A stretch of 64,000 bases of DNA from Amycolatopsis sp. DSM 110486 (GTDB lineage Bacteria; Actinomycetota; Actinomycetes; Mycobacteriales; Pseudonocardiaceae), in the NCBI RefSeq assembly GCF_019468465.1, contig NZ_CP080519.1:2929001-2993000 (forward strand), given 5' to 3'. This document shows positions 1 through 64,000 of this stretch, in pieces. How positions within the stretch are numbered: the stretch's first letter is position 1; every line of letters starts with the position of its first letter. The notes beneath the pieces were generated by a model. That model was not told where the DNA came from. It worked only from the letters and a program-made list of their open reading frames with translations, and ran no database searches. Made by a program: the position numbers and the translations under genes.

Positions 1-476
1 TCGCGGCCGTGATCTGGCACGTCCAGGAGCACACCGTGACCGGCCGCCGGTTGTACGCGACCGGCTTCAACGAGCGCGCCGCGCGGCTCGCCGGCGTGCC
101 GACCTTCCGGCTGCGGTTCCTTTCGCTCGTCGCGGGAGCGCTGATCGCCGGGTTCACCGGGATCGTGCTGGGCTCGTCGGTCGGTTCGGGCGACCCCGCG
201 TCCGGCACGCCGTACCTGCTGCCGGCGTTCGCCGCGGTGTTCCTCGGCGCGACGCAGTTCAAGGAGGGCCGCTTCAACGCGGGCGGCACGGTGCTCGCCG
301 TGGTGCTGCTGGGCACCGGCGACACCGGACTGGCGCTGGCCGGCGCCGCCACCTGGGCGTCCAACACCTTCACCGGCATCGTGCTGATCGCCGCGCTCGC
401 GGTCACCGGCAAGCAGCGCGGCACGCTGCGCGGCATCAAACGCCGCCTACGCCGTACCACCGAGCCCGTTTCCTGA
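1..476 (+). CDS. Simple-sugar-type ABC transporter permease (RbsC-like), 5' end cut by the window
   Basis: C-terminal part (about 157 residues) of an inner-membrane permease of the ribose/xylose type ABC importers. The first whole codon in frame is at position 3; the true start lies outside. The visible part carries the family's cytoplasmic coupling-loop pattern ATGFNERAARLAGVP, then glycine/alanine-rich hydrophobic segments (GALIAGFTGIVLG, LLPAFAAVFLGATQF) typical of BPD_transp_2 permeases, and ends in a basic tail. The gene for a matching substrate-binding lipoprotein follows after 28 bp, so the two are almost certainly one operon; the ATPase is presumably upstream. The substrate cannot be told from sequence. 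Confidence 0.9.
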   Translation, partial: AAVIWHVQEHTVTGRRLYATGFNERAARLAGVPTFRLRFLSLVAGALIAGFTGIVLGSSVGSGDPASGTPYLLPAFAAVFLGATQFKEGRFNAGGTVLAVVLLGTGDTGLALAGAATWASNTFTGIVLIAALAVTGKQRGTLRGIKRRLRRTTEPVS

Positions 477-504
477 GCTTTCCCCGTCGACAAAGGAGTC
501 GTTC

Positions 505-1632
505 ATGCTCGGAAAACCCTTGCGCGGCAAGATGTTCGCGCTCATGGCCGCGGCGCTCGCCGTCGCCGGACTGGTCTCGGCCTGCGGTTCGGGCGGCGCC
601 GGCGCGTCGGCCGGCACCAGCGGTGCGAAGGCCGATCTCACGCAGGCCAAGCAGATCCTCGCCGCCGCGTCGCAGCGGCCGACCAAGATCCAGGTCACCG
701 ACCCGATCGGCAAACCCGTACCCGCGGGCAAGAAGATCGCGTTCGTCAGCTGCGGGCTGCCCGAGTGCGTGCTGCAGGGCGAGGTGATCAAGAAGGCGAC
801 GGACCTGCTGGGCTGGTCGCTCACCACGATCAACACCAACGGCACCCCGCAGGGCTTCCAGAACGCGTTCGACACGATCCTGCGCCAGAAGGTCGACGGG
901 GTCATCTACAACGCGATCGACAAGTCCGTGATCCGCTCGCAGCTCGGGCAGCTGCAGTCGCAGGGTGCGATCACCGGCGCGTGCTGCCAGCTCGACCCGG
1001 TGGGCGACGGCATCACCTACGTGATCGACACCCCGGACGACAACTCGCCCAAGGGCAAGATCGACGCCGCGTGGGCCGTGGTCAACGGCGGCGACAGCGC
1101 TTCGGTGCTGTACGCGAACATCCCCGACTTCAAGATCCTCAGCTCGATCAAGTCCGGCCTGCAGACCAACCTCAAGACCCTGTGCCCCGGCTGCACGTTC
1201 GACTCGATCGACCTGCCGCTGACGTCGCTGGGCAAGGACGCGCCCAACCGCATGGTGTCCTACCTGCGCAGCCACCCGAAGACCAAGTTCGTGGTCCTCG
1301 CCGACGACGCGGCAGGCGTCGGTCTGCCCGCGGCGCTGAAGGCCGCGGGCCTCGACGACGTCAAGGTCTTCGGCCAGGCCCCGTACGGCGCTTCGCTGGG
1401 CTACCTGAAGAACGGCACCGAGGCCGGCGCGATCCCGTACGACCTCTACGGCGACATGTGGGCGATCGTCGACAGCATGGCCCGCAAGTTCGCCGGCGTC
1501 GCGGTGCCGACCATCCACCCACCGATGTGGGTCGTCACCAAGGACAACTACCCCACCGAGGCCGGCAGCGAGCTGTTCCCGATCGTCGCCGACTACGACA
1601 AGCAGTACGCCGCGCTGTGGGGCAAGGCGTGA
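505..1632 (+). CDS. Sugar ABC transporter substrate-binding lipoprotein
   Basis: 375 aa periplasmic-binding-protein (Peripla_BP_4/RbsB-like fold) lipoprotein that would deliver substrate to the preceding permease. A basic N-terminus and hydrophobic stretch end in a lipobox VSAC with the lipidated Cys at residue 27. The mature part begins its first Rossmann-like lobe at KKIAFVSCGLPECVLQGEV and continues with the usual VDGVIYNAID hinge-region pattern. The ATG at 505 has an AAAGGAG ribosome site about 8 bases upstream. Its stop overlaps the GTG of the cyclase gene by 4 nt, so translation of the two is probably coupled and the imported compound may be the cyclase-family enzyme's substrate or a relative (inference). 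Confidence 0.88.
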   Translation: MLGKPLRGKMFALMAAALAVAGLVSACGSGGAGASAGTSGAKADLTQAKQILAAASQRPTKIQVTDPIGKPVPAGKKIAFVSCGLPECVLQGEVIKKATDLLGWSLTTINTNGTPQGFQNAFDTILRQKVDGVIYNAIDKSVIRSQLGQLQSQGAITGACCQLDPVGDGITYVIDTPDDNSPKGKIDAAWAVVNGGDSASVLYANIPDFKILSSIKSGLQTNLKTLCPGCTFDSIDLPLTSLGKDAPNRMVSYLRSHPKTKFVVLADDAAGVGLPAALKAAGLDDVKVFGQAPYGASLGYLKNGTEAGAIPYDLYGDMWAIVDSMARKFAGVAVPTIHPPMWVVTKDNYPTEAGSELFPIVADYDKQYAALWGKA

Positions 1633-2591
1633 CGGACGAGGTCCCGGCCGTGGCGCACCTGCTCGCGGGTGCGCCACGGAACTGGGGCCGCTGGGGCGAG
1701 GACGACGAGGTGGGCACCCTCAACCACCTCGGCCCGGCGGAGGTGCTCGCCGGGCTCGGGACGGTCCGCCAGGGCCGGGTGTTCACGTTGCAGACGCCGA
1801 TGTTCCACGAGCACGGCGACCCGTCCTCGCCCGCGCGGGCGGCGCCGCGGCGGTACATGGTGCAGGACCAGGGTTCCTGGTACGCCCCCGAACCACCGGA
1901 CCTGCCCGGCGGCGCGCGGTACGCGGACGACGTCGTCGTGAGCCACCTGCAGGGCTCGACGCAGTACGACGCGCTCGGCCACGTCTGGTACGACGACACG
2001 CTTTACAACGGCTACGACGCCGCGACCACGATCGGCGGCCTGCGCAAGGCGAGCGTGCTGCCGATCGCCGAACGCGGCGTCGTCGGCCGCGGGGTGCTCG
2101 TGGACATGGCCGGGTTCCGCGGCAAACGCCACCTGGACCGCGACGAGACCTTCACCCACGAGGACCTCGCCGCCGCGGCCGCCGCGCAGGGCGTGGAGAT
2201 CCGGCCGCACGACGTGCTGCTGATCAACACGGGCTGGCTGGAGTTCTTCTACTCCGTGCCACGGGAGGAGTTCTTCGGCGAGTCCTATCAGGAACCGGGA
2301 TTGGTCTACACCCCTGAGCTGGCCGAGTGGTTCCAGACCATGGAGATCGCCAACCTCGCCACCGACACGATCGGCAACGAGGTGCTCATCGACCCGCGCA
2401 ACGGCACCACGTTGCTCGTCCACTGTGCACTGATGCGCAACCTCGGCCTGGTGTTCACCGAGATCTGCGACCTGCGCGCACTGGTCGCCGACTGCCGCGC
2501 CGACGGCCAGTGGGACTTCCTCTACGCGGCGGCACCGCTGAAGGTGGTGGGCGGGACGGGTTCTCCGGTGAACCCGATCGTGGTCAAGTAG
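1629..2591 (+). CDS. Cyclase-family protein (kynurenine formamidase-like metal hydrolase)
   Basis: 320 aa member of the cyclase/KynB-like superfamily, metal-dependent hydrolases of amide or ester bonds in small cyclic compounds. The signature region reads HLQGSTQYDALGHVWYD, the variant seen in the longer 'cyclase family' proteins, where GSTQxDALGH replaces HxGTHxDxPxH; a second conserved stretch is HDVLLINTGW. The chosen start is GTG 1629, which forms a GTGA overlap with the upstream stop; an open frame runs far upstream, but it is antisense-like composition inside the binding-protein gene. No signal peptide, so cytoplasmic. The exact substrate is unknown; linkage to a sugar-type importer suggests a catabolic role (inference). 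Confidence 0.82.
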   Translation: MTDEVPAVAHLLAGAPRNWGRWGEDDEVGTLNHLGPAEVLAGLGTVRQGRVFTLQTPMFHEHGDPSSPARAAPRRYMVQDQGSWYAPEPPDLPGGARYADDVVVSHLQGSTQYDALGHVWYDDTLYNGYDAATTIGGLRKASVLPIAERGVVGRGVLVDMAGFRGKRHLDRDETFTHEDLAAAAAAQGVEIRPHDVLLINTGWLEFFYSVPREEFFGESYQEPGLVYTPELAEWFQTMEIANLATDTIGNEVLIDPRNGTTLLVHCALMRNLGLVFTEICDLRALVADCRADGQWDFLYAAAPLKVVGGTGSPVNPIVVK

Positions 2592-2620
2592 GGGCAGCGG
2601 GCGGGTGCCGCCCGCTGCCC
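2592..2620. terminator. Bidirectional hairpin terminator
   Basis: Perfect 13-bp stem (GGGCAGCGGGCGG against CCGCCCGCTGCCC) with a 3-nt loop, starting one base after the cyclase stop and lying 10 bp from the end of the convergent gene at 2630. There is no T tract, as is common for actinobacterial terminators. Confidence 0.75.
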
Positions 2621-2629
2621 AAGACCGGC

Positions 2630-3016
2630 TCAGCCGGCCCCGGCGGCTCCGGCGGAACTCGGGCCGGCTTCCGCGTTCGCGCTGCCGCGCAGGGGCATCG
2701 GCTGCCAGTTCAAGCCGTTCCCCAGGGTCTCCGACTGCGCTTTGATCTGGTCCGGGTTGCCGGTCAGCCCGTTGAGCGCCTCCTTGAGCGGGCCCACGTG
2801 CTCCAGCAACCACCCGACACCGGCCGCCAGAGCCGCGCCGAACGGGTCCATCGCCACTGACAACGCGTCGAGCGCGGTCGCCACCGCCCCCATCGCGACC
2901 GACGCCCAGTCACCCGACTCGATCGCCGAGGACAGACCATTCGCCGACTCCAGCAGCGAGATGCCCGAATAGGCCTTCGTCGAATTTTGCGTCGGTACGA
3001 CGAGTGGGTTGCTCAC
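2630..3016 (-). CDS. Short ESX/type VII-associated-like protein, probably truncated
   Basis: 128 aa from GTG 3016, preceded on the coding strand by an AAAGGTGG ribosome site; the open frame extends 29 codons upstream without such a site. The product is alpha-helical with an SGISLLESANGLSSAIESGD start, then a helix with DPFGAALAAGVGWLLEHVG. From memory this matches the N-terminal helical segment of type VII secretion substrates and toxin-type proteins in Pseudonocardiaceae, which normally continue with IxAQSExW... and a much longer C-terminal region. Here the protein ends about 30 residues after IKAQSETLG in a low-complexity Ala/Gly/Ser tail. It is either a short standalone form or the remnant of a longer gene. 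Function not assigned. Confidence 0.55.
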   Translation of the reverse strand: MSNPLVVPTQNSTKAYSGISLLESANGLSSAIESGDWASVAMGAVATALDALSVAMDPFGAALAAGVGWLLEHVGPLKEALNGLTGNPDQIKAQSETLGNGLNWQPMPLRGSANAEAGPSSAGAAGAG

Positions 3017-3454
3017 CGTGAGGCCACCTTTTCCCCCGAAACGAGGGGATGACGGCAAACCGGTTCCGGCAACGGTGCTAGACACGTTCGTACACGTGAA
3101 CATGGCTGACGGGCATCGTTTTCTACCGGTTCACCGCGCCGCGGGGAATATCCCGGACGCGGTCAAGCAACAGCCGGCTCTCACCATTGCGGTGTGGCCC
3201 GGCTCACTTCTCGGGCTCGCGGGAAAACGGGAACCCCCGCTTTCGACAACTGCGAGGACCCAGAATCACGTCGGCCTCGGCCAAGTTTTCGAACCCGGCC
3301 GAGGCCGACGTGAACAACTGACCCGCGTGCTCGAGGCCCGGGGGACGTGGACCTGCGAGCGCCGCGGCGCGTGGTGACCGGCCCGGGAAGCTCGCTCCCG
3401 CGGCCGGAGGCCGGGCACCACACCGATATACTTTCGCGGCCTGGTTCAGGCGCT
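3017..3454. other. 438-bp gene-free interval before tRNA-Thr
   Basis: No convincing coding frame. It holds the upstream region of the ESX-like gene (minus strand), a long inverted repeat at 3266-3313, and the presumed promoter of the tRNA. The small frames here lack ribosome sites and actinobacterial codon bias. Confidence 0.6.
3266..3313. repeat. Perfect 17-bp inverted repeat (REP-like palindrome)
   Basis: TCACGTCGGCCTCGGCC at 3266-3282 is the exact reverse complement of 3297-3313, with a 14-nt AT-richer loop. It stands alone in a gene-free interval, over 200 bp from the nearest stop codon, so it does not look like the terminator of either flanking gene. Confidence 0.7.
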
Positions 3455-3527
3455 GCCGGCATAGCTCAGTTGGTAGAGCAACCGCCTTGTAAGCGGTAGG
3501 TCAGGGGTTCAAGTCCCCTTGCCGGCT
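3455..3527 (+). tRNA. tRNA-Thr (anticodon TGT)
   Basis: 73-nt cloverleaf. The acceptor stem GCCGGCA (3455-3461) pairs with TGCCGGC (3520-3526). The D-arm contains AGCTCAGTTGGTAGAGCA, the anticodon stem ACCGC/GCGGT closes the loop CTTGTAA with anticodon TGT, and the T-arm is GGGGTTCAAGTCCCC. The discriminator base is T (3527), followed by CC but not A, so the CCA end is completed after transcription. Confidence 0.96.
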
Positions 3528-3576
3528 CCTTCCGCCCCACAGGTCGCTGATCTGTCTCGGGGCAGTTCGAGACCCG

Positions 3577-4104
3577 TCAGACGCGGCGGGCGTTGTGGAA
3601 CGGCATCGAGGCCAGCGGCGACAGCTTCACCGGAACTCCGGGCCGGCTGGCGTGCAGGACCATGCCGCCGCCGGCGTAGATGCCGACGTGGCTCACGGGC
3701 GTGTAGAAGAACACCAGGTCACCGGGCTGCAGTGCGGCCTTGGAGACGGCGACGCCCGCCGTGGACTGCAGCCGCGAGCTGTGCGGCAACGCGACGCCGA
3801 CCTGCTTGAACGCCCACACGACGAGGCCGGAGCAGTCGTAGGCGTTCGGACCGGCCGCGCCCCAGACGTAGGGCTTGCCCTGCTGGGTCAGCGCGCGGCC
3901 GAGCGCAGAGGCGCCAACCCGAGCGCTGGCCGACGCGGAGGCGGCCGGGGCGGCGGTCGCGGCGGACGCGGTGCTCGCGAGGACCGGGCCGGCGGTGGCC
4001 GACATCGCGGCGGCAAGTGCGGTCGCCGTCAGGGCGGCGCGGACGAAGCGCCGTTTGCGTGACGGCGCGGCATCGGATCGAACTTCGAATCGGTGTAGTG
4101 CCAT
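3577..4104 (-). CDS. Secreted NlpC/P60 peptidoglycan endopeptidase
   Basis: 175 aa exported cell-wall hydrolase that would cleave peptide stems (D-Glu-diamino acid bond in characterised relatives). Residues 17-50 form a signal peptide with a KRR start and an Ala-rich core. The NlpC/P60 domain fills residues 66-175: catalytic Cys91 in DCSGLV, His139 in SHVGIY, and third-position His151. The start is ATG 4104, with GAAGGAG 12 bases upstream; the frame stays open for 40 more codons with no better site. There is no extra substrate-binding domain, so it is a minimal enzyme. Transcribed alone, divergent from the ThrE gene across a 0.5-kb interval. Confidence 0.92.
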   Translation of the reverse strand: MALHRFEVRSDAAPSRKRRFVRAALTATALAAAMSATAGPVLASTASAATAAPAASASASARVGASALGRALTQQGKPYVWGAAGPNAYDCSGLVVWAFKQVGVALPHSSRLQSTAGVAVSKAALQPGDLVFFYTPVSHVGIYAGGGMVLHASRPGVPVKLSPLASMPFHNARRV

Positions 4105-4607
4105 TTCGGGGTAGAGCTCCTTCGGGGGAGGAGAGCGAATCACAGGTAACCGTGAGAACACGGGCACATTACGAAACGAAATACGAGAATGCACCAAAGA
4201 GTGATCAGTGGCACAGATCAACAATTCTTGCCTGCCGGTCAGTGCAAATACCGAGTGGTATCAGTCGCAATTTACCGGCAGTCAAAACCCGCTCCACCAG
4301 CGCGGATGCACCCAAAAAGCCGCTCGCGAAATTCAGTCAGCGGAATTCCGTGAAGCACATTTTGGAACCGGTTTCACCAGGAATTCCGCGCTCACGGCCC
4401 GCGCCGGCCGGCACACCCGGCGCAAACCCGCTCCAGACCACCCCGAACCCCCAGCTCAACCGCCGAAAACGAGCGCCCCGGACGACCCTGCGAGACGATC
4501 GAGGGCAGACGTGGTGCACACCACTTCCGGATCAGTGCAACGGTCGGGACGCGTCGGCCGATGGTCCCCGGGAACGTCGAGGAGAACGACGCCAGACGGA
4601 CGAGGAG
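4105..4607. other. 503-bp divergent intergenic region
   Basis: Separates the NlpC/P60 gene (minus) from the ThrE gene (plus). The first part (4140-4340) is notably A+T-richer than the rest of the window, as expected of a promoter zone. The c-di-AMP riboswitch sometimes found ahead of actinobacterial cell-wall hydrolases was looked for and not seen. No supported coding frame. Confidence 0.55.
4256..4285 (-). promoter_or_regulatory. Possible promoter of the NlpC/P60 gene
   Basis: On the minus strand TTGACT (4280-4285) is followed after 18 bp by ATACCA (4256-4261), a fair match to housekeeping -35/-10 elements, about 150 bp before the start codon. Sequence match only. Confidence 0.3.
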
Positions 4608-6125
4608 GTGGGATCGATCATTAAGATCAACGAACGCGCCGACCAGGGGATTCACCGCAGACGATGGCCGATCCTGGAGCCTCCCCGGCCGAGCTCGAAC
4701 CAGCGGCACCGGCCGAATCTCCTGCGGCGGCGCGCGTGGCACATCCTCGAGGCGCCGACGGCGGAACAGCCGGCCGTCGAAAGCGGAGAGACGCTGGGCC
4801 CGCAGCCGCCCGACGACGCGACGGTCAACTTCGTCCTCGACCTGACGCTGCGCATCGGCGAGGTGCAGATGGCCAGCGGCGCCGGTGCGTCCGACGTCAC
4901 CGCCACGATCCTCGCGCTCACCGCCGCGCTCGGGCTGCCCCACTGCGAGGTCGACGTGATCTTCACGTCGATCACCGTCACGTGCCACCGCGGCACGGAC
5001 CTGGCGCCCGTCACCGCGTTGCGAGTGGTCCGTTCGCGCAGCCTCGACTACACACGGCTTACGCAGGCCGAGATCCTCGTGCGCAAGATCGTCCGCGGCA
5101 ACATGGGCGCCGAGGAAGCGCACACGGAACTGGAGCGCATCACGGCCGCGCCGCACCCGTACCCGCGCTGGGTCGCCACGATCGCGTGGGGCGGGCTGGC
5201 CGCGTTCATCACGCTGCTGCTCGGCGGCGGCCCCGACGTGGCCGTGGTGGCGTTCGTGATCTCCTCGGTGGTCGACCGGCTCGGCCGGCTGCTCAACCGC
5301 TACCACCTGCCGTTCTTCTTCCAGCAGGTCGTCGGCGGGCTCGTCGCGACGCTGTCCGCGATGGCGATCGTGAGCAGCAACGTCCTCACCACCGACCGCC
5401 CGACGCTCGTGGTCGCCGCGGCCGTCACGGTGCTGCTGTCCGGGCTGTCCACCGTCTCGGCGGTGCAGGACGCGATCACCGGCTACAACGTCACGGCCGC
5501 CGGCCGCACGATGGAGACCGCGCTGATGTCCGCGGGCCTGATCACCGGCGTGGTGCTGGCGCTGAAGATCGCCGTGATGCTCGGCCTGCCGAGCACGCCG
5601 CTGCCGGAGGTCATCAACTCGACCCCTCAGCAGCTGCCTATCGTGGTCGTCACCGGCGCCGGCGCGGCCGCTTGCTTCGCGCTGGCCTCCTACTCGACGC
5701 TGCGCGCGCTGCTGGTCGCCGCGGCGGCGGGTGCCATCGGCGCACTCGTTTACGGCTCGCTGATGCTCACGCAGTTCGACGCGGTGAGCTCGTCGGCCAT
5801 CGCGGCCACGCTCGTCGGCTTCTGCGGCGGCCTGCTCGCCCGTCGGCTGCAGGTCACCCCTCTCGTCGTGGCCGTGTCCGGTATCACTCCCCTGCTGCCC
5901 GGCCTGTCCACCTATCGTGGTCTATACCAATTGGGGGTCGAGCCCGGCGGCAACATCTCGTCGCTGATGACCGCCGTCGCCATCGGGCTCGCGCTGGCAG
6001 CGGGCGTTGTCCTGGGTGAATACCTCGCGCAACCCGTCCGGATGCGGCTCGGGCGGCTCGAACGCAAGCTCGCCGGACCGCGGATGGCGGGACCGCTGGA
6101 GCCGCCGGAGCGGCGTCTGGAGTAA
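4608..6125 (+). CDS. Threonine/serine exporter family (ThrE-type) membrane protein
   Basis: About 505 aa single-chain ThrE family transporter, close to the usual ~490 aa, containing both the N-terminal ThrE (DUF1212) half and the C-terminal ThrE_2 half. The cytoplasmic N-terminal domain shows LRIGEVQMASGAGASDVTAT and CEVDVIFTSITVTCHRG, followed by about ten hydrophobic segments. By analogy with Corynebacterium ThrE it would export Thr/Ser by proton exchange. The start is uncertain: GTG 4608 is in frame, but its best ribosome site (GAGGAGG, 4602-4608) overlaps it, and a non-standard start ATC 4617 or ATT 4620 would be better spaced. The open frame further upstream lies in non-coding-like sequence. 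Confidence 0.85.
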   Translation: MGSIIKINERADQGIHRRRWPILEPPRPSSNQRHRPNLLRRRAWHILEAPTAEQPAVESGETLGPQPPDDATVNFVLDLTLRIGEVQMASGAGASDVTATILALTAALGLPHCEVDVIFTSITVTCHRGTDLAPVTALRVVRSRSLDYTRLTQAEILVRKIVRGNMGAEEAHTELERITAAPHPYPRWVATIAWGGLAAFITLLLGGGPDVAVVAFVISSVVDRLGRLLNRYHLPFFFQQVVGGLVATLSAMAIVSSNVLTTDRPTLVVAAAVTVLLSGLSTVSAVQDAITGYNVTAAGRTMETALMSAGLITGVVLALKIAVMLGLPSTPLPEVINSTPQQLPIVVVTGAGAAACFALASYSTLRALLVAAAAGAIGALVYGSLMLTQFDAVSSSAIAATLVGFCGGLLARRLQVTPLVVAVSGITPLLPGLSTYRGLYQLGVEPGGNISSLMTAVAIGLALAAGVVLGEYLAQPVRMRLGRLERKLAGPRMAGPLEPPERRLE

Positions 6126-6208
6126 GCGGTTGATCACCGGCCGGTCGCCTGGCGCGCGCTAGGGTTTCACTGGGGCCGCGACCCGCGGATGACGAGGGAG
6201 CAGCTGTA

Positions 6209-7651
6209 GTGACTGTCGAGCAGAAGACCGCACCGTCCGCCGATTTCGTCGTGGTGGCCAACCGGCTGCCCGTCGACCTGGAGCGCGCTTCGGACGGCGG
6301 CCAGCGCTGGACGGCGAGCCCCGGCGGGCTCGTCTCGGCGCTCGAACCGTTCCTGCGCTCGCGCAAAGGCGCATGGGTCGGCTGGCCCGGCGTCCCCGAC
6401 GTCGACGTCGAGGAGTTCGACGACGACGGCCTGGTCCTGCACCCCGTCACCCTCACCTCCGCCGAGGTCCGTGACTACTACGAAGGCTTCTCCAACGCCA
6501 CGCTCTGGCCGCTCTACCACGACGTCGTCGCGCCGCCGGTGTTCGACCGCACGTGGTGGGACAGCTACGTGAAGGTCAACCGCCGCTTCGCCGAGGCCAG
6601 CGCCCAGGTCGCGGCCCAGGGCGCGACGGTGTGGATCCAGGACTACCAGCTGCAGCTCGTGCCCACGATGCTGCGCGAGCTGCGCCCCGACCTGCGCATC
6701 GGCTTCTTCCTGCACATCCCGTTCCCGCCCGTCGAGCTGTTCATGCAGCTGCCGTGGCGCGCCGAGATCGTGCGCGGGCTCATCGGCGCCGACCTCATCG
6801 GCTTCCACCGCCCCGGCGGCGCGCAGAACTTCCTGTGGCTGGCCCGCCAGCTCGTCGGCCTCGAGCCGACGCGCGGCGCCGTCGGCGTGCGGTCACGGCC
6901 CGGCATGGTGCAGGTCGGCGACCGCACCGTGCGCGTCGGCGCGTTCCCGATCTCGATCGACGCCGCCGGCCTCGACACCCTCGCGCGCAGCAAGGGCGTG
7001 GTCGAGCGCGCCAAGCAGATCCGCCGCGACCTCGGCAACCCGAAGGCGGTGATGCTCGGCGTCGACCGCCTCGACTACACCAAGGGCATCGACCTGCGGC
7101 TACAGGCGCTGCACGAGCTGCTGCACGAGGAGCGCATGCTGCCCGAGGACGTCGCCTTCGTGCAGCTGGCCACGCCGAGCCGCGAACGCGTGGAGCACTA
7201 CCAGCGCATGCGCGGCGAGATCGAGCAGATGGTCGGCCGCATCAACGGCGAGTTCGCGCGTGTCGGTCACCCGGTCGTGCACTACCTGCACCAGTCCGTG
7301 AACCGCACCGAGCTGGCCGCCTTCTTCTCCGCCGCCGACGTGATGGTGGTAACGCCGCTGCGCGACGGGATGAATCTCGTCTGCAAGGAATACGTCGCCT
7401 GCCGCCACGATCTCGGGGGCGCGCTCGTGCTCAGCGAGTTCGCCGGCGCGGCCGCCGAACTGACCAGCGCGTTCCTGGTCAACCCCCATGATCTGGACGG
7501 GGTGAAGAACGCGTTGGTGGCTGCTATTACGCTCGACCCCGCCGAGGGCCGACGCAGGATGCGCGCCATGCGTCGACAGGTCCTCACCCACGACGTCGAC
7601 CGGTGGGCGCGCTCGTTCCTGCAGGCGCTGGGTGCGGAGCCGGTCGACTGA
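6209..7651 (+). CDS. otsA: Trehalose-6-phosphate synthase
   Basis: 480 aa GT20 glycosyltransferase joining UDP/ADP-glucose to glucose-6-phosphate. Family landmarks are present in order: [10 protein letters not shown] near the N-terminus, the GGLVSAL nucleotide-sugar loop, [27 protein letters not shown], and [14 protein letters not shown] near the C-terminus. Length matches the bacterial family. The start is GTG 6209 after GAGGGAG. The next gene, 35 bp on, carries the partner phosphatase, so the pair makes trehalose by the OtsAB route. No regulatory site was recognised. Confidence 0.97.
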
Positions 7652-7686
7652 CCTCCCCCGTACCGCGCTGGACCTCCTGAGGAGGA

Positions 7687-10224
7687 GTGTTGACCGCCGA
7701 GGCGTTGCCTGCGGAGCTACGGCGCGCGATCGTGCAGATCGCCCGTACCCCGCGCCTGCTGGTCGCCTGCGACTACGACGGCACGTTGGCCCCCATCACC
7801 GCCAACCCCGACGAGGCCCGGCCGCTGCCGGAGTCCGTCGGTGCACTCAGATCTCTCGCCGGCCTGCACGAGACCACCACAGCCGTCATCTCGGGTCGCG
7901 CGCTGCGTGACCTGGCGACGCTGTCGCGCCTGCCCGCCGAAGTGAACCTCGTGGGCAGCCACGGCTCCGAGTTCGACATCGGGTTCATCCACGCCCTCGA
8001 CGAGAAGGCGCGTGCGCTGCACCGCCGGCTCGAGGCGGAGCTGGAGAACCTGGTGCTCGACGTGCCGGGCGTGTCGCTCGAGGTCAAGCCCGCGAGCATC
8101 GCGGTGCACGTGCGCCGAGCCGAGCACGAGGCCGGTCGCCGTGTGCTCGCCGACGTGCACGAAGGCCCGTCGACCTGGGAAGGCGTGTCGACCACCGACG
8201 GCAAGGAGGTGGTGGAGCTCGCGGTCGTCCAGACGGACAAGGGCCGCGCGCTCGACACCCTGCGCCACCAGGTGGGCGCCACCGCCGCCATCTTCCTTGG
8301 CGACGACGTGACCGACGAGAAGGCGTTCGCGCGCCTGTCGGGCCCCGACCTGGGCATCAAGGTGGGCGAGGGCGAGACGCTCGCGACCTACCGCGTGCCC
8401 GACACCGTCGACGTCGCGCTGGTTCTCGGGTTCCTCCTGGAGGAACGGCGGAACTGGCTCTACGGCGAGTCGGCTCCGCCCATCGAGCGGCTGTCGATGC
8501 TGGCCAACGAGCGCTCCGTCGCGCTCGTGACGCCGGACGCGAAGCTCACGTGGCTGTGCCACCCCGGCCCCGACGCGCCTGCCGTGTTCGCCGACCTGCT
8601 CGGCGGCCCCGGTGCGGGAGCCTTCTCGATCAAGCCGCACCGCAACGGCCTGCCGCTGGGCCAGCGCTACCTGCCGAACACGATGACGGTCGAGACGCGC
8701 TGGTCGCGCCTGCTCGTGACCGACTACCTCGAGCCGGAAAGCCCTTCGCACCGCACGGACATCGTGCGCGTGATCTCGGGCGAGACGGCGGCGGACGTGC
8801 TGTTCGCGCCGCGGCCGGAGTTCGGCGGTGTGCCCGTGAAGCTGGTCGCCGAGGGCGACGGGCTGCGGGTGCTGGGCACGTCGGAGCCGTTCGTGCTCCG
8901 CTCGCCGGGCGTGGCGTGGACCATCACGTCCGACGGCCTGCACGACACCGCCACGGCGCTCGTGCAGCCGACACCGGACAACCCTGTGGTGCTCGAACTC
9001 CGTTGCGGCACCACGGATCTCGGCGCCCACGAACTGTCCGAAATAGACCGTCGCGACCGCGCGGGCCGCTACTGGAGCGACTGGGCGGCGAAGCTCAAGC
9101 TGCCGACGGTGCAGGCCGAGCTGGTGCGCCGCTCTGCGCTCACACTGCGCGGTCTGGTCAACACCGACACCGGTGGTGTCCTGGCGGCGGCGACGTCTTC
9201 GCTGCCCGAGGAGATCGGCGGCGTCCGCAACTGGGACTACCGCTACTGCTGGATCCGCGACGCGTCCATGACCGTGCGCGAGCTGGTGCACCTCGGGTCC
9301 AACGAGGAGGCCGAGGGCTACCTGCAGTGGCTCCACGGCGTGCTGTCCACTTTGGCCGGTCCGGAGCGCCTGCACCCGCTGTACACGCTGGCCGGCAGCG
9401 TGATCGGCGCTGAGGCCGTGATCGAGTCGCTGCCCGGATACGCCGGTTCGCGCCCCGTGCGCGTCGGCAACCTGGCCAACCACCAGGTGCAGCTCGACGT
9501 GTTCGGCCCGGTCGTGGAGCTCGTGGTCACCCTGGCCGACGCGCGCGGCGAGCTGCGCGACGAGGACTGGCAGATGGTGCGCGCGATGGCCGAGGCCGTC
9601 ACGCGGCGCTGGAACGAGCCGGACCACGGCATCTGGGAAGAGCGGCACGTGCCGCGCCACCGGGTGTACTCGCGGGTGATGTGCTGGGTCACGATCGACC
9701 GCGCGGTGAAGCTCGGCCACGAGTACGGCCGCGACGTGCCGGCCGCGTGGCCGGAGCTGCGTGAGCAGATCAAGGCCGACGTGCTGGCACACGGCTGGAA
9801 CGACGAGGTCCAGGCGTTCACCACGGCGTACGACGGCACCGACCTCGATGCCGCGTCGCTGTTCGTGGGCCTCACCGGCCTGATCGACCCGGCCGACGAG
9901 CGCTTCCAGCGCACGGTGACCGCGATCGAGGCCGAGCTGCGCAGCGGTTCCACGGTGTACCGCTACCGCCGCGACGACGGCCTGCCCGGCGGCGAAGGCG
10001 GGTTCCACATCTGCGCCGCGTGGCTGATCGAGGCGTACCTCATCACCGGCCGCCGCAACGAGGCCGAGGAGCTGTTCACGCAGATCGTCGCCTCGGCCGG
10101 CCCCACGGGCCTGCTGCCGGAGCAGTACGACCCGATCGCCGAGCGTTCGCTGGGCAACCACCCGCAGGCGTACTCGCACATCGGCCTCATCCGGTGCGCG
10201 AACCTGCTCGCCGAGAAGCTGTGA
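7687..10224 (+). CDS. otsB: Bifunctional trehalose-6-phosphate phosphatase / GH15 trehalase-glucoamylase-like fusion
   Basis: 845 aa fusion. Residues ~1-255 are an OtsB HAD phosphatase: motif I DYDGTLAP with Asp29/Asp31, and the acidic motif GDDVTDE at ~205-211. Residues ~258-845 are a GH15 domain: NWDYRYCWIRDAS, WEERHVP (~650-656) with a candidate catalytic acid Glu, and LLPEQYDP with the candidate base Glu812. GH15 members in actinobacteria include trehalases. The fusion therefore links making trehalose (after OtsA) to an activity that may hydrolyse it or another alpha-glucoside. The start is GTG 7687 or TTG 7690; TTG sits at a better distance from GAGGAGG. Both halves look intact. Cytoplasmic, no signal peptide. 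Confidence 0.92.
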   Translation: MLTAEALPAELRRAIVQIARTPRLLVACDYDGTLAPITANPDEARPLPESVGALRSLAGLHETTTAVISGRALRDLATLSRLPAEVNLVGSHGSEFDIGFIHALDEKARALHRRLEAELENLVLDVPGVSLEVKPASIAVHVRRAEHEAGRRVLADVHEGPSTWEGVSTTDGKEVVELAVVQTDKGRALDTLRHQVGATAAIFLGDDVTDEKAFARLSGPDLGIKVGEGETLATYRVPDTVDVALVLGFLLEERRNWLYGESAPPIERLSMLANERSVALVTPDAKLTWLCHPGPDAPAVFADLLGGPGAGAFSIKPHRNGLPLGQRYLPNTMTVETRWSRLLVTDYLEPESPSHRTDIVRVISGETAADVLFAPRPEFGGVPVKLVAEGDGLRVLGTSEPFVLRSPGVAWTITSDGLHDTATALVQPTPDNPVVLELRCGTTDLGAHELSEIDRRDRAGRYWSDWAAKLKLPTVQAELVRRSALTLRGLVNTDTGGVLAAATSSLPEEIGGVRNWDYRYCWIRDASMTVRELVHLGSNEEAEGYLQWLHGVLSTLAGPERLHPLYTLAGSVIGAEAVIESLPGYAGSRPVRVGNLANHQVQLDVFGPVVELVVTLADARGELRDEDWQMVRAMAEAVTRRWNEPDHGIWEERHVPRHRVYSRVMCWVTIDRAVKLGHEYGRDVPAAWPELREQIKADVLAHGWNDEVQAFTTAYDGTDLDAASLFVGLTGLIDPADERFQRTVTAIEAELRSGSTVYRYRRDDGLPGGEGGFHICAAWLIEAYLITGRRNEAEELFTQIVASAGPTGLLPEQYDPIAERSLGNHPQAYSHIGLIRCANLLAEKL

Positions 10225-10229
10225 ACACC

Positions 10230-10267
10230 TGTCACCGGCCTAACCGCGTTAGCACAGGTCGGTGACA
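10230..10267 (+). terminator. Hairpin after the OtsB-GH15 gene
   Basis: TGTCACCG (10230-10237) pairs with CGGTGACA (10260-10267); an inner CTAAC/GTTAG stem lies between them. It begins 5 bases after the stop codon. No T tract. Confidence 0.6.
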
Positions 10268-10273
10268 AGTGCC

Positions 10274-10320
10274 GTGAAGGTCACCTTGAGAGACCTACCG
10301 TCCCTTAAGGTGACCTTCAC
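10274..10320. repeat. Long inverted repeat (REP-like palindrome)
   Basis: GTGAAGGTCACCTT (10274-10287) is the exact reverse complement of 10307-10320; pairing can extend three more base pairs into the loop with one G-T. Each arm is itself nearly palindromic (AAGGTCACCTT). It sits directly after another hairpin at 10230-10267, so a second terminator or an intergenic repeat element are both possible. Confidence 0.65.
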
Positions 10321-10376
10321 GAGCATTTGCACGTTCATTCGGCGCTCGGACGCAGGTCGGTGCAGGAGGTGACGGG

Positions 10377-10907
10377 ATGAAGCAGTACTACGGCGAAGCC
10401 ACGGACTACGCCCCGCTGCCCCCGCTCTTCGCCCGCCGCGTGCGCACCGGCTCCGTGGTCACCGGCATCGCGCTGCTGGCCGGCACCGCGTTCGTGTTCG
10501 GCGTGACGGCGTTCGTCAACCGCCCGCTGCACGGGCACAGCCTCCCCGACGCCCCTGTCGGCGTCATCGGACTGCTGCTGCCGACGCTCGCGGTGGTGAT
10601 GACGGCCATCGTCGTGTTCGCCTGCCGCAGCTGCCTGCGGGGCGACTACCTCGTGGTCGCCCGCGCCCGAGCCGCGCGCACGGCGCTGATCACCTGCTTC
10701 ACGGCTACGGTCGTCACCTGCCTGCTCGCCCTCACCGCGTCGGCGCTCGTGGACCTGTGGAGCGACCACGACCGCTTCGGCGCGACGGACGTGCTGGCCA
10801 CCTTCGCCAACTTCGCTCTGGGCCTGCTCGGCTACGCGGCAGGCCTGTTCTACGTCCGCCCGTCCGTCACGACGCTGGAGAAGTTCAGCGACCACCCGAT
10901 ATGGTGA
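10377..10907 (+). CDS. Hypothetical four-helix membrane protein
   Basis: 176 aa protein of unknown function. ATG 10377 follows a strong GGAGG site at a proper distance. Four hydrophobic segments are visible at about residues 24-48, 60-86, 101-127 and 137-160, with short charged loops; the N-terminal ~20 residues are polar. No catalytic motif or known domain was recognised. It stands between the trehalose genes and an ECF sigma factor 60 bp downstream on the same strand; whether it belongs to the sigma-factor unit is unknown. Confidence 0.75.
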   Translation: MKQYYGEATDYAPLPPLFARRVRTGSVVTGIALLAGTAFVFGVTAFVNRPLHGHSLPDAPVGVIGLLLPTLAVVMTAIVVFACRSCLRGDYLVVARARAARTALITCFTATVVTCLLALTASALVDLWSDHDRFGATDVLATFANFALGLLGYAAGLFYVRPSVTTLEKFSDHPIW

Positions 10908-10967
10908 CTCCGGTCACTCCGTGAACGCCGCTGTGAACGCTGTGGAGCTCTGCGGGCAACACTGGGC

Positions 10968-11588
10968 ATGCAGGTGATCCACGACGGTCCGGAGGCGGCG
11001 TTGCCGGACTCGTTCGACCGTCCCGACCTGGGCGTTCCCGATCCGGCGCCTGTGTTCGGGCGGCTCTTCGACGCACACTCGCGCCAGCTGCACCGCTACC
11101 TCGCGCGCCGCGTCGGCGATGATGCCGCCCACGATCTCGTGGCCGAGACGTTCCTCGTCGCGCTGCGGCGGCGCGAGTCGTACCGGCCGGACCTGGGCAC
11201 GGCGCGCTCGTGGCTGTACGGGATCGCGACGAACCTGCTGCGCCACCACATCCGCAGCGAGACGCGGGCGCTGAGGGCGACCGCGCGGCTCGCGGCGGTC
11301 GGCGAGCACTCCACGGCCGGGCACGACGGCCGCGTCGCCGAGCAGGTGGACGCGCAGACCCGCGCGGCGCAGCTCGCCGGCGCGCTGGCGAAGCTCAACG
11401 CCGCCGACCGCGACACGCTGCTGCTCGTGTCGTGGGCCGGGCTCGAGCCGACGGAGGTCGCCGAAGCCCTGGGTGTGCCGCCTGGCACGATCCGCTCGCG
11501 GCTGCACCGCATCCGGCGCTGGCTTCGGGCCAACGCCGCGTTCGTCCAGAGCACCACCGAGATCGCCGAGGAGGCGAAGGAACTGTGA
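10968..11588 (+). CDS. ECF-type RNA polymerase sigma factor
   Basis: 206 aa sigma-70 family factor. Region 2 runs from FGRLFDAHSRQLHRYLARRV through DAAHDLVAETFLVALRR; region 4 contains LAKLNAADRDTLLLVSWAGLEP and the helix-turn-helix EVAEALGVPPGTIRSRLHRIR. The start ATG 10968 has no clear ribosome site, so it may be leaderless or begin nearby. The stop overlaps the GTG of the next gene (GTGA), which encodes a membrane protein of the kind normally paired with this sigma class; the two are a regulatory unit. Confidence 0.93.
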   Translation: MQVIHDGPEAALPDSFDRPDLGVPDPAPVFGRLFDAHSRQLHRYLARRVGDDAAHDLVAETFLVALRRRESYRPDLGTARSWLYGIATNLLRHHIRSETRALRATARLAAVGEHSTAGHDGRVAEQVDAQTRAAQLAGALAKLNAADRDTLLLVSWAGLEPTEVAEALGVPPGTIRSRLHRIRRWLRANAAFVQSTTEIAEEAKEL

Positions 11589-12727
11589 ACGACGACAATG
11601 TGCGCCACCTGTGGTCCGACGCCGAGCTCGACGAAGCCCTCGACGCCCTGCACCCCCACGTCCGCACCGACCCCGCGGAGCTGGACCGCGCCCGCGCGAC
11701 GCTGCTGCGGGCCGCCGCCGCCGAAACCGGCCGCGCGCACATCGCCCCACCGGCGAAGAAGAAGCCTGGCGGCACGTGGCGCTGGATCGCCGTGGCCGCG
11801 GCCGTCGCCGTCGTGACCGGTGGTGTGGTCGTGGCCCGCGAGGTGGTCGAGCGTCCCGCCACGGTCGCCCCGGCCGCCACGGCGACCACCGACGTGCAGC
11901 CCGGTCCCGGTCAGTACACCCACGTGACCAACACCTACACGGACATCGAGTGGGTGGCCGACCGCAGTGCGTTCGCCGTGCAGCAGAAGGTCGAGTTCTG
12001 GATCCCCGCCGACCGGTCGGACCTGTGGATGCGCAAGTGGACCCGCGATGGCGGCCCGGTGGTCATCACGGGCCTGCCGTCCGACCAGGCAAGCCTGCCC
12101 GGCCCGGACTCCACCACGCAGATCGCCCCGGGCGGCGACTTCGAGCAGCCGTTCCCCTACCCCGGCGGCTGGAACACCGACGTCCCCGCCGGTTGGTACC
12201 GGCCGACCCCGGCGTTCGTCGCGAACCTGCCGACGGAGCGGGGGCCGCTGCTGAAGGAGGTCTCGTCCGCGTACCCGCCGCCCCGGCGATTGGACTACCT
12301 CACGGACGTCCTCCCGCCGATGCAGTCGTACCCCGGCCTCTTCCAGCTAGCAGCCGGCCCGACGTCCACGGCGAAGACACCGCTGCCGCCCACCGCCGGG
12401 TCCGCGGTCGCGGCCTACGCCGGGCCAGGCAACACCCAGATGCGCCTGCTCACCGTGCTCGCCTCGGGGCTCGCGCCGCGCCCGGTGCGCGCGGCGATCA
12501 TCGACCTCCTTCGCAGCCAGGCCACGTCGTGGAGCGAGGGAGGCGGCATCGACAACTGCCTGGTCAGCTACGGCAACCACCACCTGGTCGTCACCATCGA
12601 CAACTCGACTTCCCAGCTGCTCAGTGCGAGCGACGTCACGAACCAGAACTTCTACGGGATCCACCCGGGCGAGACGCTCAGCGACGCGAAGTTCAGCTTC
12701 GAGATCACCAGCCAGTTCGGGTCGTGA
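11585..12727 (+). CDS. CU044_5270-type sigma-factor-associated membrane protein
   Basis: 380 aa. A cytoplasmic N-terminal segment (1-65, starting near HLWSDAELDEALDALHPHV) precedes one membrane helix at about 67-85 and a large outer domain. This architecture and the 4-nt overlap with the sigma factor match the CU044_5270 family found after actinobacterial ECF sigma genes. It probably acts as a sensor or anti-sigma-like partner across the membrane (inference; no zinc-binding anti-sigma motif HxxxCxxC is present). Its stop is immediately adjacent to the stop of the convergent radA gene, with no room for a terminator. Confidence 0.8.
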   Translation: MNDDNVRHLWSDAELDEALDALHPHVRTDPAELDRARATLLRAAAAETGRAHIAPPAKKKPGGTWRWIAVAAAVAVVTGGVVVAREVVERPATVAPAATATTDVQPGPGQYTHVTNTYTDIEWVADRSAFAVQQKVEFWIPADRSDLWMRKWTRDGGPVVITGLPSDQASLPGPDSTTQIAPGGDFEQPFPYPGGWNTDVPAGWYRPTPAFVANLPTERGPLLKEVSSAYPPPRRLDYLTDVLPPMQSYPGLFQLAAGPTSTAKTPLPPTAGSAVAAYAGPGNTQMRLLTVLASGLAPRPVRAAIIDLLRSQATSWSEGGGIDNCLVSYGNHHLVVTIDNSTSQLLSASDVTNQNFYGIHPGETLSDAKFSFEITSQFGS

Positions 12728-14089
12728 TCACTTCGCGTGGTTGGCGGCGTTGAGGGCACTGGCGACGTCGCCCACTTCGAGGGCACGGATGCCGTCGGGC
12801 AGCTTGCCGGAGTCGGGTGGCACGAGGGCGTGGGTGTAGCCGAGCCGCGCGGCTTCGGCGAGGCGGCGCGCGACGTTGGGCACCCGGCGCACCTCTCCGG
12901 CCAGCCCGACCTCGCCGACGGCCACCAGCCGCTGGGACAACGCGACGTCGTGCATCGACGACGTCAGCGCCAGGACCAGCGCCAGGTCGATCGAGGGCTC
13001 GGTGATCTTCATCCCACCGACCGTGGCGACGTAGACGTCCTTGTCGCCCAGCTTCAGCCGGCCGCGTTTCTCCAGCACGGCGAGGACCATGGCCACGCGC
13101 GAGGAGTCGAGGCCGCTCACCGCGCGCCTGGGCTGCGGCATGCTCGTGCTCGACACCAGCGCCTGCACCTCGCCCAGCAGTGGCCGTTTGCCCTCCATGG
13201 CGACCGTGATGGCCGTGCCCGGCACCGGTTCGGCGGTGCGGCTCATGAACAGCCCGGACGGGTCGGGCACGCCGACGATGCCGCCCTCGGTGAGCTCGAA
13301 GCAGCCGATCTCGTCGGCCGCGCCGAAGCGGTTCTTGATGCCGCGCACCATGCGCAGCGTCGAATGCTTGTCGCCCTCGAACTGCAGCACGACGTCGACG
13401 AGGTGCTCCAGCACGCGCGGGCCGGCGACCGAGCCGTCCTTCGTCACGTGGCCCACCAGCACCACGGGCAGCCCGCGTTCCTTGGCGACCGCCACGAGCC
13501 CCGCCGCGACGGCGCGCACCTGCGTGACCCCGCCCGGCGAGCCCTCCACCTGCGGTGACGCCATCGTCTGCACCGAGTCGACGATCAGCACGCCCGGCTT
13601 CACGGCGTCGATGTGGCCCAGGACCGCCGACAGGTCGCTCTCGGCCGCGAGGAACATCTCGCCGTGCACGTTGCCCGTGCGCTCGGCGCGCAGCCGGACC
13701 TGCCCGGCCGACTCCTCACCCGTGACGTACAGGGAGCGCCCGGCCGTTTTGGCCCACTGGAACGCCACTTCGAGCAGCAGGGTCGACTTGCCGACACCGG
13801 GTTCGCCGGCCAGCAGCACCACGGCGCCGGGCACGAGCCCGCCACCGAGCACGCGGTCCAGTTCGGAAACGCCCGTCGCCTTCGCGCGGGCCGTCTCGAC
13901 GTCGACCTCGCCGATGGGCCGCGCGGGCGCGCTGGGCGCACCCGCGGCCACTCGCGTGATCGCCGGTTTGACCCCGCCCCGCTCTTCGAGCGAGCCCCAG
14001 GCCTGGCACTCCGGACAGCGGCCGAGCCACTTCGCGGCTTCGTACCCGCATTCCGCGCACCGGTAGACGGTGTTGGTCTTCTTCACCAC
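12728..14089 (-). CDS. radA: DNA repair protein RadA
   Basis: 453 aa branch-migration ATPase acting in recombinational repair. An N-terminal zinc finger has Cys11, Cys14, Cys25 and Cys28 (YRCAECG...GRCPEC). The RecA-like core carries Walker A AGEPGVGKSTLL near residue 95 and the RadA-specific KNRFG motif near residue 250. The C-terminal Lon-protease-like domain includes YVATVGGMKITEPSIDLA. Full family length. In mycobacteria disA follows radA; here the gene abuts a convergent sigma-factor partner instead. The lpqE-like lipoprotein gene lies 35 bp upstream on the same strand, so the two are likely co-transcribed. Confidence 0.97.
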   Translation of the reverse strand: MVKKTNTVYRCAECGYEAAKWLGRCPECQAWGSLEERGGVKPAITRVAAGAPSAPARPIGEVDVETARAKATGVSELDRVLGGGLVPGAVVLLAGEPGVGKSTLLLEVAFQWAKTAGRSLYVTGEESAGQVRLRAERTGNVHGEMFLAAESDLSAVLGHIDAVKPGVLIVDSVQTMASPQVEGSPGGVTQVRAVAAGLVAVAKERGLPVVLVGHVTKDGSVAGPRVLEHLVDVVLQFEGDKHSTLRMVRGIKNRFGAADEIGCFELTEGGIVGVPDPSGLFMSRTAEPVPGTAITVAMEGKRPLLGEVQALVSSTSMPQPRRAVSGLDSSRVAMVLAVLEKRGRLKLGDKDVYVATVGGMKITEPSIDLALVLALTSSMHDVALSQRLVAVGEVGLAGEVRRVPNVARRLAEAARLGYTHALVPPDSGKLPDGIRALEVGDVASALNAANHAK

Positions 14090-14124
14090 GCGCCGAGGCT
14101 ATCGGCGGGCACCGACAAAAACCG

Positions 14125-14763
14125 TCAGGGTTCGACGTGTGCCGGCGCGGCGACCGGCATCGCGACGGTGATCGGGCCCGCGTTGCGGAAGGTGAAGGTG
14201 ACGTTGATCGTCATTCCCGGCCACAGCGGCTGCGTGAGGTCCTGCAGCACGACCGTGCCCTGGTTCAGCTTCGTGGCCGCGCCGCCGTCACCAGGGGACG
14301 CACTGCTCGTGGCGGTCGGAGCGTCCGAGGAGGTGTCGCTGGACGGCGTGGAGGCGGAGCTCGACGTGGTCGGCGCCGCCTGTTCGTTGGTCGACTCGAC
14401 GGCGTCGTCCGGGCCGATGACCAGCGTGTGGCCGGCGACGATGTCGGTGGCGCCGCTGATCTGCGCCGGCGACTTCGTGCCCTCCGAGCTGACCGAGACG
14501 AGCTGGTCGTCCTGGGCGCCCTGGTTGACGATCGTGAGCGTGAGCGGCGCGGGCTGGCCGGCCGAGTAGGCGGCGCCCTGCGCGGGGTACTGGACGGCGG
14601 CGTCACGCAACACCAGCGTCTTCACCTGCGCGTACGTGCCGTTGACCGCAGGCTGCTGCGTGTCGGTCTGGGTGATCTGGCCGGCCCCGCAACCGGCGAG
14701 CACGAGCGCGGCACCGAGCGCCGACACACCTGCGCCGAGCACGCGACGTTTCTGCAGCCTCAC
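14125..14763 (-). CDS. LpqE-like lipoprotein
   Basis: 212 aa exported lipoprotein. GTG 14763 follows GGAAGGAC; the signal peptide ends in lipobox LAGC (lipid Cys ~25). The mature part has a beta-rich region with PLTLTIVNQGAQDDQLVSVS and a closing GMTINVTFTFRNAGPI, the immunoglobulin-like pattern of the LpqE/PCu(A)C-like group, interrupted by a Ser/Thr/Pro linker (about residues 130-165). Position between carD and radA equals that of lpqE (Rv3584) in M. tuberculosis, which supports the call. The His/Met copper-binding motif of true PCu(A)C proteins was not seen. Molecular role unknown. Confidence 0.8.
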   Translation of the reverse strand: MRLQKRRVLGAGVSALGAALVLAGCGAGQITQTDTQQPAVNGTYAQVKTLVLRDAAVQYPAQGAAYSAGQPAPLTLTIVNQGAQDDQLVSVSSEGTKSPAQISGATDIVAGHTLVIGPDDAVESTNEQAAPTTSSSASTPSSDTSSDAPTATSSASPGDGGAATKLNQGTVVLQDLTQPLWPGMTINVTFTFRNAGPITVAMPVAAPAHVEP

Positions 14764-15013
14764 GTCGGAGTCCTTCCATCTCACGGCCTCGTCACGACGA
14801 AGACTAGCCGGGCGCCGCCGCGCGCGCGGAACCGGTGGGCCCCAACGGGTGCGCCACGACCCAAGATCAACCGTCCAATTAGGATTTCGCACCTGCCGAT
14901 CAATGGCTTCCCCATTACCTGCATGAGCACGGGCGATTCAGGTTTGTCAACCCCCGCCAAGCCGCTGACCTGCGACGACGATCCCGGGCCGCTAGGTGGC
15001 CATCTGAAGACCG

Positions 15014-15022
15014 TGCTAAGAT
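15014..15022 (+). promoter_or_regulatory. Extended -10 element of carD
   Basis: TGCTAAGAT: a TG-N-TAAGAT extended -10, placing transcription start near 15029, about 20 bp before the carD ATG. No good -35 is visible, consistent with an extended -10 promoter. Confidence 0.5.
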
Positions 15023-15049
15023 GGAATCAGCGAAAGGGGCAGAGGACAC

Positions 15050-15541
15050 ATGGTTTTCAAGGTCGGAGAGACCGTCGTCTACCCGCACCACGGTGCCGCA
15101 CTCATCGAAGCCATCGAGACCCGCGTGATCAAGGGCGAGGAGAAGAAGTACCTCGTCCTCAAAGTCGCGCAAGGGGATCTTACGGTTCGCGTGCCTGCTG
15201 ACAACGCCGAGATCGTCGGTGTGCGTGATGTCGTCGGGCAAGAAGGACTGGACAAGGTTTTCGACGTACTGCGTGCTCCCCACACCGAAGAGCCCACGAA
15301 CTGGTCTCGTCGGTACAAGGCCAACCTGGAGAAGCTCGCCTCCGGCGACGTGAACAAGGTGGCCGAAGTGGTGCGCGACCTCTGGCGGCGAGAGAAGGAC
15401 CGCGGACTTTCAGCCGGCGAGAAGCGCATGCTGGCGAAGGCGCGGCAAATTCTGGTCAGCGAGCTCGCGCTCGCGGAAGGCACCGACGAGGACAAGGCGG
15501 AAACACTCCTCGACGAAGTTCTGGAAACCGCGACGGTCTGA
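15050..15541 (+). CDS. carD: RNA polymerase-binding transcription factor CarD
   Basis: 163 aa, the standard length for actinobacterial CarD, which stabilises the open promoter complex. The N-terminal RNAP-interaction domain starts [14 protein letters not shown]; the C-terminal DNA-binding helical domain includes [17 protein letters not shown] with the conserved Trp85 that wedges into the upstream edge of the bubble, and [21 protein letters not shown] 15050 follows AAAGGGG. It is divergent from lpqE and precedes the ispD-like gene by 64 bp, as in M. tuberculosis. Confidence 0.98.
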
Positions 15542-15605
15542 CCCCCTGGGTCATCCGGCTCCCGGCGGAGGCACCGGGCAGCCACTTCTCTACGATCACG
15601 ACTCG

Positions 15606-16289
15606 ATGAACCAGCAGGTGCAGAGCGTCGCGTTCGTGACTGTCGCACACCACATCGCCGATGAAGAGCGTGCTCTCACGACGGTGAACGGTGAAGTTCT
15701 TCTCAAGCACACCGTGCGGGGGCTACTCGGGACACCGGAGCTCGATCTGGTGGTCGTGTCAGCCCCTTCTCGGTGTGCTGAGTCGTTTTCGGACGCCCTT
15801 TCAGACGCACTTTCGGACCTCGTTTCCGAGCTGTCCGATCGCTGCCGGTTCGTCCCCGGTGCGTCGCTCCGGCAGGTTTTCCCCGCCGTCGAGCCTTTGC
15901 TTTCCCCTGGTGCGGTGGTTCTCGTTCACGACGCCCTGCGCGCCTTCACTCCACAACGGACTGTCCGTGATGTACTGACCACGGTCCGTGCAGGTGCGTC
16001 TGTCGTAGTCCCGGTGCTCCCGATGGCGGACACCGTGAAGGCGACCGACGCCGGCTTGATCACCGCCACCGTCGACCGCGACGGCCTGCGCACCGCCCAG
16101 ACCCCCGTCGGCTTCTCGCTCGACGCGTTTCGCGCGGCACTCGCCGAAAGCCCGGACCCGGGCCTCGGCTCCGTGTCCGGCGCGATCACCGTCCCCGGCG
16201 ATCCCGACGCCATGCGCGTCGCGAGCGCCTTCGAACTCACGCTCGCCGAAGCCCTCGTGGCCGGCGGCGACCAGGAGGCCCCGCTGTGA
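15606..16289 (+). CDS. IspD-like cytidylyltransferase with degenerate active site
   Basis: 227 aa in the exact ispD position between carD and ispF, overlapping ispF by 4 nt. The C-terminal two thirds clearly match Isp[32 protein letters not shown] and QTPVGF. The nucleotide-binding N-terminus does not. Where IspD has AAGxGxR...PK, this protein reads [15 protein letters not shown], so the glycine loop and both basic catalytic residues are gone. The second substrate Lys appears as Arg in DAMRVAS, and the usual YTDDAS segment is deleted. An unusual [17 protein letters not shown] run lies near residue 60. The frame is open and intact, with somewhat lower third-position GC than its neighbours. Probably not an active MEP cytidylyltransferase (inference). 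Confidence 0.85.
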
Positions 16290-16759
16290 CCGACCTGCGT
16301 GTGGGCAACGGCGTCGACGTCCACCCCATCGAACCCGGCCGCGACTGCTGGATGGCCGGCCTGCTGTGGCCCGGCGTCGACGGCTGCGCCGGCCACTCCG
16401 ACGGCGACGTCGCCTCCCACGCCCTCTGCGACGCCCTGCTGTCCGCCGCCGGCCTCGGCGACCTCGGCGCCGTCTTCGGCACCGGCGACCCCCGCATGGA
16501 CGGCGCCCACGGCACCGACATGCTCGCCGAAGTCCGCACCCTGATCGAGGCCGAGGGCTGGCGCGTCGCCAACGCCACCGTCCAGATCATCGGCAACCAC
16601 CCCCGCGTCGGCAAACGCCGCGCCGAGGCCCAAAACGCCCTCGGCGCGGCCATCGGCGCCCCGGTCAGCGTCTCCGGCACCACCACGGACGGACTAGGCC
16701 TCACCGGCCGCGGCGAAGGCATCGCCGCCCTCGCCACCGCCCTCCTCCTCCGCGACTGA
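16286..16759 (+). CDS. ispF: 2-C-methyl-D-erythritol 2,4-cyclodiphosphate synthase
   Basis: 157 aa, typical length. Catalyses ring closure to MEcPP with loss of CMP in the non-mevalonate isoprenoid pathway. The zinc ligands are present in GVDVHP (Asp/His) and [12 protein letters not shown] (His); the CDP-binding end is [20 protein letters not shown] 16286 overlaps the stop of the ispD-like gene. In contrast to its partner, this enzyme retains all expected motifs. Confidence 0.97.
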
Positions 16760-16806
16760 CCCCTCCCCAGTCCGCTCGACCGCTCCGCCACTTCTCTCAC
16801 CTTCGC

Positions 16807-16891
16807 GCGCCCCAATGCGGCGTTGGTTGCACCCAATGCACCCAACGCGGCGTTCGTTGCGCCCAACGCACCGAACGCCACATTGGGGCGC
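16807..16891. repeat. 85-bp iterated palindromic element
   Basis: The ends GCGCCCCAATG and CATTGGGGCGC are exact reverse complements. Inside, CGGCGTT occurs twice and CCAACGC recurs on either strand, so units of the form CCCAA(T/C)G-CGGCGTT alternate in orientation. Looks like an intergenic REP-type family member rather than a terminator: it starts 47 bp after ispF and has no T tract. Confidence 0.7.
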
Positions 16892-17041
16892 TTTGACGAC
16901 CCCCACCCACCACCACCCGCCCAACCAACTCACCACCCACCCAGGCCGCGTCCACCCTCCCCACCGCCGCCCAACCACGCGACGAAACCCCGCACCCAGA
17001 CCCGCCCCGGCACCCCGATCCGAAGCCCCTTTGCGGCCGGC

Positions 17042-17083
17042 GAGCTTGTGTCAAGGCACGCTTTCCCGCCTTGACACAAGCTC
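17042..17083. repeat. Perfect 16-bp inverted repeat
   Basis: GAGCTTGTGTCAAGGC (17042-17057) is the exact reverse complement of 17068-17083, with a 10-nt loop. No T tract follows on either strand. Nearly 300 bp downstream of ispF, so not an obvious terminator. Confidence 0.7.
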
Positions 17084-17251
17084 ACCGGCCGTCAACACAA
17101 TCCAGCTTCGGGGTGCACGCCCAACGCAACACGCCCTGCGAGGCCCCGAACCCGCATACCCCACCGCAACCCGCCCCGCGAGGACCGAGAACCCACCCCA
17201 CACAAACCCGACGCCGCTCCCGCGAGAACCAGATCTAGATAAAGTGACCAC

Positions 17252-17938
17252 GTGGCCATCAACGCAGTCCTTTTCGACTTCTCCGGCACCCTCTTCCGAC
17301 TGGAGCAGGACTCCTCCTGGCTCACCGACGTCATCGACGACCACGGCCAGACCCTCGACCTCGAAGCCCAGACCGAGCTCATGCGCCGCATGACCGCCCC
17401 CGTCGGCCAGGTCGTCGAACTCGACGCCGAATACCGACAGGCCTGGAACGACCGAGACCTGGACCCCGACCTCCACCGCAAGGTCTATCTCGAAGTCCTC
17501 TCCCGCTCCGGCGTCCCCCACCGCGACCAGGCCGAAGCCCTCTACAATCGCCTGATCACCCCCAGCGAATGGACGCCTTACCCCGACACCGAAGCCGCCC
17601 TCAAACTCGGCGCCGCGGGCGGCCGCAAGGTCGGCGTCCTCAGCAACATCGCCTTCGACATCCGCCCCGCCTTCACGCAGCGCGGCTGGGACACCCACGT
17701 CTCGTCGTTCGTGCTGTCCTTCGAGGTCGGAGCCGTCAAACCGCAGCCGGAGATCTTCCGCGCCGCCATCGACCAGCTGGGCGTCGGCGCCGAAGAGACC
17801 CTGATGATCGGCGACAGCGAAGATGCCGACGGCGGTGCCCGCGCGCTGGGCTGCGCGTTCGAGCTCGTCGACCCGCTGCCCACCGCCGAACGACCGGACG
17901 CACTTCTCGGGGCTTTGCGCAAGCACGACGTCTTTTGA
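17252..17938 (+). CDS. HAD-superfamily hydrolase with unusual motif I
   Basis: 228 aa HAD-IA type protein. Motif I is VLFDFSGTLF: the nucleophile Asp9 is present, but the second Asp (general acid in phosphatases) is Ser11. Other motifs are standard: GVLSNIAFD (motif II region), EVGAVKPQPEIF (Lys motif III) and LMIGDSEDADGGA (motif IV). The D-to-S change argues against a classical phosphatase and leaves dehalogenase-like or altered chemistry possible. GTG 17252 has no clear ribosome site. Followed by cysS at 42 bp; not part of the mycobacterial version of this locus. Confidence 0.85.
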   Translation: MAINAVLFDFSGTLFRLEQDSSWLTDVIDDHGQTLDLEAQTELMRRMTAPVGQVVELDAEYRQAWNDRDLDPDLHRKVYLEVLSRSGVPHRDQAEALYNRLITPSEWTPYPDTEAALKLGAAGGRKVGVLSNIAFDIRPAFTQRGWDTHVSSFVLSFEVGAVKPQPEIFRAAIDQLGVGAEETLMIGDSEDADGGARALGCAFELVDPLPTAERPDALLGALRKHDVF

Positions 17939-17980
17939 CGTCTTGCGACGTCGCCCACACCGACCCCGTACCCTTTATGG

Positions 17981-19369
17981 GTGGCCCTACACCTGTTCGA
18001 CACCGCGACCCGTGCCTCTCGGGAGTTCGTTCCCGTCCGGAGCGGAACGGCGTCCATCTACCTGTGTGGCGCCACGGTGCAGGGCGTGCCCCACATCGGG
18101 CACGTGCGGGGAGTGCTGAACTACGACGTCCTGCGGCGCTGGCTGCTCCACAGTGGACTCGACGTGCTCCTGGTCCGCAACGTCACCGACATCGACGACA
18201 AGATCCTCACCAAGGCCGCCGAAGCGGGCCGGCCGTGGTGGGAGTGGGCGACCAAGCACGAGCGCGCGTTCGAGAAGGCCTACGACGACCTTGGCTGCCT
18301 CCCGCCGTCGGTCAACCCGCGCGCGACCGGGCACATCACGCAGATGATCACGCTCATGCAGCGGCTGATCGACAGCGGCCACGCGTATGCGGCCGAAGGT
18401 GACGTCTACTTCTCCGTGAAGTCGTTCGACGGCTATGGCAAGCTCTCGGGCCAGCAGCTCGACGAGGTGCAGCAGGGCGAGACACCGACCCGCGGCAAGC
18501 TCGATTCACGCGACTTCACGCTGTGGAAGAGCGCGAAGCCGGGCGAGCCGTCGTGGCCGACGCCGTGGGGCGACGGGCGGCCGGGCTGGCACCTGGAGTG
18601 CTCGGCGATGTCGACCAACTACCTCGGCCCGGAGTTCGACATCCACGGCGGCGGCGTCGACCTGGTCTTCCCGCACCACGAGAACGAGCGCGCGCAGTCG
18701 AACGCCGTCGGCGACCCGTTCGCGCGGTACTGGCTGCACAACGCGTGGGTGACGATGTCCGGCGAGAAGATGTCGAAGTCGCTGGGCAACACCGTGTCGA
18801 TCCCGGCGATGCTGGAGCGCTACCGCGCGCCCGAGCTGCGTTACTACCTCGTGCAGCCGCATTACCGCTCCACTGTCGAGTACTCCGACAACGCGGTCGC
18901 TGAGGCGGCGCAGGGTTACCGCCGCATCGAGGCGTTCCTGCGGCGCGCGGCGGCGGCCGGCGAGGTGCTCGCAGGCGCCGTGCAGCCGGACTTCGCCACC
19001 GCGATGGACGACGACCTGGCCACGCCGGCCGCGTTCGCCGTGGTGCACAACACGGTGCGCGACGGTAATGCCGCGCTCGACGCGGGCGATACCCCCAAGG
19101 CACTCGAGCTGGCTTCGTCGGTGCGCGCGATGACCGACGTGCTCGGCGTCGATCCGCTCTCGGACCGCTGGGCCGACGGCGGCGGCAGCGAGACCCCCGT
19201 CCGCGAAGCGCTCGACGAACTCGTACAAGGCCTGCTGGCCGAACGCCAGGAGGCGCGCGCCGCGAAGGACTTCGCGCGCGCGGACGCCGCCCGTGACCGC
19301 CTCACGCAGGCGGGCATCGTGGTTGAAGACACCCCGAACGGTCCGCAGTGGACGGTCAGGAACTCCTGA
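17981..19369 (+). CDS. cysS: Cysteinyl-tRNA synthetase
   Basis: 462 aa class I synthetase. The zinc-site Cys29 (LCGATVQ), HIGH at residues 38-41 and KMSKS at 263-267 are present, along with [21 protein letters not shown]. The C-terminal DALR-like helical domain is complete, which separates it from the shorter mycothiol ligase MshC (about 410 aa). Location after ispF and before rlmB matches M. tuberculosis Rv3580c. Start GTG 17981. Confidence 0.96.
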
Positions 19370-19406
19370 TCCGTTCCACTGCGGTGGATTAAGGACTCGG
19401 TTACAC

Positions 19407-20366
19407 ATGGCAGGGAACTCACGGCGTCAGGGCGCCGTCCGCAAGACCGGCACCAAGAAGGGCCAGGTCGTCGGCTCCGGCGGACAGCGGCGCAAGGCGC
19501 TCGAGGGCAAGGGCCCCACGCCGAAGGCCGAGGACCGGCCCGGGCACAAGGCGTACCGCTCCGCCAACGCCGCGAAGACGCGGGAGCAGGCGCGGCAGAA
19601 GAAGGCCGACCGTCCGGAGCTCATCGCCGGCCGCAACCCGGTCGTCGAGGCCCTGCGCGCCGACGTCCCGGGCGTCGCGCTGTATGTCGCGGTGAACATC
19701 GAGATCGACGACCGCGTGAACGAGGCCGTGCGCCTCGCGGCCGACAAGGGCATCTCCATCCTGGAGATCCCGCGCGAGGAGCTCGACCGCAAGACCAACC
19801 GCGCCATGCACCAGGGCCTGGGCCTTCAGGTGCCGCCGTTCGAGTACGCCCACCCGGACGACCTCATGGAAGCCGCGCGCGACTCGGGCAGCACCCCGCT
19901 GTTCGTCGCGCTGGACGGCGTGACGGACCCGCGCAACCTCGGCGCGGTCATCCGGTCGGCCGCCGCGTTCGGCGCTCACGGCGTGCTCCTGCCCGAACGT
20001 CGCAGCGCCGGCATGACGGCCGTCGCGTGGCGAACGAGCGCCGGCACGGCCGCCAAGCTCCCCATCGCCGTCGCGACGAACCTCACGCGCCAGTTGAAGG
20101 CGTGGGCGTCGAAGGGCCTGATGATCGTGGGCCTCGACGCGGACGGCACCGTGGACATCGATTCCCTGGAGCTCGCGGCAGACCCGCTGGTCATCGTCCT
20201 TGGCTCCGAGGGCCGCGGCCTGTCGCGCCTGGTGCGCGAGACCTGCGACGCCACGGTGTCCATCCCGATGGCGGCGGGCGTCGAGTCCCTGAACGCCTCG
20301 GTGGCCGCCGGCGTGCTGCTGGCGGAGGTCGCGCGCCGTCGCCGTGCGGCGGGCCGGCTGAGCTGA
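19407..20366 (+). CDS. rlmB: 23S rRNA (guanosine-2'-O-)-methyltransferase RlmB-type (SpoU family)
   Basis: 319 aa SPOUT methyltransferase. Residues 1-70 form a long Lys/Arg/Gly-rich RNA-binding tail typical of actinobacterial versions; residues ~72-150 are the substrate-binding domain ([13 protein letters not shown]). The catalytic trefoil-knot domain has [25 protein letters not shown] and [17 protein letters not shown]. Start ATG 19407. Directly downstream of cysS by 37 bp, so probably the last gene of the carD-cysS run; a hairpin follows. Confidence 0.95.
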
Positions 20367-20375
20367 CGTTTCTTC

Positions 20376-20419
20376 GACCACTGCCGGGCTGCCTGTCATC
20401 GGGCGGCCCGGCAGCGGTC
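20376..20419 (+). terminator. Hairpin terminator after rlmB
   Basis: CTGCCGGGCTGCC (20381-20393) pairs with GGCGGCCCGGCAG (20402-20414) with one G-T, extended by an outer GACC/GGTC. It lies 10 bp after the rlmB stop. No T tract. Confidence 0.7.
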
Positions 20420-20559
20420 TGAACCCTTCGGTACGACCGGTCCGGTTGCCCCTTCGGCTATCACCCTCAGTGATTCGCGTCGGGATCCGCTGGCCTTCAC
20501 TCCACCGGGCCACCCGCTCGGGCTAAGGTCAGCTCCGGAACCGAGGGGGTCCGTCACCG

Positions 20560-21993
20560 ATGTCGTTCGTTTCGCCGCTGTTCTTGTGGTACTTCATGCC
20601 CGCGGTGCTGATCGCCGTGCTGGTGTGCCCGCGCAGCTGGCGCAACGGCATCGTCGCGGTGGCGAGCCTGCTGTTCTACACGATCGGCGCCGGTCCGTAC
20701 CTGTTCCTGCTGCTCGGCTGCATGGCCGTCAACTTCCTCGCCGGCCCGTCGCTCGAACCCAGCCCCTGGGACGTCCGCAGCTCGCGGCGCAAGCGGATCC
20801 TCATCGGACTCGTCACGCTCGACGTGCTGGTGCTCGTCATCTGGAAGTACGCGGGCTTCGCGACGCAGCAGATCGCGGCCGTCGCGCACTGGTTCGGCGG
20901 TGATGTCGGCGTCGCGAGCATCGTGGTGCCGATCGGCATCTCGTTCTACACGTTCCACCACATTTCGTACGTCGTGGACATCTACCGCGGCGAGCGTCGC
21001 GCGCTTCGCAACCCCGTGTCATTCGCGGCATACATCGCGATGTTCCCGCAGCTCATCGCCGGTCCCATCGTGCGCTACCGCGAGATCGCGGACCAGCTGC
21101 CGCAGCAGCGTTCCCACCGCCTCGACGACATCGCCGCCGGCTTCCCGCGGTTCGCGCTGGGCCTCTGCAAGAAGTCCATCGTCGCCGACTCGCTCAGCCC
21201 GATGGTCGAAGCGTGCTTCTCCACGCCCCCCGACCAGATGACCTTCGCGACGGCCTGGCTCGGCGCTATCGGCTACACGCTGCAGCTGTTCTTCGACTTC
21301 TCGGGCTACTCGGACATGGCCATCGGCCTCGGCCGCATGCTGGGCTTCCGCCTCCCGGAGAACTTCGCGCGACCGTACTCGTCGGTCACCATCACGGAAT
21401 TCTGGCGCCGCTGGCACATGTCCCTGTCCCGCTGGTTCCGCGACTACGTCTACATCCCCCTCGGCGGCAACCGCTCAGGCGCCGGCAAGACCTACCGCAA
21501 CCTCTGCATCGTCTTCGTACTGACCGGTTTCTGGCACGGCGCCCAATGGACCTTCCTGGTCTGGGGCTGCTACCACGGCGCCCTCCTGGTCATCGAACGC
21601 CGCTTCAACCTGGGCGACACCCCGGCCGGCCCGGCCGCCCGCATCGCCCGCCGGGTGCTGACCCTGGTCCTCGTGGTGTTCGGCTGGGTGTTCTTCCGCT
21701 CCACCGACCTGCCGCACGCGCTGAGCATGATCGGCCACATGCTCCTGCCGGACTTCGGCGGGCTCGGCGATGTGGTCTCGAGCGCGCTGACGAACCAGCG
21801 GTTGGTGATTTTGCTCTTGGCGCTGACGGTGTTTGTGCTGCCGGCGCATCCCGTTACGGGACCGCTGCTGGAGTCTTCGCGCACGCGTCCGGCGACAGCT
21901 TTGCGGGTGGGCGTGATGACGGCCGGGTTGGTTTATGCCGCGATTCTGGTGGCGACGGGGACGTTCAGTCCGTTCTTGTACTACCAGTTCTAG
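20560..21993 (+). CDS. MBOAT family O-acyltransferase (AlgI-like)
   Basis: 477 aa polytopic membrane acyltransferase with about eleven hydrophobic segments. Family landmarks: VVPIGISFYTFHHISYVVD, FPQLIAGPIVRY, FFDFSGYSDMAIGLGRMLG, FRDYVYIPLGGNR and the active His326 in TGFWHGAQWTF. AlgI-type proteins pass acetyl groups across the membrane to an AlgJ/AlgX-like protein that acetylates exported glycans. Such a partner is encoded 5.4 kb downstream (27362). Start ATG 20560. The acceptor glycan is unknown. Confidence 0.94.
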   Translation: MSFVSPLFLWYFMPAVLIAVLVCPRSWRNGIVAVASLLFYTIGAGPYLFLLLGCMAVNFLAGPSLEPSPWDVRSSRRKRILIGLVTLDVLVLVIWKYAGFATQQIAAVAHWFGGDVGVASIVVPIGISFYTFHHISYVVDIYRGERRALRNPVSFAAYIAMFPQLIAGPIVRYREIADQLPQQRSHRLDDIAAGFPRFALGLCKKSIVADSLSPMVEACFSTPPDQMTFATAWLGAIGYTLQLFFDFSGYSDMAIGLGRMLGFRLPENFARPYSSVTITEFWRRWHMSLSRWFRDYVYIPLGGNRSGAGKTYRNLCIVFVLTGFWHGAQWTFLVWGCYHGALLVIERRFNLGDTPAGPAARIARRVLTLVLVVFGWVFFRSTDLPHALSMIGHMLLPDFGGLGDVVSSALTNQRLVILLLALTVFVLPAHPVTGPLLESSRTRPATALRVGVMTAGLVYAAILVATGTFSPFLYYQF

Positions 21994-22068
21994 CCGCGCG
22001 AAAATTCGCAATGGGAATCGGCGGCTGTCTGCGCACCCTGTACCTCCGTGGGCAACGAAGGGTCCAGC

Positions 22069-22554
22069 GTGACAGCCGATCAGCAGCGGTTCCGCGATCA
22101 GCGGCTGACCGCATGGCATTTCGCCGCCGGTGAGGTGCTGGTGCGCTGCCCGCGGTGTGCGGAATGCGCCAGGGTGGTTGTCGTGCCGGGGGTGGGTGCG
22201 GAGCTGCGGGAGGCCCGACGGCTGGTGTGTGGGCGGTGCGGGTATCTCCGGGACCAGACCGGTGGGACGCGATATGGGCCGGTGCCGACTGGGCCCGTGC
22301 GCGATCCGTATCTGAGGGAGCCGCTGTGGCTGCAAGGCGATTGCGGCGGGAATGTGCTGTGGGCGTACAACGAAGCGCACCTTGATTATCTCGAGGCCTT
22401 TGTCGGTGCGAGGCTTCGGGAGAAGGTCGTTGTCGGCGAGGGTGAGTGGCGGCGGCGGATGACGATGGTCGCCAAGCTGCCGGCATGGCTCAAGTCGGCG
22501 AAGAATCGCGAAAGTGTGCTGCGCGGAATTCAGCGGATGCGGGCAACGCTTTAG
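22069..22554 (+). CDS. Hypothetical protein with zinc-ribbon-like cysteines
   Basis: 161 aa, function unknown. GTG 22069 is chosen because GAAGGG lies 8 bases upstream; another GTG at 22048 would add 7 residues. Residues ~28-62 contain CPRCAEC and, after a 24-residue spacer, CGRCG: a zinc-ribbon arrangement that suggests nucleic-acid or protein binding. A middle Gly/Pro-rich part follows, then a helical C-terminus (AYNEAHLDYLEAFVGARLRE...). Soluble. It sits 75 bp after the MBOAT gene on the same strand and overlaps the convergent aldolase gene by 4 nt. Confidence 0.7.
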   Translation: MTADQQRFRDQRLTAWHFAAGEVLVRCPRCAECARVVVVPGVGAELREARRLVCGRCGYLRDQTGGTRYGPVPTGPVRDPYLREPLWLQGDCGGNVLWAYNEAHLDYLEAFVGARLREKVVVGEGEWRRRMTMVAKLPAWLKSAKNRESVLRGIQRMRATL

Positions 22555-23201
22555 CCCTGGCCGTAACCGCGAAGTTTTTCCACCACATGCTCAATCTCAG
22601 CCGCCGGCAACAAAGCCGGGGTACCGGACGAGCGGGCCAACAGCCACACCTGACAGAGCCACTCCAATTGCTGAGCACGGTCATAAGCCGCAGCCAGTGT
22701 GGACCCGTAGGTGACCGTGCCGTGGTTGGCCAGCAGGCAGCCCCGGCGAGCCTCCAGCGCCGGGAGGATGTGGGCGGCAAGAGCGTGAGTGCCGTAGGTC
22801 GCGTAGGGGGCGACGCGGATGGTGGGGCCGAGGGTGGCCACCAGGTAGTGGATGGGCGGGAGCTCGTCGACCAGCGTCGACGCGGCGGTGGCGTGGGCGG
22901 AGTGCGTGTGGACGACCGCGTTCACCGGGGCGCCGTCGGGGTCGGTGGCGTGGTTGTAGATGGTCAGGTGCATGGGCAGTTCGCTGGTGGGCCGGAGACT
23001 GCCATCGACGAGCTCTCCGTCCAAGCCGACGATCGGGATGTCGGCCGGCTGCAAAGTCGCGTAGTCCACACCGGTGGGGGTGACGGCGACGAGGGCGCCG
23101 TCGCGGATGGAGAGGTTGCCGGAGGTGGCGACGACGAGGCCGTCCGACGCCAGGCGGCGGGCGTAGGTGCACAGCGCCGCGCGTTCGTCTTCGAGGATCA
23201 A
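22551..23201 (-). CDS. Class II aldolase/adducin family protein (fuculose-phosphate-aldolase-like)
   Basis: 216 aa zinc-dependent aldolase-fold enzyme; relatives include L-fuculose-1-phosphate aldolase and L-ribulose-5-phosphate 4-epimerase. Visible motifs: ATSGNLSIRDG (phosphate-binding), candidate catalytic Glu74 in TSELPMH, zinc ligands His98/His100 in VVHTHSAH, and NHGTVTYG. The start is TTG 23201, selected because GGAGG stands 9 bases upstream; the frame is open further but without a ribosome site. Substrate not determinable. Confidence 0.88.
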   Translation of the reverse strand: MILEDERAALCTYARRLASDGLVVATSGNLSIRDGALVAVTPTGVDYATLQPADIPIVGLDGELVDGSLRPTSELPMHLTIYNHATDPDGAPVNAVVHTHSAHATAASTLVDELPPIHYLVATLGPTIRVAPYATYGTHALAAHILPALEARRGCLLANHGTVTYGSTLAAAYDRAQQLEWLCQVWLLARSSGTPALLPAAEIEHVVEKLRGYGQG

Positions 23202-23282
23202 GAGACAAAACCTCCGCAACCGGCGCTGGTGGATATCGACATTCTCGGGGCGAACATCCGTGCGGCGGGAATCGGCGACCCT

Positions 23283-23319
23283 GAAAAAAGAGCGGGCCCA
23301 CCAAGTGTGGTGGGCCCGC
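23283..23319 (-). terminator. Intrinsic terminator of the coiled-coil gene
   Basis: On the minus strand GCGGGCCCACCA pairs with TGGTGGGCCCGC (23292-23319, 4-nt loop), followed by CTCTTTTTT. It starts 12 bp beyond the stop at 23332. A textbook Rho-independent terminator, rare in this GC-rich window. Confidence 0.93.
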
Positions 23320-23331
23320 GGAAGGGTGGGG

Positions 23332-24471
23332 TCAGCGAGCGGCGACGTCCTCCGACCCAAAGGCAGCGTCCTCAACGGACTCCGGCTCCGTAGCCGCCTG
23401 GTCCGCCGGGTTCAGCAGGCGCAGGGCTTCCTGAACGGCGACATTCGTAGCGGCCAATCGGTCCGCCACCCGCGAGCGCAGGTCGAGCGCCAGGGTGCGG
23501 GCTTCGGTGGCCTCGGTCTGCTTCTGGAGGGCGTCGGCGAGGGCGGTGTCCGTCTGGGAGCGCTTGGCGGCGATCTCCTCGGACGCGGCACGGTCGGCTT
23601 CGGCGCGGGCGGCGGCGGAGGCGGCTTCGGCGGCGGCGTCGGCCTCGACGCGGGCGCGGGTGGCCGATTCGTCGGCTTCGGCGCGGGCGCGGGCGGCGGC
23701 TTCGTCGGCTTCGGTGCGGGCGCGATCGGCGGTGGCCGTGCGGGTCGCGATGTCTTCATTCGCGGCAGCGGTCCGCGTGGCGATGTCTTCGTTGGCGGCG
23801 GCCGTCCGCGAAGAAATGTCCTCGTCCGCGGCAGCGGTGCGCGTGGCGATGTCTTCGTCAGCCGCAGCCGTGCGCGTAGCGATATCTTCATTCGCCGCAG
23901 CCGTGCGCGAAGCGATGTCCTCGTCGGCAGTCCGGGTCCGACGCTCGATGTCCGCGTCCGCGGCAGCCGTGCGCTGGTCGATGTCAGCCTCGGCCGAAGC
24001 GATGCGCGACGCGATGTCCGCCTGCGCCTCCGTAAGCAGCCGCTCGCGCTCGGCTTCCGCTTCCTTGCCCAGACGCTCGACGGTCCGCTGCGACTCGTGC
24101 GCGTATTTGTCCGCCTCGGCGCGGGTGGCGGCGGCGTCGGCTTCGGCCGCGGCGCGGAGGTCGGCGATTTCTTCCTCGGCGAGCTGCATCATCATGCGCA
24201 CGCGCTCGGCCATCGCTCCGGCGCCGGACGGGCTCGAGCTCAGCCGCACAAGGGCGGCCTTCGTCTCGGACAGCTCGTTCTGCGTAGTGGTGAGGGCCTT
24301 GGACAGCTCACCGGCCGTCGCGATGGCGTCATCGCGGCTGTGGGACGTCTCCCTCAGCTCGCGCGCGAGCGCGGTGAGCCGCTCGTCGACCTGGCGCTGG
24401 TTGTAACCCCTGACCGCGACTGCGAACGGGGCGCTCTTGGGAGTGGCTTCGGACTTCTCAGGCGCGACCAT
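23332..24471 (-). CDS. DivIVA-like coiled-coil protein with 11-residue repeats
   Basis: 379 aa, almost entirely predicted coiled coil. The N-terminus (residues ~15-40, FAVAVRGYNQRQVDERLTAL) resembles the start of DivIVA-domain proteins (Wag31/FilP-like), where the GYxxxQVDxfl motif binds membrane curvature. Residues 151-249 are nine tandem hendecads of consensus EDIATRTAAAD, followed by another Ala/Arg/Glu coiled coil and an acidic tail. Likely a cytoskeletal or polar-growth scaffold (inference). ATG 24471 follows AAGGTGG. Transcribed singly, ended by the terminator at 23283-23319. Confidence 0.82.
   Translation of the reverse strand: MVAPEKSEATPKSAPFAVAVRGYNQRQVDERLTALARELRETSHSRDDAIATAGELSKALTTTQNELSETKAALVRLSSSPSGAGAMAERVRMMMQLAEEEIADLRAAAEADAAATRAEADKYAHESQRTVERLGKEAEAERERLLTEAQADIASRIASAEADIDQRTAAADADIERRTRTADEDIASRTAAANEDIATRTAAADEDIATRTAAADEDISSRTAAANEDIATRTAAANEDIATRTATADRARTEADEAAARARAEADESATRARVEADAAAEAASAAARAEADRAASEEIAAKRSQTDTALADALQKQTEATEARTLALDLRSRVADRLAATNVAVQEALRLLNPADQAATEPESVEDAAFGSEDVAAR
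23725..24021 (-). repeat. Nine in-frame 33-bp tandem repeats
   Basis: Encodes nine consecutive 11-residue units (ADIASRIASAE, ADIDQRTAAAD, ADIERRTRTAD, EDIASRTAAAN, EDIATRTAAAD twice, EDISSRTAAAN, EDIATRTAAAN, EDIATRTATAD). Units 4-9 are almost identical, pointing to recent duplication or homogenisation. Confidence 0.9.
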
Positions 24472-24840
24472 CGGGCCACCTTAGTGAGGGCAGGTCCGTG
24501 TTTACGTACCGCCAAACGGCTGCATTACAAAATGCGCTACCCCCGGTCACGCATGGCATCGCAGACGAGGAGGGACGACGGGGATAACAACACGGAAACA
24601 GCGGGAGACCGGAATGGACAGTCCGAAACAACGCGCCGGATCGATCTTCGGCCCGACCAGCACGAGCCCGGCGAATACGTGGCCCCGACAAGCCACCACC
24701 GTCGATCCGCAGTCGAGCCGGCCCGAAGCCCACCCCACAGCCGAGCCGGCCCGAACCGGTGAACGCCCGACGCGGCTCCCCGGCGCACTGCCCGCCGCCC
24801 GCTACCGTGCGCGTGAGCGCGACACGGGGAGGCAAGCGCG
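24472..24840. other. 369-bp divergent intergenic region
   Basis: Between the coiled-coil gene (minus) and the first DUF445 gene (plus). It holds a small dyad GCATT-acaa-AATGC at 24522-24535 in an AT-richer patch near the coiled-coil gene, which may belong to that gene's promoter. The rest shows no recognisable element and no supported frame. Confidence 0.5.
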
Positions 24841-26043
24841 GTGCACCACTGGCAGGTCTACGCGACGATGCCCTTCATCGCCGCGCTGATCGGCTACGTC
24901 ACCAAGCGCGTGGCCATCGAAATGATGTTCCGGCCCGTCGAGTTCGCCGGCGTCAAACCGTTCCTCGGCTGGCAGGGCGTGCTGCCCGCGAACGCCGAAC
25001 GCATGGCGACGACCGCGACGGAAATGCTCACCACGAACCTCGTCGACCCGAAGGAGATTTTCGCGCGCCTCGACCCCGCGCAGGTCGCCAAGGAAATCGA
25101 AGAACCGCTGCTCGAAGTCGTCGAAGACGTCACGCGCGAGGTCATGGAGACCTACCAGCCGCGGTTGTGGGAGGTGCTGCCCACGACCGCGCAGCAGCTG
25201 CTGCTCAAGCGCGTTCAGGCCGAAGCGCCGCGCGCGATCACCAAGATCATGCGGGAAATCGCGGCCGACATCGAAGACGTGCTCGACCTCAAGCACATGG
25301 TCGTGACCAACCTCGTGCGCGACAAGGCGCTCCTCAACCGCCTGATCCGCGACATCTCGAAACCCGAAATGCGGTTCATCGCGCGTTCCGGAATCGTGTT
25401 CGGCTTCATTCTCGGCTGCGTTCAGCTGCTCGTGTGGACGTTCACGAAATCGCCGATCGTGCTGCCACTGTTCGGTCTCGGCATCGGCTGGTTCACCGAC
25501 TGGCTCGCCCTGAAAATGATCTTCCTGCCTCGCGAGCCGAAACGGTTCTTGGGCCTCTTTACATGGCAAGGCGTGTTCCAGAAACGCCGCGACCAGGTCG
25601 CCGCCGACTACGGCGACATGATCGCCCGCGAGATCATCACCGTGCCCAACCTGCTGGAAGCCGTCCTGCGCGGCCCGAAGTCCGACCGCCTGTTCACCAT
25701 GATCACGCGGGAAGTGCAGAAGACGATCGACGCGCAGGCGAGCGTGGTGAAACCGTTCGTCGCGATCGCCATCGGCACGAAGCGCTTTCAGGAAATGAAG
25801 CAGACGGCCGCCGCGATCGCCGCGCGGCGCGTACCCGAGACGATCCGCCACGCCGAGGACTACGCCGTGAACGCGCTCGACGTGCGCAACACGATCGTCG
25901 ACCGGATGCGCAAACTCACCCCGCTGGAATTCGAACAACTGCTGCGCCCGGCGTTCCGGCAGGACGAATGGAAGCTGATCGCGGTCGGTGCGGTCATCGG
26001 TGGGCTGGTCGGCGAGCTCCAGGCGCTGGCCCTGCTGCACTGA
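24841..26043 (+). CDS. DUF445 family membrane protein (copy 1)
   Basis: 400 aa. A short hydrophobic N-terminus (ATMPFIAALIGYVTKRVAIEMM) is followed by a long amphipathic helical region, a central pair of membrane segments (FGFILGCVQLLVW and IVLPLFGLGIGWFTDWLALKMI), another helical region, and a C-terminal membrane anchor. The motifs GYVTKxxAIxMMFRP and FTDWLAxKMIFxP are DUF445 hallmarks. Function unknown in the family. Start GTG 24841, without a strong ribosome site. A closely related copy follows 42 bp downstream. Confidence 0.88.
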   Translation: MHHWQVYATMPFIAALIGYVTKRVAIEMMFRPVEFAGVKPFLGWQGVLPANAERMATTATEMLTTNLVDPKEIFARLDPAQVAKEIEEPLLEVVEDVTREVMETYQPRLWEVLPTTAQQLLLKRVQAEAPRAITKIMREIAADIEDVLDLKHMVVTNLVRDKALLNRLIRDISKPEMRFIARSGIVFGFILGCVQLLVWTFTKSPIVLPLFGLGIGWFTDWLALKMIFLPREPKRFLGLFTWQGVFQKRRDQVAADYGDMIAREIITVPNLLEAVLRGPKSDRLFTMITREVQKTIDAQASVVKPFVAIAIGTKRFQEMKQTAAAIAARRVPETIRHAEDYAVNALDVRNTIVDRMRKLTPLEFEQLLRPAFRQDEWKLIAVGAVIGGLVGELQALALLH

Positions 26044-26085
26044 CAACTGCGATACGGTTTCTCCGGCGAGTGGAGGGAGGCCGGT

Positions 26086-27309
26086 TTGGACGCAGTCCTC
26101 GACGACCTCGCGCGGCACTGGCCGGTCTACGCCACGATGCCGTTCATCGCCGCGCTCATCGGCTACGTCACCAAGCGCGTCGCGATCGAGATGATGTTCC
26201 GCCCGCTCGAATTCGTCGGGATCAAGCCGTTTCTCGGCTGGCAGGGCGTGGTGCCCAAGCACGGCGGCCGGATGGCGGCCATCGCCACCGAACTGCTGAC
26301 CACGAACCTGCTCGACCTCAAGGAGATCTTCGAGAAGATCGACCCGGTCATCGTCACGCGCGAGCTGGAGCAGCCGATGCTGCGGGCCGTCGACGCGATC
26401 GCGCGCGACGTGCTGGAGGAGCACCACCCGCGCCTGTGGGAAGTTCTGCCGACGCTCGCGCAGGAGCTGCTGATCAAGCAGGTCCAGGCCAACGCGCCGC
26501 GGCTCGTGCGCGAATTCCTGGAGGACGTGCGCGACAACCTCGACGAAGTGCTCGACGTGCGGCACATGACCGTCGAAAGCCTCACCCGCGACAAGGCCCT
26601 GCTCGTGCGCCTGATCCGCGAGACCTCGCGGCCCGAGATGGCCTTCATCGCCCGCGCCGGCATCTTCTTCGGGTTCGGCCTCGGCATCGTGCAGGCGATC
26701 GTGTGGGCGTTGACGCTCGAGCCGCTCGTGCTGCCGATCTTCGGCGGCTGCATCGGCCTGTTCACCGACTGGCTCGCGATCAAGATGATCTTCCTGCCCC
26801 GCGAACCCGTGCGCGTCGGCCGGGTGATCCTGCAGGGCAAGTTCCAGCGCCGCCGCGCGGAGGTCGCCCGGCAGTACGGCGAGCTCATCGCCGGCGAAGT
26901 CCTGACCACGGCGAACCTGCTCGAAGCCCTGCTGCGCGGCCCGAAGTCCGACCGGCTCGTAGCCATGGTCGAACGCGCGGTGAGCCATGCCGTCGACGAG
27001 CAGGCCAGCCTCGCGAAGCCCGTGCTCACGCTGGCCGTCGGCGGGCGCCGGCTGCAAGAGATGAAGCACGAGGCCGCGCGGCGGGCGCTGGCGGAGCTGC
27101 CGCAGACCGTCCGCTACGCCGAGGGCTACCTCACACAGGCCATGGACGTCGCCAAGGTCATCGAGCAGCGCATGCTCGCGATGACGCCCGTGGAGTTCGA
27201 AGGGCTGCTGCGCCCGGCGTTCCGCCAGGACGAGTGGAAGCTGATCGCCGTGGGTGGCGTGATCGGGTTCATCGTCGGTGAGCTGCAGGTCCTGCTCATG
27301 CTCGGCTGA
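26086..27309 (+). CDS. DUF445 family membrane protein (copy 2)
   Basis: 407 aa paralogue of the preceding protein; the two align end to end with long identical blocks (for example YATMPFIAALIGYVTKRVA and LLRPAFRQDEWKLIAVG). The start is TTG 26086 with GAGGGAGG 5 bases upstream. Same topology: membrane segments at the N-terminus, middle (GIFFGFGLGIVQAIVWAL, GCIGLFTDWLAIKMI) and C-terminus. Tandem arrangement suggests duplication and perhaps a heteromeric complex (inference). Confidence 0.88.
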   Translation: MDAVLDDLARHWPVYATMPFIAALIGYVTKRVAIEMMFRPLEFVGIKPFLGWQGVVPKHGGRMAAIATELLTTNLLDLKEIFEKIDPVIVTRELEQPMLRAVDAIARDVLEEHHPRLWEVLPTLAQELLIKQVQANAPRLVREFLEDVRDNLDEVLDVRHMTVESLTRDKALLVRLIRETSRPEMAFIARAGIFFGFGLGIVQAIVWALTLEPLVLPIFGGCIGLFTDWLAIKMIFLPREPVRVGRVILQGKFQRRRAEVARQYGELIAGEVLTTANLLEALLRGPKSDRLVAMVERAVSHAVDEQASLAKPVLTLAVGGRRLQEMKHEAARRALAELPQTVRYAEGYLTQAMDVAKVIEQRMLAMTPVEFEGLLRPAFRQDEWKLIAVGGVIGFIVGELQVLLMLG

Positions 27310-27361
27310 CTTTTCGGTGGTTGCCCACACCGCGTTCACTCGAAGTGGCTACCGTGATCGA

Positions 27362-28681
27362 GTGGCGTCCGAACCCCATCAGCTGCCAGCCGTCCACGAG
27401 GCGTACCTGCCCCGCGAGCACGCGCTGCACCGTCCGCGGCACGGCAAGCGGCAGCTCACAGCGCTGATCTGCGCGCTGCTGTTCTTCACCACGCCCACAA
27501 TGCTGTGGGTGTTCGGGGTGCGCCCGACCGAGATCGAGAACCACAAGCTCGCGGGTTTCCCCAGCATCGGAGACGGCTTCGGCTTCTTCACCGGCCTGCC
27601 GACGTGGGCTGTCGACCAGCTGTCCTTCCGCGCGAGCGCCATCAACGCGGCCGACGGCGTCAGCCAAGCGATCTTCGGCGAGGACGCGCCGCTCGACCAG
27701 GGCTCGTCGTCCGACTCCGGCCCCATCCCCGCGCCGCCGCTGCAGCAGCCGGGCGCGCCCAACCAGGGTCCGGCCGCGCCGAGCCTGCCGGGCAGCAACC
27801 AGGCCGGCTACCGCAAGGTCGTGCAGGGCCTCGACGGCTGGCTGTACTACGGCTACGACGCCGAGTCGAAGTGCACGCCCACGCAGGACATCGACACGAC
27901 GCTGAAGAAGGTCAACGAGCTGCGCACCGCTGTCGAGGCGTCCGGGCGCAAGTTCATCTTCGTGGTGACGCCGGACAAGACGACGATGGTGCCCCAGTTC
28001 CTGCCCGACAGCTTCCCGGGCAAGGAGTGCTCGCAGGCGGCCGCGCCGAACGACTGGTACAAGATGACCACCGTCGGCCACTCGCTGGACCTGCGCCCGG
28101 CGCTCGCCGCGTCCGCCGCCCGCGTGGGCCACCCGATCTACGCCCCCAACGACACGCACTGGCGTGACGAAGGCGGCCTCGTCCTCACGCGGACCCTCGC
28201 CGAGACCGTGCAGCCCGGCGTGACCACGAGCTGGCTGTCCACTCCGGACGGTGTGTACGACGCCGTCGCCGACCTGCCGCTGCTGATCGGCAAGTCGGGC
28301 ACCAAGTCGAACACGCAGTACAGCCTGAAGCCCGACGGCGTCACCGACCGCGCGGCGGGTTTCCTCGCCAACATCGACCAGCCCGTGCACCACAACTCGC
28401 CCCCGCTGGTGGGCACGATCGCCAAGCCCACGCTCATCTACGGCGACTCCTTCAGCCTCGCGTCCTCGCGCTACCTCTCCGCGGCTTTCACGAACCTGAC
28501 CTACCTCGCCTACTCAACCGACAAAACTCCCCAGGCGCAGGCGGTCAACGAGTTCGTGAACTCGCAGGTGGTCGTCCTGCAGGCCGTGGAACGCAACGTC
28601 GCGGGCGGCCTGGTGCCGTTCACGGACGACGGCTTCATCAACGCGGTGAAGACGGCGATGGCCGCGCACCCCGTCGGGTAG
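27362..28681 (+). CDS. AlgJ/AlgX-like SGNH acyltransferase, membrane anchored
   Basis: 439 aa. After a ~35-residue cytoplasmic tail there is one membrane helix (LICALLFFTTPTMLWVFGV), then an extracytoplasmic domain. A Pro/Gly/Ser linker (about 115-145) leads to the catalytic part: VVQGLDGWLYYG, Asp264/His266 in NDTHWRDEGG, and Ser363 in the GDSF block. This is the AlgJ/AlgX arrangement that transfers acetyl groups delivered by an AlgI-type MBOAT; the MBOAT gene is at 20560. GTG 27362 chosen; earlier GTGs in frame are possible. Confidence 0.87.
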   Translation: MASEPHQLPAVHEAYLPREHALHRPRHGKRQLTALICALLFFTTPTMLWVFGVRPTEIENHKLAGFPSIGDGFGFFTGLPTWAVDQLSFRASAINAADGVSQAIFGEDAPLDQGSSSDSGPIPAPPLQQPGAPNQGPAAPSLPGSNQAGYRKVVQGLDGWLYYGYDAESKCTPTQDIDTTLKKVNELRTAVEASGRKFIFVVTPDKTTMVPQFLPDSFPGKECSQAAAPNDWYKMTTVGHSLDLRPALAASAARVGHPIYAPNDTHWRDEGGLVLTRTLAETVQPGVTTSWLSTPDGVYDAVADLPLLIGKSGTKSNTQYSLKPDGVTDRAAGFLANIDQPVHHNSPPLVGTIAKPTLIYGDSFSLASSRYLSAAFTNLTYLAYSTDKTPQAQAVNEFVNSQVVVLQAVERNVAGGLVPFTDDGFINAVKTAMAAHPVG

Positions 28682-28682
28682 G

Positions 28683-29567
28683 TCAGACGGCCACGGGTGT
28701 CCGCTCGGCCGGAGCGGTCACGCGGACGCCGGTGCGGCGGTCGCGAGCCCAGGAGATGGCGCGGCAGATCAGGTAGATCAAGAACGAGATGGCCGTGACG
28801 AAGGCGCTCACCGGTTTGCCCGGGGCCAGCGACAGGATGATGCCGCCCAGGGCCGCGACCTCCGCGAAGATCACCGACAGCACCGTCGCGCGCAACGGGC
28901 TCGCCGTGACGCGGGCGGCGGCCGCGGCGGGCGTCACCATCAGGGCGACCACCAGCAGCGACCCGACGATCTGCACGCTCAGCGCCGTCGCGACACCGAC
29001 GAGCAGGGAGAACACCACCGTCAGCGTCTTCACCGGCACGCCGCGCGCGACGGCGACGTTGCGGTCCACGCTGGCGAACAGCAGTGGCCGGTAAACGCAC
29101 GCCAGCACGGCCAGCACGGCGACGGCCGAGATCACGAGCGACGTCAGGTTCGTCGAGTCCACAGTGATGATCTGGCCCGTGAGAATGCCGAACTTGTTGG
29201 CCGACCGTCCCTTGTAGAACGACAGCAGCAACACGCCCATGCCGAGGCCGAAGGACAGGATCACACCGATCACGGAGTCGCGGTCGGCGTCGCGGGTGCC
29301 GAGGATGCCCAGCAGCAGGGCGGCGGCCACCGCGCCGAGAAGCGCCCCGTACTCGACGCCGACGCCGATCAGCAGCGCGCCCGCTGCGCCGGTGAAGGCC
29401 AGCTCAGACGTGCCGTGCACCGCGAAGGACATGCGGCGCATCACGATCAGCGGACCGAGGATGCCGGCGAGCAGCCCGAGCACGGCGGCCGCGATGAGCG
29501 CCGTCTGCACGCCGTCCAGCTCGGTGATCAGCTCCCACGTCTTGGCGAAGTCGAACATGCCGTCCAA
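28683..29567 (-). CDS. znuB: Zinc/manganese ABC transporter permease
   Basis: Up to 294 aa ABC-3 family permease with about eight to nine membrane segments. Typical family stretches are IVMRRMSFAVHGTSELAFTG, SFGLGMGVLLLSF and SLLVVALMVTPAAAAARV. Starts TTG 29567 or ATG 29558 both fit; TTG would leave only 3 bp after the ATPase stop. Third gene of a znuA-znuC-znuB operon read on the minus strand. Confidence 0.93.
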   Translation of the reverse strand: MDGMFDFAKTWELITELDGVQTALIAAAVLGLLAGILGPLIVMRRMSFAVHGTSELAFTGAAGALLIGVGVEYGALLGAVAAALLLGILGTRDADRDSVIGVILSFGLGMGVLLLSFYKGRSANKFGILTGQIITVDSTNLTSLVISAVAVLAVLACVYRPLLFASVDRNVAVARGVPVKTLTVVFSLLVGVATALSVQIVGSLLVVALMVTPAAAAARVTASPLRATVLSVIFAEVAALGGIILSLAPGKPVSAFVTAISFLIYLICRAISWARDRRTGVRVTAPAERTPVAV

Positions 29568-29570
29568 GGC

Positions 29571-30407
29571 TCAGCCCACTGCTTCCTGCTCGTGGTGGTG
29601 CGGTTGGTCTTCGCACAGGGAGCTCTGCGAACCCGCGATGTGGATCTGCCCGCCGACGCGCAGCACCTCGACGCGGGTGCCGTACAGCTCGGACAGCGTC
29701 TCGGAGTTCATCACCTCGTCGGGCTTGCCGACGCGGAACGAGCCGTTGACCAGGTATAACACGCGGTCGACGAACTGCAGCACCGGGTTGATCTCGTGCG
29801 TCACGAACAGCACGGCCGTGTCCGCCGTGCGCCGGCGCCGGTCGATCAGCTCGCTGACCGCGCGCTGGTGCGCGAGGTCGAGCGAAAGGAGCGGTTCGTC
29901 GCACAGCAATACGGACGGGTCACCGACCAGCGACTGCGCCACCCGGAGGCGTTGCTGCTCACCGCCGGAAAGCCGCCCGATCGGCTGCTTCGCGTACGCC
30001 GTGCCACCGACGGCCTCGATCGCCTCCGCGACGCGACGCCGGCGGTCGCGCATGCCGAACACGCCGGTCCCCCAGCGGTGCCCGTCGAGGCCCAGCCCCA
30101 CGAGGTCGACGCCACGCAGGGTCAGGCCGTCGTCGATCGCGCGCTGCTGCGGGATGTAGCCGACCTTGCGGTTGGCGCCGCCCGGGCGGCCGCCGGCGAT
30201 CTCGACGCTGCCGGCCGAGAGGCTCTGCATGCCGAGCAACGCCTTGAGCAGGCTGCTCTTGCCGGACCCGTTAGGACCGAGGATCGCGAGGAACTCGCCC
30301 TGCTCGACGTCGAGGTCGAGCCCGGACCAGAGGGTGCGGCTGCCGAACGCCAGGCCCGCCCCGCGGACGCGAACCGCGGGGCGAACCGTCGAGAGCGCGG
30401 CGGACAT
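29571..30407 (-). CDS. znuC: Zinc ABC transporter ATP-binding protein
   Basis: 278 aa ABC ATPase: Walker A GPNGSGKSSLL, signature LSGGEQQRLRVAQ, Walker B LLCDEPLLSLD and switch His in FVTHEINPV. Its ATG shares one base with the stop of znuA (TGATG), implying translational coupling. The His/Glu-rich C-terminal end (DQPHHHEQE) could bind metal. Confidence 0.95.
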   Translation of the reverse strand: MSAALSTVRPAVRVRGAGLAFGSRTLWSGLDLDVEQGEFLAILGPNGSGKSSLLKALLGMQSLSAGSVEIAGGRPGGANRKVGYIPQQRAIDDGLTLRGVDLVGLGLDGHRWGTGVFGMRDRRRRVAEAIEAVGGTAYAKQPIGRLSGGEQQRLRVAQSLVGDPSVLLCDEPLLSLDLAHQRAVSELIDRRRRTADTAVLFVTHEINPVLQFVDRVLYLVNGSFRVGKPDEVMNSETLSELYGTRVEVLRVGGQIHIAGSQSSLCEDQPHHHEQEAVG

Positions 30408-31336
30408 CAGCTGTTCAGAGCCCCGGACAGCGAGTCCACTTCCTTGGTCATCCAGTCAATGTAACCCGTGACGTCGGCAGGCAGCGTCTCGGCTACGTCG
30501 ACCACGGCGACGTTCGACGCCTTCGCATCCGACACCACCTGCTGGGTCAGCGGGGTAACCGTCTGGACGTTGTTGATCAGGGCCTTGACCTGCTTGTTCT
30601 TGATGAGCTGGGTGAAGTCGTTGACGGCCGTGGCGGGCACGTCGGTCTCGTTCTCGACCGCGTCGGAGAAGGCCTTCGGCGTCGCGTCGGTGATCTTCGC
30701 GGTCTCGAGCAGGTAGTGCGCCACGGGCTCGGTCACCACGACCTTGGTGCCCGGGTGCGCGGCGCCGACGGCTTCCGTCTTCTTGACCAACGCGTCGACC
30801 TGGCCCTTGAACGCCTTGGCGTTGTCGTCGAAGGTCTGCTTCGACGCCGGCTGGATCGCGCTGAGCGCCGAGGCGACCTGGTCGGCCACCTTCTCCACGC
30901 CCGGCAGGTCGAACCAGACGTGCTCGTTCTCGTCGCCGGTCGCGGCGATGTCGTAGGCCACGAGCTTCTTCGCGCCGTCCGCCTGGTCGGCCAGCTTGCC
31001 GAAGAAGTCGTCGTAGCCGCCGCCGTTGGCGAGCGTGAGCTGCGCGTTCTTGGCCGCCAGCGCGTCGTCGGCCGTGGACTCGTACGAGTGCGGGTCGGCC
31101 GTCGGGTCGTGGATGATCGACTTGACAGCCACCTTGTCACCGCCGACGGCCGTGACGACGCTGCCCCACACGTCCGTCGCCGCGACGACGTTGATCTGGC
31201 CCGTCGTGGAACCAGAGCCGGAACCGGTGCCGGAGCCCGAGTCGGTGCTGGAGCACGCGCTGAGCGCGAACACGGTCAGAGCCGAAGCGGCGGCGAGCAC
31301 GCCGCGGGCGCGGCGGGTACTCAGGCGGGAACTCAT
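30407..31336 (-). CDS. znuA: Zinc ABC transporter substrate-binding lipoprotein
   Basis: 309 aa cluster A-I metal-binding protein. A lipobox LSAC places the lipid Cys at 28, followed by a Ser/Gly linker. Candidate metal ligands are His in DPTADPHSYE, His in ENEHVWFD, His in EPVAHYLLE, and a C-terminal acidic residue. The His-rich loop of many ZnuA proteins is absent. First gene of the operon; a Zur-like box lies 34 bp upstream of the start. Confidence 0.94.
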   Translation of the reverse strand: MSSRLSTRRARGVLAAASALTVFALSACSSTDSGSGTGSGSGSTTGQINVVAATDVWGSVVTAVGGDKVAVKSIIHDPTADPHSYESTADDALAAKNAQLTLANGGGYDDFFGKLADQADGAKKLVAYDIAATGDENEHVWFDLPGVEKVADQVASALSAIQPASKQTFDDNAKAFKGQVDALVKKTEAVGAAHPGTKVVVTEPVAHYLLETAKITDATPKAFSDAVENETDVPATAVNDFTQLIKNKQVKALINNVQTVTPLTQQVVSDAKASNVAVVDVAETLPADVTGYIDWMTKEVDSLSGALNS

Positions 31337-31369
31337 CGAAGACTCTCCTGGGTCGAACCGATCAGCTAA

Positions 31370-31384
31370 TGGAAATCGTTGTCA
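31370..31384 (-). promoter_or_regulatory. Zur-like operator upstream of znuA
   Basis: Read on the znu strand, TGACAACGATTTCCA. It differs at two positions from the TGAAAACGATTTTCA-type palindrome recognised by actinobacterial Zur and lies 34 bp ahead of the znuA ATG, where a zinc-loaded repressor would block transcription. Confidence 0.6.
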
Positions 31385-31502
31385 GATTCACTTTACCCCA
31401 TCCGAATGACAGTGCCCGCTCCACCGGGTGGCAGAAGGCCCGTCCGTCACTCAGCGGATCGAGACACTCACCACAGGGGTGTCGCTTCTGGAAAACGATC
31501 TG

Positions 31503-31515
31503 AACCGTTACGGTT
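31503..31515. promoter_or_regulatory. Perfect palindrome just before the LacI-family gene
   Basis: AACCGT-T-ACGGTT, ending 5 bp before the ATG at 31521. The position fits an autoregulatory operator for the encoded LacI-type repressor (inference). Confidence 0.45.
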
Positions 31516-31520
31516 TGCGG

Positions 31521-32621
31521 ATGGGCCGTCCTATTCGCACCCGGAGGCAGGCGACATTGGCGTCGCTGGCGGCGGAGCTCGGGGTGTCCAGGACCACCGT
31601 GTCCAACGCGTACAACCGCCCCGACCAGCTGTCTCCCGAACTTCGCCGGCGCATCCTCGAGACCGCCCGCCGCCTCGGTTACCCCGGCCCGGACCCGGTA
31701 GCGCGTTCGCTGCGCACGCGCAAGGCCGGCGCCGTCGGGCTGCTGCTCACCGAGAACCTGTCGTACGCGTTCCGTGACCCGGCGGCGGTCGGTGTGCTCG
31801 AAGGCCTCGCCCTCGCCTGCGAGGACGCCGGGGTCGGCCTGCACCTGGTGCCCGCGAGCCCCGGCCGCGAAGACGTCGCCGCCGTACACCGCGCCGGCGT
31901 CGACGGATTTGTCGTCTACTCCGTACCCGACGACGACCCGCACTTGGCCGCGGTGCTGGAGCGGCCCGTCCCCACGGTGATCATCGACCAGCCGCGCATC
32001 GAAGGCGTGGACCGCGTCGGCCCCGACGACGCGGCCGCCGTCACGCGCCTGGCCGAGCACCTCGTTTCGCTCGGCCACCGGCAGGTCGGCGTGCTGTGCA
32101 TGCGCCTGGCGCGCGAGCGCAACGACGACTTCGTGACCGCGCAGCGCCAGAGCAGCGCCCATTTCCACGTGCAGCGCATCCGCCTCGAAGCCCTGGCCAC
32201 GGCGTTCTCTGCGGCCGGCGTTGATTGGGCCACCGTGCCCGTAGTCGAGCGCTTCGACCACACCGTCGACGACGGCGCTACCGGCGCCCGCCAGCTGCTC
32301 GACGCGTACCCGCAGGTCACGGCCGTGATCTGCACGTCGGACATCCTCGCGCTCGGCGCGCTGGCCGAAGCCGAGCGACGGGGCCTGCGCGTGCCGCTCG
32401 ACCTCACCGTGACCGGCTTCGACGGCATCGCCGAGGCCGAGCGCCTCGGGCTCACCACCGTGCACCAGCCCGTGCTCGAGAAGGGCAAGGTCGCGGGGCG
32501 GCTGCTGCTCGGCTCGGCCGAGCGTGTGGGCCCGAAGGTGATCACGCTGCCCACCGAGCTGCGGCTCGGGCGCACGTCGGCGCCGCCGCGGACCGTCGAG
32601 GAGCCGTGGTTCGGGGGCTGA
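31521..32621 (+). CDS. LacI-family transcriptional regulator
   Basis: 366 aa. The N-terminal helix-turn-helix (residues ~11-30, TLASLAAELGVSRTTVSNAY) and hinge (PVARSLRTRKAGAVG) are followed by a Peripla_BP_3 effector domain with VPTVIIDQPRIEG, GVLCMRL and TAVICTSDILALGAL. ATG 31521 is set by alignment of the HTH; upstream in-frame codons include the palindrome and would add 31 residues. No convincing ribosome site, so possibly leaderless. The neighbours do not reveal which sugar or nucleoside it senses. Confidence 0.9.
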   Translation: MGRPIRTRRQATLASLAAELGVSRTTVSNAYNRPDQLSPELRRRILETARRLGYPGPDPVARSLRTRKAGAVGLLLTENLSYAFRDPAAVGVLEGLALACEDAGVGLHLVPASPGREDVAAVHRAGVDGFVVYSVPDDDPHLAAVLERPVPTVIIDQPRIEGVDRVGPDDAAAVTRLAEHLVSLGHRQVGVLCMRLARERNDDFVTAQRQSSAHFHVQRIRLEALATAFSAAGVDWATVPVVERFDHTVDDGATGARQLLDAYPQVTAVICTSDILALGALAEAERRGLRVPLDLTVTGFDGIAEAERLGLTTVHQPVLEKGKVAGRLLLGSAERVGPKVITLPTELRLGRTSAPPRTVEEPWFGG

Positions 32622-32631
32622 CCTCCGGCAG

Positions 32632-32652
32632 CAGGGGGAATGCCCCTGTTTT
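32632..32652 (+). terminator. Intrinsic terminator after the LacI-family gene
   Basis: CAGGGG (32632-32637) and CCCCTG (32643-32648) form a stem with a 5-nt loop followed by TTTT. Confidence 0.7.
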
Positions 32653-32671
32653 CCGGTGACTTCGGACCTAT

Positions 32672-32685
32672 CCCGTTGTAACGGG
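32672..32685. promoter_or_regulatory. Inverted repeat upstream of carbonic anhydrase
   Basis: CCCGTT-GT-AACGGG, 66 bp before the start codon at 32752. It resembles the palindrome in front of the LacI gene (both contain CCGT...ACGG), so it could be a second site for that regulator. Inference only. Confidence 0.35.
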
Positions 32686-32751
32686 CGCTCCGGACGGGTT
32701 CCATGGGAGGGACCGCCCGCATAGTCGGGGAAGCGTGGCCGAAAGGTGACC

Positions 32752-33243
32752 ATGACCTCCATCGACGTTCTTCTCAAGCGCAACGAGGAACTCGGCAACG
32801 TCGTGCCGGGCGACCGCTCCTCGCCCAAGCCTTCACTGCACGTGGCCATCCTGACCTGCATGGACGCGCGCGTGCGCGTGTTCGAGATCTTCGGCCTCAT
32901 CCAAGGTGAGTCCCACGTGCTGCGCAACGCGGGCGGCGTGGTCACCGACGACATGATCCGTTCCCTCGCCCTCAGCCAGCGCAAGCTCGGCACGCGCGAG
33001 GTCCTGATCGTGCAGCACACCAACTGCGGCCTCTCGACCGTGACCGAGGACGACTTCAAGGACGAGCTCGAACAGGCCACGGGCCTGCGGCCGACCTGGT
33101 CGGTGGAGGCGTTCCGCAATGTCGAGGACAGCGTGCGCGTGTCGATGGAGCGCGTGCGCCGCAGCGACTTCCTGCCGCACACCGACAACGTGCGCGGATT
33201 CGTCTACGACGTGAAGACCGGGAGCCTGACCGAGGTCGTCTGA
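32752..33243 (+). CDS. Beta-carbonic anhydrase
   Basis: 163 aa zinc enzyme interconverting CO2 and bicarbonate. Zinc ligands are Cys36 in TCMDAR, His89 and Cys92 in QHTNCG; the Asp38/Arg40 dyad is present. ATG 32752 is preferred over GTG 32746 because GAAAGG then has proper spacing. Short type, as for Rv3588c in M. tuberculosis, which also lies beside mutY. Confidence 0.93.
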   Translation: MTSIDVLLKRNEELGNVVPGDRSSPKPSLHVAILTCMDARVRVFEIFGLIQGESHVLRNAGGVVTDDMIRSLALSQRKLGTREVLIVQHTNCGLSTVTEDDFKDELEQATGLRPTWSVEAFRNVEDSVRVSMERVRRSDFLPHTDNVRGFVYDVKTGSLTEVV

Positions 33244-33258
33244 GCCGCGTCGGTTTCA

Positions 33259-34143
33259 ATGGTCGGCGTGGCTGTGGACGCGGACGTTCTGATCGACTGG
33301 TTCGACACACACGGGCGAGACCTGCCGTGGCGGGAGCCGGAGTGCTCCGCGTGGGGCGTGCTGGTGAGCGAGATCATGCTGCAGCAGACGCCGGTCGCGC
33401 GCGTGCAGCCGATCTGGCTCGAGTGGATGGCGCGCTGGCCCGTGCCCTCGGCGCTGGCCGCGGAGACCACCGGCGAGGTCGTGCGCGCGTGGGGCAAGCT
33501 CGGTTACCCGCGCCGCGCCCTGCGGCTGCACGCGGCGGCCACGGTGATCGCGGCCGAGCACGGCGACGTCGTGCCGTCCGATGTGGACACCCTGCTCGCG
33601 CTGCCCGGCATCGGCGCGTACACGGCGCGGGCCGTGGCGGCCTTCGCCTACGGCAAGCGGGCGCCGGTCGTCGACACGAACGTGCGGCGCGTGGTCGCGC
33701 GGGCGGTGCACGGCGCCGGCGACGCGGGTCCGGCGTCGAACACGCGCGACATGGCCGACGTCGAGGCGCTGCTGCCGGGCGAAGACGCGCCGGCGGCGAA
33801 GCTGTCGGCCGCGTTGATGGAACTGGGCGCGCTGATCTGCACCGCGCGTGCACCGCGCTGCGCCGACTGCCCAGTGTTCGACATCTGCTCGTGGCAGCAC
33901 AACGGCCGGCCGGAGTACGCGGGGCCGGCCAAGCCCGTGCAGAAGTTCGCGGGCACCGACCGGCAGGTGCGCGGCCTGCTGCTCGACGTGCTGCGCGGCA
34001 GCGAGGGGCCCGTCGAGAAGGCGCGGCTGGACATCGTGTGGCACGAGGCCGGGCAGCGCGACCGGTGCCTCGATTCGTTGCTGGTCGACGGCCTGCTGGA
34101 GCAGACGGACAGCGGGCTGTTCGCACTGCCGGGTGAGCACTGA
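33259..34143 (+). CDS. mutY: A/G-specific adenine glycosylase
   Basis: 294 aa base-excision repair enzyme removing adenine opposite 8-oxoguanine. It shows SEIMLQQTPV with catalytic Glu38, the helix-hairpin-helix LLALPGIGAYTARAVAAF, catalytic Asp in VVDTNVRR, and the 4Fe-4S ligands in CTARAPRCADCPVFDIC (C-x6-C-x2-C-x5-C). The C-terminal part is shorter than in E. coli MutY (350 aa), as in mycobacteria. 15 bp after the carbonic anhydrase stop. Confidence 0.95.
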   Translation: MVGVAVDADVLIDWFDTHGRDLPWREPECSAWGVLVSEIMLQQTPVARVQPIWLEWMARWPVPSALAAETTGEVVRAWGKLGYPRRALRLHAAATVIAAEHGDVVPSDVDTLLALPGIGAYTARAVAAFAYGKRAPVVDTNVRRVVARAVHGAGDAGPASNTRDMADVEALLPGEDAPAAKLSAALMELGALICTARAPRCADCPVFDICSWQHNGRPEYAGPAKPVQKFAGTDRQVRGLLLDVLRGSEGPVEKARLDIVWHEAGQRDRCLDSLLVDGLLEQTDSGLFALPGEH

Positions 34144-34250
34144 CGGACTGGTTCTCACGGGGTACGACGAAAGTCGGCAAAAAGTTGTCATGAGCTCCGT
34201 GGCGGGTTAGCTTTCCCCCGACGTTCTCTGTTCCGGCGGAGGAGATTCAC

Positions 34251-35204
34251 ATGGGGGAAGCCACTCGCCGTGCCGTGCTCAAGGGCGGGCTCACGGTCAC
34301 CGCGGCGGGCGCGTTCGGCCTGTTCGCGACACGGACGGCGACGGCGGTGACCGCGCCGCAGATCCACCCGACGCACGCGTGGAACGCGCGGCCCGCGACG
34401 GGCGCGATCGTGGTGGAGAACCACAAGCCGACCTACATCGTGGTGCACCACACCGTCGATCCGGGCAACAACACCGACTATTCGCTGGCCCACGCGTTGC
34501 AGATCTCGCGCGACATCCAGAACTTCCACATGGACACCCGCGGCTGGATCGACACGGGCCAGCAGTTCACGAACAGCCGCGGCGGCTACGTGACGGAAGG
34601 CCGGCACCGCAGCCTCGAGATCCTGCGCGGCGGCAAGCAGCACGTGCAGGGCGCGAATGTCGGCAACCACAACAGCGAATGCCTCGGGATCGAGAACGAG
34701 GGCCTGTACAGCACGGTCGACGTGCCGGTGGCGTTGTGGAATTCACTGGTCTCGCTGGTCGCCTACATCGCCGACCAATACGGGATTTCGCCGAGTTTCA
34801 TCAAGGGCCACCGGGATTTCAACTCCACGGAGTGCTGCGGGCAGGTGCTCTACGACCGGCTTCCGGAGCTGCGGACGGCCGTTTCCCGGGTGCTCGGTGT
34901 CGCGGCTTCGCGGGCGGAGGTGCCGGAGTGGCCGTTGCTGAAGCCCGGCGACGTTGGGCCTCGCGTGCTTACAGCACAACGATTCTTGCGCGCTTCGGGT
35001 TACGGCGTGCCGACCGATGGTGTGTTTGGACAGTCCACAACAGACGCCGTGACTGTTCTGGCGTCCTCTCACGGGCTGCCCCGCGACAGCTGCACGGCGG
35101 CGCGGGCGGCGGACGAGTCGGGGTTCCTCGGCTCGGACGTGTGGCCGCTCATCGTGCCGCCGGGGAAGTCCGCCGCCGCGTGGCGGGTGGAACTCGCCCA
35201 CTGA
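34251..35204 (+). CDS. Tat-exported N-acetylmuramoyl-L-alanine amidase / PGRP-type protein
   Basis: 317 aa. Twin-arginine signal TRRAVLKGG at residues 5-13 followed by a hydrophobic core to ~33. An amidase_2/PGRP domain follows with zinc-site His in YIVVHHTVD and HRDFNSTECCG, and a C-terminal peptidoglycan-binding-like region (LLKPGDVGPRVLTAQRFLRA). It would cut the glycan-peptide bond in the cell wall. ATG 34251 follows GGAGGAG. Corresponds in place to Rv3594 of M. tuberculosis. Ended by a strong bidirectional hairpin. Confidence 0.9.
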   Translation: MGEATRRAVLKGGLTVTAAGAFGLFATRTATAVTAPQIHPTHAWNARPATGAIVVENHKPTYIVVHHTVDPGNNTDYSLAHALQISRDIQNFHMDTRGWIDTGQQFTNSRGGYVTEGRHRSLEILRGGKQHVQGANVGNHNSECLGIENEGLYSTVDVPVALWNSLVSLVAYIADQYGISPSFIKGHRDFNSTECCGQVLYDRLPELRTAVSRVLGVAASRAEVPEWPLLKPGDVGPRVLTAQRFLRASGYGVPTDGVFGQSTTDAVTVLASSHGLPRDSCTAARAADESGFLGSDVWPLIVPPGKSAAAWRVELAH

Positions 35205-35206
35205 CC

Positions 35207-35253
35207 CCGGCGGGTCACGCGGTCCGGCGAGGGCGGTCCGCGTGACCCGCCGG
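35207..35253. terminator. Bidirectional terminator hairpin
   Basis: CCGGCGGGTCACGCGG (35207-35222) is the exact reverse complement of 35238-35253; 15-nt loop. Lies between two convergent genes, 3 and 6 bp from their stops. Confidence 0.85.
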
Positions 35254-35258
35254 CTTGC

Positions 35259-36011
35259 TCAGAGTCCGGCGAGGAACGCTTCCACCGCACCACGGTAGAT
35301 TTCCGGTGCCTCGACGTGGGGCAGGTGTGCCGAGCCGAGGATGACGAGGTGTTTCGCGCCCGGCACCCGTTCGGCGACCTGTGCTTGCTGTCCGGCCGGC
35401 ATGGCCGTGTGCTCGCCTTCGACGAGGAGCAGGGGGCATTCCATCGAGTCCACAATGGACCAGTAGTCGCGGCGGCCCCATTCGGCGGCGATCTCGTAGA
35501 GGTTTGCCAGGTTCGCGATCAGGTGGTAGCCGTCTTCGCGTTCCTCGACGCATTCGGTGAAGTAGTCGCCCGCGGTGCCGAAGAACTCGCGGACGTGGGC
35601 GAGTGATTCGAACGGCACCGGCCAGCTGTCGAAGTAGCCGCGCCAGGTCTCGACGGTGCGGCCGCGCTGGTCGGGCGCGAAGTCCTCGCTCACGACCGCG
35701 CGTACCAGCTCCGGATACTTGGCCGCCGTCGCCCAGGCGTGGAGGCCGCCCATGGAATGGCCGATCAGCACGGACGGGCCAATCTCGCCCAGGACCTCGG
35801 CGATGTCCTCGGCGAACTGCTCCGTGGTCCACGGTCCGGTGTGCGGCGCGCGGCCGTGACCGCGGGCGTCGAGGGCGTGGACGGAGCCGTAGGGCTTGAG
35901 CCACTGGGCGACCGGCCACCACGTGCGGGCGCGGCCCATCAAGCCGTGCAGCAGGAGCACCGACATGCCCGTGGTGTCGTCGCCGCCGAAGTGGATCAGC
36001 CCAGGTCGCAT
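35259..36011 (-). CDS. Alpha/beta-fold hydrolase
   Basis: 250 aa. Strand-turn elements VLLLHGLMGRARTW (oxyanion HG), nucleophile Ser in LIGHSMGG, acid in LLVEGEHT, and catalytic His in SAHLPHVEAPE. The start is ATG 36011, with GGCAGGAG 5 bases upstream; the frame is open further but has no ribosome site. No signal peptide. Substrate unknown; similar in position to Rv3591c. Confidence 0.9.
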   Translation of the reverse strand: MRPGLIHFGGDDTTGMSVLLLHGLMGRARTWWPVAQWLKPYGSVHALDARGHGRAPHTGPWTTEQFAEDIAEVLGEIGPSVLIGHSMGGLHAWATAAKYPELVRAVVSEDFAPDQRGRTVETWRGYFDSWPVPFESLAHVREFFGTAGDYFTECVEEREDGYHLIANLANLYEIAAEWGRRDYWSIVDSMECPLLLVEGEHTAMPAGQQAQVAERVPGAKHLVILGSAHLPHVEAPEIYRGAVEAFLAGL

Positions 36012-36123
36012 GGAGACTCCTGCCGTTTCGTCCGGTAGCCAATCACACCCGAACAGGCACATGTGGCGAAGCCACTCCTTTGAGGGTGGTGGCGGGGAGG
36101 ACGGTTGGAAATAGGGTGAAACG

Positions 36124-37542
36124 ATGCGCAGCCACCGAACCGCCGTCTTCGCCCTCGCCGGTGTGCTCGCGCTCTCCGCGTGCAGTGCGGACAATCCGGA
36201 CACCGCGCCACTGCATCCGTCCGCTGGGGCGCGCGGCGCCGGCGATCCGTACTACCCCGAAGACGGCAACGGCGGTTACGACGCGCTCGACTACCACGTC
36301 GACGTCGGCTACGACCCCGCGAGCGGCCACCTCGACGGCGACACGACCGTGACGGCGAAGGCCACGCAGGACCTCAGCCGGTTCAACCTGGACCTGCGGG
36401 GGCTCGACGTCGCATCGGTCGAGGTCGACGGGAAACCGGCGAAGTTCAGCCGGGAGAAGGACTTCGAGCTGGTGATCACGCCGCCGCAGCCGTTGCGGGC
36501 GGGCTCGACCTATCGCACGCGCGTGCGGTACTCCGGCGACCCGTCGAACACCGAGCACGACGGCGGCAGCGAGACCGGCTGGAGCCGCTCGTCCGACGGC
36601 GGCGCGTTCATGGTGGGCGAGCCGCATTCGGCGGCGTTCTGGTACCCGGTGAACGAAACCCCGCGTGACAAGGCGACGTTCAGCGTGACCGCGCACGTGC
36701 CGGACGGCTGGACGGTGATTTCCAACGGCCGTGAGCAGAGCAGTTCTTCGGCCGGCGGCAAGACGACCACGACGTGGACCGAGCCGAACCCGGTCGCCAG
36801 CTACCTCACGACGATCGCGATCGACAAGTTCACGGTGAAGCGCTCTTCGCTGCCCGACGGCACGCCCGTGGTGTCGGCGTACGCGCCGGGCGCCGAGTCG
36901 CTCGAGGCCAGCGGCGACCGGCTGCCCGACATCCTGGGGTTCCTGAGCAGCAAGTTCGGCCCGTACCCGCAGAGCGCCGCCGGCGGCATCTACCTCGCGG
37001 AGGACATCCACTTCTCACTGGAGACGCAGACGCGCCCGACGTACGCGAAGTGGGCCGACGTCCTCACCCTCGTCCACGAGAACGCCCACCAGTGGTTCGG
37101 CGACTCCGTGTCGCTCGACTCGTGGTCGGACGTCTGCCTCAACGAGTGCTTCGCGTCGTACGCCCAGTGGCTCTGGTCCGAACGCGAGGGCCAAAACCTC
37201 GACGATCGCTACCGCGCGGCCCTCGAAATCACCCACGCCAGCACGGACTTCTGGAACCGCAAACTCGTCGACCCAGGCCCCGGCCACGAGTTCGGAGCCG
37301 TGTACGACAAGGGCATCCTCGCCCTGCACGCCCTGCGCCGCCGCATGGGCGACGGCCCGTTCTCCACCCTGCTGCGCGACTGGCCCGCCGAGCACCGCCA
37401 CGCCAACGCCGCGTGGGCCGACTTCACGAAACTCGTGAACCACCTGGCGGGCCAAGACCTGAGCCCCTTCCTGGACGACTGGTTCCGCACGGCGAAACTC
37501 CCGTCGGACGAGGATCTCTACCCGGGCACACTCCACCCGTGA
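36124..37542 (+). CDS. M1-family zinc metallopeptidase lipoprotein
   Basis: 472 aa aminopeptidase-N-like protein. Lipobox LSAC with Cys20, so anchored on the outer face. It starts with the beta domain (DGNGGYDALDYHVDVGYDP) and has the zinc site HENAHQW (His318, Glu319, His322) and the third ligand Glu341 in NECFASY. The GAMEN exopeptidase motif is replaced by GGIYLAEDI, so its amino-terminal specificity is uncertain. Shorter than full M1 enzymes, lacking the C-terminal ERAP-like domain. A secreted paralogue is encoded at 48211. Confidence 0.93.
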   Translation: MRSHRTAVFALAGVLALSACSADNPDTAPLHPSAGARGAGDPYYPEDGNGGYDALDYHVDVGYDPASGHLDGDTTVTAKATQDLSRFNLDLRGLDVASVEVDGKPAKFSREKDFELVITPPQPLRAGSTYRTRVRYSGDPSNTEHDGGSETGWSRSSDGGAFMVGEPHSAAFWYPVNETPRDKATFSVTAHVPDGWTVISNGREQSSSSAGGKTTTTWTEPNPVASYLTTIAIDKFTVKRSSLPDGTPVVSAYAPGAESLEASGDRLPDILGFLSSKFGPYPQSAAGGIYLAEDIHFSLETQTRPTYAKWADVLTLVHENAHQWFGDSVSLDSWSDVCLNECFASYAQWLWSEREGQNLDDRYRAALEITHASTDFWNRKLVDPGPGHEFGAVYDKGILALHALRRRMGDGPFSTLLRDWPAEHRHANAAWADFTKLVNHLAGQDLSPFLDDWFRTAKLPSDEDLYPGTLHP

Positions 37543-37638
37543 GCTGGGCTTTTGTCTCGCGCCGACCATGACCGCCGGCCCGCCACGCTGCGGCCCCGAG
37601 CGTCGCCGGCGCGGACTATCCCGCGCCGACCACAACCA

Positions 37639-39036
37639 CTAGCCCTGCCGCCCCTGAGCCGAGGCGCCCAGCAGCGACCTGGTCAGCGCGTTGCGCGCGT
37701 CAGTCATCTCCGCCAGCGCACCGCCCAACTCGGCATCGCCGACGACAGCCTCGGCGTCAGGGTTGGTGGTGAGGCTGCGCAGCGTCGCGCGGCGGAGGAG
37801 TTCCTTCACGAACGACGCCGTGACTCCCTCGGTCGCCTCGACGATCGGGGCGAGGTCGGCCGTCACCTTGAGGCCGCGGGAGTACAGCTCGAGCAGCGCG
37901 GCGCGGCCGGCGGCGTCGGGCAGCGGGATCTCGACGGCGAGGTCGACCCGGCCCGGCCGGTCGGCCAGCGCTTTCTCCAGGTCGCCGGCGCGGTTGGTGG
38001 TGAGGAGGAAGGTGACGTCGGCGTCTCCGCCGACGCCGTCCATGGCGTCGAGCAGGCTGAACAGCAATGGCGTGCCGCCGCGGGAGTGGTCGCGGTCCTC
38101 GGCGATGAGGTCGACGTCCTCCAGCACGACGACGCTGGGCTGCAGCCGGCGCGCGAGCGTCGCGGCCTTCGAGACGAAGCGCATCGCCGAGCCGGTGAGG
38201 ATGACGACCGTGCTGCCGGGCAGCCGTCCCATCAGGTAGCGGACGGTGTGCGTCTTCCCGGTGCCCGGCGGGCCGTGCAGCAGCACGCCGCGCTTGAGGT
38301 GCTGTCCGGCCGCCAGCAGGCGTTCGCCGTGTTCCGCGATGCCGAGTGTGTGCCGCTCGACCGCGTCGAGCACACCTTCGGGCAGCACCACCTCTTCCGG
38401 ACCGATCGCGGGCCGGGGCAGGAAGGTGAGCAGCTCGTTGCCGCGGTGCTCGCTCACGCCGAACGCCAGCACGTGGCCGCGCAACACGTCGTGCTCCGCG
38501 ATCAGCTGCTCGATGCGGTCGCGCGTGGCCGTCGCCGCGGCGCGCTCCCCGGCGATCACCTCCAGGCGGCAGTACATCTGCCCGTACTGCTGGTTCGTCC
38601 CCCGCACGCCGACGATCACCGGCGTCCCGTCGGGCGCGGCCGTCCCCACCAGCCCCAGCTGCACGACCTCCGCCGCCGCGTCGGGCCCGATCGTCGCGGT
38701 CGTGTAGTCGACGGCCCCCAGCTCGTACAACTGGTGGTTCCGCGCGGCGAACAGCATGCCCACCAGGTCCTCGTGGCCACGCTGCCCGCCCGCGATCCCG
38801 AACCAGTCCGTCTGCACACCGCGCTCGGCGAGGTACGCGTCGACGCCCGCCTGGATGTTGGCGTGCTCCCAGTCCTCGTAGTTGCGCGTCACCACCAGCG
38901 CCTGCGTCAGCGCCACCCCGAGGTGCCCGGTGACGCGGTCGATCAGCTCGTTGGCCTGCCGCGAGCCGACCGCGTCGGCCGTGGCTTTGATGATGCGCTG
39001 CAGGTCGCGTGCGAGTGCTTCGTGATCTTCCCCCAT
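37639..39036 (-). CDS. Orphan AAA-type ATPase
   Basis: 465 aa. The N-terminal ~200 residues are a domain I do not recognise. A single AAA module follows: Walker A GPPGTGKT, Walker B VVVLEDVDLI, sensor FLLTTNRAGDLEKAL and arginine-finger region DRPGRVDL; a helical lid domain closes the protein. The layout is that of CDC48/Rix7-like or proteasomal-ATPase-like proteins, but there is no second AAA ring and no partner protease nearby. ATG 39036 is preferred over GTG 39060. Confidence 0.85.
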   Translation of the reverse strand: MGEDHEALARDLQRIIKATADAVGSRQANELIDRVTGHLGVALTQALVVTRNYEDWEHANIQAGVDAYLAERGVQTDWFGIAGGQRGHEDLVGMLFAARNHQLYELGAVDYTTATIGPDAAAEVVQLGLVGTAAPDGTPVIVGVRGTNQQYGQMYCRLEVIAGERAAATATRDRIEQLIAEHDVLRGHVLAFGVSEHRGNELLTFLPRPAIGPEEVVLPEGVLDAVERHTLGIAEHGERLLAAGQHLKRGVLLHGPPGTGKTHTVRYLMGRLPGSTVVILTGSAMRFVSKAATLARRLQPSVVVLEDVDLIAEDRDHSRGGTPLLFSLLDAMDGVGGDADVTFLLTTNRAGDLEKALADRPGRVDLAVEIPLPDAAGRAALLELYSRGLKVTADLAPIVEATEGVTASFVKELLRRATLRSLTTNPDAEAVVGDAELGGALAEMTDARNALTRSLLGASAQGRQG

Positions 39037-39064
39037 GTACCCCAGAGTGGCATGAATCACCCAG

Positions 39065-40252
39065 TCAGGCCACCGACGTCAGGTACCGCGAGTAGTCCGG
39101 CAGATCGAAGCCGTTCAGCACCGCGAGCATCGAGCCGAACAGCAGGCGCTCCGGCAGGTGCGGCAGAAGACGCATGCCCACCTGCTGCAGGCGAACGCCA
39201 AGGGCGCTCGAAGGCGACCCGGCGCGCGCGTTGGTGCGGCCCATCTTCTGGTTCGCCAGGACCCACGGCCGGAGGCGGTTCTCGTATGCAGCCAATGCAG
39301 CTGGGACATCCGGCGCGGCCGCGAGCTCGCCGGCCAGGACGTAGCCGCCGACCAGGGCCAGGCTGGTGCCTTGGCCGGACGAGGGTGAGGCGCAGAAGGC
39401 GGCGTCACCGAGCAAGCCGACGCGGCCGCGGGACCACGACGGGAGGTGGACCTGGCTGACGGAGTCGAAGTAGAAGTCGGCAGCGTCGTCGAGTTGCGAC
39501 ACCGGCTCAGCGGCCTCCCAGCCCAAGCCCGACAGCCGGGAGCGCGCCAAAGACTTCTGCCAGCCGATGTCCCGGTAGTCGTGGTGGAGGTCGTCGGCAT
39601 GGAACGACGCGAAGGCCATGAAAGCCTGGTTCGAGTTGATCGTGCGGACGCCGATGCTGCGGCCCGGCGCGTTGTGCACCAGCGACCAGTTCTCCAGACC
39701 CAGGTGGTTGCGTGCGGTCCAAAACGCCAGGTAGCGGCCCAGGTGCCGCAACGGCACGTCGCCGAACAGCAGAGAGCGCACCCCCGAGTGGAGGCCGTCG
39801 GCGCCGATCACGGCGTCGAAGACCCGGCAGCCGCCGGATTCGAAAGTGACGTGGACGCCGTCGGACTGCTCGTCGAGCAAGACAATCCGGTCGCCGTAGA
39901 GGTACTCGTTGTCCGTCGCCTCCCGAAGGACGCGAGCGATGTCCCCGCGGAGGATTTCGATTTCCGCGATCGGGCCGTCGCCGCCGAACTGGTCGACGGT
40001 GAGGGTGGCCCGACGGCGGCCCGAGGCGTCGACGAGAGAAAGGCCACCCGTGTCGGTGCAGGCGGCGCGGATTTGCTCCAGCAGGCCCATTCGATCCGCG
40101 GCGACTTTCCCCACGCCGCGCAGGTCCACGGCCTGCCCACCCGGCCGCGGCGCGGGCGCGCGTTCGACCAGCGTCGCCTCGATACCGTAGCGGTGCAGCC
40201 AGAACGCCAGCGCCGGGCCGGCGATGCTCGCCCCCGAGATCAGAACCCGCAT
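39065..40252 (-). CDS. FAD-dependent monooxygenase (PHBH-type)
   Basis: 395 aa aromatic-hydroxylase-type flavoprotein. The FAD-binding Rossmann motif GASIAGPALAFWLHRYG is at the N-terminus, the LRGDIARVL segment in the middle, and GLLGDAAFCASPSSGQG contacts the flavin ribityl. No disulfide or membrane features. ATG 40252 (an upstream ATG at 40270 would add 6 residues). The substrate may be an aromatic or polyketide compound; the neighbours give no clue. Divergent from mhuD. Confidence 0.9.
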   Translation of the reverse strand: MRVLISGASIAGPALAFWLHRYGIEATLVERAPAPRPGGQAVDLRGVGKVAADRMGLLEQIRAACTDTGGLSLVDASGRRRATLTVDQFGGDGPIAEIEILRGDIARVLREATDNEYLYGDRIVLLDEQSDGVHVTFESGGCRVFDAVIGADGLHSGVRSLLFGDVPLRHLGRYLAFWTARNHLGLENWSLVHNAPGRSIGVRTINSNQAFMAFASFHADDLHHDYRDIGWQKSLARSRLSGLGWEAAEPVSQLDDAADFYFDSVSQVHLPSWSRGRVGLLGDAAFCASPSSGQGTSLALVGGYVLAGELAAAPDVPAALAAYENRLRPWVLANQKMGRTNARAGSPSSALGVRLQQVGMRLLPHLPERLLFGSMLAVLNGFDLPDYSRYLTSVA

Positions 40253-40354
40253 GGTGTGCCCCCATCCCACGAATGCCTACCCAAACATGATAGCCACACC
40301 TATTTGACAGTTACTACCACTTTCTCGCACGGAAGACGGAAGTAGGCTGGAGCC

Positions 40355-40663
40355 ATGGCAGTGGTGAAGATCAACGCGATCGAGGTCCCCGAAGGCGCCG
40401 GCCCCGAGCTGGAGAAGCGGTTCGCCGCGCGGCTGCACGCCGTCGACAGCCAGGCCGGGTTCCTCGGCTTCGAGCTCCTCCGCCCGGTTTCCGGCGAGAC
40501 GCGCTACTTCGTCTACACGAAGTGGGAGTCGGAGGAGCACTACCAGGCGTGGGCGGCCGGCCCCGCGCGCGAGGCCCACGCGGGCGAGCGCGCGAAGCCG
40601 GTGTCGTCGGGTGCGAGCCTGCTCGAGTTCGAGGTCGTCCAGGCTTCGAAGCCGGGTGAGTGA
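40355..40663 (+). CDS. mhuD: Heme-degrading monooxygenase MhuD
   Basis: 102 aa ABM-fold enzyme. It follows the M. tuberculosis MhuD (Rv3592) pattern closely: VVKINAIEVP with Asn7, QAWAAGP with Trp66, and the heme ligand His75 in EAHAG; the ending GASLLEFEVV is also conserved. MhuD opens heme to release iron without CO. Locus position near mutY and the amidase agrees. The sirtuin gene overlaps its last 8 nt, so the two are co-expressed. Confidence 0.95.
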   Translation: MAVVKINAIEVPEGAGPELEKRFAARLHAVDSQAGFLGFELLRPVSGETRYFVYTKWESEEHYQAWAAGPAREAHAGERAKPVSSGASLLEFEVVQASKPGE

Positions 40664-41459
40664 CGACCTCGCCCGAGCGGCCGAACTGATCCACGGTGCC
40701 GGCGCGCTGCTCGTGTGCGCCGGCGCCGGGATGGGCGTCGATTCCGGCCTGCCCGATTTCCGCGGCGACGAGGGCTTTTGGCGCGCGTACCCGCGATACG
40801 CCGGGCTCGGCCTCAGCTTCGAGGAGCTGGCCGACCCGCGGCACTTCGCCGACGACCCCGAGCTGGCCTGGGGGTTCTACGGCCACCGGCTCGACCTCTA
40901 CCGGAAGACGGTGCCGCACCGGGGTTTCGAGCTGCTGCGCGAATGGGGCGACCGGAAGCCCGGCGGGGTCCGCGTCTTCACGTCCAATGTGGACGGCCAG
41001 TTCCAGGTCGCGGGCTTCGGCCACGTCGCCGAGGCCCACGGGTCCATCCACCACCTGCAGTGCCTCGACGGCTGCACGGACGACATCTGGCCGGCCACCG
41101 ACGTCCACGTCGACCTCGACGAAACGACCATGCGCGCCCGCCCACCCCTGCCGAGCTGCCCGCGCTGCGGCGGCCTCGCCCGGCCCAACATCCTGATGTT
41201 CGGCGACTTCGAGTGGGTCCCGACGCGCAGCCAGGCACAGCTCGACGAGCTCACCGCCTGGCGCCGCGGCCGGCGCGACCTCACCGTGGTCGAGCTCGGC
41301 GCGGGCCAGGCCGTGCCGACCGTCCGCCGCTACGCCGAGCTGGCGAGCGCCGCGACGGGCGCGCTCGTTCGCATCAACCCGCGCGAGCCGCAGATCCGCC
41401 ACGGCCGCGGCGTGTCGATCGCGGCCGGCGCGCTGCAGTCGTTGCTCAAGCTTGCCTGA
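40656..41459 (+). CDS. Sir2-family NAD-dependent deacetylase (sirtuin)
   Basis: 267 aa. NAD-binding GAGMGVDSGLPDFRG, then TSNVDGQF (the usual TQNID/TQNVD box with Ser for Gln), catalytic His in AEAHGSIH, and a zinc-like Cys group (CLDGC ... CPRCGG). The NAD/acetyl-Lys pocket ends with VELGAGQAVPT and VRINPREPQI. GTG 40656 chosen because it begins inside the mhuD end (8-nt overlap). The Gln-to-Ser change may affect deacetylase activity. Its 3' end overlaps the convergent GNAT gene by 14 nt. Confidence 0.9.
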   Translation: MSDDLARAAELIHGAGALLVCAGAGMGVDSGLPDFRGDEGFWRAYPRYAGLGLSFEELADPRHFADDPELAWGFYGHRLDLYRKTVPHRGFELLREWGDRKPGGVRVFTSNVDGQFQVAGFGHVAEAHGSIHHLQCLDGCTDDIWPATDVHVDLDETTMRARPPLPSCPRCGGLARPNILMFGDFEWVPTRSQAQLDELTAWRRGRRDLTVVELGAGQAVPTVRRYAELASAATGALVRINPREPQIRHGRGVSIAAGALQSLLKLA

Positions 41460-41883
41460 GGTGCAGCAAAGGGAACGGCCGGCCCTCGGAGTCCGTCGCC
41501 GAGCGGCCGGCGATCACGAACCCTTGGTGCAGGTAAAACCCGAGCGCCTGCGAGTTCTGCTCGTTGACGTCGAGCGTCAGCGATGGAGACGCCGACAAAG
41601 CCGCCTGCAACAGTGCGGACCCAACCCCCTCGCCGCGGTGATCGGCGTGCACGAACAGCATTTCCAAGCTCCCGGAAGCGATCCCGGAAAACCCCGCGGC
41701 AACACCGTCCACAGTGGCCACGGTCAGCTCCACCCGCGGGAAGTATCCGGGCACCCGCGAAGCGTAGAACGAAACGTCGGCGGCGGTCAGGAAATCGTGC
41801 GTCGCCTTGACCGCACTGCGCCAGATCGCCAGCAGCTCCGGGTATTCGTCCGGGCCCGAGACCGGACGCAGCGAGATCGTCAC
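41446..41883 (-). CDS. GNAT-family N-acetyltransferase
   Basis: 145 aa acetyl-CoA-dependent acetyltransferase: LEMLFVHADHRGEGVGSAL (motif A with the R/Q-x-x-G-x-G/A pattern), DVNEQNSQALGFY and HQGFVIAGRS. Substrate unknown. It overlaps the end of the downstream-facing sirtuin gene and, at its own start, the stop of the gene at 41880 (4 nt), so it follows that gene in one transcript. Confidence 0.9.
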   Translation of the reverse strand: MTISLRPVSGPDEYPELLAIWRSAVKATHDFLTAADVSFYASRVPGYFPRVELTVATVDGVAAGFSGIASGSLEMLFVHADHRGEGVGSALLQAALSASPSLTLDVNEQNSQALGFYLHQGFVIAGRSATDSEGRPFPLLHLRQA

Positions 41884-42842
41884 GGCAACCGCACCTGGGC
41901 GTACACAGCGCGGTGGTCGGTTCCGGGCACGTCGAAAACCCGGTAGTCCTCGACGGCCGCACGCTTGTCCACCAGCACGTGGTCCAGCGTAACGAGCGGC
42001 GTGGCATCAGCGGGCCACGTGGGCTGCAGGCCGTCGCCGCGTTCGTCGGCGGCGTCGTGGTAGCCGCGCGACAGCACGGTGGCCAGGGCCGCGTGGTCGA
42101 GGGTCGCGTTGAAGTCGCCGGCCAGGATGCGCAGGCCGTGCTCGCCGGCGGCGCGCGAAAGGTCCTTCGTCTCGCGTTCCCATTGGTCGACGCCCGTGTC
42201 CGGCGACTGCGGGTGCACCGCGACGAGCTCCACCACCGTGCCGCCGCCGAGGTCGGCTTCCGCGCTGGGCTGCTTCGCGGTGGAATCGCCCGTGTAGTTC
42301 TCCTCGGTGAGCGGGTAGCGCGACACGATGCCCGACCCGTCCGCGCCCGGCGCCGCGTGCAGCACCCGGTAGGGCAGCAGGCCGAACAGCCCCGCCTTGT
42401 CCAAAGCGGACACTTCGGCCGACGTCATCTCCAAGAGGTTCAGCACGTCGACCCGGTTGTCGCGCACCAGCTTCACGATCGCGGCAGCGTCGGCCCGGCC
42501 GAGGTACAGGTTCGCCGACATCACGCGCAGCGATTTCCCCGCCACGGTCGGTTGCTCGTCGGCCATCACGCGCGGCGCCACGAAAACGGCCAGCAGGATC
42601 GCCAGCGCCAGCGCGATTCCACCGATCCACCACCGGCGCAGTACCAGCGAAACACCGCCCAGCAGCGCTCCGTACACGACCGCGTACGGGGTGAGCGCGA
42701 GCAGCACGAGTGTGTACCAGCCGCCGTCGTACCCGACCGTGCGCAGCGCCGCGATCGCCAGCAGGGGCACGCCGAACAGCAGCAAAACGCCCGTGACCAG
42801 CTGGTTCCGTGGCCGCGCCCGCACCTGGTCGTTGATCACCAT
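41880..42842 (-). CDS. Membrane-anchored endonuclease/exonuclease/phosphatase-family protein
   Basis: 320 aa. Three hydrophobic segments at the N-terminus (about residues 15-32, 40-60 and 68-88) anchor an outer EEP-fold domain: LRVMSANLYLG, LNLLEMTS, the metal/catalytic block LAGDFNAT, LDHVLVDK and GTDHRAVYA. Such proteins are phosphodiesterases or lipid phosphatases facing the cell wall. ATG 42842; GTG 42839 also possible. The GNAT gene follows with a 4-nt overlap. Confidence 0.88.
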   Translation of the reverse strand: MVINDQVRARPRNQLVTGVLLLFGVPLLAIAALRTVGYDGGWYTLVLLALTPYAVVYGALLGGVSLVLRRWWIGGIALALAILLAVFVAPRVMADEQPTVAGKSLRVMSANLYLGRADAAAIVKLVRDNRVDVLNLLEMTSAEVSALDKAGLFGLLPYRVLHAAPGADGSGIVSRYPLTEENYTGDSTAKQPSAEADLGGGTVVELVAVHPQSPDTGVDQWERETKDLSRAAGEHGLRILAGDFNATLDHAALATVLSRGYHDAADERGDGLQPTWPADATPLVTLDHVLVDKRAAVEDYRVFDVPGTDHRAVYAQVRLP

Positions 42843-42914
42843 GGGCCGAGTATGCCGACTCCGGCCGGGCAAGCGCGCCCCGGACACCGCACCTCCACAA
42901 CACCTCCGCAACTC

Positions 42915-42952
42915 CTGACAGCGGAAGACAGGTCCGCGACAGGCGCTGTCAG
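42915..42952. promoter_or_regulatory. Inverted repeat upstream of the drrAB-like operon
   Basis: CTGACAGCG (42915-42923) and CGCTGTCAG (42944-42952) are exact reverse complements; a further CTGACAG occurs at 42968-42974. Three copies of one heptamer within 60 bp, about 50-110 bp before the ATPase gene, suggest a repressor operator region. Confidence 0.45.
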
Positions 42953-43024
42953 CGTGCTGTGCGCGCCCTGACAGGCCGGCCGTCCACTGTGTTGCTCGGA
43001 GGGCGACAGCAGGAGGAGGACCAC

Positions 43025-44002
43025 ATGTCGTTTGCGATCAAGGCCGAGGGCCTGGTCAAGCAGTTCGGGGAGACCAAGGCGCTGGACGGGGTGGATCTGG
43101 AGGTCCCGTTCGGCAAGGTGGTGGGGGTGCTCGGGCCCAACGGCGCGGGCAAGACGACGGCCGTGCGCATCCTGGCCACACTCATCAAGCCCGACGCCGG
43201 GCACGCCACGGTCGGGGGTTTCGACGTGGTGCAGGACCCGGTGCGGGTGCGCTCGCTGATCGGGCTCACCGGCCAGTACGCGTCCGTCGACGAAGACCTC
43301 AACGGCATCGAGAACCTGGTGCTGATCGGCCGGCTGCTCGACCTGTCACGGGCCGACGCGAAGGCCCGGGCGAAGGAGCTGCTGGAGCGCTTCGAGCTGT
43401 CCGACGCCGCCAAGCGCCCGATCCGCACCTATTCCGGCGGCATGCGCCGGCGGATCGACCTCGCCGCGAGCCTCGTCGGGCGGCCCGAGGTGCTCTACCT
43501 CGACGAGCCCACCACCGGGCTCGACCCGCACGCCCGCAACGAGGTGTGGGCCGTGGTCCGCGGCCTCGTCGCCGACGGCGCGACGGTGCTGCTCACCACG
43601 CAGTACCTGGAGGAAGCCGACCAGCTGGCCGACAAGATCACCGTGTTCGACCACGGCCACGTGGTCGCCGACGGCCGCGCCGACGAGCTCAAGCGCCGCG
43701 TCGGCGGCCAGACGCTGCAGGTGCGCCCGACGTCGCTCGCCGACCTCGACGCCGTCGCCCGCATCCTGGGCGAGATCACCGGCGTCCGGCCGACGCGTGA
43801 CAACGACACGGGCCTGCTCACCGCGCCGGTTTCCGACCCGGTGCTGCTGTCCACGCTCGTGCGCAAGCTCGACGAGGCCGGCATCACCTCCGACGAGCTC
43901 GCGCTGCGGCTGCCGAGCCTCGACGAGGTGTTCCTGGCCCTGACCGGCCGCTCCGCCGAACCGACCACTGCCGACGCCCAGCTCGAAGGGAGCCTCGCGT
44001 GA
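43025..44002 (+). CDS. DrrA-type ABC exporter ATP-binding protein
   Basis: 325 aa. Walker A GPNGAGKTTAV, Q-loop LTGQYASVDEDLNG (typical of the daunorubicin-resistance ATPases), signature YSGGMRRRIDLAAS, Walker B VLYLDEPTTGLD and switch His-equivalent LLTTQYLEEA. A C-terminal ~90-residue domain follows, as in DrrA. ATG 43025 has AGGAGGA upstream. Overlaps the permease start by 4 nt. Confidence 0.94.
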   Translation: MSFAIKAEGLVKQFGETKALDGVDLEVPFGKVVGVLGPNGAGKTTAVRILATLIKPDAGHATVGGFDVVQDPVRVRSLIGLTGQYASVDEDLNGIENLVLIGRLLDLSRADAKARAKELLERFELSDAAKRPIRTYSGGMRRRIDLAASLVGRPEVLYLDEPTTGLDPHARNEVWAVVRGLVADGATVLLTTQYLEEADQLADKITVFDHGHVVADGRADELKRRVGGQTLQVRPTSLADLDAVARILGEITGVRPTRDNDTGLLTAPVSDPVLLSTLVRKLDEAGITSDELALRLPSLDEVFLALTGRSAEPTTADAQLEGSLA

Positions 44003-44796
44003 CCACGCTCGCGCTCGATCCGCCCCGCCGCATCAGCCCGGTGAAAGGCACGCAGCACGCACTTTCCCTGGCCTGGCGCGGAATCCTGAAGATCCGCAAG
44101 AACCCGGAGCAGCTGGCCGATGTGACGCTGATGCCGATCATCTTCCTGCTGATGTTCACCTACCTGTTCGGCAACGCGCTGGGCGGGTCCATCTCGAACT
44201 ACCTGCAGAGCCTGGTGCCCGGCCTGGTCGTGATGAACATCCTGCAAGCCAGCCTGACCGTGGGCGTGCAGCTGAACACCGACGTCACCAAGGGCGTGTT
44301 CGACCGGTTCCGCAGCATGCCGATCGCGCGCTCGGCGCCGTTGGTCGGCGCGGTGCTGGCGGACCTCGTGCGCTACGTCGTGTGCCTGGCCGTGCTGATG
44401 GTCGTCGCGACGGTGATGGGCTACCGCATCGAGACGGGGCCGATGCAGTTCCTGGCCGCGATCCTGCTGGTGCTGGCGTTCGGGCTGTGCTTCTGCTGGG
44501 GCTCGGTGTTCGTCGGGATGCTGATGAAGTCGCCGGGTGCCGCGCAGGGCCTGATGTTCGTGTTCATCATGCCGCTCACCTTCGGCAGCAACGTGTTCGT
44601 CTCCACCGCCACGATGCCGGGGTGGCTGCGGGCCTGGGCGGACATCAGCCCGGTGAGCCTGATGGCCAACGCGTTGCGGGGCTTGATGAACGGCGGCGCG
44701 GTCGCCGGACCGCTCGGCGGGGCGCTGGCGTGGATGGTCGGGGCCGTGGTGGTGTTCTTCCCGCTCGCGACCTGGGCCTACCGCCGCCGGGTCTGA
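43999..44796 (+). CDS. DrrB-type ABC exporter permease
   Basis: 265 aa ABC-2 type permease with six membrane segments and the ABC-2 stretch SPGAAQGLMFVFIMPLTFGS, then FVSTATMPGWLRAWADISPV. With the ATPase it forms a half-transporter pair that exports a drug-like or lipid-like compound. No biosynthetic cluster adjoins, so a self-resistance role is not supported; general efflux or envelope lipid transport are alternatives. Confidence 0.93.
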   Translation: MTTLALDPPRRISPVKGTQHALSLAWRGILKIRKNPEQLADVTLMPIIFLLMFTYLFGNALGGSISNYLQSLVPGLVVMNILQASLTVGVQLNTDVTKGVFDRFRSMPIARSAPLVGAVLADLVRYVVCLAVLMVVATVMGYRIETGPMQFLAAILLVLAFGLCFCWGSVFVGMLMKSPGAAQGLMFVFIMPLTFGSNVFVSTATMPGWLRAWADISPVSLMANALRGLMNGGAVAGPLGGALAWMVGAVVVFFPLATWAYRRRV

Positions 44797-44835
44797 GCGA
44801 CTGTCGAAAAAGGACCACAACAGAAGATGGGGGCA

Positions 44836-44875
44836 CTCGGTCCCCTTCACCGCGGGGGTGGTGGAGGGGACCGAG
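44836..44875. terminator. Bidirectional terminator hairpin
   Basis: CTCGGTCCCCTTCACC pairs with GGTGGAGGGGACCGAG (16 bp, one G-T, 8-nt loop). Lies between the convergent drrB-like and SARP genes, 4 bp from the latter's stop. Confidence 0.88.
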
Positions 44876-44879
44876 CTCG

Positions 44880-47800
44880 TCAGAAGCCGGCTTCCTCGGC
44901 GAGCCAGGCAATTCCATCGGCTCGATCCATCGCGCGAGTGTCCGCGACGATCTCCGCGTAACGATCCGCGCCCAGCTTCTCCTCGAGCCCGGCGATCAGC
45001 GCGAGCACTTCCGGGCTCCCGAGGTCGAACTCGCCGCGGATCAACGCGGTCAGCGCCAACGCGCGCGCCGCCGTCTCGAAGTGACCCTGCTTGTAGCGGA
45101 TCTCCGCGAAGACTTCCACGATCCTCGCCACGTCGGGCATGTCGACGCGCTCCACAGTAGAGCGGATGGCGGCCGCGGCGTGCGGCGCGGCTTCGTCCGG
45201 TTTATCCGCCGCCAACGCGATCCTGGCGTTGACCATGCCGAACCACTCGTCCTCGAAGTTGCCGGGGAACGGCCAATCGTCCCGGCTTCGCGAGATGTGC
45301 TCGCCGACGGTCCGCGCCTCGTCGAGCCGGCCCTCGCGGATCAGCAGTTCCAGCCGACCGAACGCGAGGATCAGGCTCAGCTGCCGGATCCCGCTGTTCT
45401 CGGCATAGCGTTCTGCCGCGGTCAGCTCGCGCCACGCGCCTGCGTAATCGCCACTGCGCGAGCGTTCCACGGCGAGCCGCCACCACTGCTGGATGACGTC
45501 GTCGTGCGACCGGAGCTCCATCGCCAGCCGCAGGCCTTCGGTGTATGCCGCGATGGCCCCGGCGTGGTCACCGCGCTGGGACAGGCTGGCGGCGCGGAAG
45601 CTGAACGTCATCGCCAGGCCCCAGCGGTCGCCGATCTCGAGGAAACCGGCGTGGGCTTGCTCGCGGGCGCGGGCGGAACCCTCCAGGTCGCCCTCGTCGG
45701 CGAGCAGGAAGCTCTCGGCCCAGCTCCCGGCAGCCCGGCCCCACGCGTCGTCACCGTCGACGGCGCGCTGGATCTCCCGGCGGGCGACGTCGCGGTGGCC
45801 GCTGAGGAACGCGACCATCGGCACCGCGAGCGCGAGCCACGGATTGCCCTTCACCGCGCCCGTGCGCACGCACTCCTCGATCAGGTCAGCGGCGTCCGCC
45901 AGCGCCTGCGGTCCGGTCATCATGTGCATCATCAGCTGACTCAGCCGCAGGCTGGCGGATACGTCCGGCGCCAGGCGGTCGCCGAAGGCGAGCACGTCGA
46001 CCACGAAGCGCTCCGCGCGTTCGCTCTGGCCCAGGATCGACAGGTACCAGAACATGCCGTAGAGCAGGCGGCCGGCGGAATCCACGTCCTCGGACTCGAT
46101 GGCGGCGCGCAGTGCCGCAGTGAGGTTGTCGTTCTCGTGCTCGAAAACCGCGATCGCGGCGAGCTGCTCGCGGGTGCGCAGGAGGGGCTCGGTGCGTTCG
46201 ACGAGGTCGACGAGGTCGCGCACCATGGCCGCGGACAGCCGCTCGGTCTCCCCCGACGCGGTGAGCCGCTCGGTGGCGTACACCCGCAGCGTCTCCAGCA
46301 TGCGGTACCGCCCGCCGACGGTGTCCACAATGGATTTCTCGACGAGGGAACCCAGCACGTACACCACGTCTTCGGCGGGCAGGAGCTCGCCGTCGGCGCA
46401 GACGGCGGTCACGGCGTCCTCGTCGAACGTCGCCGCGAACACGGCCAGCCGCCGCGCCAGGGCGAGCTCCGCGTCGGTGAGCAGGTCCCAGCTCCACTCC
46501 ACGACGGCGCGCAGTGTGCGTTGCCGCGGCAGAGCCGTACGGCTGCCGGAGGTGAGCAGGCGGAAGCGGTCGTCGAGGCGTTCGGCGATGCTCGTGACGG
46601 GCATCGAACGCAGGCGCGCCGCCGCCAGCTCCAGCGCCAGCGGCATGCCGTCGAGACGGCGGCAGATCTGCGTCACGGCGTCCACTGTGGACTCGTCGAG
46701 CGTGAAGTCCGGCCGCACGGCGATGGCGCGGTCGAGGAACAGGCGCGCGGAGTCGAGCGCACCCACCTCGCCCGGCGGCGTCGACTCGGCCGGCACGGGC
46801 AGCGGGCCGAGCGGGCACAGCGCCTCGCCGGTGATGGCGAGCGGTTCGCGGCTGGTGGCCAGGATGCGCAGCGCCGGCACGCGGCGCAGCAGGTCGTCGG
46901 CCAGCTGCGCGGCGACCTCGACCACGTGCTCGCAGTTGTCCAGCACCAGCAGGGTTTCCCCGCCGCTCAGCGCCTCGACGGCGTGCTCGAACAGGTCGAT
47001 CGGCTTGCGCAGCACCTCGGTTTCGGTGGCGCGCATGTCGCGGATCCCCAACGCGGTGAGCAGCGCGCCGAGCACATCGTCGGCGTCGCGGACACCGGCG
47101 AGCGGCACGAACCACACGCGCCCGGGCCCGTGCACCGGGTGGCGCGCCGCGGCCTCGGTCGCCAGGCGCGTCTTGCCCGCACCGCCCGGGCCGACGAGCG
47201 TGACGAGCCGGGAGCCGTCGAGCAGCTCCGACAGCTGTTTGAGCTCGTCGCCGCGGCCGACGAAGCTCGTGAGGCGCACCGGCAGCCGGTCGGTGACCGT
47301 CGCGGCGGGCGCGAGCTCGCCGCGCAACGCCTGCAGGTGGATCTCCTGCAGCTCGGCCGACGGGTCCACGCCCAGCTCGTCGGCCAGCGTCGCGCGGATC
47401 GTGCCGTACGCGGCGAGCGCGTCGGCCTGCCGCCCGGCCGAGCACAGCGCGCGGATGCGCAGTCCGGCGAGCCGTTCACGCAACGGGTGGGCCTCGGCGG
47501 CCGCGGTGAGGTCGGCGAGCACGTCGGCGTGGCGGCCCAGGCGCAGCTCGGCGTCGAAGCGATCCTCGGCGGCCTCCGTGCGCAGCTCCTCCAGCCGCGT
47601 CGCGGGCGCGGCGGCGAACGGCGCGTCGAGCACGTCCGCCAGCGCGGCGCCGTGCCAGAGGTCCAGAGCAGTGCGCAGCAGCTCGGCCGCGCGCGAGTCG
47701 CGGCTCGCCGAAAGCTCCCGGCGGCCCTCGGCCGCGAGCCGCTCGAACCGGTGCGCGTCGACGGTGTCCGCGGCCAGCGCGAGCCGGTAGCCGCCGGCGC

Positions 47801-48050
47801 CGGACTCCAGCTCGGCCCCGGCCGGCCGCAGCGCGCGGCGCAGGCGCGAGACCAGCGACTGCAGCGCGTTGGCGGCGTCGGCGGGCGGCTCGGTGCCCCA
47901 CAGGCCGTCGATGAGCACCTCGGCCGGCACCGCGCGGCCGGCGTCGAGCGCGAGCCGGGCCAAGAGCATGCGAAGGCGCGCACCGCCGATGTCCACCGGG
48001 GTGCCGTCGTCGCAGGCCGCCCGCAGCGGACCCAGTAGCGCCACGCGCAT
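44880..48050 (-). CDS. AfsR/SARP-family transcriptional regulator (BTAD-NB-ARC-TPR)
   Basis: 1056 aa. Residues ~1-95 are an OmpR-type winged helix (MRVALLGPLRA...), ~95-245 the BTAD domain, ~255-600 an NB-ARC-like ATPase with Walker A VGPGGAGKTRL (Lys ~293) and LLVLDNCEHVV, and the rest is helical TPR-like. ATG 48050 starts the canonical SARP N-terminus; upstream codons lack a ribosome site. Such regulators activate secondary-metabolism or peptidase genes on ATP binding. No biosynthetic cluster is adjacent; the divergent gene, 160 bp away, is a secreted M1 peptidase, the likeliest target (inference). Confidence 0.93.
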   Translation of the reverse strand: MRVALLGPLRAACDDGTPVDIGGARLRMLLARLALDAGRAVPAEVLIDGLWGTEPPADAANALQSLVSRLRRALRPAGAELESGAGGYRLALAADTVDAHRFERLAAEGRRELSASRDSRAAELLRTALDLWHGAALADVLDAPFAAAPATRLEELRTEAAEDRFDAELRLGRHADVLADLTAAAEAHPLRERLAGLRIRALCSAGRQADALAAYGTIRATLADELGVDPSAELQEIHLQALRGELAPAATVTDRLPVRLTSFVGRGDELKQLSELLDGSRLVTLVGPGGAGKTRLATEAAARHPVHGPGRVWFVPLAGVRDADDVLGALLTALGIRDMRATETEVLRKPIDLFEHAVEALSGGETLLVLDNCEHVVEVAAQLADDLLRRVPALRILATSREPLAITGEALCPLGPLPVPAESTPPGEVGALDSARLFLDRAIAVRPDFTLDESTVDAVTQICRRLDGMPLALELAAARLRSMPVTSIAERLDDRFRLLTSGSRTALPRQRTLRAVVEWSWDLLTDAELALARRLAVFAATFDEDAVTAVCADGELLPAEDVVYVLGSLVEKSIVDTVGGRYRMLETLRVYATERLTASGETERLSAAMVRDLVDLVERTEPLLRTREQLAAIAVFEHENDNLTAALRAAIESEDVDSAGRLLYGMFWYLSILGQSERAERFVVDVLAFGDRLAPDVSASLRLSQLMMHMMTGPQALADAADLIEECVRTGAVKGNPWLALAVPMVAFLSGHRDVARREIQRAVDGDDAWGRAAGSWAESFLLADEGDLEGSARAREQAHAGFLEIGDRWGLAMTFSFRAASLSQRGDHAGAIAAYTEGLRLAMELRSHDDVIQQWWRLAVERSRSGDYAGAWRELTAAERYAENSGIRQLSLILAFGRLELLIREGRLDEARTVGEHISRSRDDWPFPGNFEDEWFGMVNARIALAADKPDEAAPHAAAAIRSTVERVDMPDVARIVEVFAEIRYKQGHFETAARALALTALIRGEFDLGSPEVLALIAGLEEKLGADRYAEIVADTRAMDRADGIAWLAEEAGF

Positions 48051-48210
48051 GGCACCAGCTTTCCAGACGGATGCTGAGGACGGGTCCGAACGGCCGCAGG
48101 GGAACCGACGGAAGTGTGGACTTTCAGGACAAAACACCACCAGTCGCCATCAACGGCCCTTCACGGCGATACGTTGCAAACGGTTTCCCGAGCAGCAGAC
48201 AGGAGCGTTT

Positions 48211-49656
48211 ATGAGACTGCAGCACCGCTGGCGTCGCCCGGCAGTGACGGTCGTCGCCACGCTGGCCGCGCTGAGCCTGGGCGGCGGCATCGCCTCCGCA
48301 GGGCAGGACGGGTACGGCTGGGGCACCCCGGGTGCCGACGGAGCGGGCGACAGCTACTACCCGCAAGACGGCAACGGCGGCTACGACGTCGCCGACTACA
48401 ACCTTGCCGTGACCTACGCGCCGGACAGCCACCAGCTCACCGGCGTGCAGACGATCAGCGCGCGGGCCACCCAGACGCTGAGCTCGTTCAACCTCGACCT
48501 CAACGGCCTCACCGTCGACTCGGTGAAGGTCAACGGCCTGAAGGCCAAGTTCACCCGCAGCGGCGACCACGAGCTCACGATCACCCCGTTGCTCCCGCTG
48601 TTGCGCGGCCTGCCGTTCCGCACCGTGATCAGCTACCACGGCGTGCCGGCCCCGATCAGCGACCCGTTGCTGGGCAACAACGGCTGGCAGTACGCCAAGA
48701 ACGGCGGCGCGTTCGCCGCCGGAGAGCCGAAGTCGGCCAGCACCTGGTACCCGGTGAACGACACCCCCCTGGACAAGGCGACCTTCCACCTCGCCATCAC
48801 CGTCCCCGACGAGTGGGGTGTGATCGCGAACGGCCGTGAGCTGGGCACGCACAAGACGGCGAAGGGCACCACGCACGTGTGGGCCGAGACCACGCCCGCC
48901 GTGCCGTACATGACCACGGTCGCCATCGACAAGTGGACGTTCGACAAGCGCAAGCGCAAGGACGGCACGCCGATCGTCAGCGCGTTCGCGCCCGGCACGC
49001 CCGATTCGACCAAGCAGGCCGACGCGCGGCTACCGGAGATCCTCGACTTCCTGGAGTCGAAGTTCGGCAAGTACCCCGTGGACGCCGCCGGCGGCATCTA
49101 CCTGGCCGAGCCCATCGGGTTCTCGCTGGAGACCATGAGCCGGCCGATCTACTCGGGCCGCGCGGGCAACGTCGACACGATCGTCCACGAGAACGCCCAC
49201 CAGTGGTACGGCGACACCGTGGCCGTGGACCACTGGAAGGACGTCTGCCTCAACGAGTGCTTCGCCTCCTACGCCGAATGGCTGTGGGACGAGGCCAAGA
49301 ACGGCGTGAACCTCGACGACCAGTACCGGCAGCAGGTCGCCACCGCGTCCGACCGGTTCTGGAACGGCAAGCTCTACGACATGGGCCCGGGCAACGAGTT
49401 CACCTACGTGTACTCCAAGGGCCCGGTCGCGCTGCACGCCCTGAGCAAGTACATGGGCGAGGCCGCGTTCGACAAGGTGCTCAAGACGTGGAACTCGTTG
49501 CACCGCAACGGCAACGCGAGCATGCAGGAGTTCCAGAAGTACTGCGAGTCCGTGTCGCACAAGGATCTGCAGGGCTTCTTCGACGCCTGGATCTACGGCT
49601 CGGGCAAGCCGGCTGATCAGTACCTGTACCCGGGCGACCTGAAGCCCGCTGCTTGA
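48211..49656 (+). CDS. Secreted M1-family zinc metallopeptidase
   Basis: 481 aa paralogue of the lipoprotein at 36124. A Sec-type signal peptide (residues 1-~31, ending IASAG) replaces the lipobox, so it should be released. Zinc site HENAHQW (His326, His330) and Glu349 in NECFASYAEWLW are intact. The front reads SYYPQDGNGGYDVADYNLAVTY, the same beta domain. ATG 48211 follows AGGAG. Directly followed by a strong hairpin. Confidence 0.94.
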   Translation: MRLQHRWRRPAVTVVATLAALSLGGGIASAGQDGYGWGTPGADGAGDSYYPQDGNGGYDVADYNLAVTYAPDSHQLTGVQTISARATQTLSSFNLDLNGLTVDSVKVNGLKAKFTRSGDHELTITPLLPLLRGLPFRTVISYHGVPAPISDPLLGNNGWQYAKNGGAFAAGEPKSASTWYPVNDTPLDKATFHLAITVPDEWGVIANGRELGTHKTAKGTTHVWAETTPAVPYMTTVAIDKWTFDKRKRKDGTPIVSAFAPGTPDSTKQADARLPEILDFLESKFGKYPVDAAGGIYLAEPIGFSLETMSRPIYSGRAGNVDTIVHENAHQWYGDTVAVDHWKDVCLNECFASYAEWLWDEAKNGVNLDDQYRQQVATASDRFWNGKLYDMGPGNEFTYVYSKGPVALHALSKYMGEAAFDKVLKTWNSLHRNGNASMQEFQKYCESVSHKDLQGFFDAWIYGSGKPADQYLYPGDLKPAA

Positions 49657-49668
49657 TCTGTACCTTTC

Positions 49669-49705
49669 GTGAAGGCCTCCCCGGTCTGCCCGGGGAGGCC
49701 TTCAC
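49669..49705 (+). terminator. Hairpin terminator after the M1 peptidase gene
   Basis: Perfect 16-bp stem GTGAAGGCCTCCCCGG / CCGGGGAGGCCTTCAC with a 5-nt loop, 12 bp after the stop. Confidence 0.85.
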
Positions 49706-49728
49706 TGCTTCGCGAGGGGAGTTTCGGC

Positions 49729-50358
49729 ATGACTGTGTTGCTCACGGGGTTCGCGCCGTTCGGCGGCTCGGCCACGAATCCCTCGTGGCAGGCGGCGCGG
49801 CTGGTGGCCGCTCGGCGGGACGACGTGGTCGCTGTGGAACTGCCGGTGGAGTTCGGCGCGTCGTTGCCGGCCTTGCGTGCGGCGATCGAGCAGCACCGGC
49901 CGAGTCTCGTGGTGTGTGCGGGAGAAGCGGGTGGGCGCAGCGCGGTGACGCCGGAGCGAGTGGCGATCAACCTGATCGACGCGCGGATTCCCGACAACGC
50001 CGGCGACCGGCCCGTCGACGTGCCGGTGATCGCGGACGGCCCGACGGCCTACTTCACCACGTTGCCGGTCAAGGCGGCGGTGGCGGCAATCCAGGCGAAG
50101 GGCGTGCCGGCGGCGGTGTCGCACACGGCGGGAACCTATGTGTGCAACCAGGTCTTCTACGGCCTGATGCACTTGCTCGCGAACGACTTCCCCACGCTCC
50201 GGGGCGGATTCGTCCACGTGCCGTCGACACCGGAGCAGGTCGGGGCGGGTAGTCCGTCACTCGACGTGCAGCAGTCGGCGGAAGCGTTGGACGCCGTGAT
50301 CACGACCGCGCTGACCACCGCGGACGACCTCGATGTCAGCGCCGGAACGTTGAACTGA
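49729..50358 (+). CDS. pcp: Pyroglutamyl-peptidase I
   Basis: 209 aa cysteine peptidase removing N-terminal pyroglutamate. The catalytic triad is visible: Glu76 in TPERVAINL, Cys139 in TYVCNQVFY and His163 in GFVHVPS; the N-terminus has TGFAPFGG. ATG 49729 follows GAGGGGAG; upstream codons belong to the preceding terminator hairpin. Its last 23 nt overlap the convergent kinase-fold gene. Confidence 0.95.
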   Translation: MTVLLTGFAPFGGSATNPSWQAARLVAARRDDVVAVELPVEFGASLPALRAAIEQHRPSLVVCAGEAGGRSAVTPERVAINLIDARIPDNAGDRPVDVPVIADGPTAYFTTLPVKAAVAAIQAKGVPAAVSHTAGTYVCNQVFYGLMHLLANDFPTLRGGFVHVPSTPEQVGAGSPSLDVQQSAEALDAVITTALTTADDLDVSAGTLN

Positions 50359-51328
50359 GCCTCGGGAACGGTGCCTCCCGGTCCACCCGGAGCCGGTCGT
50401 AGAAGTCGGTGAACTCCACAGCCGTCTTCGCGTGGCGCGCGACCACCGACGCCACGGATTCCGGCAGCGGCAGCTCCCCGGCGGCCGCGCGCCGGACCGC
50501 GGCCACCCGCTCGGCCCGGTCCCAGGTGCCGCATACCTCCGTGACCAGCCACTGCGTCAAGTACATGGCCAAGTACGCGGAATCGTGCTCGAGGGTGAGC
50601 TCGGCGAACGCGCGCTCCTCGGCACTCAGGTCGAACCGCGTGGCGAAGGCGAGTCCGAAGTCGGTCAGGTAGACCCGCTCGCCGTCGGTGAGGAAGTTGC
50701 CGAAGTGGGTGTCGAAGTGCAGCACGCCTTGGGCCTTCAGGAAAGCAGCCGTCTCGAACAACTGCTGTTCGACGCGCTCGGCCTGGTCGAGTTGCGCGGG
50801 CAGCCAGGCGTGCAGCGTCGTCGGGAAGTACTCGCAGAACAGCACCACGCTCGCTTCGGCAGCCTCCAGCTCCTCCAGCCGCCGGCGCACGGCCGAAGAA
50901 CCGCCCCAGTACTCGACGTCCTCTTCGAGCGGACGATCGGGAACCCGGTTGGCGCGCAGTGGCAGCACGCGCCAGTGGTGCAGCAGCGGGAAGTACTCGC
51001 ACTCACCGCCGAGCACCCAGCCGGTGGCCATGACGTGCAGCGCCAGCTCCCGCCACGCCGAGCCCTCCGGCGAGCCGAGGCCGTAGTGGCAGAACACCGG
51101 CAGGTCGTAGAGATTGGCCGTGGAGTGCGGATGCCGGAGTTCGAGCTCCGTCAGCGGCACCCGTTTCGCGAACACCGGCGTGCCGTCGACGTCGAGCCGC
51201 ACGCCCGTGCCGCCGATGCCTTCGGACACGACCTCGGCGTCCGCGAGCCGTTCGGTGAGCTGCCGGTCGCTCAGCAGCGCCAGCGCCGTGGACACGCGCA
51301 GGTGGTTCGTGAGTCGTGAGTCCCCCAT
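50336..51328 (-). CDS. Protein-kinase-fold protein of unknown substrate
   Basis: 330 aa. The catalytic loop LHFDTHFGNFLTDG (HxDxxxxN) and the metal-binding LTDFGLAF are present, and an ATP-lobe Lys is likely in PVFAKRVPL. The set is closer to aminoglycoside-phosphotransferase/small kinase folds than to Ser/Thr kinases: no glycine loop or APE motif is seen. ATG 51328. The 3' end overlaps pcp on the other strand. Confidence 0.8.
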   Translation of the reverse strand: MGDSRLTNHLRVSTALALLSDRQLTERLADAEVVSEGIGGTGVRLDVDGTPVFAKRVPLTELELRHPHSTANLYDLPVFCHYGLGSPEGSAWRELALHVMATGWVLGGECEYFPLLHHWRVLPLRANRVPDRPLEEDVEYWGGSSAVRRRLEELEAAEASVVLFCEYFPTTLHAWLPAQLDQAERVEQQLFETAAFLKAQGVLHFDTHFGNFLTDGERVYLTDFGLAFATRFDLSAEERAFAELTLEHDSAYLAMYLTQWLVTEVCGTWDRAERVAAVRRAAAGELPLPESVASVVARHAKTAVEFTDFYDRLRVDREAPFPRLSSTFRR

Positions 51329-51343
51329 GGACTCGACGATACG

Positions 51344-51379
51344 GAGAAGGGCGGCTCCCCGTGGGGAACCGCCCTTCTC
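51344..51379 (-). terminator. Terminator hairpin of clpC
   Basis: GAGAAGGGCGG...CCGCCCTTCTC with inner TCCCC/GGGGA; stem about 16 bp with one unpaired base, 15 bp after the clpC stop on the minus strand. Confidence 0.75.
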
Positions 51380-51393
51380 ACCTCGTCAAGCGA

Positions 51394-53940
51394 TCAGTCG
51401 TTCTCGGTGTCGTGCTCCGAGGCGCCGATGCTGACCGGCGGCGCGTCCGGAACCGAGGACGGGCGCTTCTCACCGCGGAAGGTGAAGTGCGCTTCGTCGT
51501 CGCGGTCCTCGGGGTTGCCGCTCCAGCCCTCGACGTCGACCAGGATGATCTGACCGGCCTCGATCTCGCCGAAGAGGATCTTCTCCGACAGCTGGTCCTC
51601 GATCTCGCGCTGGATCGTGCGACGCAGGGGCCGCGCGCCGAGCACGGGGTCGAAGCCCCGCTTGGCCAAGAGGGCCTTGGCCTTCTCGGTCAGCTCGATC
51701 TCCATGTCCTTGGCCTTGAGCTGCTTCTCCACCCGCCCGATCATCAGGTCGACCATCATGATGATCTGTTCCTGCGTGAGCTGGTGGAAGACGATGATGT
51801 CGTCGATCCGGTTCAGGAACTCGGGCCGGAAATGCTTCTTCATCTCCTCGTTGACCTTCTGCTTCATCTTCTCGTAGCGGTTGGTGATGTCCGCTCCGGA
51901 AGAGAAGCCGAGGCTCACGGACTTGGAGATGTCCGAGGTGCCCAGGTTCGAGGTGAAGATCAGGACCGTGTTCTTGAAGTCGACGGTGCGACCCTGGCCG
52001 TCGGTGAGGCGGCCGTCTTCGAGCACCTGCAGGAGCGTGTTGTAGATCTCCTGGTGCGCCTTCTCGATCTCGTCGAAGAGCACCACCGAGAACGGCTTGC
52101 GCCGCACCTTCTCGGTCAGCTGCCCGCCCTCTTCGTAGCCGACGTAGCCCGGAGGGGCACCGAAGAGCCGCGAAGCGGTGTAGCGGTCGTGGAACTCACC
52201 CATGTCGATCTGGATGAGCGCGTCGTCCTCGCCGAACAGGAAGGCCGCCAGCGCCTTGGAGAGCTCGGTCTTACCGACACCGGACGGGCCGGCGAAGATG
52301 AACGAGCCCGACGGGCGCTTCGGGTCCTTCAGACCGGCACGCGTACGGCGGATCGCCTGGGAGACGGCCTTGACCGCGTCCTCCTGGCCGATGATGCGCT
52401 TGTGGAGCTCGTCCTCCATGCGCAGCAGCCGGGTGGTCTCCTCCTCGGTGAGCTTGAACACCGGAATGCCGGTCCAGTTGGCCAGCACCTCCGCGATCTG
52501 CTCGTCGTCCACCTCGGCGACGACGTCGAGGTCGCCGTCCTTCCACTGCTTCTCGCGCTCGCCCTTCTGGCCGAGGAGGGTCTTCTCCTCGTCACGCAGG
52601 CGCGCGGCCCGCTCGAAGTCCTGCGCGTCGATCGCGGACTCCTTGTCGCGGCGGACGTCGGCGATCTTCTCGTCGAACTCGCGCAGGTCCGGCGGCGCGG
52701 TCATGCGGCGGATGCGCATGCGGGCGCCGGCCTCGTCGATGAGGTCGATGGCCTTGTCCGGCAGGAACCGGTCGTTGATGTAGCGGTCGGCCAGCGTGGC
52801 GGCCGCGACCAGCGCCGAGTCGGTGATCGAGACGCGGTGGTGCGCCTCGTACCGGTCGCGCAGGCCCTTGAGGATCTCGATCGTGTGCTCGAGCGACGGC
52901 TCGCCGACCTGGATCGGCTGGAAGCGGCGCTCCAGCGCGGCGTCCTTCTCGATGTACTTGCGGTACTCCTCGAGCGTGGTCGCACCGATCGTCTGCAGCT
53001 CACCGCGGGCCAGCATCGGCTTCAGGATCGAAGCCGCGTCGATGGCACCCTCGGCGGCACCCGCGCCGACGAGCGTGTGGAGCTCGTCGATGAACAGGAT
53101 GATGTCGCCGCGGGTCTTGATCTCCTTGAGCACCTTCTTCAGGCGCTCTTCGAAGTCACCGCGGTAGCGGGAGCCGGCGACCAGAGAGCCCAGGTCCAGC
53201 GTGTAGAGCTGCTTGTCCTTGAGCGTCTCGGGCACCTCGCCCTTGACGATGCTCTGGGCAAGGCCCTCGACGACGGCCGTCTTGCCGACGCCCGGCTCGC
53301 CGATGAGCACCGGGTTGTTCTTGGTGCGGCGGGACAGCACCTGCATGACCCGCTCGATCTCCTTGCCGCGCCCGATGACCGGGTCGAGCTTGCCCTCGCG
53401 GGCGAGCACGGTCATGTTGCGGCCGAACTGGTCGAGCACCAGCGACGACGACGGGGTGCCCTCGCCGCGGCCCGAGCCGCTCTCGGTGGACTTCTCGCCG
53501 GTCTGGTAACCCGACAGAAGCTGCAGCACCTGCTGGCGCACCCGGTTGAGGTCCGCGCCGAGCTTGACGAGCACCTGTGCGGCGACGCCCTCACCCTCGC
53601 GGATCAGGCCGAGCAGGATGTGCTCGGTACCGATGTAGTTGTGGCCGAGCTGCAGCGCTTCGCGCAGCGACAGCTCAAGCACCTTCTTGGCCCGCGGCGT
53701 GAACGGGATGTGCCCGCTCGGCGCCTGCTGACCCTGGCCGATGATCTCTTCGACCTGCTGGCGCACTCCCTCGAGGGCAATGCCCAGCGACTCGAGCGCC
53801 TTGGCGGCGACACCCTCACCCTCGTGGATCAGACCCAGGAGGATGTGCTCGGTGCCGATGTAGTTGTGGTTGAGCATCCGGGCCTCTTCTTGGGCCAGGA
53901 CGACCACCCGCCTCGCGCGGTCGGTGAACCTCTCAAACAT
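51394..53940 (-). CDS. clpC: ATP-dependent Clp protease ATPase subunit ClpC
   Basis: 848 aa Hsp100 unfoldase. Two Clp_N repeats with the duplicated [30 protein letters not shown], first AAA module with GEPGVGKT, a UVR-containing middle domain, second AAA module with [10 protein letters not shown], and the ClpP-docking region near the end of the second module (LGFSSGAD). It feeds substrates to ClpP. ATG 53940 gives the standard [11 protein letters not shown] start after GAGGGAG. In mycobacteria lsr2 is next; here four genes intervene. Confidence 0.98.
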
Positions 53941-54029
53941 GCGCACTCCCTCGACTGCTGCGTCGGCGGCCCGTTGCCGGCGCGGATTCACACCCGCGTC
54001 GGACAGCACCGTGAGACCACTGTAGTAGC

Positions 54030-54045
54030 CAAGCGGTCGCGCTTG
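54030..54045. promoter_or_regulatory. Dyad upstream of clpC
   Basis: CAAGCG-gtcg-CGCTTG, flanked further out by GTAGT / ACTAC. About 90 bp before the clpC ATG. A candidate site for a stress regulator such as ClgR, although the match to published ClgR sites is not convincing. Confidence 0.4.
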
Positions 54046-54263
54046 CGTACCACTACGGCTTGCGGTGGCCTTTCAACACCCGGCCGGCGACCCGTCCGGT
54101 CACCATCCAACATCCGGTTGCCCTGCACCTTTACTTCTTCTCGAACGTACGGCCCCGCGTTCGGATTCCGCCCGCACCCCCCTGTCCGCTCAGCGCGAAC
54201 ACATCCGGGAGCTGGCCGTTTCCACCAGGTGGGCACCCGATTGGCGCAACCGCGAAATCTCTG

Positions 54264-54282
54264 TAAGGTTAGGCACGCCTAA
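54264..54282 (+). promoter_or_regulatory. IdeR/DmdR-type iron box
   Basis: TAAGGTTAGGCACGCCTAA matches 15 of 19 positions of the actinobacterial iron-box consensus TTAGGTTAGGCTAACCTAA. It ends 26 bp before the start of the fhuF-like gene, where iron-loaded IdeR would block transcription. Confidence 0.8.
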
Positions 54283-54308
54283 TCAGTTCGGCCGGTAAGG
54301 AGGCCGCG

Positions 54309-55133
54309 GTGAACCAGCAGCGGTCTTCCAGGGATGCCAGCGACGTCGGAGACGGCCTCGCCAGTTCGCTCCTGCGGGTCGGGGGGCTGCAGGAGCGCGG
54401 TGAGCTGCGGCGAGACGTCCCGACCGGGTGGTTCCACTGCGCTGAGCTGCTCGAACACCCCGAGCTTTTCACCGAATGGCGTGAACGGCTGGAAAAGTGG
54501 CTTCTCCACAACCACGGCGCCGCGCCCGAGCGCACGGCCGCGAGTTACGTCATGTCGTGGTACCTGCACGTGCCCGCGTACGTCGGCGCGCTGCTGCTGC
54601 ACCACGAACGCCGTGTGCCGTCACTCAAACCCGAGCAGCTCGCCTTCGGCCTCGGCGACGACCGTCCGCACCCCGAGGGCATGGCCGTGCTGGGCGACAG
54701 CTTCTACTGCCTGCCCACCGACCCCGGCTCCGCTCGCCCGGAAGCGACGGTCGTGGCCGACGAACGCGCGCTGGCCGGCGTGCTGCGCGCCCAGTTCGTG
54801 GCGCACGCCACACGCTTCGTGCGTGCGTACGCGCCGAGCAGCCGGCTGGGCCGCCGCATGTTGTGGGCCGCGGCCACCGACGCGCTGGACAACTCGCTGT
54901 GGTGGGCCGGCCGTCAGGGCGGGACGCCGGACGCGGAAGGCGCCGGTGTCGCCGACGCCGCGTTGGTGCTGGACGACCGGTACCGCCCGCTGACCTCCGC
55001 CTCGACCCTGCGCATGGCCGTGGACGCCGATGGGCACCGCGCCTGGGAACGGCGGCGGGAGAGCTGCTGCTTCTCCTACCTGCTGCCGGGCGAGGCCGAG
55101 TGCGAGGAATGCCCGCGCGTCTGCTCGCGATAA
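54309..55133 (+). CDS. FhuF-like ferric-siderophore reductase
   Basis: 274 aa. The C-terminal 2Fe-2S motif reads ESCCFSYLLPGEAECEECP: Cys253, Cys254, Cys265 and Cys268, the CC-x10-CxxC arrangement of FhuF/siderophore-iron reductases. The N-terminal part is helical with YVMSWYLHVPAYVGALLL. It would release iron from imported siderophores by reduction. GTG 54309 follows AAGGAGG. Predicted to be de-repressed in iron starvation through the upstream iron box. Confidence 0.87.
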   Translation: MNQQRSSRDASDVGDGLASSLLRVGGLQERGELRRDVPTGWFHCAELLEHPELFTEWRERLEKWLLHNHGAAPERTAASYVMSWYLHVPAYVGALLLHHERRVPSLKPEQLAFGLGDDRPHPEGMAVLGDSFYCLPTDPGSARPEATVVADERALAGVLRAQFVAHATRFVRAYAPSSRLGRRMLWAAATDALDNSLWWAGRQGGTPDAEGAGVADAALVLDDRYRPLTSASTLRMAVDADGHRAWERRRESCCFSYLLPGEAECEECPRVCSR

Positions 55134-55140
55134 GCGCAGG

Positions 55141-55711
55141 TCACACACGCCTGGCCGGGTTGCGGCCCGAAGCGCCCAGCGCGCGGCTCAGCGCCGGAGC
55201 CTCGGCCGGAACCGGTACCTCGGGGCCGTAGACGCCCATCGCCCGTGCCTGCTCGCCCATGGCGACGGCGGACGCCCGCACGGCTTCCGCGGCCTCGTCG
55301 GTGCAGTTCAGCGGCGTGCCGGCCGCGCGGGCGAGGTCCCAGCCGTGGATCACGAACTCGCCGAGCACCATGTCGCCGACGACGGCCGCGGGCATCGTGG
55401 CCGAGCCGAGCGTCACCAGGCCTTCCCACGCGGCTGCGGGCGCGAAGGCGTCAACGAGGTCTTCGGTCTGCTTCCCCAGTGTTGCGAGCCAGTCTTCGCC
55501 GACGAGGACGGCGTCGGCTTCTGTGCCGGTTGCCGTGTACGTCTCGCGCCGGCCGGCAGCAGCGAGCCAGGGACCCCAGTAGAGGAGGTGGTTGAGCAGG
55601 CCGCGCACGTCGTAGCCGGTACGGGGTGGGCGCCGTGAGCGGTTTCGCGGCGGCCGCCACGCGCAGGAACTCGGCCGCGGCCGGGCGCAGCAGGGCTGAG
55701 TGGTCGGTCAT
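55141..55711 (-). pseudogene. Frameshifted TIGR03086/MDMPI-like (DinB-fold) protein
   Basis: Two frames together make one family member of about 190 aa. The N-terminal piece (ATG 55711, MTDHSALLRPAAAEFL...KPLTAPTP) ends near 55620; the C-terminal piece resumes as GYDVRGLLNHLLYWGP and contains GEFVIHGWDLARAAGTP, the hallmark of mycothiol-dependent maleylpyruvate isomerase-like proteins. Joining them needs two extra bases at 55620/55621: CCGTACCGGC would become CCGTGCACCGGC, restoring APTPCTGYDVRG. The downstream part starts at no good codon of its own. Either a recent mutation or an assembly error. Confidence 0.8.
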
Positions 55712-55767
55712 CCGCGAAGCCAAGCACGGCGGGTGACGGCCGTCTTGAACGTACGCGACGCACTAGC

Positions 55768-56592
55768 GTGAAGCGCATGCGCCGGATCCCGCGCGGCATC
55801 GTCGACGAGCACGTGGCCCGCACGAAGTTCACGCTCGCCCGTCACGCGCCGGCGCCCGCGCTCACCGAGTTCGTCGACTACCACTGGGTGCTGCACTGGG
55901 ACCTCGACGGCTTCCACGACCAGCACGTGCTGCCCAACATCGCGGTGCACGTGACCTTCTTCCCCGGCGCGTGCGGCGTCTACGGCCCCGGCCACACCCT
56001 GTTCACGCACCGGCTCGAGGGCCGCGCACACGGCCTCGGCGTGCGGTTCCGGCCGGGGTGCTTCCGCCCATTCCTCGGCGCGCCCGTGCGGATCCTCACG
56101 GACCGATCCGTACCGCTGGAGGACGTCTTCGGCCGCGGCGGCACCGAAGCGGCCGAATCGGCGCGAAATGCGAGTGGCGATCAGGAAATGATCGCTGCAG
56201 TCGACAACTTGCTGATCGCAAAGCACTCGGCTCTTCCACCCGCCGCGCGGACGGCCGCCGCGGCGGTGGAAACAATCGCGGGGGATCCGGAAATCACGCG
56301 CGTCGATCAACTCGCCGCGAGCGCCGGCTTGTCCGCACGTGCACTTCAGCGGCTGTTCGCGGAACACGTCGGCTGCACGCCCAAGTGGGCGATCCGGATA
56401 TACCGCCTGAACGACGCCGCGCGCAACCTCGCCGACGCCGACAGTCCCGATTTGACGGACCTCGCCGCCCGGCTCGGCTATAGCGATCAACCTCACTTCA
56501 CCCGCGATTTCCGGGCGGTGACCGGATCCTCGCCCGGCGAGTTCGCCCGGTCGGCTCGCCGAGCCGTCCCGGTGCAGAACGAGCGTTCTTGA
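55768..56592 (+). CDS. AraC-family transcriptional regulator
   Basis: 274 aa. The N-terminal half is a DUF6597-like sensing domain (LTEFVDYHWVLHWDL, GLGVRFRPGCFRPFLG). The C-terminal double helix-turn-helix includes VDQLAASAGLSARALQRLF and DLAARLGYSDQPHFTRDFR, then TGSSPGEFAR. Starts GTG 55768 or ATG 55777 both lack a ribosome site. Divergent from the frameshifted MDMPI-like gene, a possible former target. Confidence 0.9.
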   Translation: MKRMRRIPRGIVDEHVARTKFTLARHAPAPALTEFVDYHWVLHWDLDGFHDQHVLPNIAVHVTFFPGACGVYGPGHTLFTHRLEGRAHGLGVRFRPGCFRPFLGAPVRILTDRSVPLEDVFGRGGTEAAESARNASGDQEMIAAVDNLLIAKHSALPPAARTAAAAVETIAGDPEITRVDQLAASAGLSARALQRLFAEHVGCTPKWAIRIYRLNDAARNLADADSPDLTDLAARLGYSDQPHFTRDFRAVTGSSPGEFARSARRAVPVQNERS

Positions 56593-56670
56593 ACACTCCG
56601 CCGCGGTGAACACAAGCCGCTGAAGTCGCCGAACGCCCCGGGGTCAATCCGACCGGACAGAAACCGGACA

Positions 56671-56707
56671 AGCAAAACGGCCGCCGGAATCAATCCGGCG
56701 GCCGCCT
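56671..56707 (-). terminator. Intrinsic terminator of lsr2
   Basis: On the minus strand GGCCGCCGGA and TCCGGCGGCC (56679-56703, 5-nt loop) form a perfect 10-bp stem followed by GTTTTGCTTG, 18 bp after the lsr2 stop. Confidence 0.88.
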
Positions 56708-56721
56708 CCTCGTTGTGCCCC

Positions 56722-57075
56722 TCAGTTCTTCTGGTGGTAGGCCTCCACGACCTCCGACGGGATCCGGCCCCGGTCGGAAACCGCGAAACCGTTCTTGCGC
56801 GCCCAGGCGCGAATGGCCTGGTTCTGCTCGCGGTCGACCGTGGCCGGGCGGGCCGAGGCCTTCGCACCAGCGATCGGGCGCAGCGCGGCACGCTTGCGGC
56901 CGCCGGCGCGGCGGGCGTGCTCCACGTACTGGGCCAGTGCGTCGCGCAGCTCTTCGGCGTTTTCCGAGGAGAGGTCGATCTGGTAGGTCACACCGTCCAA
57001 ACCGAACTCGACGGTCTCTTCGGCCTCACTGCCGTCGAGGTCATCGACCAGGGAGACGAGCACCTTCTGTGCCAT
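56722..57075 (-). CDS. lsr2: Nucleoid-associated protein Lsr2
   Basis: 117 aa xenogeneic silencer bridging AT-rich DNA. The N-terminal dimer domain ([21 protein letters not shown]) and the C-terminal AT-hook-like domain with RGR at 102-104 ([15 protein letters not shown]) are both present. ATG 57075 follows GCAGGAGG. Downstream of lysS by 151 bp; an AT-rich TATTAAT patch in that gap suggests it also has its own promoter. Confidence 0.98.
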
Positions 57076-57226
57076 CTGATTCCTCCTGCGGGGCTTACGC
57101 GAATGATCTGGTTACGGGGCGAGCCCCGGGACAGAAGTCTTTGTCACTCACATTAATACCCGCTCATCCCCCGGCGTGCAAATCTCGTTTGAGATAAACC
57201 CCGCCGGTTCCTACCGTCGGGTGGGG

Positions 57227-58735
57227 TTATTCAGGCCGCACGAGGGGGAAGAGGATCGTCTCCCGGATACCGAGACCGGTCAGAGCCATGAGCAGCCGGT
57301 CGACTCCCATTCCGACACCGCCGCTCGGCGGCATTCCGTACTCCAGGGCGCGAAGGAAATCCTCGTCGAGACGCATGGCCTCGCTATCACCCTGTGCCGC
57401 CAGGAGGGACTGTTCGGTGAGGCGCTCCCGCTCCACGACCGGATCCACCAGCTCGGAGTAACCCGTGGCGAGTTCGAAACCGCGCACGTAGAGGTCCCAC
57501 TTCTCCGCGACCCCGGCCCGGCTGCGGTGCTGCCTGGTCAGAGGGGATGTCTCGAGCGGAAAATCACGCACAAATGTGGGCGCGGTGAGATCGTCGCCCA
57601 CGAGGTGTTCCCACAGTTCTTCGACAAGTTTGCCGTGGGTGAGCTTCGGGTCCACCTCGATCTCGCGCGCCTGGGCGATCTTGTGCAACCGCTCGGCGGG
57701 AGTCTCGGGTGACACTTCTTCACCCAATGCCTCCGACAGCGACTCGTACATGCCGAGTGTCGTCCATTCGCCGGAAAGGTCGTACTCCGTTCCGTCGACG
57801 AGGGTGACGACCTGGGTGCCCAGCACGTTCTCCGCGGCCTCCTGGATGAGTTCGCGGGTCATCACGGCATTCGTGTCGTACGTGGCGTAGGCCTCGTAGT
57901 ACTCCAGCATCGCGAACTCGGGCGAGTGCGAGGAGTCGCTGCCCTCGTTGCGGAAGTTGCGGTTGATCTCGAAAACCTTCTCGATCCCGCCGACCACGCA
58001 GCGCTTGAGGTAGAGCTCCGGCGCGATGCGCAGGTACAGCTCGAGGTCGAACGCATTCGAATGCGTGACGAATGGCCTGGCCGCGGCGCCGCCGTGCAGC
58101 GTCTGCAGCATCGGCGTCTCGACCTCGGTGAATCCGCGGCGGTGGAACGACTCGCGCAGCGAACGCACCACGCCGGCGCGAGTGCGCACCACATCGCGGG
58201 CCCGATCGCGCAGAATCAAGTCGACATAACGCTGCCGGATTCGCGTTTCCTCGGCGAGGTCGGAGTGCGTGTTGGGCAGCGGCCGCAGAGCCTTCGATGT
58301 GAGCTGCCACTTGTCGGCCATCACGGAAAGCTCACCGCGCTTGGAAGTGATCACCTCGCCGGCGACGAATACGTGGTCACCGAGATCGACATCGCTCTTC
58401 CACGACGCGAGCGACCCCTCACCGACCTTCGCGAGGCTGAGCATCGCCTGCAGTTCCGTGCCGTCGCCCTCACGAAGAGTGGCGAAACACAGTTTGCCCG
58501 TATTGCGCAGAAACATCACCCGGCCGGTGACGCCGACCGTCTGACCAGTGGCGGTGTCGGGTGCGAGATCTGTGTGCGCGGCCCGGATCTCGGCGAGCGA
58601 GTGAGTGCGGGGAACCTCAACGGGGTAAGGATCGACACCCTCCGCGATTATCCGGTCGCGCTTGTCCCGGCGCACCCGCATCTGTTCGGGCAGGTCGTCT
58701 TCGGGCAGCGCGTCGGGCGCGGGGAATTCGGTCAT
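57227..58735 (-). CDS. lysS: Lysyl-tRNA synthetase (class II)
   Basis: 502 aa. N-terminal OB-fold anticodon domain ([18 protein letters not shown]), class II motif 2 [20 protein letters not shown], and motif 3 [15 protein letters not shown]. The [11 protein letters not shown] form is typical of the actinobacterial LysS next to lsr2. ATG 58735 selected; the frame is open upstream without a ribosome site. Confidence 0.97.
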
Positions 58736-58829
58736 GGCCCATAGCGTACGAACCCGCTGGTCGGCGACGCCAACCGGATTACCCTTCGAGGCACCGGCGC
58801 TGCCTTTTCCCGTATTAGTCTCGGTTCTC

Positions 58830-59594
58830 GTGACCGATCCCACATATGACCAGGAACTCCACGCCCGCCGCGCCTCGTCGTTCGGCGGCCACGCCGCCGC
58901 CTACGCCGAGCACCGGCCCGACTACCCGCAGGCCGCCGTGGAATGGGGGCTCGCCGGCGCCGCGCACGACGCGCGCGACGTGCTCGACCTCGCCGCCGGC
59001 ACCGGAAAGCTCACGCAGGGGCTGGTCGACCTCGGCCTCACCGTGACCGCGGTCGAGCCCGACGAGGGCATGCTCGCCCAGCTTTCCAAGCTGCTGCCGG
59101 ACACGACGGCGCTCATGGGCAAGGCCGAGGACATCCCGCTGGCCGACGAGTCCGTCGACGCGGTGTTCATCGGACAGGCGCTGCACTGGTTCGATCTCGA
59201 GCCCGCGTTCGCGGAAATCCGCCGCGTGCTGCGCCCGGGAGGGGTCGTCGTGGCGCTGTGGAACCACGACGACGCGACGGTGGAGTGGGTGGTCGAGTTC
59301 TCGAGGCTCGTGCGCACGGGCGTGAGCCGCCTGTTCCGCGACGAGAACGAGCGCCTGTCGGCAGCCGGCTTCGAGCCGTTCGAGGACCACGAGTTCCCGC
59401 ACACGCACCGCCGCACGATCGACTCGCTGCTCGCGACCGTCGGCACGCACTCGAACCTGATCGTCGCCGATCCGGCCGAACGCGACGCGGCGCTGGCGGC
59501 CGCGCGCGAACACCTGCTGTCGGTGCCGGAGGCGGGCGCGGGCGAGTTCGACTACCCCCTGGTGACGACGGTGTTCCGCGCCCGCAAGAGCTGA
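58830..59594 (+). CDS. Class I SAM-dependent methyltransferase
   Basis: 254 aa. SAM-binding motif [16 protein letters not shown], acidic loop [10 protein letters not shown], motif III region [13 protein letters not shown] and [16 protein letters not shown]: the Methyltransf_11 type. The N-terminus [20 protein letters not shown] is typical of small-molecule methyltransferases. GTG 58830 has no ribosome site, and a TAGTCT hexamer about 8 bp upstream hints at a leaderless transcript. Substrate unknown. Confidence 0.9.
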
Positions 59595-59602
59595 CCCACG
59601 AC

Positions 59603-59696
59603 GCGAGATCGCGCCGGTTTCTTCCGTCCCGATGTGGTCGGCCCCCCGGGGCCGATCATGTCGGGAGGGAAGGAGCCGGCTCAAAGGCGATCTCGC
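59603..59696. repeat. 94-bp nested palindrome
   Basis: Nested arms pair in order: GCGAGATCGC/GCGATCTCGC (59603-59612 with 59687-59696), GCCGG/CCGGC, CTTCC/GGAAG, TCCCGA/TCGGGA, and TCGGCCCC/GGGGCCGA at the tip (59638-59655). About 34 bp are paired overall, with small bulges. It begins 8 bp after the methyltransferase stop and ends just before the riboswitch. Confidence 0.8.
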
Positions 59697-59707
59697 ACGC
59701 CCCGGCG

Positions 59708-59758
59708 GAGCCGGGGCCGAAGACACCGCGTCGTACCCGGTCAGGACAAGACGGCGCA
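59708..59758 (+). ncRNA. Guanidine-III riboswitch (ykkC-III) ahead of the SMR gene
   Basis: The core ACCCGGTCAGGACAAGACGG is the invariant centre of the guanidine-III class. The helix GCGTCGT (59729-59735) pairs with ACGGCGC (59751-59757) with one G-T, and the upstream CCGG can pair with the loop CCGG to form the class's pseudoknot. It lies about 30 nt before a Gdx-type exporter gene, the standard target. A second hairpin CGCAGTGA-attca-TCACTGCG (59755-59775) shares bases with the riboswitch 3' arm and abuts the ribosome site GAAAGG, so it may be the expression platform (inference). Confidence 0.88.
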
Positions 59759-59788
59759 GTGAATTCATCACTGCGAAAGGTTCTGATC

Positions 59789-60103
59789 ATGGCTTGGGTT
59801 GTTCTCGTCTTCGCCGGCGTCCTGGAGACCGTCTGGGCGGCCGCGCTGTCGGCCACCAAGGGCTTCACGAAACTGTGGCCGACGGTGGTCTTCCTCGTCG
59901 CCCTCATCGCCAGCATGGGTGGTCTCGCGTACGCGCTGCGCAGCATTCCCCTCGGCACCGGTTACGCGGTGTGGGTCGGCATCGGTGCCGTGGGGACCGC
60001 CGTCTACGGCATCTTCGCCCTCCACGACCCCGCGACGATCGGCCGCATCGCGTGCCTGGTGCTGATCGTCGCCGGGGTCGTGGGGTTGAAGGTGCTGCAC
60101 TAG
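59789..60103 (+). CDS. SMR-family guanidinium exporter (Gdx/SugE-type)
   Basis: 104 aa, four membrane helices, dual-topology SMR fold. The proton/substrate Glu13 is in GVLETVWAAALS, with the Gdx-typical Trp16, then GFTKLWPT and IPLGTGYAVWVGIGAVG. These match the guanidinium-exporter subtype rather than EmrE-like drug pumps. ATG 59789 has GAAAGG 8 bases upstream. Control by the guanidine riboswitch immediately upstream supports the function. Its stop overlaps the convergent sigma-factor gene by 4 nt. Confidence 0.92.
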   Translation: MAWVVLVFAGVLETVWAAALSATKGFTKLWPTVVFLVALIASMGGLAYALRSIPLGTGYAVWVGIGAVGTAVYGIFALHDPATIGRIACLVLIVAGVVGLKVLH

Positions 60104-60960
60104 AAAACTGAAATCTCCAACGCGCGGAGGCGCTCGGGGTCGCCGATCACGTCGATGGCCGTGATGCGGTCGCCGTCGAAGGTGAACGTGAGCACGACCT
60201 CCAGGCGGCCGCGCGGCGCGAGCACGAGCGCGGGAGAGCCGTCGACCAGCGCCACCTGCGTGCCCCGCGCGCGTTCCGAAGCGAGCAGCGCGCCCTTGCT
60301 CACGCTGCGGACCCCGCGCAGCACCACGGGCGCCGGAGCTCCCGAAACGGCGGCGTCGGCCTGCAGCACCACGTCGGGGTCGAGCAGCTGCAGCAGCGCC
60401 TCGAAGTCGCCGCTGCGCGCGGCCGCCAGATAGGCCTCGACGGCCCGGCGGCTGCGAGGGACGTCGGCAGCCGGCTGCTCGCCCCGGACCCGGCGCCGGG
60501 CGCGGCTGGCCAGCTGGCGCACGGCGGCGGGCGTACGATCGAGCATCGTGGCGATGTCCTCGAACGGCACCGCGAACATGTCGTGCAGCACGAACGCGAT
60601 GCGCTCGGCCGGGCCCAGCGAGTCGAGCACGACCAGCAACGCGAGCCCCACCGAGTCGGCGAGCTGCGCTTCTGCCTCGAGGTCGAAGTCGTCGCCTCGC
60701 TCGAAGACCTGGGCGTCGAGCGAGTCCTCACGCCGGCGTTCGCGCGTGCGCAGCTGGTTGAGGCACTGGCGCGAGACGACCGTGGTGAGCCAGGCGGGCA
60801 GGCTCTCGATCTCGGCCGAGTCGACGCCGTCGAGCCGCAGCCACGCTTCCTGCACGGCGTCCTCGGCCTCGCTCAGCGAGCCCAGCATGCGGTACGCGAC
60901 GCCACGCAGCCGCGGGCGGTTCTCCTCGAACTGCTGCGCCAACCGGGCCTTTTCGTCCAC
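60100..60960 (-). CDS. ECF41-type sigma factor (SigJ-like, with SnoaL-like C-terminal domain)
   Basis: 286 aa. Sigma region 2 (YRMLGSLSEAEDAVQEAWLRL) and region 4 (FVLHDMFAVPFEDIATML ... AAVRQLASRARRRVR) are followed by a fused ~110-residue SnoaL/NTF2-like domain (VEAYLAAARSGDFEALLQLL ... GDPERLRAL), the hallmark of ECF41. No separate anti-sigma factor is needed: the C-terminal domain regulates activity in known members. GTG 60960 has GGAGG upstream. The divergent NAD(P)-binding protein is of the type usually controlled by ECF41 factors. Confidence 0.94.
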   Translation of the reverse strand: MDEKARLAQQFEENRPRLRGVAYRMLGSLSEAEDAVQEAWLRLDGVDSAEIESLPAWLTTVVSRQCLNQLRTRERRREDSLDAQVFERGDDFDLEAEAQLADSVGLALLVVLDSLGPAERIAFVLHDMFAVPFEDIATMLDRTPAAVRQLASRARRRVRGEQPAADVPRSRRAVEAYLAAARSGDFEALLQLLDPDVVLQADAAVSGAPAPVVLRGVRSVSKGALLASERARGTQVALVDGSPALVLAPRGRLEVVLTFTFDGDRITAIDVIGDPERLRALEISVF

Positions 60961-61010
60961 GTGTCACATTCCTCCGTCGCGCGGGTTCACCGAAGTAGAC
61001 ACCGACAATC

Positions 61011-61026
61011 CCGGTCACGTGACCGG
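61011..61026. promoter_or_regulatory. Perfect 16-bp palindrome in the sigma/epimerase divergent promoter
   Basis: CCGGTCACGTGACCGG, 14 bp before the ATG at 61041. A TGTCACA element (60962-60968), like the -35 motif reported for ECF41 promoters, lies in the same 80-bp interval; a matching -10 was not confirmed. Confidence 0.55.
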
Positions 61027-61040
61027 AACGGAGGAACCCG

Positions 61041-61784
61041 ATGAGCACGATCCTCGTCACCGGCGGCACCGGCACGCTCGGCACTCTCGTCACCCCGCTG
61101 CTGCGGGACGCGAAGCTGCGCGTCCTGAGCCGGCACGCCCACGAACCCGCCGACGGCATCGAGTACTTCGCCTGCGACCTGCTCAGCGGCGAAGGCCTCG
61201 AAGCCGCGGTCGACGGCGTGGACGTGGTGCTGCACCTGGCCGGCGGGCCCAAAGGCGACGACGTGGCCACCGCGAACCTGGTGAAAGCCGCCAAGCGCGT
61301 GGGGGTGGGCCACTTCGTGCTCATCTCGGTGATCGCCGCGGACCGCGTGCCGCTGGGCTACTTCACGCGCAAGTTCGAGGCGGAGAAGACCGTGATCGCC
61401 TCGGGTCTGCCGTGGACGATCTTGCGCGCCGCCCAGTTCCACGGCTTCTGCCTCGACGCCGTGCGCGCCGCCGCGAAACTGCCCCTCGTCCCCGTGCCGG
61501 GCGGCATGCGGTTCCAGCCGGTGGACGCCCACGACGTCGCGGCTCGCCTCGCCGAACTGACCCTCGCCGCGCCCGCCGGCCGCGTCCCCGACCTGGCGGG
61601 CCCGAAGGTCTACGCCATGCGCGAGCTCGTCGAGGATTACTTGCGGGCCAACGGAAAGCGCCGCCCCAAGCTGCCCGTCCGCCTGCCGGGCAAGGCCGGC
61701 CGCGCCTACCGCGCGGGCGACAACCTCAACCTCGACGCGGAAACCGGCACCCGCACGTGGGAGGAATTCCTGGCGAAGATCTAG
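61041..61784 (+). CDS. NAD(P)-binding SDR/NmrA-like epimerase-type protein
   Basis: 247 aa. Rossmann start ILVTGGTGTLGTLV, VVLHLAGG, and an atypical-SDR core without the YxxxK of classical SDRs (GYFTRKFEAEKTV is in its place). The C-terminus continues with LPWTILRAAQFHGF and PVDAHDVAARLAEL, typical of the NmrA/YwnB-like group that accompanies ECF41 sigma factors. ATG 61041 follows GGAGG. Its stop overlaps the convergent coaX by 4 nt. Confidence 0.88.
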   Translation: MSTILVTGGTGTLGTLVTPLLRDAKLRVLSRHAHEPADGIEYFACDLLSGEGLEAAVDGVDVVLHLAGGPKGDDVATANLVKAAKRVGVGHFVLISVIAADRVPLGYFTRKFEAEKTVIASGLPWTILRAAQFHGFCLDAVRAAAKLPLVPVPGGMRFQPVDAHDVAARLAELTLAAPAGRVPDLAGPKVYAMRELVEDYLRANGKRRPKLPVRLPGKAGRAYRAGDNLNLDAETGTRTWEEFLAKI

Positions 61785-62554
61785 CGCACGTTGCGTTCAT
61801 AAACCAACCGCAAGCCCAGCAACGTCAAATCGGGGACGTGTTCCTTGATCGTCTCCGATTCGCCGATCACCAACGGCGCGAGGCCGCCGGTCGCGATCAC
61901 CGCGACCGGCTCGGTTTCCTCGCTGCGCAGCTCACGCACGATGCGTTTGACGAGGCCGTCGACCTGGCCCGCGAAGCCGTAGAGGATGCCGGACTGCAGA
62001 CATTCCACGGTGTTCTTGCCGATGACCGACCGCGGCGGCACGAGCTCCACCTTGCGCAACGCGGCGGCGCGGGCGGCGAGCGCGTCCACGGAGATGTCGA
62101 TGCCGGGGGCGAACGCGCCGCCGAGGAACTCGCCCTTGGCGGAGATGGCGTCGACGTTCGTGGACGTGCCGAAGTCGACCACCACGCACGCGGTGGCGTG
62201 CAGGTGGTGGGCGGCGAGGGTGTTCACGAGCCGGTCGGCGCCCACCTCCTTGGGGTTGTCCACCAGCAGCGGCACGCCCGTGCGCACGCCGGGCTCCACC
62301 ACGATCTTCGGCAGCCGCGAGTAGTAACGCCCCAGCATCACCCGCAATTCGCGCAGCACGGCGGGCACTGTGGACAGTGCGCTGATGCCGGTGATCGCGT
62401 CAGCGTTCGGGCCGAGCAAGCCGCGCATGGTGAGCGCGAGCTCGTCGGCGGTCATGCGCGCGTCGGTGCGCATGCGCCAGTCGCCGACGAGCCGCTGCCC
62501 CTCGTACAGGCCGAGGACGATGTTGGTGTTGCCGACGTCGACGGTGAGCAGCAA
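61781..62554 (-). CDS. coaX: Type III pantothenate kinase
   Basis: 257 aa. Catalyses the first step of CoA synthesis from pantothenate. Landmarks: VDVGNTNIVLG (phosphate 1), GADRLVNTLAA, VVDFGTSTNVDAIS, GGAFAPGIDIS and ATGGLAPLV. Full length for the family. Third gene of the panC-panD-coaX group; 61 bp after panD. Confidence 0.97.
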   Translation of the reverse strand: MLLTVDVGNTNIVLGLYEGQRLVGDWRMRTDARMTADELALTMRGLLGPNADAITGISALSTVPAVLRELRVMLGRYYSRLPKIVVEPGVRTGVPLLVDNPKEVGADRLVNTLAAHHLHATACVVVDFGTSTNVDAISAKGEFLGGAFAPGIDISVDALAARAAALRKVELVPPRSVIGKNTVECLQSGILYGFAGQVDGLVKRIVRELRSEETEPVAVIATGGLAPLVIGESETIKEHVPDLTLLGLRLVYERNVR

Positions 62555-62615
62555 CGCGGACTTCCTTTACTGCGGCCCCGGTCTCGCCGCCGACTCAGTG
62601 GATCACAGCAATGAC

Positions 62616-63110
62616 TTAGCTTTCCGCGTGCAGCAACGCGTCGAGGCGGCGCGCGTCCGCGGTTTCGGCCACGGGAAAGGCGATCGTGTCCTCCTCGGGC
62701 AGCGTGACGGTGCCGCTCAGCAGCCCCGACCCTTCCGGCGCGTGGGCCGGGTCGGTTCCGCGTTCGACGATCTGGTTGTCCTCGTCGACGAAGATCACCC
62801 GCGGCTCGTAGTTCAGCGCCTCCACGCTGTCCATCTGGCCGTAGGAGATGAGGATGACAAGGTCACCGGGGTGCACCAGGTGCGCCGCGGCGCCGTTGAT
62901 GCCGAGCACGCCGCTGCCCCGCTCGCCCTTGATCACGTAGGTCTCGAGCCGGGCCCCGTTCGTGACGTCCACAATGGACACCTGTTCGCCCGGCAGGAGG
63001 TCGGCGGCCTCCATCAGGTCCTCGTCTACGGTCACGGACCCCACGTAGTGCAGATCCGCCTGCGTCACGGTGGCCCGGTGGATCTTCGACTTCAGCATCG
63101 TGCGGTACAT
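62616..63110 (-). CDS. panD: Aspartate 1-decarboxylase
   Basis: 164 aa proenzyme making beta-alanine. The self-cleavage site is Gly24-Ser25 (HYVGSVTVD), yielding the pyruvoyl group on Ser25; Lys9 in [10 protein letters not shown] and the [14 protein letters not shown] core are intact. The C-terminus is about 25-30 residues longer than in E. coli PanD, ending in an acidic, Pro-rich tail. Coupled to panC by a 12-bp gap. Confidence 0.97.
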
Positions 63111-63122
63111 CGTGGACTCTCC

Positions 63123-64000
63123 CTATTCCCCTGCGTCCAGATCCACACTCGGATGGTCCACAGCCCGTCCGAGCAGCACTCCCACGTTGTCGATCAGCCG
63201 GGTGCTCCCCACCCGGGCGGCGATCAACAACCGTGCCTCACCGTCGACGGGCGCCGGCCCGAGATCGGTTCCCCTCAGCTCCAGGTAGTCCACCTCCACC
63301 TGCGGACGCTCGGCGAGCGTCCGGCGAGCCAGGTCCAGCACCGCTTCGGCCCCGTCGCGGCCGACGTGCGCCCCCGCGGTCAGCGCCGCGGAAAGCACCA
63401 CGGCGTCCTCCCGCTGCTCCGGCGTGAGGTACGCGTTGCGAGAAGACAGTGCGAGCCCGTCGCGCTCGCGGACCGTCGGCACCCCGATCACGCGGGTGTC
63501 GATGTTCAGGTCGGCCACCATCTTCTTGATCAGCACCAGCTGCTGGTAGTCCTTCTCCCCGAAGAACGCGTAGTCCGGGCGCAGCAGGTTGAACAGCTTC
63601 GCGACGACGGTGAGCACCCCGGTGAAGTGCCCGGGCCGCACGGCGCCTTCCAGCTCGTCGCCGAGCGGGCCGGGGTGCACGGTGACCATCGCGTTCTCGG
63701 TGTACAGGTCGCTCGCCTTCGGCGTGAAGGCCAGCTCGACGCCGGCTTCGCCCAGCGTCGCGAGGTCCTCCTCCATGCGCCGCGGGTACGCCTCGAAATC
63801 CTCGCCCGCGCCGAACTGCAGCGGGTTCACGAAGATCGACGCGGCCACGATTGTGTTCGGCAGGCGCTTCGCGCGGCGCATCAGCTCGCGGTGGCCGGCG
63901 TGCAACGCGCCCATCGTGGGCACGAGCGCCACCTTGTGGCCGACGCTGCGCAGCGCGCGCGTCACCTGGCTGATGTGCTCGGGCGGCTGGTACGCGTTGA
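63123..64000 (-). CDS. panC: Pantothenate synthetase, 5' end cut by the window
   Basis: At least 292 codons present. The frame continues past the window edge (NAYQPPEHISQ before the first internal GTG at 63965), so the start is outside. Signature motifs: VPTMGALHAGH (HIGH-like), FVNPLQFG, FFGEKDYQQL and SSRNAYL. Condenses pantoate with beta-alanine, the product of PanD. First gene seen of panC-panD-coaX on the minus strand. Confidence 0.97.
   Translation of the reverse strand, partial: NAYQPPEHISQVTRALRSVGHKVALVPTMGALHAGHRELMRRAKRLPNTIVAASIFVNPLQFGAGEDFEAYPRRMEEDLATLGEAGVELAFTPKASDLYTENAMVTVHPGPLGDELEGAVRPGHFTGVLTVVAKLFNLLRPDYAFFGEKDYQQLVLIKKMVADLNIDTRVIGVPTVRERDGLALSSRNAYLTPEQREDAVVLSAALTAGAHVGRDGAEAVLDLARRTLAERPQVEVDYLELRGTDLGPAPVDGEARLLIAARVGSTRLIDNVGVLLGRAVDHPSVDLDAGE

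Follow-up and report, generated by a model that had tools for sequence, protein, structure and literature searches.

IspD is a drug and herbicide target that has been treated as a homodimer, and the known enzyme is a homodimer; in the paper on the E. coli structure, the arm of one chain is reportedly described as serving the active site of the other. Trypanosomatids offer a different precedent, in that a prozyme is a dead paralogue that activates an enzyme. A published review places the IspD arm at residues 137-159, where it links the chains and contains the MEP site, with MEP seeming to bond with R157 and K213 and the CTP phosphates being held by R20 and K27 (PMC11770629). Two further reports locate T140 at the hydroxyls of the ME part, give a loss of 75% of the activity for the F. 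tularensis mutant T141D (equivalent to T140) and of all activity for T141E (PMC3111433), and name the arm as the main contributor to the dimer interface (PMC5099578). Among the titles and abstracts found in the open-licence part of PMC, a heterodimeric or split IspD is not described.

The window analyzed here, a stretch of 64,000 nucleotides from Amycolatopsis sp. DSM 110486, carries an IspD-like gene that occupies the same carD-ispF operon slot as canonical homodimeric IspD (TIGR00453, PF01128; structures from E. coli, M. smegmatis and B. subtilis). Together with a second homologue encoded outside the window, it forms a pair with the same fold in both chains, whose members jointly hold the whole active-site set; the difference from the canonical enzyme is that the set is here divided over two proteins, neither of which is whole and neither of which reaches the NCBIfam cut-off. 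Residues are numbered after E. coli IspD (sequence from the K-12 record) unless the slot protein is named, and the relevant features of the window are as follows.

15050..15541, plus strand: carD, the upstream neighbor that marks the ispD slot (Pfam search)
15606..16289, plus strand: the gene in the ispD slot, whose 227-aa product is the predicted arm subunit of a split IspD; begins with ATG and ends with TGA
15639..15671, plus strand: codons of the P-loop (canonical AAGxGxR...K, CTP); motif lost (alignment)
15852..15875, plus strand: codons of the cytosine loop (canonical GGxxRxxS); motif lost (alignment)
15930..15941, plus strand: HDALR segment with slot-protein D109 and R112 (E. coli D106 and R109), kept (alignment)
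16002..16097, plus strand: beta-arm, slot-protein residues 133-164, a long two-stranded hairpin (AlphaFold2 model)
16029..16040, plus strand: slot-protein D142-T143-V-K145 (E. coli D139, T140, K142), kept in 115/115 slot copies with a partner
16074..16079, plus strand: slot-protein D157-R158 (E. coli D156, R157), R157 kept in 115/115 slot copies with a partner
16149..16187, plus strand: stretch of the canonical TDDAS/TDEAS; motif lost (alignment)
16215..16217, plus strand: slot-protein R204, replacing E. coli K213 (alignment)
16286..16759, plus strand: ispF, intact, with a 4-nt overlap with the slot gene (Pfam and NCBIfam searches)

The first-pass annotation had described an ispD slot with a 4-nt overlap to an intact ispF and an undamaged frame, and we see both: the overlap lies at 16286, and 15606-16289 is open over its 227 codons, with cysS further along from ispF, at 17981, in the window annotation. 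In bifunctional IspDF ispD and ispF are linked, whereas in the window the two genes share only this overlap. The slot protein scores 101.2 bits against Pfam IspD (PF01128), above the gathering score of 27, in a match that begins at profile position 17 and so leaves the P-loop unmatched, and 84.1 bits against NCBIfam TIGR00453, below the cut-off of 181.3. Alignment to E. coli IspD shows that it has lost the AAGxGxR loop, K27, the GGxxR loop and the TDEAS loop and that K213 has become R, in agreement with the earlier description of a missing AAGxGxR, PK lysine and TDDAS segment and of a K-to-R exchange at the second lysine; the CTP site, taken as R20 and K27 of the P-loop, the GG loop, the TDxA loop and K213, is absent. 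The same alignment reveals what that description had passed over, namely that D142, T143, K145 and R158 of the slot protein, which correspond to E. coli D139, T140, K142 and R157, are all kept, and the protein possesses the MEP arm, i.e. a beta-arm with T140, K142 and R157.

The named close relatives of the slot protein are mostly from Amycolatopsis, the nearest at 93% identity. Alignment with Pseudonocardiaceae orthologues, which had been proposed at first pass, found the slot copy degenerate in 80/80 genomes of the genus, with 0 to 3 of seven CTP-site residues retained and the frame open in every one. A sequencing error or a pseudogene is ruled out by this loss common to all 80. Two repeat features were seen along the way: an insertion of repeats within the slot gene, at window 15780-15840, that is absent in several close relatives, and, downstream of ispF at 16805-16895, a series of imperfect CCCAATGC/CCCAACGC-type repeats that may form hairpins.

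A Pfam IspD search of the whole genome (10.98 Mb) returned five places, among which no other complete IspD was found. Outside the window, at G000 C1:5970646-5971308, it located a full-length IspD-type protein (161.7 bits in the genome search), and the three places that remain besides the slot gene are GlmU and MobA-like proteins, as judged by eye. This second protein carries ASGAGTR, NK, GGATRQ, TDTAS and KIT, i.e. the CTP-site set, and lacks T140, K142 and R157 of the MEP arm; it scores 162.2 bits against PF01128, above the gathering score, and 172.4 bits against TIGR00453, under the cut-off. The earlier suggestion that the cell uses another IspD while this copy has changed its role was right in outline: a search for a canonical ispD elsewhere in the genome does yield one further homologue, but one without the arm residues and below the family threshold.

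Because NCBI labels several second copies as IspD/TarI family, one might suppose that the second copy makes another CDP-polyol in the manner of TarI and that the slot protein works as an IspD through an unusual active site. TarI (ribitol-5-phosphate cytidylyltransferase) does share the fold and the CTP site, but against its model, NF001183, the second copy scores 85 and the slot copy 35.5 bits, neither reaching the cut-off of 166. The slot protein, moreover, lacks the loops for base and phosphates, the shortest partners described below are without most of the nucleotide-binding half, and the second gene adjoins ispF in other families, all of which makes this supposition most improbable.

The need for the enzymatic step is evident from the pathway. 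Dxr, IspF and IspH were looked for in the genome and all were present, and no HMG-CoA reductase passes the cut-off (best match 21.8 bits, cut-off 27), which leaves a mevalonate bypass unsupported; therefore some protein must make CDP-ME, and residue comparison indicates that neither copy holds a whole active site of the known kind. Dxr was likewise found in 119/120 family genomes. IspH is encoded twice, both genes scoring over the cut-off (G000 C1:2180723-2181556 and C1:7458208-7459038), and HMG-CoA reductase exceeds its cut-off in 21/120 family genomes, such that a mevalonate pathway may coexist with the MEP pathway in some of them.

Since the losses are reciprocal, one copy keeping the CTP site and the other the arm residues, the pair likely forms one working enzyme. 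We consider it very likely, judging from these residue patterns, that the slot protein and the second protein constitute a two-part MEP cytidylyltransferase with the slot protein as its arm subunit. Besides the slot protein and this predicted partner, no IspD homologue was found in the genome; in the proposed heterodimer, the CTP pocket of the second protein and the arm of the slot protein would make one working active site, while the mirror-image site would be dead on both sides. The two options raised at first pass, a new role or an unusual active site, are in this way joined, the role retained most likely being that of the arm in a composite active site.

The pattern extends over the family Pseudonocardiaceae. 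We compared slot copies from 195 genomes (80 of the genus and 115 others) and second copies from the 115 genomes that have one; both copies are present in 80/80 genus genomes and in 35/115 of the other family genomes. Slot copies with a partner retain T140, K142 and R157 in 115/115 genomes, and R20 in only 7, K27 in 2, K213 in 5, D190 in 30 and G82 in 27 of them. Conversely, the second copies have R20, K27, G16, G18, G82 and D190 in 115/115 and K213 in 114/115, with T140 in 0/115, K142 in 0/115 and an aligned R at 157 in 4/115. Where the second copy is lacking, the slot copy has the whole CTP set in 79/80 genomes (in the exception, G163, a contig end truncates it), T140 and R157 in 80/80 and K142 in 76/80. 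The losses are complementary in 114 of the 115 genomes with both copies, the exception being G130, whose slot copy is still complete. These counts retain G163 and G090, which meet contig ends, and G055, whose second copy is frameshifted, and exclude two surplus rows, L036 (the third IspD-like gene of G079) and L322 (the additional arm-less copy of G054).

The same division emerges from conservation. Ten columns are invariant in 50 slot sequences, R109, D139, T140, D156, R157 and a QxP motif among them, and the invariant columns of 42 second copies include the P-loop, N-K, GG, R, S-E, DxAR, TDT and K. With one sequence per genus (17, 17 and 32 genera for slot copies with partner, second copies and slot copies without partner, respectively), mean conservation is 0.34, 0.95 and 0.95 for the P-loop and 1.00, 0.54 and 0.99 for five key residues of the arm. 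A strict arm motif, applied without alignment, occurs in 115/115 slot copies with a partner and in none of the second copies (0/115, 0/31 and 0/15); because it also misses 3/80 complete slot copies and 28/59 non-actinobacterial controls, it supports the loss of the arm and does not alone show it. T140 itself is not universal, as several alphaproteobacterial IspD proteins have A at this position.

A few loci stand apart. In G079 the usual two are joined by a further IspD-like protein (L036, C10:34187-34849), whose CTP site is full and whose arm differs (FDTTHE), and the Amycolatopsis genome G054 has two arm-less second-type copies (L321 and L322). In G055, also Amycolatopsis, the second copy (L201) is frameshifted at about 2291-2294, near residue 136 and just before the arm; both of its halves have 76-77% identity to P0002, and the shift is either a sequencing error or a real break.

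Selection acts on both genes. Computed as summed dN over summed dS for pairs among 79 of the 80 Amycolatopsis genomes, the dN/dS of the slot gene is 0.45 overall and 0.51, 0.29 and 0.44 in its N part, arm and C part, respectively; the second gene has 0.30 overall, with 0.26, 0.36 and 0.19 in the same three parts, and ispF, as the comparison gene, has 0.22. Both genes are under purifying selection, and each is most relaxed in its lost part. One could regard the slot gene as a decaying leftover that is kept for the spacing or translation of ispF and whose product has no role, as the relaxed N part (0.51) and the 4-nt overlap would allow; we hold this to be very unlikely, given that frames are open in 80/80 genomes of the genus, that T140, K142 and R157 persist in 115/115 slot copies with a partner, that the arm is constrained (0.29), that partners in other families sit next to the second gene, at a distance from ispF, and that a full active site is absent from either copy alone.

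Single-chain AlphaFold2 models (pLDDT 92.2 for the slot protein and 94.6 for the second) both match IspD structures in Foldseek. In the model of the slot protein the arm is long and two-stranded (residues 133-148 and 151-164), and in that of the second copy the same region consists of short pieces, 144-146, 152-155 and 160-162.

An allosteric arrangement deserves closer consideration, in which the second copy would be a complete IspD alone, with a new hold on MEP, and the slot protein an activator or scaffold comparable to the trypanosome prozymes. The second copies do have every CTP-site residue in 115/115 genomes, save K213 in one, the second copy has the higher IspD score (172.4 versus 84.1 bits), and a Ktedonobacterales MAG contains a second-type protein without a partner being found. 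However, the arm of the second copy is its least conserved part and varies by genus, so that no new binding pattern is seen, and partners in every family keep the MEP-binding residues. As in the trypanosomatid prozyme pairs, a paralogue that is catalytically dead persists as a likely partner; unlike in those pairs, each protein has lost what the other keeps, and the dead one retains residues that bind substrate, a pattern that indicates a shared site and not allostery. We therefore judge this arrangement improbable, though less so than the two alternatives above, and favor the composite active site.

Outside the family, an order-wide survey of 298 genomes, with a threshold of E 1e-35 or better, detected a second-type protein in 58, of which 32 lie outside Pseudonocardiaceae. 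We read 31 of these 32 (G444 was left out) and found an arm-bearing partner in 31/31, 19 by BLAST and 12 by an arm motif of our choosing or by reading frames near carD and the second gene. Co-occurrence with a partner is accordingly seen in 115/115 family and 31/31 other-family genomes. The partner adjoins the second gene in 26 of the 31 genomes, and in the other five (G205, G218, G224, G254 and G278) it stands between carD and ispF, apart from the second gene. Two of these, L337 (G254, 696-1974) and L354 (G278, 1470-2874), are slot copies fused to ispF in one open frame, resembling the IspDF fusions, with an IspD half that is degenerate on the CTP side.

In five genomes (G196, G211, G223, G232 and G240) the partner has shrunk to 116-133 residues, with starts chosen by us, and still keeps ETVK and the R157 arginine. 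Profile comparison with canonical IspD gives probabilities of 83.5% for the shortest partners, 98.5% for the mid-sized and 100% for the mycobacterial ones; for the shortest, the protein database contains five relatives, which bear neither a Pfam domain nor a name. In ten genomes of one family, the carD-ispF gap measures 11-53 bases with no ispD between; the second gene lies tail to tail with the partner, and apart from this pair no IspD-like protein, and in particular no complete IspD, was seen in the ten. The family is mycobacterial, as G376 and Mycolicibacterium iranicum have identical second copies.

Both genes also occur in named species, namely Mycolicibacterium moriokaense, M. austroafricanum, M. 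sediminis, M. iranicum and M. llatzerense and Nocardioides halotolerans, N. luteus and N. gilvus. Among the named actinobacterial loci outside the family, neighborhood revealed the partner in 14/15; the 15th, Kocuria rosea, has no partner adjoining the second gene, but one was predicted to exist, and a genome search then found it, with DSIK and DR, about 11 kb away. A genome search of the Ktedonobacterales MAG (Chloroflexota) found no partner for its second-type protein. No natural fusion of both halves appeared among the best 120 of 1493 matches (highest coverage 51%), and none of the 11 stretches of viral contigs that matched encodes a relative of the second copy.

The reciprocal losses, the co-occurrence of the two genes and their adjacency are direct observations, from which we infer the complex and its activity. 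Against the split reading count the partnerless MAG, the complete slot IspD in G130, the R at 157 in four second copies, the A in place of T140 in several alphaproteobacterial proteins, the use of a self-chosen motif for 12 of the 31 other-family partners, the 83.5% profile match of the shortest ones, the small number of supported independent pairs described below and the lack of a natural fusion among the best 120 matches. On balance, it appears likely that much of the Actinomycetota makes an essential housekeeping enzyme as two separate half-enzymes, whereby an arm-less subunit of single origin has repeatedly taken over the arms of resident IspD proteins, and the resident has lost its CTP half and shrunk, down to an arm-only protein of about 120 residues, to leave an obligate heterodimer with one composite site per pair. 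If this is true, two proteins that databases name IspD would each be dead alone, and annotation, pathway models, engineering and inhibitor work would miss one gene in Amycolatopsis, Saccharomonospora and some Mycolicibacterium and Nocardioides. The graded series of complete, half-decayed and arm-only proteins would, furthermore, render the transition from homodimer to obligate heterodimer directly testable.

As to history, 80 of the 81 rows labeled arm-less form one supported clade in a quick tree (SH-aLRT 98), and the arm was therefore likely lost once; the 81st row, a Bipolaricaulota MAG, has a normal arm and groups with canonical IspD. On a tree of ispF and carD for 193 of the 195 genomes, which is weak and short, a second gene goes together with a decayed slot copy, and its absence with an undecayed one, in 192/193 rows, and the gene changes 11 times. 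A test on independent pairs, under-powered with only three supported pairs, gave two that agree, none that opposes and one with no difference. The mirror-tree r for 62 representatives is 0.75 between slot and second copy, next to 0.63 and 0.55 with carD; this correlation was set aside, as the strong conservation of carD makes it an unfair control.

A gene that already lacked a working arm may have been acquired and have used the arm of the resident IspD, whose CTP half would then have been lost, a decay that in some lineages would be recent enough to be seen half way. The slot copies decayed on more than one occasion: in genus g31, G143 and G170 have half-decayed copies whose nearest relative is the complete slot copy of G109, a genome of the same genus without the second gene, and these two copies have lost partly different residues, and G130 carries the second gene together with a complete slot copy that is 98% identical to that of G091.
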